Shown here: in pieces, positions 1 through 28,100 of the stretch | Numbering within the stretch: position 1 is the stretch's first letter | How the letters are laid out: the number at the start of each line of letters is the position of its first letter | DNA from: a virus | Virus record (IMG/VR): IMGVR_UViG_3300028595_000053 | Location: 1-28,100 of that record | DNA: 28,100 nucleotides | Reading direction: 5' to 3' (one strand) | Program-made: the position numbers and the translations under genes | The notes under the pieces: generated by a model | The model's database searches: none | Told to the model about the DNA's origin: nothing | The model's input: the letters and a program-made list of their open reading frames with translations, nothing else

Positions 1-3
1 ATC

Positions 4-261
4 GTGCGCTGGGCGAAGATCGCCACGGCAGAAGTCCCGTGGGATGAATGGCGGGCCACTGATTGTGCGCTGTGCGGGCTGGCGCGGTTAAGGGGGTGCA
101 CGCGCACGCTACGTGTGGTGCCGTGTACTGTGTGCCCTGCCAACGGCGTATACGGTAGATGCGATGCTCTCTGGTGGGAATTGGATTGGGGGACTGATAG
201 CGAACGGGCCTGGGCCGTGCATGACTTTGCCGTGAGCCTGCTGTACCAGGAGGAGGAGTGA
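4..261 (+). CDS. small Cys-rich protein, unknown function (left end open)
   Basis: An 85-residue reading frame starts at GTG 4, but the frame is open to the window edge, so the true start may lie further left. It has six Cys: C21/C24, C32, C41/C44 and C53. Two are CxxC pairs, which suggests a metal-binding (probably zinc) knuckle. The C-terminal third is Trp-rich and acidic. The stop codon overlaps the ATG of the next gene by one base (TGATG), which indicates translational coupling. I do not recognise a family. Small Cys-rich proteins are common in phage accessory regions; here one opens a run of five short genes leading to the terminase. Confidence 0.6.
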   Translation: MRWAKIATAEVPWDEWRATDCALCGLARLRGCTRTLRVVPCTVCPANGVYGRCDALWWELDWGTDSERAWAVHDFAVSLLYQEEE

Positions 262-1070
262 TGGACGCTGAATCACAGAGCCACGAGATCACGCGAATAC
301 AGGCCGACTGCCCGCGCTGCAAGGCTCTGGAAACGGATATCGGCAAGAAGATCGAAGAGGCGGTAGGGTCTTATCGCTGCCAGTACACAATCGGCGAGGA
401 TGACGGCGGTGATGATGTTGCCTTGGTAGATGTGCTGACGCCGCCGGGTGAGTCAAGCATCAAGTTGGGCAGGCAAGAGTGCGAGTTGCTGGTAGATCAC
501 ATATACAACTCGCTGGTGCCTGCCTCGCTGGCCGAGCGCACGGACGGGGACGATCCCAACGATGTGATCCGGCGTCACCTCGCACGCGGTGGTTTTGGTG
601 ACCAACTAGCTAGGCATCCACTTGAGCAGGTGGTGGGGATGGCTATCAACGCCCTAGAGGCCGAGCGCCCGCGCTGCAAGGCGCTGGAGGAACGCTGCGC
701 GAAGCTGGAGGAAATATGGGATAGGATTTTGTCTGCGTATATGCGTTGTGACGGAGAGAGTAAGCTTGTGATGCAGGCTGTTGGAGACGCCCGTGCCGCG
801 CTGGCCGAGCGCGGTGCGGCAGTGGTGCCGAGTCGGTCTCTATTGCGTTATCAGCTGGAACGCGCACTAAAGAAGGTCGAGATGCTTGCCGACCGGAGCC
901 ACGCGCAGGAGACGCAGCTTGCCGAGGCGCAGGCGTTTTTGAACGTCGAGCGCGGGGAGCGCGAGGATCTTGCGGAGCTGCTGGAGCAACTGACGTTGGC
1001 AGTCGGCGCGCCGAATTTTGCGGAGGCGGTGCGGCTGGCGATTGCCGAGCGCGAGAAGGGCGGTGCATAA
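261..1070 (+). CDS. coiled-coil protein, unknown function
   Basis: This 269-residue acidic protein starts at ATG 261, preceded by the strong AGGAGGAG ribosome-binding sequence at 250-257. A GTG at 258 is in frame but too close to that site to be the start. The N-terminus has a CPRC pair (about residues 17-20) within a CxxCKALE pattern, and RCKALEERCAKLEE recurs near residue 140, so a short motif seems duplicated. The region from about 185 to the end is rich in Glu, Leu, Arg and Gln with heptad-like spacing, consistent with coiled coil. No catalytic motif is visible. It abuts the next gene directly (TAA then ATG). A structural or accessory phage role is inference only. Confidence 0.65.
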   Translation: MDAESQSHEITRIQADCPRCKALETDIGKKIEEAVGSYRCQYTIGEDDGGDDVALVDVLTPPGESSIKLGRQECELLVDHIYNSLVPASLAERTDGDDPNDVIRRHLARGGFGDQLARHPLEQVVGMAINALEAERPRCKALEERCAKLEEIWDRILSAYMRCDGESKLVMQAVGDARAALAERGAAVVPSRSLLRYQLERALKKVEMLADRSHAQETQLAEAQAFLNVERGEREDLAELLEQLTLAVGAPNFAEAVRLAIAEREKGGA

Positions 1071-1595
1071 ATGAATTTCCCGGGTGAAGCCGAAGCCATC
1101 CGCCGGGCAGTCGAGGTCGGCAAGGCCTACGGGTACGGCAATGTCATGGACCGCGTGGGCATGGCCTGGGCCCTGTCCCTGCTGGAGCAATACCCCGACT
1201 GGTCGGTGTCCACCGCGCTGCGCGGTGCACTTTTCGACGAAGAGCGCGCGCGGCGGGGCAGCAGGCTGGGCCGCGAAAAAGCAATGGCCTGGATGCGCGC
1301 CTATATTTTTGCCGACAATCCCGAAGGGCAACCAGGGCACCCGAGCGCGTCGCCGGCCCAGGACAACGACCTGCGCGCGCAGCTGGCCGAAGCTGAAGAC
1401 CTGGCGCGCCTGATTCTGCATTGCCTGACGCGCGACACGCCATTGGAAGCGGTCGGCGCAATCATCCGCGAAGCCAAGGCACGGCTGGAGCCCGACGGCC
1501 AGCCCAACCCCACGACCGAATCACCGGCCGAAGCCCGTCTGCGCCAGATGGCCCCGCATTGCCGCCTGGAGAAAACCAAGACGGGCGGTGCGTGA
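1071..1595 (+). CDS. hypothetical phage protein
   Basis: A 174-residue frame begins with ATG immediately after the TAA of the previous gene and ends in a TGA that overlaps the next ATG by one base. The N-terminal 90 residues look helical (RRAVEVGKAYGYGN, WALSLLEQYPDWS, REKAMAWMRAY). A Pro/Ser/Gln-rich linker follows at about 90-105, then an Ala/Glu/Leu-rich helical segment (about 105-140). No family is recognised. The tight coupling on both sides supports it being a real gene of the same operon. Confidence 0.6.
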   Translation: MNFPGEAEAIRRAVEVGKAYGYGNVMDRVGMAWALSLLEQYPDWSVSTALRGALFDEERARRGSRLGREKAMAWMRAYIFADNPEGQPGHPSASPAQDNDLRAQLAEAEDLARLILHCLTRDTPLEAVGAIIREAKARLEPDGQPNPTTESPAEARLRQMAPHCRLEKTKTGGA

Positions 1596-1804
1596 TGAGC
1601 ATGGGCTACATCCGAAGATACTATGGAGTTCCTGCGAAGCGCGGCGGCAGGGTTGCGTGGAAGACCAGCAAGGGGGTGCGTCACGGCACAATCACGCGGG
1701 CAACGGCCTACGTGTATGTGCGCTTCGACGGGGAGCGGCAATCCGTGCCGCTGCACCCGAGGGGAAATGGGCTGGAGTACGAGGCCGAGAAGAAGGAGGT
1801 CTGA
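1595..1804 (+). CDS. small basic protein, unknown function
   Basis: I chose ATG 1595 because it overlaps the preceding TGA by one base and starts a sensible protein of 69 residues; an upstream in-frame ATG at 1421 would overlap the previous gene heavily. The product is basic and predicted beta-rich: YIRRYYGVPAKRGGRVAW, then TITRATAYVYVRFDGERQSVPLHP. The alternating pattern resembles a small SH3-like or Tudor-like barrel, but that is a guess from pattern only. The stop overlaps the next ATG by one base. Confidence 0.6.
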   Translation: MSMGYIRRYYGVPAKRGGRVAWKTSKGVRHGTITRATAYVYVRFDGERQSVPLHPRGNGLEYEAEKKEV

Positions 1805-2115
1805 TGAGCTACGAAGAGTGCCGCCACGGCGTTATAGTGCGCATAGCTGGCGTGGAGACCGGCGAGCGTTGCCGGCTGTGCGAAATGCTCTCCACCGGAC
1901 CACACACGCGCAACTGGCCGCCGCTCAAACTCTGCTGCACCAACTGCGGCCTGGTGCTGGTGCCCACGGCGCATGACACCGGGGACGGGTGGGACCTGCA
2001 TCTCGGCGGTTGCCATTGCGAGAAGCCCGCCGAGTTGGTGCAGTTCGGGTGGCCCGAGGGCGTGGAGTCGCTGACGGCCGATGATCTGCGCGCGATGGGC
2101 TTCATCATCGTATGA
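1804..2115 (+). CDS. Cys-rich putative zinc-binding protein upstream of terminase
   Basis: A 103-residue protein starts at ATG 1804, preceded by a good AAGAAGGAGGT site and overlapping the upstream TGA. Cysteines sit at C6, C23/C26 (CRLC), C44/C45/C48 (CCTNC) and C70/C72 (CHC), with several His, so one or two zinc sites are likely. The C-terminus (LTADDLRAMGFIIV) is hydrophobic. It overlaps the terminase start by four bases (ATGA). The position directly before TerL is where a small terminase subunit often lies, but the sequence has no helix-turn-helix that I can see, so I do not call it TerS. Confidence 0.65.
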   Translation: MSYEECRHGVIVRIAGVETGERCRLCEMLSTGPHTRNWPPLKLCCTNCGLVLVPTAHDTGDGWDLHLGGCHCEKPAELVQFGWPEGVESLTADDLRAMGFIIV

Positions 2116-4139
2116 CCCCCTCCGCCCACTCCGCCCCTGCCGTTTGGGACGAGCAGGATCTCCGCGAGCGCGAGCGCTGGTACGAGCGCTGGGCTCGCGA
2201 GGCGCTCGAGCCCACGCCGGAGCTGTCGCTGGCCGAGTGGGCCGAGGACCACATCGAGATCCCCGAGGGCGAACCCATCCCCGGGCGGCTGGACCTGCGC
2301 TACTCGCCCTACATGCGCGGCATCCTGGACCTCTTCAGCAACCCTGACGTGAGCGAGGTCACGGTGGTGAAGTCCACGCAGGTGGGCTGGACGCTGATGA
2401 TCGTCGTGCTCGCGCTCTACACCAACACCTACCGGCGGGCGCGGGTATTGCTGGTGCAGCCCACCGATCCGGCTGCCAGGCGGTTCAACACCACGCGCCT
2501 GCAGCCGGTGCTGGACGCCTCGGCGAAGCTCGCGCACCTGTCGCCGAAGGGGCGGGGTCGCAGCGCCAGACAGGTGGACTACACGAACGGCGCGATGACG
2601 CGCTTCGCCGGCGCGGGCTCGCCGACCGACCTGGGCGAAATCTCGGTGCCGGTGGTCATCAACGACGAGTTCGAGAAGTACCCGCGCCACTCCGGGCCGG
2701 AGGGCGACCCGATCAAGCTTGGTGCCGAGCGCATGCGCTGGTGGCGCGACAAGTTGCACGTCAAGGGCACGACCCCCAGCGTCGAAAGCGGCTACAGCTT
2801 CCGCGAGATGAACTCCGCGCCCTGCCAGATGCGCTACTACGTGAAGTGTCCCTACTGCAGGACCGCCCAGGCGCTCTACTGGGACGGCGAGGCCGAGATC
2901 ATCACCCGCGAGGTCAAGGGCGAGGAGATCCACGTCAAGGTCCCCGGCCCGGCCGGGCGCATCAACTGGCCGAAGGACGAGCGTGGCCACGCCCTTCACA
3001 CCCCCGAGGAGATCGACGCGCAGGGCCTGGCCTGGTACGAGTGCGGCAAGTGCGAGCGGCACTGGAGCGAGCAGCAGAAGGACCGCATCATCGAGCGCGG
3101 CGAGTGGCGGGTGATCGGCGGCGGGCGCCCGCACGGCCACGTGGGCGTGCACCTCTGGGCGGTGCTGAGCTCGCAGCTCACCTTCTCGCGGATCGCCAGG
3201 GAGTGGCTGACCAGCGAAGGCCGCGCCGAGCTCGAGCAGAACTTCATGAACTCGTGGCTGGGCCGCAACTATCGCCAGAAGGGCGACCGGCCCACCTACG
3301 AGTTCATGGTCTCGCGCAAGAAGATCGGCCGGCTTTGCGGCCAGGTACCCGAGGGCGTGCGCTTCCTCACTGCGGGCATCGACGTTCATAAGGCCCTGCA
3401 GTACTGGATGGTGTGGGGCTGGGGCGCGGGCTTTACCGGGTGGCTCATCGACGCCGGGCGCGAGGACGTGGCCGCCAGCGGCGAGGAAGCCTGGCAGCGC
3501 GTCTACCGGGCCTGCACGCGCGACTACCCGGTGGTCACGGCCGACGGCGCGCTGGGCAGCCTGGCGGTAGGCGAGGGCGCGGGGATCGCGCTGATGGACT
3601 CCGGCTGGTACAAGCGCCAGGACAACGACCCCGACGAGAACGTGAACGAGGCCGAGGTCATCGAGCGCTGCGCCAGCTGGAACGACGCGCACGGCACGCG
3701 CCTCTTTCACCCGTCGAAGGGCGGATCGGTCCGCGCGCAGTTCCCGCCGTTGAAGTTCAGCGGTAAGACCTACGACGTCACGCGCACGGGCTACAAGCTC
3801 AAGCACCGGCTCGAGCTGCACGTCTTCAATCCCTGGTTCTTCAAGAAGGACTTCTACGCGCGGCTGGCGCGCCCCGGTGAAGTCGGGGGCCTCTGGCTGC
3901 CGGCGGACCTCCGCGAGATCTACATGCGCCAGATGATGGCGGAGGAGCGGGTCACGAAGCCCGACGGCACCGAGGACTTCGAGAAGCGCGGCGAGAACCA
4001 CGGTCTGGACTGCGCGGTGATGTGCCTGGCGGCGGCCTGGCGCTTCCGGCTGTACCTGGATGCCGGGCGGCCGGCGGCCGGCGGCGGCGGCAAGAGCACG
4101 CGGCTTTCGGACATCCAGCGCGCGCGGGAGCGGCGATAG
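2112..4139 (+). CDS. phage terminase large subunit, GpA family
   Basis: This 675-residue protein is the DNA-packaging motor: an ATPase that pumps DNA into the procapsid and a nuclease that cuts the concatemer. The N-terminal ATPase carries a Walker A-like KSTQVGWT (residues 87-94), the lambda-GpA style variant, and a Walker B-like VVINDEFEKYP with D185/E186. A zinc-ribbon insertion follows with C246/C249 and C311/C314. The C-terminal nuclease half shows GIDVHK (D424), TADGALGS (D478) and NHGLDCAVM (D633), fitting three metal-binding acids. Length matches the GpA family (about 640-700). The start overlaps the previous gene by four bases, and a gpW-like protein and a lambda-B-type portal follow, the order expected of lambda-like packaging modules. 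Confidence 0.95.
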   Translation: MTPSAHSAPAVWDEQDLRERERWYERWAREALEPTPELSLAEWAEDHIEIPEGEPIPGRLDLRYSPYMRGILDLFSNPDVSEVTVVKSTQVGWTLMIVVLALYTNTYRRARVLLVQPTDPAARRFNTTRLQPVLDASAKLAHLSPKGRGRSARQVDYTNGAMTRFAGAGSPTDLGEISVPVVINDEFEKYPRHSGPEGDPIKLGAERMRWWRDKLHVKGTTPSVESGYSFREMNSAPCQMRYYVKCPYCRTAQALYWDGEAEIITREVKGEEIHVKVPGPAGRINWPKDERGHALHTPEEIDAQGLAWYECGKCERHWSEQQKDRIIERGEWRVIGGGRPHGHVGVHLWAVLSSQLTFSRIAREWLTSEGRAELEQNFMNSWLGRNYRQKGDRPTYEFMVSRKKIGRLCGQVPEGVRFLTAGIDVHKALQYWMVWGWGAGFTGWLIDAGREDVAASGEEAWQRVYRACTRDYPVVTADGALGSLAVGEGAGIALMDSGWYKRQDNDPDENVNEAEVIERCASWNDAHGTRLFHPSKGGSVRAQFPPLKFSGKTYDVTRTGYKLKHRLELHVFNPWFFKKDFYARLARPGEVGGLWLPADLREIYMRQMMAEERVTKPDGTEDFEKRGENHGLDCAVMCLAAAWRFRLYLDAGRPAAGGGGKSTRLSDIQRARERR

Positions 4140-4448
4140 ATGGCCAAGAGCCTGCGGCTGTCGGATCTGCAGCGTGGTCCGGACGGCTCCCGCGTATGCC
4201 GGCGGTGCGGCTGCCGGCACATCGACGGCGGCAGGTGCCGGCATTGCGGCGCACCGGTGGTGCGCGGCGAAAAGCGGGGCGCGCCGGAGGAAGAGGGCGT
4301 GGGTATCGCCTGTCCGGGTTGCGGTGGGATGCGCACGGTGCCTATCCGCAAGCGCGCGATGCCAGGCCGGGTGATCCGCCGGCGGGAGTGCCTCAGCTGC
4401 GGACGGCGCTGGAACACCGTCGAAATGACCCGTGAGGACGAGGGTTAG
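4140..4448 (+). CDS. double zinc-ribbon protein with NrdR-like C-terminal ribbon
   Basis: A 102-residue basic protein abuts the terminase stop codon. It has two Cys clusters. The first is C20/C23/C25 with C33/C36. The second is CPGCGG (C58/C61) followed by RRRECLSCGRRWNT (C84/C87). The second resembles the zinc ribbon at the N-terminus of NrdR (CPxC...RRRRxCxxCxxRFTT) and, more loosely, Ogr/Delta-type phage activators. No ATP-cone follows, so it is not a full NrdR. A DNA-binding or regulatory role, or a terminase accessory role, is plausible from its place right after TerL, but is inference. Confidence 0.75.
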   Translation: MAKSLRLSDLQRGPDGSRVCRRCGCRHIDGGRCRHCGAPVVRGEKRGAPEEEGVGIACPGCGGMRTVPIRKRAMPGRVIRRRECLSCGRRWNTVEMTREDEG

Positions 4449-4545
4449 AGCTCGCCCAAGTGATATAAACCGCAGTATACTGCGCTTCGGCGCGATATAT
4501 TCCCGAACCGCTACAGAAGCCGGCCGAAACTGCCTATGTAGTAGC
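4449..4545 (+). promoter_or_regulatory. AT-richer intergenic region with palindrome and UUCG hairpin
   Basis: These 97 bases are one of the few non-coding stretches in the head region and are noticeably more AT-rich than their surroundings. They contain the perfect 14-base palindrome CGCAGTATACTGCG (4471-4484), then GCGC-TTCG-GCGC (4482-4493), a hairpin with the very stable C(UUCG)G loop, and two similar TGATATA / CGATATAT elements flanking them. TATACT at 4476-4481 is 5/6 to a -10 box, but no good -35 sits at the right distance. It could be an operator, a promoter or an RNA-processing hairpin between the terminase and portal units. Confidence 0.4.
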
Positions 4546-4791
4546 ATGGCAAAAACAGCGAGCGAGATGGTCACTCTCATCGACGAGGCCATCGAAGACA
4601 TCCTCGGCAGCAAGTACGAGCAGGTCAGCGTCAACGGCCGGTCGTTCACGAAGCACGACCTGGCCGACCTACGTTTGATGCGGGAGTACTACCAGCGCCA
4701 GGCGTTGGTTACGGCGACCACCACTCCGCGCGGGCTGCGCATCAGTCCCATCCATAACGGCGGCACGGTCCCCAAGACGGGGCAGAGCTGA
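4546..4791 (+). CDS. gpW-like head-tail joining protein
   Basis: I chose ATG 4546 (81 residues); an in-frame upstream ATG at 4432 would overlap the previous gene and read through the palindromic intergenic region. The product matches the gpW pattern: an N-terminal helix (residues about 5-20), a short strand pair around VSVNGRSFTKHDL, and a second helix LADLRLMREYYQRQ. GpW in lambda completes the head after packaging and sits between terminase and portal, exactly the position here. It overlaps the portal ATG by one base. The C-terminal tail (about residues 58-81) is longer than in gpW. Confidence 0.75.
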   Translation: MAKTASEMVTLIDEAIEDILGSKYEQVSVNGRSFTKHDLADLRLMREYYQRQALVTATTTPRGLRISPIHNGGTVPKTGQS

Positions 4792-6389
4792 TGCAGGTCA
4801 AGGCGATGCCTCTATCCGGTCCGATGCCCGTGCAGGCTGCCGCGCAGTCTCGGGGCATCATCCTCGACCAGTACGGCCGGCCGCTGCGCCTTTCGCGGGT
4901 GCGGCCAATGCGCCGCGCGCATGGCAGTTACGACGCCGCGCGCGACTCGAACCAGCTTGCCAACGTGTGGGCGCAGGCCACCGGGGCCAGCGGCGACGTG
5001 GTCGCTTCGCCGGGGGTGCGGGCCAAGCTCCGCAACCGTGCGGCGTACGAGCTGCGCAATAACTGCTACCTGCGCGCCCAGGTGGACACGCGCGCGATGT
5101 ACGTGGTCGGGCGTTGCCCCCGTCTGCAGCTGGATACCAACGAATTCGGCGGCAGCGAGGAGTACGACCGCACGAAGGAACGCAGCTGGCAGGACTGGGC
5201 CGACGAGGTCCGTTTGGGCGAGAAGCTCAAGCTGGCGGAGATCCTCGAGACGCAGGACGGCGAGGTCTTCCTGGCGATGGTAGTCAACCAGCGGCTGCGC
5301 AGCCCGGTCAAGCTGGACCTGATAGTCGTGGAGGCCGCGCGGGTCAGTGGCCAGGTCGACAAGCTTCGCCGGCGCCACTACTACGACGGCATCGAGTACG
5401 ACGAACTGGGCAACCCGCTCAACTACGACATCCTCGACGAGCACCCCGGCGGGTCGAACTCGATCACCACATACCAGGGCCTGGCGCTGGGCTCGTATAC
5501 GTCGAAGCCCGCGGACGAGATTATCCACCGCTTCCGTCCGCTGCGCGCGCAGCGCCGCGGGGTGAGCGAGATCCAGCCCGCACTGCCGCTCGGCGCGCAG
5601 CTCCGGCGGCTGACTCTGGCAGTGCTTACCGCCGCCGAGAACGTGGCCGCCTTCTCGTGGATCGTCTACAGCGATCACCCGGGCGCCGAGCCGGTGACTA
5701 TCGATCCGCTGGACGTCATCGACCTGGAATACGGATCGGGGCTGACCATGCCGGCCGGCTGGAAGATGCAGCAGATGCAGGCCCAGCAGCCGGCGGCCAC
5801 GTACCGCGAGTTCAAGCGCGAGATCCTGAACGAGATGGGCCGCTGCCTGTACGAGCCTGCCAACATCGCCCTGGGCGACAGCAGCGGCTACAACTACAGT
5901 TCCGGCCGCCTGGACCACCAGGCATTTTTCAAGTGGATCGAGTGCGCGCAGTACCAGCTGGGTCTGGACTGCACCACCGTCTACGCGCGCTGGAACGACT
6001 TCTACCAGTTCACGCCAGGGGCCCTGGTCTGGAACAAGTGGCGCCCCGGCGCCACCGAGCCTCACACCTGGCACTTCGACGGCATCGAGCACGTCGACCC
6101 CTACAAAGAGGCGGTCGCGCAGCAGGTGCGCCTGGCCAGCCTGACCACCAACCTCTCGCGCGAGTGGGCCCGCCAGGGCCTCAGCGCCGAGCAGGGGCTG
6201 CGTCGCCTGGCCAGGGACTACGACCTGGTGCGCGAGCTCAAACTCAGCGCGCCGGCCGGCGCCACCAACGGCGAGGGTTCGATACAGGCCGCGGGCTGGT
6301 TGATGGCTGACCGGGTGGCCGAGGCGGTCGCCGAGCAGGTGGACCCCGCGGCCATCGCCGAAGCACTGGCCGCGATGAATTCGAGATGA
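4791..6389 (+). CDS. phage portal protein, lambda gpB family
   Basis: This 532-residue protein forms the dodecameric ring at the special capsid vertex through which DNA enters and leaves. The N-terminal segment SYDAARDSNQLANVW followed by SPGVRAKLRNRAAYELRNN and YVVGRCPRLQL is the signature of lambda-type portals. The middle keeps EIIHRFRPLRAQRRGVSEIQPALP, the stem-clip region motif (lambda-like RxGQxRGxS...LAP). ALGDSSGYNYSSGRLDHQAFFKWIE near residue 365 is also typical. Length is normal for the family (about 480-550). It starts one base into the gpW-like stop codon. Confidence 0.93.
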   Translation: MQVKAMPLSGPMPVQAAAQSRGIILDQYGRPLRLSRVRPMRRAHGSYDAARDSNQLANVWAQATGASGDVVASPGVRAKLRNRAAYELRNNCYLRAQVDTRAMYVVGRCPRLQLDTNEFGGSEEYDRTKERSWQDWADEVRLGEKLKLAEILETQDGEVFLAMVVNQRLRSPVKLDLIVVEAARVSGQVDKLRRRHYYDGIEYDELGNPLNYDILDEHPGGSNSITTYQGLALGSYTSKPADEIIHRFRPLRAQRRGVSEIQPALPLGAQLRRLTLAVLTAAENVAAFSWIVYSDHPGAEPVTIDPLDVIDLEYGSGLTMPAGWKMQQMQAQQPAATYREFKREILNEMGRCLYEPANIALGDSSGYNYSSGRLDHQAFFKWIECAQYQLGLDCTTVYARWNDFYQFTPGALVWNKWRPGATEPHTWHFDGIEHVDPYKEAVAQQVRLASLTTNLSREWARQGLSAEQGLRRLARDYDLVRELKLSAPAGATNGEGSIQAAGWLMADRVAEAVAEQVDPAAIAEALAAMNSR

Positions 6390-6399
6390 GGAGCTTCTG

Positions 6400-8589
6400 A
6401 TGCGCAACTTCCTGCCACCGTTCGTATGCAGTTCGGCCGCCGACGCGCAGCGCCAGCAGCGCCCGTTCCGGATGGTGGCCGGCGGCGAGGGGCCGGTGCA
6501 GGTGTCCGCCGCCTCGGCGGCCGTCGAGGGCGGGGAGCCCTCGCTGCCGACCTTCACGATGGTGGGCTACACCGGCGGCGAGATGTGGATCAACTGGTAC
6601 GGCCGGGTGGTGGTGGACCTGTCGACCGCGCGCATGGCCAACCCGATCCGCGCGCTTCTGGAACACGATCCCAGCCAGATCGTCGGGCACGGCGAGGCCG
6701 AGGTTTCGGGCAAACGCATCCTGGCCAGCGGCGTGATCAGCGGCGGCGGCGAGGCCGCGCGGACGGTGGTGGACAGCGCGAAGAACGGCTTTCCCTGGCA
6801 GGCGTCGATAGGTGCCGACCCCACCACGCTGATTCTCGAAGAGGTCCGCGCCGGCGCCAGCGTCAAGGTCAACGACAAGACGTTCAAGGGGCCGCTCACC
6901 GTAGTACGCGGTGCGGTCATTCGCGAGATCAGTTTCGTGGCCCTCGGGGCCGACGGCAAAACCAGCGGCAACGTAGCCGCGCAGTTCGTAGGAGGATCAG
7001 GAATGGAGTTCAACACATGGCTTCGGGCGCACGGCTACGACCCCGACCAGCTCAGCGACGGGGAGCTCGCGCTCCTCAAGCGGGGCTTCGAGGCCGAGGC
7101 CGCCGCGGGGGATAACGGCAGGGTGGACGGCGGCGACGACGCCGGCGCCGATGCCGGGGACGATCCGGACGGCGGGGCACAGCCGCAGCCGGTACAGGCC
7201 GGGCAGCACCATGCGCCGGATGCGGCGGACGCCGCCGCCGCGGCGGTGCGTGCCGAGCGCGTGCGCCAGGCGGGCATCGAGGCGACCTGCACCCGGGCGC
7301 TGGCCGCCGGCTGGTGCAAGGGCGAGAAGACGGTCAAGAAGGTCCAGGCTCTCGCGGCAGCCGCGCGGTCCGAAGAGACCAGCGTCGAGGAGTTCCAGCA
7401 GCAGGTTCTGGAGGCCAGCTACTCGGCGGTGACCCCGGTTACCGCCGGTGTGGTGGTGGTCGACGGCTCCACCGACGCGCGGGCGCTGGAGGCGGCCATG
7501 TGCATGCAGGCGCGCGTCAGCGACGAGGTGCTGACCCGCGACTTCCAGGCGCAGACCCTGGACTCCGCGAATCGCATGCGGCGCATCCCGCTCAAGGCGT
7601 TGATCGCCGAGGCGGCGGCGCTGGACGGCGTGGTCCTCTCGCGCCGCGAGGAGGGTACCGACCGCTGGATCCGCGCGGCGGCCACGTCCCTCTCGCTCAC
7701 CGGCATCCTCAGCAACACCGCCAACAAGGTGATGCTTGAGGCATACCGCAAGCCGGAGTCGGTCATCCGCAAGATCTTCGGCATCAGCCAGGTCTCGGAC
7801 TTCAAGCAGCACACCCGCTATCGCCTGACCAGCGACATGGTCTTCAAAAAGGTGACCGTGGGCGGGGAGCTGAAGCACGGCGAGGTCGGCGAGCAGAGCT
7901 TCACCCAGCAGGCCGACACCTACGGGAGGTACTTCGAGCTGGACCGCCAGATGATCGTCAACGACGATCTCGGCGCGTTCCTGAGAGTCCCGCGGCTCAT
8001 GGGCCGCGGCGCGGCCCTGTCCATCGAGGAGATCGGCTTCACGCTGATCCTGGCCAACACCGGCAGCTTCTTCGCCGGCGCCAAGGGCAACTACGGTTCG
8101 GGTGCGGGCACCGCGTTAAGCACCACCAGCCTCAGCACGGCCGTGCAGTACCTCGAGCAGCAGACCTATCCGCAGGGCAAGCCGGTGGTCATCATGGCCA
8201 AGTTCCTGGTGGTCCCGTCGGAGCTGCGCACCACGGCCGAGGAGATCTACAAGGGCCAGAACCTGATCGTCACGGCCCTGGGCGCCACCGACGCGGCGGC
8301 GATCCAGCCTGGCCGCAACATCCACGCCGGGCGGTACGTGCCGCTCAGCACCCCGTACCTCTCGAACAGCAGCTTCCACGCTTCGGCCAGCGCCACCGGC
8401 TGGTACCTCTTCGGCGACCCCGAGGACGTGCCGGCCTTCGACCTGGCGTTCCTGAACGGCGTGGACGTGCCGACCATCGAGCAGGTCGGGGTACCGCCGC
8501 AGCACCTCGGCATCGGGTTCCGCGGCTACCAGGACGTGGGCGTGGCGCAGCAGGACCACCGCGGCGCCGTGTTCATGGCGGGCGCTTAA
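6400..8589 (+). CDS. prohead protease-major capsid protein fusion
   Basis: This 729-residue frame starts at ATG 6400 behind GAGGAG (6388-6393). Residues about 40-190 form an S78-type prohead protease: candidate catalytic H89 in LLEHDPSQIVGHGE, S136 in FPWQASIGAD and E176 in REISFVALGAD. A Gly/Asp/Ala/Gln-rich linker lies at about 230-280, and the rest is a major capsid domain resembling Mu gpT-type shells (IFGISQVSDFKQHTRYRLTSD, YFELDRQMIVNDDLGAFLR). Such fused protease/scaffold/capsid genes let the protease free itself and trim the scaffold segment during maturation. A strong internal start at 7003 (listed separately) may give capsid protein without protease. The catalytic residues are assigned by motif only. 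Confidence 0.88.
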   Translation: MRNFLPPFVCSSAADAQRQQRPFRMVAGGEGPVQVSAASAAVEGGEPSLPTFTMVGYTGGEMWINWYGRVVVDLSTARMANPIRALLEHDPSQIVGHGEAEVSGKRILASGVISGGGEAARTVVDSAKNGFPWQASIGADPTTLILEEVRAGASVKVNDKTFKGPLTVVRGAVIREISFVALGADGKTSGNVAAQFVGGSGMEFNTWLRAHGYDPDQLSDGELALLKRGFEAEAAAGDNGRVDGGDDAGADAGDDPDGGAQPQPVQAGQHHAPDAADAAAAAVRAERVRQAGIEATCTRALAAGWCKGEKTVKKVQALAAAARSEETSVEEFQQQVLEASYSAVTPVTAGVVVVDGSTDARALEAAMCMQARVSDEVLTRDFQAQTLDSANRMRRIPLKALIAEAAALDGVVLSRREEGTDRWIRAAATSLSLTGILSNTANKVMLEAYRKPESVIRKIFGISQVSDFKQHTRYRLTSDMVFKKVTVGGELKHGEVGEQSFTQQADTYGRYFELDRQMIVNDDLGAFLRVPRLMGRGAALSIEEIGFTLILANTGSFFAGAKGNYGSGAGTALSTTSLSTAVQYLEQQTYPQGKPVVIMAKFLVVPSELRTTAEEIYKGQNLIVTALGATDAAAIQPGRNIHAGRYVPLSTPYLSNSSFHASASATGWYLFGDPEDVPAFDLAFLNGVDVPTIEQVGVPPQHLGIGFRGYQDVGVAQQDHRGAVFMAGA
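7003..8589 (+). CDS. major capsid protein from internal in-frame start
   Basis: Inside the fusion frame, ATG 7003 (residue 202) is preceded by TAGGAGGAT (6989-6997), a near-perfect ribosome-binding site seven bases upstream. Translation here gives a 528-residue product beginning MEFNTWLRAHGYDPDQLSD, a typical start for a capsid protein with an N-terminal scaffold (delta) domain. The predicted protease domain ends just before this ATG, so the site separates the two functions exactly. Making extra capsid protein from an internal start would solve the stoichiometry problem of a 1:1 fusion, as in the nested C/Nu3 arrangement of lambda. Whether it is used is inferred. Confidence 0.65.
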   Translation: MEFNTWLRAHGYDPDQLSDGELALLKRGFEAEAAAGDNGRVDGGDDAGADAGDDPDGGAQPQPVQAGQHHAPDAADAAAAAVRAERVRQAGIEATCTRALAAGWCKGEKTVKKVQALAAAARSEETSVEEFQQQVLEASYSAVTPVTAGVVVVDGSTDARALEAAMCMQARVSDEVLTRDFQAQTLDSANRMRRIPLKALIAEAAALDGVVLSRREEGTDRWIRAAATSLSLTGILSNTANKVMLEAYRKPESVIRKIFGISQVSDFKQHTRYRLTSDMVFKKVTVGGELKHGEVGEQSFTQQADTYGRYFELDRQMIVNDDLGAFLRVPRLMGRGAALSIEEIGFTLILANTGSFFAGAKGNYGSGAGTALSTTSLSTAVQYLEQQTYPQGKPVVIMAKFLVVPSELRTTAEEIYKGQNLIVTALGATDAAAIQPGRNIHAGRYVPLSTPYLSNSSFHASASATGWYLFGDPEDVPAFDLAFLNGVDVPTIEQVGVPPQHLGIGFRGYQDVGVAQQDHRGAVFMAGA

Positions 8590-8641
8590 CCGGGGGCCTT
8601 CCGGGCTCTCTCTGAATCGGAAAGGATAGGAGGACAGGGCA

Positions 8642-9676
8642 ATGACAGTTGAAGCTGCCCCCAAGGCAAGGATCTACCAGCCGGGCAAGGTGCTCGACTA
8701 CACCGCGTCCGCCGACAAGAGCGGCGGCGACGTGGTCGAGATCGCCGGGCTGTGCGGAGTACTGGAAGCCGACGTCAGTAACGGCTACCAGGTGGGCGCC
8801 CTCGTCGAGGGCGTGGTCAAGGTCGACGCCAAGAACGAGGCGTTCACCGCCGGACAGAACGTCTGGTTCGACAGCGACGGCGACCCCTACGGGGGAACCG
8901 CCGGTACCGGCGCGGCGACCGGAACCCCGGTCAACGCCACCGGCGACATGCTGATGGGCACGGCCGTCTACGCGGCCGGGGCCACCCAGGGCTACGTCTT
9001 GGTCGCCCTCAACAAGGAAAGCCAGCTCAACGGCCGCAAGATCGGGACGTTCTCGAACCCCGAGAGCTGGGCCGCCGCGGACGAGTGGGAAGAGAAGCAT
9101 ATCGGCTGCAGCCTGGCTACCGCCAGCAAGCCCGCCAGCCGCATGCGCCTCTCGAACCTGCAGGACCAGACGGAAGGAGCGCTGATCGCCAGGCACGTGC
9201 AGTGCTACTCCGGCTCGGGCTTCGACGTTGCCGAGCTGGGCGCTCTGCTGGTCGAGGCGGGCATGAAGGGCGCGTCCGGAGTGCTGCTGGCCAGCACCGA
9301 GGGCGGCTACGCGGCCCGCTTCAAGTTCGAGGACGATTACGCCACCGGCGGACAGTCCGACGGCGCGCCGACCTACACCGGGCAGGTGTCGGTCATCAGC
9401 CTGCAGGCGCAGATCTCCGCGAACCCCACTGGCGAGTTCTGCGCGATCAACGTGGACTGCCAGGCGGCGGGGGCCGGAACGGCCACCCCGTTCGACTCGA
9501 TCCTCCACGTCGAGGCCGACGGGAAGAACCCGGACATCGTCAACCTGATCAAGTTCGAGGCTGCCAGCGCGTGCGCGGTGGAATCGGCCGGGACCTACTC
9601 GACCGCAGACGGGTACTTCCTCGTCTCGGTCAACGGGTCGACCTATCGCGTGCCGTTCTTCGCGGCCGTCGACTGA
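8642..9676 (+). CDS. DUF2190-like capsid decoration protein with extra C-terminal domain
   Basis: A 344-residue protein with a strong AGGAGG site (8627-8635 region) before ATG 8642. Residues 1 to about 125 match the DUF2190 pattern found beside capsid genes: YQPGKVLDYTASADKSGGDVVEI, then GALVEGVVKVDAKNEAFTAGQ and VWFDSDGDPY. The family is thought to stabilise or decorate the shell. Family members are usually about 110-130 residues, so residues about 130-344 are an extension. It is Gly/Ala/Ser-rich and predicted beta (ALLVEAGMKGASGVLLAS, VSVISLQAQISANPTGEFCAIN, GYFLVSVNGSTYRVPF). That part could project from the shell as a surface domain. Confidence 0.78.
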   Translation: MTVEAAPKARIYQPGKVLDYTASADKSGGDVVEIAGLCGVLEADVSNGYQVGALVEGVVKVDAKNEAFTAGQNVWFDSDGDPYGGTAGTGAATGTPVNATGDMLMGTAVYAAGATQGYVLVALNKESQLNGRKIGTFSNPESWAAADEWEEKHIGCSLATASKPASRMRLSNLQDQTEGALIARHVQCYSGSGFDVAELGALLVEAGMKGASGVLLASTEGGYAARFKFEDDYATGGQSDGAPTYTGQVSVISLQAQISANPTGEFCAINVDCQAAGAGTATPFDSILHVEADGKNPDIVNLIKFEAASACAVESAGTYSTADGYFLVSVNGSTYRVPFFAAVD

Positions 9677-9696
9677 TCCAGGGCAACTGAGGCAAT

Positions 9697-9727
9697 CCCC
9701 CGGGGCGGCACTGGGCCGCCCCGGGGG
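9697..9727 (+). terminator. 13-bp GC-only stem-loop after the decoration gene
   Basis: CCCCCGGGGCGGC at 9697-9709 pairs perfectly with 9715-9727 around a five-base loop (ACTGG). It begins 20 bases after the decoration-gene stop. No T-run follows, so it is not a textbook intrinsic terminator. It may act as an attenuator, a transcript-stabilising 3' structure for the highly expressed capsid genes, or a U-tract-less terminator. Confidence 0.55.
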
Positions 9728-9763
9728 CCACTACCGGACCCCGGGAGAGAGAGGAGAGTTTCC

Positions 9764-10180
9764 ATGAAGGTCAAGTTGCACCTCCGCGAGCGCTTCCAGC
9801 TGATCGGTCTGCTGCCCCCCAAGGGCAGCATCGCCACCATGCGCGTGCGGCGCGACACGCGCATGGCCCTCGCGCCCAGCGAGGACGAGATAGCGCGCTG
9901 GAACATCCGCGACGCCGACGGCGGCACGGTGATGTTCGATACCCACCGGATCGAGACGGATCTAGAGAGTGGCCAGCGCCGGCCGGTGCTGGCGTTCGAT
10001 CCCGACGCCGGCAAGAAGGTCCCCGTGCCCCTGGACCTCACCGCCGAGGTCGAGATAGGCACCGCGGGCATGGAGCTGCTGGTCAAGGCGCTCAAAGAAG
10101 CCGACCGCGCCGGGCGCCTGGGCGAGGAACACATTGACCTCTACGAGCGCTTCGTCGAGAGCGAGGCCGGGAAGGAATGA
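9764..10180 (+). CDS. hypothetical head-region protein
   Basis: A 138-residue protein with a good GAGAGGAGAG site before ATG 9764. The N-terminal half is predicted beta (KVKLHLRERFQLIGLLPPKGS, TMRVRRDTRMALAPSEDEIARWNI), and the C-terminal third is helical and charged (MELLVKALKEADRAGRLGEEHIDLYERFV). I do not recognise the family. Its place between the capsid decoration gene and the neck connector suggests a head-assembly or accessory role. The stop is followed by 76 bases that include the 14-base palindrome GGGGGCCGGCCCCC. Confidence 0.65.
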   Translation: MKVKLHLRERFQLIGLLPPKGSIATMRVRRDTRMALAPSEDEIARWNIRDADGGTVMFDTHRIETDLESGQRRPVLAFDPDAGKKVPVPLDLTAEVEIGTAGMELLVKALKEADRAGRLGEEHIDLYERFVESEAGKE

Positions 10181-10256
10181 CTTTGTCGCCGTGCGGGGCG
10201 CCGGTCTCTCACCCGGGGGCCGGCCCCCTCGGCGGCTTGAGAAAGGAGAGTTCGAC

Positions 10257-10781
10257 GTGAAAGAGCTGCTTTGCCCCGAGTGTAGCGCCCCAGCCGAATT
10301 CAACGGCGAGCGCTATCCCTACCACCACAAGTTCTTCCGGCCCGCGGTCTGCGGTAGCTGCGGCTATCGCTGGGGGCAGCCGGTGAACGCCGACGGCCAG
10401 CTGATCGGCACCGAGCCGCCCGCGCCGGTGGTCGTCGCCGGCAGTCTCGAGGATCGCGACGGCGAAGGCGGTTCGCTTCCGGACATGGACGCCGGCAACT
10501 ACGCCTCGAACGCGATGGACGTCAGCGACCCAAACGTCGATAGCGGCACCGGCCCCGCCGAGCCGGAGGTCGACCCGGCCCGCGAGTTCGAGCTCGTCAA
10601 AATCGGCGAGGGCTTCGAGCTCGACGGGATCGCCGAAGGCGACCAGCTCCTGGTTGACTACAAGGGCGAGCCGCGGCGCATCACGGTCAACGACGTGACG
10701 TCCCGGACCGTGGTCGCCGAGATCGACGGCGAGCCCGACATCCGCATCCGCAAGGCACAGGTCGTCGGCCGCTTCGAGTAG
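10257..10781 (+). CDS. zinc-ribbon protein with C-terminal beta domain
   Basis: I chose GTG 10257 because AAGGAGAG lies seven bases upstream and the protein then starts MKELLCPECSAP; the longer frame upstream overlaps the previous gene. The 174-residue product has one zinc ribbon (C6/C9 and C32/C35). A Gly/Asp/Ser/Pro-rich linker (about 60-110) follows. The C-terminal domain (about 112-174) has alternating hydrophobics (FELVKIGEGFELDGI, QLLVDYKGEPRRITVND, VVAEIDGEPDIRIRKAQVVG) and may be an SH3-like barrel. The function is unknown. Confidence 0.68.
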   Translation: MKELLCPECSAPAEFNGERYPYHHKFFRPAVCGSCGYRWGQPVNADGQLIGTEPPAPVVVAGSLEDRDGEGGSLPDMDAGNYASNAMDVSDPNVDSGTGPAEPEVDPAREFELVKIGEGFELDGIAEGDQLLVDYKGEPRRITVNDVTSRTVVAEIDGEPDIRIRKAQVVGRFE

Positions 10782-10830
10782 GGGCGCGCGCGTGTCCCGC
10801 TTCACGTGTCCCGTGTCCCGGGAGTAGATC

Positions 10831-11190
10831 GTGTCCACCTTCGCCGACACCGAACTCGCCGAGGCCGCTTCGGAGATCTCCGACACGGTCTCGGCGGAGT
10901 GGTGGCCGCTGGGCGTCGAGGCCAACAAGGTCACGCTCGTGAACGTGGTCTGGAACCCCGGGCGCGTCGCCGAGATGCGGTACGAGGACGCGCAACATCA
11001 AGTCAGGCGCGGCATCCTCACGGTCACCGACGGCCTGGTCACCAGCCCCGACACGCGCGACGCCTACAAGCTGGACGGGGTGGTCTACGCCTGCGAGGAG
11101 GTGCTCGAGACCGTGCCGTTTGTCGACGTTCAGCTGGCGGCCCGCGACGAGCTCGAGGTCGTGCGGCAGACGCATCGCATCAGGAGGTAG
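10831..11190 (+). CDS. probable head-tail connector (neck) protein
   Basis: A 119-residue frame starts at GTG 10831. The order of elements fits small head-completion/stopper proteins: a short helix (TELAEAASEISDTVSAEWW), then a beta-rich core (VTLVNVVWNPGRVAEMRY, RRGILTVTDGLVTS, YKLDGVVYACEEVLETV). No exact family match can be made by eye. The position after capsid genes agrees with lambda FII-like or SPP1 gp16-like stoppers. GTG is preceded by GGGAGTAGATC, a modest binding site. The stop is followed six bases later by the next gene, whose AGGAGG overlaps this gene's last codons. Confidence 0.6.
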   Translation: MSTFADTELAEAASEISDTVSAEWWPLGVEANKVTLVNVVWNPGRVAEMRYEDAQHQVRRGILTVTDGLVTSPDTRDAYKLDGVVYACEEVLETVPFVDVQLAARDELEVVRQTHRIRR

Positions 11191-11195
11191 CCGTG

Positions 11196-11879
11196 ATGTC
11201 ACACCGAACCCGCGTCGAGGTACTGTGCGCGCTGGCGCTGGTGGGCGCTGCGATCGCCGGCGGGGGCTGCACCCCGCGCGGCGGCATTCCCGGCGTGCCC
11301 AACGTGCGCATGCCCGAGAAGGGGAAGTCGCCCCGCAGCGCCGCGGAGTGGCGCGCCCACGCCGAGAAAGAGCACGCCAGGGCCGACGCCCTGGAGCGCG
11401 ACGCGGCCCAGCACCGCGCGGCCGCCGTCGACGCCGAGCAACGCGCCCGGGCCGCCGAGGCCGCGGCCCGGCAGCGCGTAATGCATATCACTGCCGGCGT
11501 GTGTTTCCTGCTGGCGGTGCTGTGCGTCCTGGGCGTAGTGTTCGCGGCAGGCTACCGCGTCAAGTTCCTGGTCGGCGTTGTGGCGTTCGTGCTGGCCGGC
11601 GTGGCCAGCCTGGGCATCGCCTGGCTGCTGGCACACCCGTGGGTGATGTGGGCGGCACTGGGCGCCGTGGCGCTGCTGCTGGGCGGGTGGGTGGTCTACC
11701 AGCTGCGCAAGGACCGCCAGCTGGGCGACGTGCTGCTGAGCGCCGGCGAGCGGGCCAAAACGCGTTGGGAGGACTTCCGCGATCACATGCGAGGCTACAT
11801 CCCCAGCGAAAGCGACCTGGACAAATACGTGGACAAGCGCCGGCGCCAGCTTGGCTGGACGTCGCAGCCTGACAGGTGA
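11196..11879 (+). CDS. putative lipoprotein with coiled coil and three membrane helices
   Basis: A 227-residue protein; AGGAGG at 11182-11187 favours ATG 11196. The N-terminus has Arg residues, a hydrophobic stretch and AGGGC with C25, a loose lipobox. Residues about 48-94 are Ala/Glu/Arg/His-rich and predicted coiled coil. Three hydrophobic segments follow at about 96-117, 119-140 and 141-163, then a basic amphipathic tail (RAKTRWEDFRDHMRGY). A lipobox plus coiled coil plus membrane anchor recalls unimolecular spanins, and the multi-helix part recalls a holin, so a lysis role is possible. It could equally be a membrane protein for superinfection exclusion. No endolysin lies beside it. Confidence 0.65.
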   Translation: MSHRTRVEVLCALALVGAAIAGGGCTPRGGIPGVPNVRMPEKGKSPRSAAEWRAHAEKEHARADALERDAAQHRAAAVDAEQRARAAEAAARQRVMHITAGVCFLLAVLCVLGVVFAAGYRVKFLVGVVAFVLAGVASLGIAWLLAHPWVMWAALGAVALLLGGWVVYQLRKDRQLGDVLLSAGERAKTRWEDFRDHMRGYIPSESDLDKYVDKRRRQLGWTSQPDR

Positions 11880-11886
11880 CGCGCAG

Positions 11887-12342
11887 ATGCCTGACCAGAC
11901 CCCCGACCGCATTGGCGACCTGCTGGCCGAAGTGCGCGGCCTGCGCAAAGACTGCGGCACGGAGTTTTCGAGCGTCAAGGGCCTGGTGGGCCAGACCCGC
12001 GAAGAGCTGGCCGGCCTGCGCCAGCAGATGGCCGACCACGTCAACGCCCCGAGCCTACACCCCGCACAACCGTGCCAGGGCCTGGTTGACCACCGCGCCG
12101 ACGCCACCGCGCACCCGGCCCGGCCGTGCACCGAGCTGGGCCGGCACCTGGAGCGCCACGCATGCACCGCCGACACGCAGGCCGCGGCCGCAGTGGCAAC
12201 GCGCGGCATCGACTGGCGCCAGGTGGTGGCCGGCGTGCTGATTAGCCTGCTGTCCACGCTGCTGCTGGCCGCCCTGGGCGGCGGCCTGGCGTACCACTAC
12301 GCGGGCGGTGGCGCGCCGGCTGCTAACACCGGGGGGCCGTAA
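11887..12342 (+). CDS. single-pass membrane protein with duplicated His/Cys motif
   Basis: A 151-residue protein starts at ATG 11887, eight bases after the previous stop. Residues about 5-50 are predicted coiled coil (DRIGDLLAEVRGLRKD, VGQTREELAGLRQQM). Then HPAxPCxxLxxH occurs twice with an 18-residue period: H58/C63/H69 and H76/C81/H87, followed by H91 and C93. This looks like a metal-binding or redox site. One transmembrane helix lies at about 113-137 (VVAGVLISLLSTLLLAALGG), with a short Gly/Ala tail outside. Coiled coil and one C-terminal helix would fit a holin/antiholin or membrane sensor; the function is unknown. Confidence 0.68.
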   Translation: MPDQTPDRIGDLLAEVRGLRKDCGTEFSSVKGLVGQTREELAGLRQQMADHVNAPSLHPAQPCQGLVDHRADATAHPARPCTELGRHLERHACTADTQAAAAVATRGIDWRQVVAGVLISLLSTLLLAALGGGLAYHYAGGGAPAANTGGP

Positions 12343-12433
12343 CAACGCCGGACTGGATAACGCCGGTTTGCATCATCGCGCTGCTGGTGCTGGCCGTGAT
12401 TACCTGGCCCTGGCCGTGGGAGGACTAGCCGAC

Positions 12434-12802
12434 ATGGACCCCAACAAAATCCGCACGCTGCGGGCCTACTGTGACGCGCTGCTGGAAGCCATCGACATAG
12501 CGGACGAGTCTGGCCCCTCGCAGCAGGACCCGCAGGATGTTCTGGACGACTGGCGCACCGATAGCTCTAATCGCGTGCTCGGCGGGTCTGGCTTCAAGGC
12601 TGAGATAATCGGCGGCTACGCCACAGCCCCAACAGTCACAAGCGCGGACTTAGAAGCGTTGGGGGTGTCTAAGTCAGTCGCGGCCGAGATGATTGTCGAG
12701 CGCGACCGCGTGCGTACTGAGGCCATCCGCCGCAGAGACGCTATCGGCGACCCGCCGACCACTGGCGAATTCAACCCGGCGGCCGCTCCCGAGGAGAGGT
12801 AG
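12434..12802 (+). CDS. small hypothetical protein
   Basis: I chose ATG 12434 (122 residues) with GGGAGG about ten bases upstream; the frame is open further left, but that part overlaps the previous gene and reads poorly. The protein starts MDPNKIRTLRAYCDALLEAIDIADE, predicted helical. A Gly/Thr-rich middle follows, then a second helical part (LEALGVSKSVAAEMIVERDRVRTEAIRRRDAI) and a Pro-rich tail. No family is recognised. It immediately precedes two fibre-like genes. Confidence 0.55.
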   Translation: MDPNKIRTLRAYCDALLEAIDIADESGPSQQDPQDVLDDWRTDSSNRVLGGSGFKAEIIGGYATAPTVTSADLEALGVSKSVAAEMIVERDRVRTEAIRRRDAIGDPPTTGEFNPAAAPEER

Positions 12803-13834
12803 ATGGGCACGCGCTGGTTCAGAGACGCTCTGACGCTCTCCGACTCCGATAAGCTGGAGCACGTTCCCGGCTCTGGTGGTCGCACGTGTCGGCTGAAGCT
12901 CCAGCAGTCATGGCAGGATGACAACTTTACTGATTTCGGCCACCTGACTGAAGTGGACAGCGGAACAAACGTTACTGTTGATAGTGGCGTTATCAAGTTC
13001 AAGGGCGCGGGCGTATGGGACGCCAACGGTGTCCGCACCGCATTAGTTTCGACCAACAACCCCGGCGCATTCCGCGCGCGTATAAAGATGAACGAAAAGG
13101 GATATTGCGGGATTGGGTTCACGCGGGATGCCTCTGGTCTTGACTACAACGATGAAGTGCCAAAGGTGTTTTTCGATGGATCGGGAAACCTTGCGCTGAT
13201 CGAGGCAAACACTATTACACGCAGGTGTTTCGTCAATACGTTGTGTGATGTTGGCGACACGTTCGACATCTGGTTCGAGTGGGATTGGGACCCAGTCTAC
13301 AACGTGTTCCAGATCTTCAGAATCTGTATAGCTCTTCCGGACCTGGAAGACAATAAATTCTGCGTTTTCGAGCAACTGACTGACAATGATGTCGCCAATA
13401 TCGGATTTCAGATCAACTGCTACCAGGCGTTTTCCACTCCGTGGGAGTTGTCCGAACTGGAATACCTGGACGGTTACGACACCGGCGGCGAGGACGGGTC
13501 AACTGTGCTGGACGCTGGCGAGGGTAACACGTGGGATGGTTCGGTGCTTGCCACGCTTGCTGATGACATTGCGTTGCCGACCGACGATGATCCGCGAGTG
13601 TCATACGATGACGTGACCTTTGACGTGAGCTACGACGACGGCACGCCCGACTGGCAGACCGGCAAGACCTTGGCGCAACTTGAAACGTGGATGAAGGCGC
13701 TGGACACCGACAAGCGATATTTCCGACTGAAAGGTGTATTCGGCAACGACGCAGCCACGCAGGTACACATGCAACTGCCAAACATGGCCGAGGTCCCGCT
13801 AACGGGCGGCAATGTCATTGTGGTGGAGGACTGA
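12803..13834 (+). CDS. putative tail fibre or adhesin-like protein, concanavalin-like
   Basis: A 343-residue protein starts at ATG 12803 after GAGGAGAGG. The middle (about 35-225) is beta-rich with the rhythm of a concanavalin/LamG-like sandwich (VDSGVIKFKGAGVWD, GAFRARIKMNEKGYCGIGFT, TFDIWFEWDWDPVYNVFQIF, IGFQINCYQAFSTPWELSELEYLD). The C-terminal 100 residues carry DGTPDWQTGKTLAQLETWMKAL and end in a beta segment. G+C and codon choice are clearly lower than in flanking head and tail genes (more T/A third positions), which suggests separate acquisition. The role as fibre or decoration adhesin is inferred from fold-like pattern and its partner gene. Confidence 0.55.
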   Translation: MGTRWFRDALTLSDSDKLEHVPGSGGRTCRLKLQQSWQDDNFTDFGHLTEVDSGTNVTVDSGVIKFKGAGVWDANGVRTALVSTNNPGAFRARIKMNEKGYCGIGFTRDASGLDYNDEVPKVFFDGSGNLALIEANTITRRCFVNTLCDVGDTFDIWFEWDWDPVYNVFQIFRICIALPDLEDNKFCVFEQLTDNDVANIGFQINCYQAFSTPWELSELEYLDGYDTGGEDGSTVLDAGEGNTWDGSVLATLADDIALPTDDDPRVSYDDVTFDVSYDDGTPDWQTGKTLAQLETWMKALDTDKRYFRLKGVFGNDAATQVHMQLPNMAEVPLTGGNVIVVED

Positions 13835-13837
13835 TAA

Positions 13838-15127
13838 ATGTTCGATGATTTTTTGGTCAAGGCCACCACGAGCAAAATTCTTGAGGTCATGGTCCGCGAT
13901 TCCTCGACCGGAGCCGGCAAAACCGGTCTGGCACATGGCGACGTAACCGCCAGCTATTGCCGAGAGGGCGCAACGCGGCAAGCCATTAGCCTGTCAGCGG
14001 GCACGGCGGGCGACTCCTACAGCAGCGGCAAATGGTGCGAGGTTGACAGCACCAACCAGAAGGGGCTGTATCAGCTGCACATCCCCGATGCTGCGCTGGC
14101 CTCGGGCGTGGACGCAGTGACAATAAGTCTGCAGGCCGCCGGGATGATCGACAAGGCAATCAGCCTAAAACTCATAGGCGCGAACTTACGCGATGGAGTG
14201 CGGGCGGGGCTAACGGCGCTTCCAAATGCCGCCGCTGACGCTGCCGGAGGCTTACCAATCAGCGATGATGGCGAGTTAGACCTTGATACTCTTCTGGCGC
14301 ACCTTGATGCCGACATCAGTTCCCGCAGCGACGGAACGGGCGTAACGTTGCACGGTGACTATGACGCCGCGAAGACCGCGGCGCAGGCGGGCGATGCGAT
14401 GGATTTGGTTGAAGATGCTGTGGACGCAGCCGCTTTAAAGGCCGATGCCGTCACAGAAATCCAGTCAGGGCTAGCACCCGCTGGCGAATATGACACTGAA
14501 ATGGCGCATCTTGATGTAGACGTGTCTTCGCGCAGCGACGGAACCGGCGTCACCCTCCACGGCGATTATGACGCCGCGAAGACCGCGGCGCAGGCGGGCG
14601 ATGCGATGGATTTGGTTGAAGATGCTGTGGACGCAGCCGCTTTAAAGGCCGATGCCGTCACAGAAATCCAGTCAGGGCTAGCACCCGCTGGCGAATATGA
14701 CACTGAAATGGCGCATCTTGATGTAGACGTGTCTTCGCGCAGCGACGGAACCGGCGTCACCCTACACGGCGACTATGATGCAGCGAAGACTGCCGCGCAG
14801 GCGGGCAATGCAATGGACCTGGTCGAAAATGCTGTGGACAGCACGGCGCTGGCAGAAAGCGCCGCGACCGAAATCAGTCAATCAATGCTCCTTGCGCTGA
14901 TTGACAATATAAGTTCCATCCGCAACGGGCTGGGCCTTGACCTGGTCCTGGAACACATGACCCGCAAGCGCACAATAGAGCTTGGTGACACGACCTACGA
15001 ATATATCTGGAACGCCGCGGGCGACGCCAAAGTGTACCGGCGCGCGCTGACCGATAACGCTGGCGCCGCGGTCGCTGCCGACACCACCGGGCCGATCAAC
15101 TGCTCCGCCTGGGAGGATGTACCTTGA
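13838..15127 (+). CDS. repeat-containing phage structural/fibre-like protein
   Basis: A 429-residue protein starts at ATG 13838, three bases after the previous stop. The N-terminal domain (1 to about 130) is beta-rich (KILEVMVRDSSTGAGKTGL, GLYQLHIPDAALASGVDAVTISL). GLTALPNAAADAAGGLPISD then leads into a helical Ala/Asp-rich array of 69-residue units: unit 1 at 154-222, unit 2 at 223-291, and a diverged third at 292 to about 345. Units 1 and 2 are nearly identical in DNA. The C-terminal domain (about 360-429) ends in KRTIELGDTTYEYIWNAAGDAKVYRRAL. Similar modular proteins are frequent in environmental phages. It shares the lower G+C of its neighbour. A fibre or whisker role is inferred. Confidence 0.6.
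   Translation: MFDDFLVKATTSKILEVMVRDSSTGAGKTGLAHGDVTASYCREGATRQAISLSAGTAGDSYSSGKWCEVDSTNQKGLYQLHIPDAALASGVDAVTISLQAAGMIDKAISLKLIGANLRDGVRAGLTALPNAAADAAGGLPISDDGELDLDTLLAHLDADISSRSDGTGVTLHGDYDAAKTAAQAGDAMDLVEDAVDAAALKADAVTEIQSGLAPAGEYDTEMAHLDVDVSSRSDGTGVTLHGDYDAAKTAAQAGDAMDLVEDAVDAAALKADAVTEIQSGLAPAGEYDTEMAHLDVDVSSRSDGTGVTLHGDYDAAKTAAQAGNAMDLVENAVDSTALAESAATEISQSMLLALIDNISSIRNGLGLDLVLEHMTRKRTIELGDTTYEYIWNAAGDAKVYRRALTDNAGAAVAADTTGPINCSAWEDVP
14360..14763 (+). repeat. 197-bp perfect direct duplication, period 207 bp
   Basis: Bases 14360-14556 recur without a mismatch at 14567-14763, a 207-base period that keeps the reading frame (69 codons). The flanks diverge at once (for example CACGGTGAC versus CACGGCGAT before the first copy), and a third unit after 14764 is recognisable but much changed. 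The perfect identity, including third codon positions, indicates a recent duplication or gene conversion. Confidence 0.95.
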
Positions 15128-15954
15128 TTCGCCCCTTCTGGTGGCAGCCGGGCGAAAGCAACGTGCCCGAGTTCCCGCGCCCGGTCACCAGCCTAAGCGC
15201 CGCGGCCGGTGATGGCGAGGTCACGCTGACGGTTGTGACCCCTAACCCCACGGACGTGGTCTACGCCCGTTACCGCAAGGGCGGTGACGGCTGGAGCGCC
15301 GAGGACGAGTCGCTCAAGCGCACCGGCGACGGTGATATCGTGGTCGGGTCGCTCACCAACGAGCACGGCTACGAGTTCATCGTCTACGTCAAGAGCGGCA
15401 GCATCGAGAGCGAGTGGTCCGACCCCGCTTTCGCCACGCCCACCGCGGGCACGACGCCGGCCGGCATGATCAGCCTGCCGCTGAAGTACCTGCGCGACAC
15501 CGTCGCGGCCTCGAGCGCGTTCCAGGGCTGGGTGGGCGTGGCCAACGCCGAGGAGGCCGCCGAGCGCGTCCACTACGTGGCGGTCGAGGGCGCCCAGATG
15601 CCGTTCGCGCTGGTCGACTGGGAGGCGAACTTCGCGCGCCGCGCCGAGGGCGGCGGCACGCGCTACTGGTTCGCCGGCGAGGGCGACCTGGTGCTGGTCT
15701 TCCGCGCGGCGGTGAGTTCCGACGACGACGCCGGCGAGGCGGCGGTCAAGTTCCTCAACAAGTGCGGCGGCGTGATCGCCGACATGGAGGCGATCGCCGG
15801 CACCGCCGGCTACCTCGACATCAGTGCGATCGAGCTGCTCGACCCCCCGTCGCGGCCGGAGCGCGACGAGAAGCAGGCCAAGACCGCCGCCGGCGGGGAT
15901 CTCGTGGGCGACTTCTACCAGGTGGCCTATCGCGTGGCCTTCGGGAGCGCGTGA
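15124..15954 (+). CDS. FN3 domain fused to tail-terminator-like domain
   Basis: A 276-residue protein starts at TTG 15124, overlapping the previous stop by four bases (TTGA) with GGGAGG upstream at 15110-15115. Residues about 20-103 have the FN3 pattern (VTSLSAAAGDGEVTLTV, DVVYARYRK, LTNEHGYEFIVYVKSG). A Thr/Pro linker leads to M115. Residues 115-276 look like a tail-terminator/minor tail protein: SLPLKYLRDTVAASSAFQGW, RVHYVAVEGAQMPFALVDWE, GDLVLVFRAAVS, DFYQVAYRVAFG. Tail terminators cap the tube and join it to the head; they are usually about 130-160 residues without FN3. An internal start at ATG 15466 would give the terminator domain alone but has no good binding site. Confidence 0.62.
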   Translation: MIRPFWWQPGESNVPEFPRPVTSLSAAAGDGEVTLTVVTPNPTDVVYARYRKGGDGWSAEDESLKRTGDGDIVVGSLTNEHGYEFIVYVKSGSIESEWSDPAFATPTAGTTPAGMISLPLKYLRDTVAASSAFQGWVGVANAEEAAERVHYVAVEGAQMPFALVDWEANFARRAEGGGTRYWFAGEGDLVLVFRAAVSSDDDAGEAAVKFLNKCGGVIADMEAIAGTAGYLDISAIELLDPPSRPERDEKQAKTAAGGDLVGDFYQVAYRVAFGSA

Positions 15955-16448
15955 TGTACGCGCTGATCACCACGATGGACAAGCGCCCCCCGGGCCTGCG
16001 CGCCGCGGAGTGGCGCAATCTCCTGCGGGCCGCGTGGTTCCACGCCATGCGCATGTGGTTCCGGTTCGTGCTGCCCAAGCACTTCACGCACCGGGGTGCG
16101 ACCGAGTACGGCTACCAGGAGCGCAGCGTCCTGCACACGCGTAAGAAGCTGCGCAAGTTCGGCCACACCTATCCCAACGTCTTCACCGGCAAGCTGCGCG
16201 CCGAGGTCCTGGCCAACGCCACCGACATCCGCGCCACGGCCAAGGGCGTGCGCGGGTACCTGCACGGACCGAAGTACCTCTGGCAGTACCGCAAGAATTA
16301 CAGCCAGCCCGACAAGGCCAAGGAGCTCACTGCCGTGAGCGACGCCGACCGGGAGTTCATCGCCGAAGTGATGGACAAGTACATCGCCAGACAATTGCGA
16401 CGCGCGGGGATCCGCGACGTGGGTGCGGGACATGCGGTGCCCGCTTAG
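15954..16448 (+). CDS. tail-completion-like protein
   Basis: A 164-residue basic protein starts at ATG 15954, which overlaps the preceding TGA by one base. It has an N-terminal amphipathic region (LRAAEWRNLLRAAWFHAMRMWFRFVLPKHF, read in parts), then TGKLRAEVLANATDIRATAKGVRGYLHGPKYLW, which recalls tail-completion or virion-morphogenesis proteins. There the segment after a GKL motif is beta and precedes a tyrosine-rich stretch. Its place between the terminator-like and major tail genes fits lambda gpZ-like function. The assignment rests mainly on gene order. Confidence 0.55.
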   Translation: MYALITTMDKRPPGLRAAEWRNLLRAAWFHAMRMWFRFVLPKHFTHRGATEYGYQERSVLHTRKKLRKFGHTYPNVFTGKLRAEVLANATDIRATAKGVRGYLHGPKYLWQYRKNYSQPDKAKELTAVSDADREFIAEVMDKYIARQLRRAGIRDVGAGHAVPA

Positions 16449-16460
16449 GAGGGTTACAGG

Positions 16461-17405
16461 ATGAGTCTTTCCAAGAAGTTCGTTCCCTGGGGCGTCAAGC
16501 TGCACGCCGAGACCGCGCAGGCCGGCGGCGCCGTCTACATCGAGCCCCAGAGCCTGGGCCTCAACAGCCAGCTCGAGACGCGGCTCAGCGGCCCGGCCGG
16601 GGCGGTCTATCGCTCGTTCGGCGCGCTGGTCAGCGGCGCGCCGGTGCTGGCGTTCTCGACGCGTGACCTGAAAGCCTTCCTCGACGAGTGCGGCGTCGAG
16701 GGCATGAAGATCGACGCCGGCACGAATCCCGGCGCGGTGGCCTACTGGCAGAAGGTCGCCGAGGGCGGCACGCGCATGGCCTACAACGGCAGCGAGCACA
16801 TCTCGGCCACGATCGCCAACGGCCTGCTGGTGCCGCGCAACATCTCGGTGGACCACCAGGGCGTGGCGGTGCTCTCGGCCGAGGCGCTGGCGCGCAAGGC
16901 CGGCGCGACCGCGCCGCTGACCTTCAGCGAGACCGCCGACCTGCCGAACACCGACCCCGACGCCGATGTCGAATGGGGCATGGGCCCGCTGGACCTCAAC
17001 GGCACGGCCTTCGAGGGGCTCCGGGACGTGGGCGTGGACTTCGGAATCCAGGCGATGGCCGAGGGCGGCGACGGCGATATCTTCCCGACGCTGACCTACA
17101 TCGACGCGATCACCCCGGCGATCACCGCGACGGGGCTGCACGCCGACATCCTCAACGTGTTGACCGAGGAGGGCAAGTACTACGCGGCCGAGACGGTGGA
17201 CCTGTCCTTCCGCAAGAGGTCCGAGGGCGGCAGCTACGTGGCCGACGGCACCGAGCAGCACATCAAGCTGCTGTTCGGCAAGTGCCGTGTGGACTGGACG
17301 GAACTGGCCGACGGCACGCTCGCCGTGCGCCTCACGCCCTGGCGCACCGCCGGCGACACGCCGGTGGCGCCGATAGCCATCGACACCACCGCGGCGATCG
17401 CGTAA
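16461..17405 (+). CDS. probable major tail protein (tail tube)
   Basis: A 314-residue protein with GGAGGG before ATG 16461. It lies directly upstream of the frameshifting tail-assembly chaperone gene, the invariant position of the tube protein in long-tailed phages. The sequence is beta-rich with no membrane segment (AVYIEPQSLGLNSQLETRLS, HISATIANGLLVPRNISVDHQ, VDLSFRKRSEGGSYVADGTEQHIKLLFG read in parts). At 314 residues it is longer than the common 150-250, so it may carry an extra domain. The call is by context. Confidence 0.65.
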   Translation: MSLSKKFVPWGVKLHAETAQAGGAVYIEPQSLGLNSQLETRLSGPAGAVYRSFGALVSGAPVLAFSTRDLKAFLDECGVEGMKIDAGTNPGAVAYWQKVAEGGTRMAYNGSEHISATIANGLLVPRNISVDHQGVAVLSAEALARKAGATAPLTFSETADLPNTDPDADVEWGMGPLDLNGTAFEGLRDVGVDFGIQAMAEGGDGDIFPTLTYIDAITPAITATGLHADILNVLTEEGKYYAAETVDLSFRKRSEGGSYVADGTEQHIKLLFGKCRVDWTELADGTLAVRLTPWRTAGDTPVAPIAIDTTAAIA

Positions 17406-17417
17406 GGGGGGCGACCC

Positions 17418-18128
17418 GTGTCGGGACTGGTCTACTACCTGCCGGGCAAGAGCGCGGTCAAGCGCGAGGACGCGCTGGCCGCGGGGCTGGGCTACGCGAT
17501 GGAGCGGAAGCTGGTCTCGGCGGGCATGTCCAGCGGTCCGGACGGCGCCGGCGGCGCGGCGTGCATGTTCGCCGACGGCAACCTGGCGGCGCTCGCCGGC
17601 GCGGCCACGAGGCGCGGCACGTGGCAGCAGGTACCGGGCTCGCCCGCCTGGGTGGGGTTCGACCCCGACGAGCGGCCGGCGCCCCCGGACCTGGCCCGCG
17701 CCGAGCAGTTGGACGGGCACCTGACGCGCCTGGCCGACGGCGCCGAGTGGCTGGTCCCGGTGGCGCGCATGTTCGACGGCGAGCCCGCGCTGCCGCGCAG
17801 CATCGGCTGGGACGGCTCGAGCTGGGCGCCGGGCGACGTGCTGCCGCAGCACCAGTCGCTCTGGCGCCAGGCCTGCCGGGTCTACGACCTGCTGGCCGAG
17901 GGCGAGGGCGCGGCCGGGCGGATGATCTTCTCGGAGGAGTGCGACCTGGCCGCGCGGGCGCTCTCGTGCAACTACCGGCTGGGTCCGGCGGAGATCTCGC
18001 TCCTGGGCTTGTTCGCCACCGGCACGCAGATGGCGGTCCTGGGCGCGCTGATCGACCTGCCGGCGATAGTCGAGCTTCAAAAAAAAACAGCCGCCACGCG
18101 GGGCTCTGCGCCTGGTGGCGGGGGTTGA
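17418..18128 (+). CDS. tail assembly chaperone, G-like short product
   Basis: A 236-residue protein starts at GTG 17418 after AAGGGGGG. Such proteins bind the tape measure protein and tail tube subunits during assembly and are absent from the virion. The N-terminal half is Ala/Gly-rich, the centre mixed, and RMIFSEECDLAARALSCNYRLGPAEISLLGLF leads to the slippery site near the end. The first 223 residues are shared with the frameshift product; the in-frame tail is only 13 residues (TAATRGSAPGGGG), of low complexity, as expected for the unshifted product. Position between major tail and tape measure genes is diagnostic. Confidence 0.75.
   Translation: MSGLVYYLPGKSAVKREDALAAGLGYAMERKLVSAGMSSGPDGAGGAACMFADGNLAALAGAATRRGTWQQVPGSPAWVGFDPDERPAPPDLARAEQLDGHLTRLADGAEWLVPVARMFDGEPALPRSIGWDGSSWAPGDVLPQHQSLWRQACRVYDLLAEGEGAAGRMIFSEECDLAARALSCNYRLGPAEISLLGLFATGTQMAVLGALIDLPAIVELQKKTAATRGSAPGGGG
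18079..18121 (+). promoter_or_regulatory. -1 programmed frameshift site: A9 slippery run plus stem-loop
   Basis: Nine A residues (18079-18087) are read in frame 0 as CAA AAA AAA ACA. The heptamer A AAA AAA (18080-18086) allows tandem slippage into the -1 frame. Four bases after it, CCGCCAC (18091-18097) pairs with GTGGCGG (18115-18121), a 7-bp stem that can act as stimulator. A nine-A run is very out of character in this GC-rich sequence. Confidence 0.85.
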
Positions 18129-18193
18129 GGCCCGATTACCGGCCGACGGTGGCCGAGATGGTCGAGGCGGGCCTGATGTTCGGAGAGGGTTAG
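18086..18193 (+). CDS. -1 frame extension of tail chaperone (GT-like)
   Basis: After a -1 shift at the A9 run, translation continues from AAC 18086 for 35 residues to TAG 18191-18193. The fusion protein has 258 residues. The added part begins NSRHAGLCAW and includes RPDYRPTVAEMVEAGLMFGEG in two pieces, a well-formed sequence much more protein-like than the frame-0 tail. It ends seven bases before the tape measure gene, exactly as the T part of lambda G/GT does. The extension would let the chaperone recruit tail tube subunits. Confidence 0.8.
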   Translation, partial: NSRHAGLCAWWRGLRPDYRPTVAEMVEAGLMFGEG

Positions 18194-18199
18194 GCTGAG

Positions 18200-19588
18200 A
18201 TGGCCAACGTCCCCATAGGCTTCACAGGCGACGCCAGCAAGGTCCTGCGCGAGCAGGAGAAGATCATCCGCAAGCACGAGCGGATGATTTCGAAGCTGCA
18301 GTCTGCCAACCAGAAAAGCGAGGAGGGGGCCAAGCGCGCAGCCAAGAGCGTCAAGGGGGTGGGCGACGCCGGCGAGCGGGCGTTCGGCGGTCAGGCGCAG
18401 AGCCGGCTGGGGGCGTTCGCGGCCAAGATCGGTGTGATGGCGGCTGCTGCGGCCGGTGTCAAGAAGCTGCTGACGGACATCAACGAGCAGTCCAAGCGGG
18501 CCGGGCAGCGGGGGCTCGCGGCCGAGTCGGGACTGAGTCAACTGGCGCAGCTGGCGGGCGGTGACCGGGCCAGGCTGTCCCGGCTGATGGGCGCTGCGCG
18601 TCGCACCTACGGCGAAGGCGGCGCCGAGAGCCTGGACGCCGCTGCACGGCAGATCTTCGCGCTTGAGAGCGCCGGGGCGCTAAGGGATCGCAGGTTCTTC
18701 GGGCGGCTGCACGGGATAGTGGATGACCCCGCGGGGATGGCCCGGGCGGCGGCGACGATGCGCAAGAGCGTGGGGGCACGCGAGACCGGCGGCATGTCGG
18801 ACATCGTCTCCAAGGCGTTCGCGGCTTCGAAGTACTCGCCGGCCAGCGCCGAGGCGCTGCTGACCGCGGCGGCGCGCGGCGGCCAGGGCATCCGGGCCAT
18901 CGGCGGCACCGACGAGCAGCTGCTGGCGGCGACGGCGATCATGGCCACCGCACGCGGCAGCGCCGAGGAGGGCGGTACGACCGTTGCAGCGCTCTTGAAG
19001 CAGCTGCAGAAGAAGGGCGGTTTCGAGGGGCTGGGCCTGGTGGGGTCGCTCGAGAAGCTCAAGTCCAGGGGGCTGTCAGGACGCCGGCTGCTAAAGTTCC
19101 TGGGCGGTCGGCAAGAGGCGTCTATCGCTGCGGACGTCCTGATGCGCAACATACCCGAGCTGCAGGAGATCACCGGCGCGCAGGCGGAAGCTGAGCGCAC
19201 CGGCCTGGCCCAGCGGATCATTCAGAGCAAGGAGCTGATGCCCGAACTGATGGCCGCGCGCGAAAAGCGAGCGGCGCAGGCGCGGCTTGAGATAGAGCGA
19301 ACGCGGCGCGGCGTGGCCGAGAACCTGCGCCAGTCTTACGTCAAGCGCAAGGTGCGTGCGGCCGAGGCGGCCGGGGGGCCGGTGGCGGGCAGCTTGCAGG
19401 AATGGGTGTACGACGCCTCATCGTATTTCTACACCAATGAGGGCTTCGTGAAGGAGTTCTTCCCCGAGCAGCTGGGCGAGTACCAGACGCAGCTGGGCGA
19501 GCAGACACGGGTCATGGGGCAGGGGGGCGCGCGGTTCGACGTGCAGATAACCCCCAAGCCCGACGACCCCAACGCGGGAGCCGAGTAG
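18200..19588 (+). CDS. tail tape measure protein
   Basis: A 462-residue, mostly helical, Ala/Gly/Arg-rich protein starts at ATG 18200 right after the chaperone extension. Residues about 10-60 are coiled coil (VLREQEKIIRKHERMISKLQ). A hydrophobic Ala-rich segment at about 74-88 (AAKIGVMAAAAAGVKKLL) resembles the membrane-inserting part of tape measures. Residues 330-375 are again charged helix. The family sets tail length at roughly 1.5 angstrom per residue and plugs the tube for DNA ejection. 462 residues would mean a short tail of about 70 nm. No lysozyme or peptidase domain is apparent. Confidence 0.8.
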   Translation: MANVPIGFTGDASKVLREQEKIIRKHERMISKLQSANQKSEEGAKRAAKSVKGVGDAGERAFGGQAQSRLGAFAAKIGVMAAAAAGVKKLLTDINEQSKRAGQRGLAAESGLSQLAQLAGGDRARLSRLMGAARRTYGEGGAESLDAAARQIFALESAGALRDRRFFGRLHGIVDDPAGMARAAATMRKSVGARETGGMSDIVSKAFAASKYSPASAEALLTAAARGGQGIRAIGGTDEQLLAATAIMATARGSAEEGGTTVAALLKQLQKKGGFEGLGLVGSLEKLKSRGLSGRRLLKFLGGRQEASIAADVLMRNIPELQEITGAQAEAERTGLAQRIIQSKELMPELMAAREKRAAQARLEIERTRRGVAENLRQSYVKRKVRAAEAAGGPVAGSLQEWVYDASSYFYTNEGFVKEFFPEQLGEYQTQLGEQTRVMGQGGARFDVQITPKPDDPNAGAE

Positions 19589-19984
19589 ATGAGCGCGTCA
19601 ATCGGCGGCTACGGGTTCATCCGCCTGCGCGGCCGGCTGCGCGGCATGGCCGAGCGGCTGGCCGAGATCACCCGGCCCAACGTCGACGGCCAGGCCTACA
19701 GGAAGTCCGGCAAGCGCGCGCCGGTCTCGTCGATGGAGTCGCTGGTGGACATCGACACCGCCGAGAACGCCGACGCCTTGGCGCTGAACTATGAGGCGTT
19801 GAAGGGCACGCTGGTCACGGTGGTCGACGACCTCGGCATCGAGACCCAGAACGTCGCGGTACTGGACGTCGACGTGAGCGCGGCCAGGGCGGTCACCGGC
19901 GCAGGCGGCGGGCTCTGCGAGAGCGGGTCGAACTACCTGGTGCGCGCCACCTGGTCCTTACAAGTAACAGAGGAGGCCAGCTGA
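19589..19984 (+). CDS. minor tail / tail-tip protein
   Basis: A 131-residue beta-rich protein starts at ATG 19589, directly after the tape measure stop. The pattern (RLRGMAERLAEITRPNVDGQAY, ESLVDIDTAENADAL, LKGTLVTVVDDLGIETQNVAVLDVDV, NYLVRATWSLQVTE) suggests a small two-sheet barrel. The gene just after a tape measure usually encodes the distal tail protein, and the N-terminal domain of distal tail proteins is of this kind. I cannot assign the family with certainty. Confidence 0.55.
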   Translation: MSASIGGYGFIRLRGRLRGMAERLAEITRPNVDGQAYRKSGKRAPVSSMESLVDIDTAENADALALNYEALKGTLVTVVDDLGIETQNVAVLDVDVSAARAVTGAGGGLCESGSNYLVRATWSLQVTEEAS

Positions 19985-19985
19985 C

Positions 19986-20513
19986 GTGGCTGTGACCATG
20001 GCGGACCCCGTCTGGCTTGACGCGCGCACCGTGCGGCTGGCGTGGTCCAGCGACGAGGAGGATCCGACGTACTACGTATGGCGCGACGGTGCCCTGGTGG
20101 CCACGACCGAGGCCTCGAGCATGGACTTCACGCTCTCAGCCGGCGAGGTCCTGACGGTCGATGTGTTCGACGACTCCGCCGACGTGCAGAGCAACGCCTG
20201 GCCCGGCCGGCTGACGCTCAACTGGTTCGACGCCGGCGACGACGTCGACTACTTCCGCTGCGAGGAGTACTCCGGCGGCGAGTGGGTCGAGCGCGCGCAG
20301 CTGTCCGAGGACGGCCGGGGCTACTACCAGTGGACCACGCGCTTCCTGGAGGACGTGACCGAGCATCAGTTCCGAATCGTGCCGGTGGGCACCAACGGCA
20401 ACGACGGCACGCCGCAGAGCTTCACGTGCCTGATGGTCCGGCAGCCGGACACGCCGGACGTGGATTACAGCTACAGCGACGCCACGGACAAGGTGACCGT
20501 GTCGGCCGCATAG
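19986..20513 (+). CDS. FN3-like minor tail protein
   Basis: A 175-residue protein starts at GTG 19986 with AGGAGG nine bases upstream; ATG 19998 is an alternative that removes four residues. Two Ig/FN3-like modules can be traced: one at about 5-65 (ADPVWLDARTVRLAWSSDEED, YYVWRDGALVATTEAS) and one at about 68-155 (GRLTLNWFDAGDDVDYFRCEEY, EHQFRIVPVGTNGNDGTP). FN3 modules are common on phage tail-tip proteins and are thought to bind cell-surface carbohydrate weakly. A cell-contact role is inferred. Confidence 0.55.
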   Translation: MAVTMADPVWLDARTVRLAWSSDEEDPTYYVWRDGALVATTEASSMDFTLSAGEVLTVDVFDDSADVQSNAWPGRLTLNWFDAGDDVDYFRCEEYSGGEWVERAQLSEDGRGYYQWTTRFLEDVTEHQFRIVPVGTNGNDGTPQSFTCLMVRQPDTPDVDYSYSDATDKVTVSAA

Positions 20514-20522
20514 GAGATCGCC

Positions 20523-21575
20523 ATGCCTGACGAACAGACGCACGCAGACAGCCTTCGCTTCTACCACACCGGCGCCAGCGCCGACGGCGGCTCGCAGAGC
20601 GACCCCGACGCCTCGCTCGGCAAGAACCGCGCCGGCGACGAGGTCACGCAGCTGGGCGCGACGGTCACCGACGCGATCAGCAACGTCACGGTGGACTATG
20701 CCAGCGGGGCCAACGGGCCCGGCGCGGGCACGCTGACCGCCAGCGGCAACGACGAGCTCAAGTGGACGCCCCCGGGCGGCACCCAGGGCGCGGGCGTTAC
20801 CATCGCCAACGGCGAGACCAAGATCCTGGAGGGCGGCAACAACGAGCCCGAGAAGTTCCTGCGCGTCACGCGCACCAGCGCCGACAACCTCAGCGGCACC
20901 GCGACGGTTACGCTGGCCGAGGAGTTCAACAACGTAGTCGGCCTCGACAACGTCTCCAGCGCCGAGGCCACTTCCGGCGATAACGAGTACCGCTGCCTGG
21001 GGCTCAAGAACGTGTCCTCGAGCCAGATCAAGAGCCTCAAAGCCTGGATCAAGACGCTCGGCACGCAGATGACCACCAGCACCCAGGACCTGCCGGCCAG
21101 CGGCGCGGGGTCCATCGAGGGCGGTGCCGGCGACTTCGCCGACTGGCCCGACACCGGCTACGCGCACATCAAGGACTCCGGCGGCACCACGCGCGAGGTG
21201 GTCTACTACGAGTCGCGGACCGACGATGTCCTGACGGTGCCGGCCAACGGCCGGGGCCTGCTGGGCACCAGCGCGGCCGCCGGCGCGGCGACCGACACCG
21301 CCGACGCGGTGCCGGGCATCGCCATCTGCAAAGAGGCCCCCGCCTCGCAACCCACCGGCGCCGTCGAGGACGAGACCGGCACGGGCGAGGGCACCGAGCC
21401 CTCCAGCTGCACCGGCAGCTGGAACGTGGCGATCACCTCGGCCAACGGCGAGGATATCGGGGACCTGTCCGCCGGCAACTGGTACGGCCTGTGGATCCGG
21501 CGACACGTCGCCGCCGGCGCGCTGGCCGACGCCTCGCTGCTGAACCACCTGTCATTCAGCTTCGACGCGGCGTAA
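20523..21575 (+). CDS. minor tail structural protein
   Basis: A 350-residue Gly/Ala/Thr/Asp-rich protein with TAGGAGA before ATG 20523. The first 210 residues are beta-rich (NVTVDYASGANGPGAGTLTAS, KFLRVTRTSADNLSGTATVTL). Residues about 205-260 carry DWPDTGYAHIKDSGG, REVVYYESRTDD and LTVPANGRGLLGT, a module frequent in phage tail proteins where a short beta unit ends in an RG(L)xGT loop. The end is a jelly-roll-like segment. No enzymatic motif is seen. Confidence 0.55.
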   Translation: MPDEQTHADSLRFYHTGASADGGSQSDPDASLGKNRAGDEVTQLGATVTDAISNVTVDYASGANGPGAGTLTASGNDELKWTPPGGTQGAGVTIANGETKILEGGNNEPEKFLRVTRTSADNLSGTATVTLAEEFNNVVGLDNVSSAEATSGDNEYRCLGLKNVSSSQIKSLKAWIKTLGTQMTTSTQDLPASGAGSIEGGAGDFADWPDTGYAHIKDSGGTTREVVYYESRTDDVLTVPANGRGLLGTSAAAGAATDTADAVPGIAICKEAPASQPTGAVEDETGTGEGTEPSSCTGSWNVAITSANGEDIGDLSAGNWYGLWIRRHVAAGALADASLLNHLSFSFDAA

Positions 21576-21594
21576 GGGTGGTTGGCAGGCAGCC

Positions 21595-23193
21595 ATGCCC
21601 GGCTTCGGCCACGACGCCCTCGACGCCCACATCGCCGACCTGATCGGCGGGTGGCGCATGGAGGAGGCCAGCGGCAACCTGGCCGACGTGCTGGGCGTGC
21701 TCACGGGAGTGGTCAGCGGCACGCCCAACTACCAGCAGACCGGCGCCGTCGACGACTGTATCGACTTCGACGGGTCCACCGACTACGTCACGATCGGCGA
21801 CACCGGCGAGACCTGCCTGACGCTGGCGCTGTGGGTCTACACGGCCGGCGGTATCACGAGGACCATGAGCTCCGAGGTGCTGCTGCAGTACGGGGACGAT
21901 GCCGACTACGGTGATGGCCGTCGGGAAGTGATCTTCCTGGGGCCGTGCACCGGTAAGCTGACCGACGAGACCGTGTCCATGTACGGCAACCCCCCCGGCC
22001 AGTCCAACACCGCGATTACCGAGGAGCTGTCCAGCGGGTGGCACCACCTGGTGTTCCGCTGGAACAGCGGAGAGTCGCGCTACGACATCATCGTCGACGG
22101 CGTCACCAAAACGGTCACCAAGGGCACCAGCGACGGGCACGTGGCGCAGATGGACATGGACGAGCTGATCCTCGGCAAGTGGAGCTACGACTCCAACGCC
22201 ATGTTTACCGGGCGCATGGATGAGGTGTTCGCGTGGAAGGTGGCCATCAGCGACGCGGCGGTGGCGGCGCTCTACAACGGCGGCAGCGGCATCAAGTGGG
22301 CCGACTACCTGCCACAGGCCCGCGGGGCGTTCAGCCTGCTCAACGCGTTCAGCGCCGAGGCGCGGGGCAGGTGGGCCATCAACGACACCTACACCGCCGA
22401 GTGCCGCGGCCGGTATGCGGTGTGCAAGAGCTACTCCGCCGAGGCGCGTGGCAAGTGGGCGGTGCTCTCGCCGTACACCGCCGAGGCCCGCGGGGGGTTC
22501 AAGATCCTGTTGGGCTGCACGGCCGAGCTGCGCGGGCGCTACCGCGTGGCCAACGACGCGCTGGCGCGCTACGAGCTCTTCCGGGGGATAGACGCCGCGC
22601 CCGACTTCGACTCCGCCGCCTGGGAGACCTTCACGACGCTGCCGCACGAGACCGCGGCGCTGGACCCCGCGCCGGCCGGCACCGAGCGGACCTACCACTT
22701 CGTGCTCCGGGCGCGGAACAAGTACGACCTGGCGTCGAGCAACGTCCTGGCCTGGACCGTTACCGTCGACGAGAACGGCGACCAGGTAGTAACCAGGCCC
22801 AGCGCGCCGGACAGCTACGACGTGGAGCCCGCCGCGGCCGGGGCGGTGCTGGTCACGGCCAGCTATGCCTACACGCCCGACGGCGAGGACGCCGCCACCA
22901 AGTGGCTGATCTACATCACCGACGACGGCTCCGACCCGGATCCGGACCTCGACACGCCCACGGAGGTGACCATGCGCAAGAGCGACGGCACGGCCCGGCT
23001 GCGCTGGACCTCGAGCGCGTTCGACGACGGCGACACGATCAAGGTCCTGGTGCGCACCAGGCGCGTGGACGCCGGCCCGGTCAACGTCGACAGCGCCAAC
23101 ACCGACATCGTGAGCACCACCGCCGACACCGACGGCCCGGCGGCGCCGGCGGGCGGGATCTTCTTCGGGTCGCTCTACAAGCAGGGGCAGTAG
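21595..23193 (+). CDS. LamG-domain tail protein with six 14-residue repeats
   Basis: A 532-residue protein starting at ATG 21595. Residues about 15-230 form a LamG/concanavalin-like domain (GGWRMEEASGNLADVLG, DDCIDFDGSTDYVTIGD, CLTLALWVY, GWHHLVFRWNSGESRYDIIVDG, GRMDEVFAWKVAISDAAV), a fold that usually binds sugars. Residues 235-318 are six 14-residue tandem repeats of the form Y-[ST]-A-E-x-R-G-[RK]-[WYF]-x-[VI]. Residues about 320-530 look like two FN3-like modules (YHFVLRARNKYDLASSN, GAVLVTASYAYTPDG, KWLIYITDDGS, TIKVLVRTRRVDAG). The architecture fits a receptor-binding or adhesion protein at the tail tip. Confidence 0.65.
   Translation: MPGFGHDALDAHIADLIGGWRMEEASGNLADVLGVLTGVVSGTPNYQQTGAVDDCIDFDGSTDYVTIGDTGETCLTLALWVYTAGGITRTMSSEVLLQYGDDADYGDGRREVIFLGPCTGKLTDETVSMYGNPPGQSNTAITEELSSGWHHLVFRWNSGESRYDIIVDGVTKTVTKGTSDGHVAQMDMDELILGKWSYDSNAMFTGRMDEVFAWKVAISDAAVAALYNGGSGIKWADYLPQARGAFSLLNAFSAEARGRWAINDTYTAECRGRYAVCKSYSAEARGKWAVLSPYTAEARGGFKILLGCTAELRGRYRVANDALARYELFRGIDAAPDFDSAAWETFTTLPHETAALDPAPAGTERTYHFVLRARNKYDLASSNVLAWTVTVDENGDQVVTRPSAPDSYDVEPAAAGAVLVTASYAYTPDGEDAATKWLIYITDDGSDPDPDLDTPTEVTMRKSDGTARLRWTSSAFDDGDTIKVLVRTRRVDAGPVNVDSANTDIVSTTADTDGPAAPAGGIFFGSLYKQGQ
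22297..22548 (+). repeat. six tandem 42-bp units (14-residue protein repeat)
   Basis: Six 14-codon units code for repeats such as LNAFSAEARGRWAI, NDTYTAECRGRYAV, CKSYSAEARGKWAV, LSPYTAEARGGFKI and LLGCTAELRGRYRV; the first (WADYLPQARGAFSL) is the most diverged. Conserved positions are an aromatic at 4, A-E at 6-7, R-G at 9-10 and an aromatic at 12. The DNA is diverged, so the array is old and kept by selection on protein. Confidence 0.9.
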
Positions 23194-23194
23194 C

Positions 23195-25822
23195 ATGGCG
23201 CGCGTGGCCATCCAGGCGCCGGACGATACCGGCCTGATCTCCGACAAGATCGAGCTGCGCGTCGCGGTCAAGCGGACGTGGATGACGGACGGGTCGCCGA
23301 CGCCCTGGCAGCAGGTCGACTACCTGCAGCCGGTCAGCGCCACCGAGCGAGTATCGCCGGGCATCGGGCGCGCGGAATTCCGCTTCGACTACGGCCTGAT
23401 CAAGCGCGAGGATCGGTCGGCGTTCGAGGCGGAGTCACCCTCGCGGTTCACCGGCTGGTACGTGCAGATCCAGCGCGTGGTGGACGCGGCCGACCCCGAC
23501 GATCGCCTGCAGCCCATCTGGACCGGCATCCTGGTGGATGACGAGACCTCCATGCAGGGCTCGCGCTCGGTAAGCGTGTCGCAGGGCCACCAGGTGATGT
23601 CGGCCGTCGAGCTCACCTGGCTGCTCGACCGCGTGCCGCTGGTGCACGCCGTGATCGACAATGAGGCCGAGCCGGATCCGGACCCGGTAGAGATCCAGCG
23701 CTTCCCGCCGTTCAATCGGCGCGCGGGCCGCGGTGCGGGCGCCGCGGTGCTCGGCAACCGCAACGCCACCCGCGTGGGCGACGGGGACGGCGGCACTGGC
23801 GGCAGTTACCTGTTCGGCAGCGACCGCGAAGTCTGGAGCAACTACGACGCCTGCGAGTACCTCTGCCGGCGGCACGCGCCGGTGGGCCACTCGGTGGCCC
23901 TGGGCGGCCAGGCGCGGGCACTGCTGGCGGGCATCTCGACTGTCTACGACGCCTCGGGCCGCACGCTCAAGCAGGCGCTGGACCACCTGATCCCGCGGCG
24001 CAGGGGCATGGGCTGGTGCCTGCGGATCTCCGGCTCGGGCGTGCTGTCGGTGCACGTCTTTTCGACGCTCGCGACCAAGGTGAGCGTCTCGAACGTGACC
24101 ATTCCGGCCAATACGGAGCAGGCCGACATGAAGCGCGGCAGCGACCGCGAGGTCGGCGATATCGTGGTCCGGGCCCGGGGCAGCATCCGCTACGACAAGA
24201 TCCGTGTGCGCGGGGCGCGGATCCGCAGCATGTTCACCGTCAGCTTCGCCGACGAAACGCTCGAGGAGCTGTGGTCCGCCACGGAAGAGGAAGCCTACGA
24301 GGCCGGTACCGGTACCCCGGCGGATGCCGCCGAAGATCACGACGCCGAGCGCCGGACCGACAAGTACGATCGGGTGTACCAGGCGTTCCGGATCCCGCGT
24401 GACTGGACCTGGCTGGCCAAAAACGGCGAGGGCGAGGGCGAGCACAACGCCGCGCCGTCGGTGAGCAAGGACGGCACGGTGTTCGTTGAGGCGGCGGCGC
24501 AGGCCCAGTACTGGACCGATGACCGCCCGTTGCTCCGGCACCTGGTGCTCGCGAAGGACGTAACCTCGGCGCCGGACGGCGTGGTCGCCGAATACCGCAA
24601 GCCGCTGGTGGCGGTCAAGACGCCCGACGACACGTGGCACCAGGTCGACAAGCCCTACAACGACGAGGACGGCACGCCCGTGCGGATGAGCGTGCGCATG
24701 GCCGACGCCGGCATGGCCTTCGAGGTCGCCCCGGCGATAAACCATGTCCTGGCCCTGAACCACTGGGCGGGTGGCGCGGCCGACACGCTGGTCGAGCCGG
24801 TGTTCGATTACGAGGACCTGCTGGCGACGATTTGCGTCGAGACCGACGCGCACCTGGAGGTCCTGGCCGAGGGGAGCGGCGCGCATAGCATCGAGGCGCT
24901 GCCCGAGCTGGTGATCGACGTGCCCACCGCTCACTACTGGTACGTGGTGCCCAACACCGTGATTGACGTGACCGCCGGCGAGCTGGTCCGCCACGAGGGC
25001 GGCTCCGTGCGCGACGACGCCGATCGGCTGCGGGCCATCGCCGCCTGCGCGCGGGCATGGTACGGCCAGACGCGCAGAGCGGCCACGCTGCCCCTGCGGC
25101 GGATCGAGATGGGCTACCCGGCCGGGTCGATGATAACCAATCTGGGGTCCGACAGCTACTCCGAGCCCGTAAACGCGGTGGTGAGCACTCGCCAGTGGGA
25201 CTTCGAGAAGCCCGGCGGGGCCACCGTCATCACCACCGACTTCGGCGAGCTGGATGTCGCCGGCCTGGTCGACTTCCCGGGCCTGAGCGACGTCCGCGCC
25301 GTTGCCCGTCACATCCGCGGCCAGGACGCCCGCCTGGATGAGCTCGAGGAGCACGTGGGCAACCTGCCGGTGCGGTGGGGCGGTGGCGCCGCCGGCGGCT
25401 CAGTCAAGAGCCTGTGCCGGGTGTACTACGGCGGCGGCGTGATGACGCCTCCTGCCGGCACGGTCGGGTTCGAGGCGGAAGACGTCGACACCGCCGACGA
25501 GTGGAAGGCGAACTGGTACTGGGAGGCCGCCGGCCCGGGTCATGTGGTGGTGACTGCCAGTCTGCTGCTGGCGCCTGTAACCTCCCACGACTGGGACATG
25601 GCGTTGTATCACTATGACGCGTCCGAGGACACCACGACCCAGATAGACCAGTGCTGGGGCTTCCCCATCACGGGCGCCGGCGGGCACATCCACTTCAAGC
25701 TGCACGCCGTCGTCGCGGTCGGCGCCGGCGATCGCATCTATGCGGCAGATGTGGGATCTGCGCCACTGTGGAATCCGCTGTCCGGCGGGCGGCGGACCAA
25801 TATGCAGATAATGCGGTTCTGA
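23195..25822 (+). CDS. tail hub-like protein with C-terminal C1q/TNF-like domain
   Basis: An 875-residue protein, the largest in the window, starts at ATG 23195, one base after the previous stop codon. The N-terminal part (about 20-150: RAEFRFDYGLIKRED, FTGWYVQIQRVV, PIWTGILVDDE, SVSQGHQVMSAVELTWLLD) has the look of baseplate hub / tail-associated proteins. The centre carries further mixed alpha-beta domains. Residues about 703-728 are a short heptad stretch (VRAVARHIRGQDARLDELEEH), typical of a trimer stalk. Residues about 736-875 form a probable C1q/TNF-like jelly roll (VGFEAEDVDTADEWKAN, HVVVTASLLLAP, HFKLHAVVAVGAGDRIYAAD). It is a candidate receptor-binding tip protein. Confidence 0.65.
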   Translation: MARVAIQAPDDTGLISDKIELRVAVKRTWMTDGSPTPWQQVDYLQPVSATERVSPGIGRAEFRFDYGLIKREDRSAFEAESPSRFTGWYVQIQRVVDAADPDDRLQPIWTGILVDDETSMQGSRSVSVSQGHQVMSAVELTWLLDRVPLVHAVIDNEAEPDPDPVEIQRFPPFNRRAGRGAGAAVLGNRNATRVGDGDGGTGGSYLFGSDREVWSNYDACEYLCRRHAPVGHSVALGGQARALLAGISTVYDASGRTLKQALDHLIPRRRGMGWCLRISGSGVLSVHVFSTLATKVSVSNVTIPANTEQADMKRGSDREVGDIVVRARGSIRYDKIRVRGARIRSMFTVSFADETLEELWSATEEEAYEAGTGTPADAAEDHDAERRTDKYDRVYQAFRIPRDWTWLAKNGEGEGEHNAAPSVSKDGTVFVEAAAQAQYWTDDRPLLRHLVLAKDVTSAPDGVVAEYRKPLVAVKTPDDTWHQVDKPYNDEDGTPVRMSVRMADAGMAFEVAPAINHVLALNHWAGGAADTLVEPVFDYEDLLATICVETDAHLEVLAEGSGAHSIEALPELVIDVPTAHYWYVVPNTVIDVTAGELVRHEGGSVRDDADRLRAIAACARAWYGQTRRAATLPLRRIEMGYPAGSMITNLGSDSYSEPVNAVVSTRQWDFEKPGGATVITTDFGELDVAGLVDFPGLSDVRAVARHIRGQDARLDELEEHVGNLPVRWGGGAAGGSVKSLCRVYYGGGVMTPPAGTVGFEAEDVDTADEWKANWYWEAAGPGHVVVTASLLLAPVTSHDWDMALYHYDASEDTTTQIDQCWGFPITGAGGHIHFKLHAVVAVGAGDRIYAADVGSAPLWNPLSGGRRTNMQIMRF

Positions 25823-25828
25823 AAGCCG

Positions 25829-26410
25829 TCAGTCGCCTATCTTCGGGAGCTTGCCGTAGTCCGTCGCCGGCGGTTTCTTGACAGCCTCCACAGGGCGCAT
25901 TGGGCTCTTGATCCCGGCCGGGGGCTTCCTGGTAGATAGGCCCGAAAGGCCCACTTTCTTTAGCTCGGCGTCAGTCGTCGCGAGTCGCTCTTCGGCGCAG
26001 GCCAGCTTGTCCCGGTATACGGCGATCTTCTCCAGCAGGGCGATCCGTTGTGTGACCAGCAGCCACTTCCGCTTGGCGGCGGGGGTGTCGTCAGGATTGT
26101 GGGGGCGACCTTCGACCGTCATGAACACGCCTCGGCCGTCACATGCGGTGCACGGGGCATTCTTCCACAACACCCCGCTCCCGCCGCAGCCTGCGCACTT
26201 CTTGCCCGCGCGTGGGTGCGGGACAGGGCCTCTCCTGCGCGGTCTGCACACCGGGCACACGATGTCGCGCCGCCCTGTGCCGCGGCACTGCGGGCACGTG
26301 CGTTTCTTTACCTTGAGCGTGATGGTTTCCCCCGCCCACGCGGCGCCCAGGGCGATGACGGCCATCGCGGTGGCGGCCAGTGTCCAGCGACGTCGGGTCA
26401 ACTTCGGCAT
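25829..26410 (-). CDS. exported protein with DnaJ-type CxxCxGxG clusters
   Basis: A 193-residue minus-strand protein. I chose the start at 26410 because GGGAGG sits seven bases before it and the protein then begins with a clear signal peptide: MPKLTRRRW, a hydrophobic run to residue 22, and AWA cleavage near residue 26. The mature part has CPQCRGTG (C39/C42), CPVC (C52/C55, degenerate tail), CAGCGGSG (C72/C75) and CTACDGRG (C87/C90), the DnaJ cysteine-rich pattern without a J domain. A charged coiled coil follows (about 115-155). Such a domain could bind zinc or act in thiol chemistry outside the cytoplasm. Together with the XRE gene it may be a lysogenic-conversion or accessory (moron) gene. 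It converges on the hub gene with six bases between. Confidence 0.7.
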   Translation of the reverse strand: MPKLTRRRWTLAATAMAVIALGAAWAGETITLKVKKRTCPQCRGTGRRDIVCPVCRPRRRGPVPHPRAGKKCAGCGGSGVLWKNAPCTACDGRGVFMTVEGRPHNPDDTPAAKRKWLLVTQRIALLEKIAVYRDKLACAEERLATTDAELKKVGLSGLSTRKPPAGIKSPMRPVEAVKKPPATDYGKLPKIGD

Positions 26411-26412
26411 AA

Positions 26413-26658
26413 TCAGCCTCCCTTCACCAGCAGTATACATCTGAGCGGGCGGCGGGTCAACGCTAACCCGCTGGGGATGTCCAGCACCTTCGCCAACTTG
26501 TCTTTGGTGTCCTCGGCGGGCTCCGCCTTGCCCGTCTCCCAAGTGGAAACAGTAGCCTTAGACCCTTCGCCAAGTTCGTGCGCAAGCTGCGTCTGAGTGA
26601 ATTTCTTGCGTTTTCTCGCGCGCCGCAAGTGTGCTCCTATCTCACGGTCCCAGGGCAT
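26413..26658 (-). CDS. XRE-family helix-turn-helix regulator
   Basis: An 81-residue minus-strand protein. The start at 26658 is preferred because GGAGG lies five bases before it; in-frame ATGs further up (26700, 26682, 26670) lack this. The sequence IGAHLRRARKRKKFTQTQLAHELG then ATVSTWETGKAEPAEDTKDKLAKVLD is a textbook Xre/Cro-type domain with recognition helix around residues 33-42. Its stop lies two bases before the next minus-strand ATG, so the two are co-transcribed. It faces the plus-strand early genes across a regulatory region, the arrangement of a phage repressor, though it is shorter than CI and has no cleavage domain. Confidence 0.85.
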   Translation of the reverse strand: MPWDREIGAHLRRARKRKKFTQTQLAHELGEGSKATVSTWETGKAEPAEDTKDKLAKVLDIPSGLALTRRPLRCILLVKGG

Positions 26659-26906
26659 TATAGCCTCCATATTCGGCACCATCCCGCCGGTGCAGGTCAT
26701 TTGTTTTCCGGGAAATCACCTTGACTTCCATGCGAGCTTGCGCTATCCGTGTAGGCAGACACGCCGACCAGGAGGATACGGTGAGGCACTTCGGAGCGAG
26801 CGGAACGGGGCGGCCAGCGACCATCAGCCCATCCTGGGCACCTTCTGGTCGGCGCCAAAGGGGGAAGTTGGCCGTCCCGTCCCGCCCGCTCAGAGAGGTA
26901 CCCCCC
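26659..26906. promoter_or_regulatory. divergent regulatory region between repressor and early genes
   Basis: This 248-base interval separates the minus-strand repressor from the plus-strand Cys-rich gene. On the plus strand TTGACT (26721-26726) and TATCCG (26744-26749) are exactly 17 bases apart, a plausible sigma-70-type promoter with a weak -10. The dyad TTTCC-G-GGAAA (26705-26715) lies just upstream and could be an operator. GCACC/GGTGC arms occur at 26676-26693. A strong GGAGG (26771-26775) precedes GTG 26781, in frame with the gene at 26907. No obvious minus-strand promoter is seen. Confidence 0.45.
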
Positions 26907-27254
26907 ATGGCTGCGCTCTATCGCTGTTCCGACTGTCACCACATCATCGCCGAGACGGGCTTCGACGGCCGGGGCTGCTGCCCGGGCTGCGGAGGCTCGA
27001 CCGCACCGGAGCTGTCGCCCGAGGCGGTCGCTGCCTACGTCCGTGGCGGGGCTGATGCGCTCTGCGACGACTGCGGCGAGCCCATCGCCGCCGATTTCGG
27101 CTGCTGCACCGCGTGCGGTATCGGCCACTTCGACCCCTGCCCCGAGTGCGGGTGGCGGGGCGTGCACCGCAAGGGTTGTCCTGCGCTGACGGAAGGCTAC
27201 CGACGCGGGGAGCAGTGGGCGGTGGACGCGGTTAGCGCGAAAGAGGGTCGCTGA
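26907..27254 (+). CDS. Cys-rich multi zinc-ribbon protein
   Basis: A 115-residue protein from ATG 26907 with thirteen Cys: C7/C10, C24/C25/C28, C53/C56, C66/C67/C70, C78/C81 and C91. Two or three zinc ribbons are expected (RCSDCHH...GCCPGCGG; LCDDCGEPI...CCTACG; PCPECGW...GC). GTG 26781 is an alternative start: it has a better binding site (GGAGG) and follows a promoter-like sequence, but would add 42 low-complexity residues. Small multi-ribbon proteins are usual in phage early regions; the function is not known. It is the first gene rightwards of the repressor region. Confidence 0.68.
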   Translation: MAALYRCSDCHHIIAETGFDGRGCCPGCGGSTAPELSPEAVAAYVRGGADALCDDCGEPIAADFGCCTACGIGHFDPCPECGWRGVHRKGCPALTEGYRRGEQWAVDAVSAKEGR

Positions 27255-27257
27255 CCG

Positions 27258-27461
27258 ATGGCCGCTCACCTCATCGAACACCGCAACCGCCCCGGAGCGC
27301 CTCGCGAAGTCTGGGCGCAGTTCCTCGACACCAAGGCCGAGGCGCGCCGGAGCGCGGAGGGCCTGCTGGCCGAGCTGCGCGAGGATCACCCGCGCGCGAT
27401 GGTCTGGCTGGACGGCCGGGCGGTGCGGCTGCCGAAGCCCCGGCCGGCCGGGGTGCGCTGA
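27258..27461 (+). CDS. small hypothetical protein
   Basis: A 67-residue protein starts at ATG 27258, three bases after the previous stop. It reads as strand (HLIEHRNRPGAPREVWAQF), helix (TKAEARRSAEGLLAELREDH) and strand (RAMVWLDGRAVRLPKP), a compact beta-alpha-beta unit. No family is recognised. The close spacing supports it as part of the rightward operon. Confidence 0.58.
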   Translation: MAAHLIEHRNRPGAPREVWAQFLDTKAEARRSAEGLLAELREDHPRAMVWLDGRAVRLPKPRPAGVR

Positions 27462-27462
27462 G

Positions 27463-27693
27463 ATGGCACGCGGCTGCATCGAATTCCGGGGCACCTTCAC
27501 TCCCGAACTGCTGACGGGGAGTGTGCTCGACGGGTCGCCTTCCCCGCGAGCCGCCGGCGCGCGCTGCGGGCGCGCGTCGGCCTCCCCAACCGGTCCGATT
27601 CTACGCATTGTCCCCCCTCCCCGCAGGCATTGTGACGCAGCAAAGAAGGGGGCACAAGGCCAATCGCGCGGAGAGGTTTGGCCCCGTGGCTAA
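27463..27693 (+). CDS. doubtful small open frame
   Basis: A 76-residue frame starts at ATG 27463, one base after the previous stop, and overlaps the next gene by eight bases. The first 25 residues (ARGCIEFRGTFTPELLTGSV) look protein-like. The remainder is Pro/Arg/Gly/Ser-rich and lies over a strong GC hairpin (27554-27580) and pyrimidine-rich sequence. It may be a real short gene, or the region from about 27530 to 27685 may be a non-coding leader for the regulator at 27686. Confidence 0.3.
   Translation: MARGCIEFRGTFTPELLTGSVLDGSPSPRAAGARCGRASASPTGPILRIVPPPRRHCDAAKKGAQGQSRGEVWPRG
27554..27580 (+). terminator. 11-bp GC stem-loop upstream of the HTH gene
   Basis: CCGGCGCGCGC (27554-27564) pairs with GCGCGCGTCGG (27570-27580) through eleven pairs, one a G-T wobble, around the loop TGCGG. 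No T-run follows. It could be an attenuator or terminator between the first two early genes and the next regulator. Confidence 0.35.
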
Positions 27694-28048
27694 CTACTAC
27701 GAGATCTCGCTGCCGGAGGCCATCAAGGTCAGCGGCGCGCACAAGGCCGTTTCGGCGGCCTGCGGCGTCAACCTGCGCACGGTGTATCGCTGGGCCGAGT
27801 GCGAGAAGCCCATCCCCGCCGAGCGCGAGGAGCAGATCCGGGCAGCGATCGACTCGCAGGGCGGGACTGTTGACAAAGCGCTGGCCGAGGTCGGCGAGAT
27901 AGCCCAAGGGCTGCTCGAGAGCTGGGCCGACGGGAAAATCACGCCGGCCGAGCTGGTGATGATCCAGAAGGAGAGCGGCGAGGCCATCCTGGAGCTGGTG
28001 CGCGCACGGCGCCTGGCGCGGGCGCGGCGGGAAGGGGGCGCGGGGTGA
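27686..28048 (+). CDS. YdaS/Cro-like helix-turn-helix regulator
   Basis: I chose GTG 27686 with GAGAGG about nine bases upstream; it gives 120 residues. Residues about 8-50 (LPEAIKVSGAHKAVSAACGVNLRTVYRWAECEKPIPAEREEQI, read in parts) match YdaS/Cro-like domains: AIK.sG...vs.acGv....vyrW.....iPaeR. The C-terminal half is helical (KALAEVGEIAQGLLESWADG, TPAELVMIQKESGEAILEL), with the pattern seen in phage CII-type activators (ItpxE...I..E..eai). A CII-like or Cro-like early regulator is inferred. It overlaps the next start by four bases (GTGA). Confidence 0.72.
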   Translation: MANYYEISLPEAIKVSGAHKAVSAACGVNLRTVYRWAECEKPIPAEREEQIRAAIDSQGGTVDKALAEVGEIAQGLLESWADGKITPAELVMIQKESGEAILELVRARRLARARREGGAG

Positions 28049-28100
28049 AGCGCCTCTGGAAGCTGCTGCGCATGGACACCGACGAGTTCGAGGCGCGCTA
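28045..28100 (+). CDS. start of a gene cut by the window end
   Basis: GTG 28045 overlaps the previous stop (GTGA) and opens a frame through the window edge: it begins MKRLWKLLRMDTDEFEA. GGGGGCGCGGG upstream is only a poor binding site. The visible 18 residues are too few to name a family. Coupling to the regulator supports it being a real gene. Confidence 0.45.
   Translation, partial: MKRLWKLLRMDTDEFEAR

Follow-up and report, generated by a model that had tools for sequence, protein, structure and literature searches.

The 729-codon gene at positions 6400–8589 of the window, the whole stretch of DNA analysed here (a 28.1-kb virus record with 67.8% G+C), is very probably a nested dual-start gene whose sequence specifies both a protease-capsid fusion and a 528-aa capsid protein; co-assembly of the two would dose the protease. 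The original prediction of these two products is strongly supported by conservation of an internal ATG and its Shine-Dalgarno (SD) element, by synonymous sites, by a protein block that begins at the internal Met, by the domain boundary and by relatives with split genes. Genes annotated as single protease/capsid fusions are probably dual-start genes as a rule, with gag-pol-like protease dosing, and their junction is likely to be a module boundary at which the protease has been exchanged and the genes split and joined several times. Head gene order across the window is lambda-like (terminase, gpW-like, portal, protease/capsid, cement), with the following features.

2112–4139: GpA-type terminase
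4432–4791: gpW-like adaptor
4791–6389: lambda-family portal
6387–6402, + strand: main start region, with the portal stop TGA at 6387–6389, AGGAG at 6389–6393 and ATG at 6400 (sequence; SD duplex −8.6 kcal/mol)
6400–8589, + strand: fused ORF of 729 aa, comprising a prohead protease, a delta/scaffold-like region and an HK97-fold major capsid protein (MCP) (ORF, profile matches)
6550–6978, + strand: protease domain, residues about 51–193 (phrog_3244 match, invariant columns, beta-rich confident model)
6982–7005, + strand: variable linker carrying the SD, codons 195–202, predicted to be disordered (pLDDT <50; residues 195–201 not conserved)
6990–6995, + strand: internal Shine-Dalgarno AGGAGG, 7 nt 5′ of the ATG (sequence; an SD-like element lies here in 131 of 146 fused ORFs)
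7003–7005, + strand: internal in-frame ATG, Met202, putative start of the 528-aa capsid protein (sequence; matches the capsid gene start of split relatives)
7003–7107, + strand: conserved small helical block MxFxxWLxAxGF...L, residues 202–236 (alignment; helices at 204–210 and 220–236)
7222–7428, + strand: helical delta/scaffold-like region, residues 275–343 (long helices in the model)
7477–8586, + strand: HK97-fold major capsid domain, residues about 360–729 (Foldseek, VIA)
8642–9676: cement protein

The fused ORF belongs to the prohead protease/MCP fusion family (phrog_4523 and relatives), with a protease upstream of an HK97-type MCP in one reading frame. It matches phrog_4523 'major head and protease protein' (2.9e-64, residues 176–728) and NF045541 (1.1e-69, residues 86–729); at 235.7 bits against a curated cut-off of 525 bits, it is a relative of NF045541 that lies outside membership by NCBI's strict cut-off. 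Its N-terminal part matches the phrog_3244 head maturation protease (3.8e-15, residues 80–189) and carries His89, Ser136 and Glu176, which are invariant in aligned relatives; H89 and S136, conserved in all of them, mark a U35-like prohead protease in which their catalytic role is putative. Pfam Phage_capsid_4 matches at 1.1e-41, and the phage capsid family covers residues 428–724. An AlphaFold2 model built on 47 sequences (alignment rows from the window and the scan loci only) is confident for the protease up to residue 193, has pLDDT <50 at 195–202, and continues with helices at 204–210 and 220–236, disorder at 239–272, long helices at 275–343, a linker and the capsid domain. This last domain has an HK97 fold in the model, by Foldseek (E 1.1e-7 to HK97 Head II) and by VIA (Z 12.8 to HK97 1ohg and Z 14.7 to an encapsulin). 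Matches in the fold search, which used the whole model, were all taken up by the capsid domain, and the only hits of a PDB sequence search were Mu gpT-like and a further major capsid protein. By analogy with HK97 organisation, residues 275–343 may have a delta/scaffold-like function. Elsewhere in the window, a 207-bp tandem unit (2.6 copies, 92% matches) occupies 14295–14839 within the ORF at 13838–15127; its length is divisible by three, and the encoded protein therefore contains repeats of 69 residues. An imperfect 42-bp tandem repeat (3.4 copies) lies at 22353–22493 inside the ORF at 21595–23193.

The internal start signal consists of TAGGAGGAT at 6989–6997 and an ATG at 7003–7005 that is in frame with ATG 6400, in the context ...CAG TTC GTA GGA GGA TCA GGA ATG GAG TTC..., where the ATG is codon 202. 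The GGAGG core (6991–6995) is 7 nt from the ATG and the end of the 9-mer is 5 nt from it. Both sets of coordinates had been given correctly beforehand, as had the lengths of the 729-residue fusion and its 528-residue internal product, and placement of the site at the protease end is borne out: the protease ends near residue 193, residues 195–202 are predicted to be disordered and a conserved block starts at Met202. No in-frame ATG of the ORF other than ATG 7003 has a 6-base SD match at normal spacing. The SD duplex here (−10.2 kcal/mol) is as strong as the one at the cement gene (8642) and stronger than the one at the ORF's own start (−8.6 kcal/mol). Codon shuffles place an ATG with an equally strong SD within codons 186–216 in 1.5% of cases, and AGGAGG-N5-9-ATG anywhere in frame in 8.7%. 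Taken alone, the window sequence is thus suggestive and only modestly unlikely by chance; comparison with relatives makes the case strong. A hairpin is predicted at 6971–7039 (z −3.1), with a strong 8-bp stem whose loop holds both the internal SD and its ATG; it was not seen in five relatives, so no regulatory role is claimed for it. Across the relatives compared, junction mRNA is less structured than control sites, which may reflect linker composition alone. A search for an internal promoter of sigma-70 type found no such site within 6200–8700.

The sample of relatives comprises 146 fused ORFs in which the protease core was mapped, the window included, from IMG/VR, GTDB genomes and annotated phages. 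An in-frame ATG lies no more than 45 codons past the protease core in 141 of the 146. In 131 (90%) the SD duplex of this junction ATG reaches −5.5 kcal/mol or better, compared with 16% of 3,843 control windows, at a threshold that was set after a first list had been seen and with which stricter thresholds agree; at −7 kcal/mol or better the values are 66% and 5.5%. The relatives are not independent, so counts were also made by cluster: the junction SD/ATG is present in 35 of 40 clusters at 60% identity and in 20 of 23 at 50%. About 10% of the fused ORFs fail the energy threshold. Four loci (L164, L166, L079, L096) lack an ATG within the stretch tested, and in at least one exception (LPPA33, L009) the SD/ATG sits just past it. 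Single-protein scans of viral contigs returned only a near-identical contig (L001), which was left out of the 146; it is unchanged at the junction and therefore carries no evolutionary information there. Compared with window positions 2394–12586, this contig has 13 single differences between 2491 and 3702 (in the terminase gene), a 6-base gap at 4434–4439 and, elsewhere, one difference only (8167).

Conservation of the GGAGG at synonymous sites, on which the original prediction had been made to depend, is evident when the same stretch is recoded synonymously and the same choice rule applied. Mean SD energy is −7.9 kcal/mol as observed compared with −5.9 after recoding, and the SD is stronger than recoding in 39 of 39 clusters (Wilcoxon p=4e-12); other ATGs in the fused genes have no SD excess over recoding. 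Applied gene by gene, the test has little power (16% of genes reach p<=0.1), in part since the residues KE and GG already favour SD-like DNA. SD cores occur in all three codon frames (82/43/6), which indicates that nucleotides have been kept rather than one amino-acid motif, and linker residues before the Met differ among relatives (GGSG, KEED, EENA, KGNAP, SENDT). Among the 19 closest aligned rows, M202 is present in 18 and F204 and W207 in all 19, while residues 195–201 are variable; protein conservation thus sets in again at the Met, as it would at an N-terminus.

Relatives with split genes place the capsid start at the same position. Protease and capsid are encoded by separate genes in Faecalibacterium phage FP_Epona (176 + 530 aa) and in Dulem virus 34 (185 + 513 aa); in both, the capsid gene begins at the junction position behind TAGGAGG or TGAGGAGG. 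Three further loci (L069, L073, L085) are also split, with a capsid gene that begins at the junction with an SD; the starts in L069 and L073 are apparently TTG. An alignment of split relatives, proposed beforehand as a check, thus identifies the junction as the capsid start in all five. The existence of split relatives with the same junction is also what would be expected if the site were a relic of once-separate genes that were joined by stop loss or a frame shift, with the old capsid start unused and only the fusion made and then cut by the protease. The SD often overlaps an out-of-frame stop (TAGGAGG in the window, TAAGGAGG in L066, TGAGGAGG in L076), as expected after a frame change; the TAG of TAGGAGG in the window is out of frame and is therefore not a stop simply lost in place. 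This relic reading, raised with the original prediction, is disfavoured and appears unlikely. The window falls in a deep set, starred in the capsid tree, that comprises 33 fused ORFs and a single lone capsid gene; split members are absent and the SD is retained across the whole set; an unused SD would decay, whereas this one persists at 90% over many clusters and lies above synonymous expectation in all of them. The starred set is mostly from Planctomycetota where the host is known. The complete chromosome of Planctomycetes bacterium syqfu (CP087563.1) has at least ten capsid-locus copies (L102–L105, L108, L110, L113, L122, L123, L144), which suggests many related prophages in one host.

Protease type has been exchanged at the internal-start junction. 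A ClpP-like protease replaces the U35-like protease before the same capsid family in nine loci (L005, L065, L067, L072, L074, L077, L092, L159, L172), and fusions with a ClpP-like protease (E. coli phage mEp043 and several contigs) carry an SD and ATG ahead of the capsid part. On the capsid tree, at least four changes of split/fused state and at least three of the ClpP-like protease label were counted by starred branches, with the start kept, although the exact change counts are tentative because this is a quick tree with long branches. SD conservation, the synonymous evidence, the starts of split relatives and these changes with the start kept indicate that the site is most likely a working internal start and not a relic.

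Internal SDs can, as is generally known, stimulate frameshifting, and in the window and several relatives the SD overlaps a stop in another frame, so the element could instead be a programmed pause or an SD-stimulated frameshift signal that ends some protease chains at an out-of-frame stop. This is highly improbable: an ATG follows the SD in 141 of 146 ORFs, protein conservation resumes there and, short of a systematic search, no conserved slippery site was noticed. There is equally little to commend a conserved amino-acid linker or protease cleavage site (e.g., K-E before the Met) whose likeness to an SD is accidental, because, although K-E and G-G codons favour SD-like DNA and the synonymous null already averages −5.9 kcal/mol, the linker residues differ, the SD occupies all three frames and energies beat that null in every cluster.

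With a dual-start gene, initiation at ATG 6400 would yield a protease-delta-MCP fusion, and initiation at the internal SD/ATG 7003 would yield a 528-aa delta-MCP without protease. Both products would have the C-terminal capsid domain in common and could thus co-assemble, so that the fusion, as the minority subunit, would deliver the protease to the prohead. The ratio of fusion to short form would be set by the two initiation rates and, once assembly is complete, the protease would cut away both the delta region and itself. Use of the internal start, the ratio, co-assembly and cleavage are proposed by analogy with lambda, Mu and HK97. The internal SD is stronger than the main SD in 65 of 145 fused ORFs, which makes the two about equal family-wide; an excess of the short capsid form is therefore a possibility suggested by the SD values of the window and by general need.

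The principle of an internal start in a protease gene is already known from lambda C/Nu3 and Mu I/Z, which are annotated as nested in-frame genes. Lambda C/nu3 resembles the window gene in that an in-frame internal start lies within a protease gene and both products end at a common stop (C 4418–5737, nu3 5132–5737), and lambda has a similar gene order with a gpA-type terminase, gpW, portal and protease. In lambda, however, the internal start yields nothing but scaffold and the capsid protein comes from a separate gene, E, whereas the short product of the window gene would comprise a scaffold-like region and the capsid protein; the same score rates the SD of the nu3 start as weak (−2.7). Mu I/Z likewise has an in-frame internal start with an SD in the protease gene, which yields the scaffold, but its major head protein T is encoded by a separate gene. 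Pseudomonas Mu-like phages retain the nested protease/scaffold arrangement (PMC4378225). The window gene has an in-frame internal start with an SD, 3′ of the protease domain and with a shared stop, but its short product includes the capsid domain rather than being a scaffold without one; it works like lambda C/Nu3 and Mu I/Z but is outside their class in the strict sense. Its short product resembles HK97 gp5 delta-MCP, in which a helical N-terminal region precedes the HK97 fold; HK97 uses two separate genes, gp4 for the protease and gp5 for delta-MCP. Annotated protease/MCP fusions (NF045540, NF045541, phrog_4523, phrog_133; Stenotrophomonas S1, Rhodobacter RcKemmy, Arthrobacter) have the same domain order in one ORF, and in S1 and RcKemmy this junction carries an SD and ATG, as in the window. 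Eight annotated fused records list one product each. In the accessible portions of two papers (PMC8601537, PMC5513430), fused protease/capsid genes are termed fusions and no internal start is mentioned. The literature covered, mostly open papers, yielded no account of an internal start in protease/MCP fusions, and an earlier description is possible; an internal start that serves the capsid protein itself, in a whole class of genes annotated as single fusions, appears to be undescribed.

Databases list one fusion product for these genes, which implies a protease on every capsid subunit. The conserved internal start resolves this puzzle and offers structural and proteomic studies a likely N-terminus of the capsid protein. 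It also allows protease dosing during prohead assembly to be tested with a few point changes, and the nesting of scaffold in protease known from lambda and Mu would extend to nesting of a whole capsid precursor.
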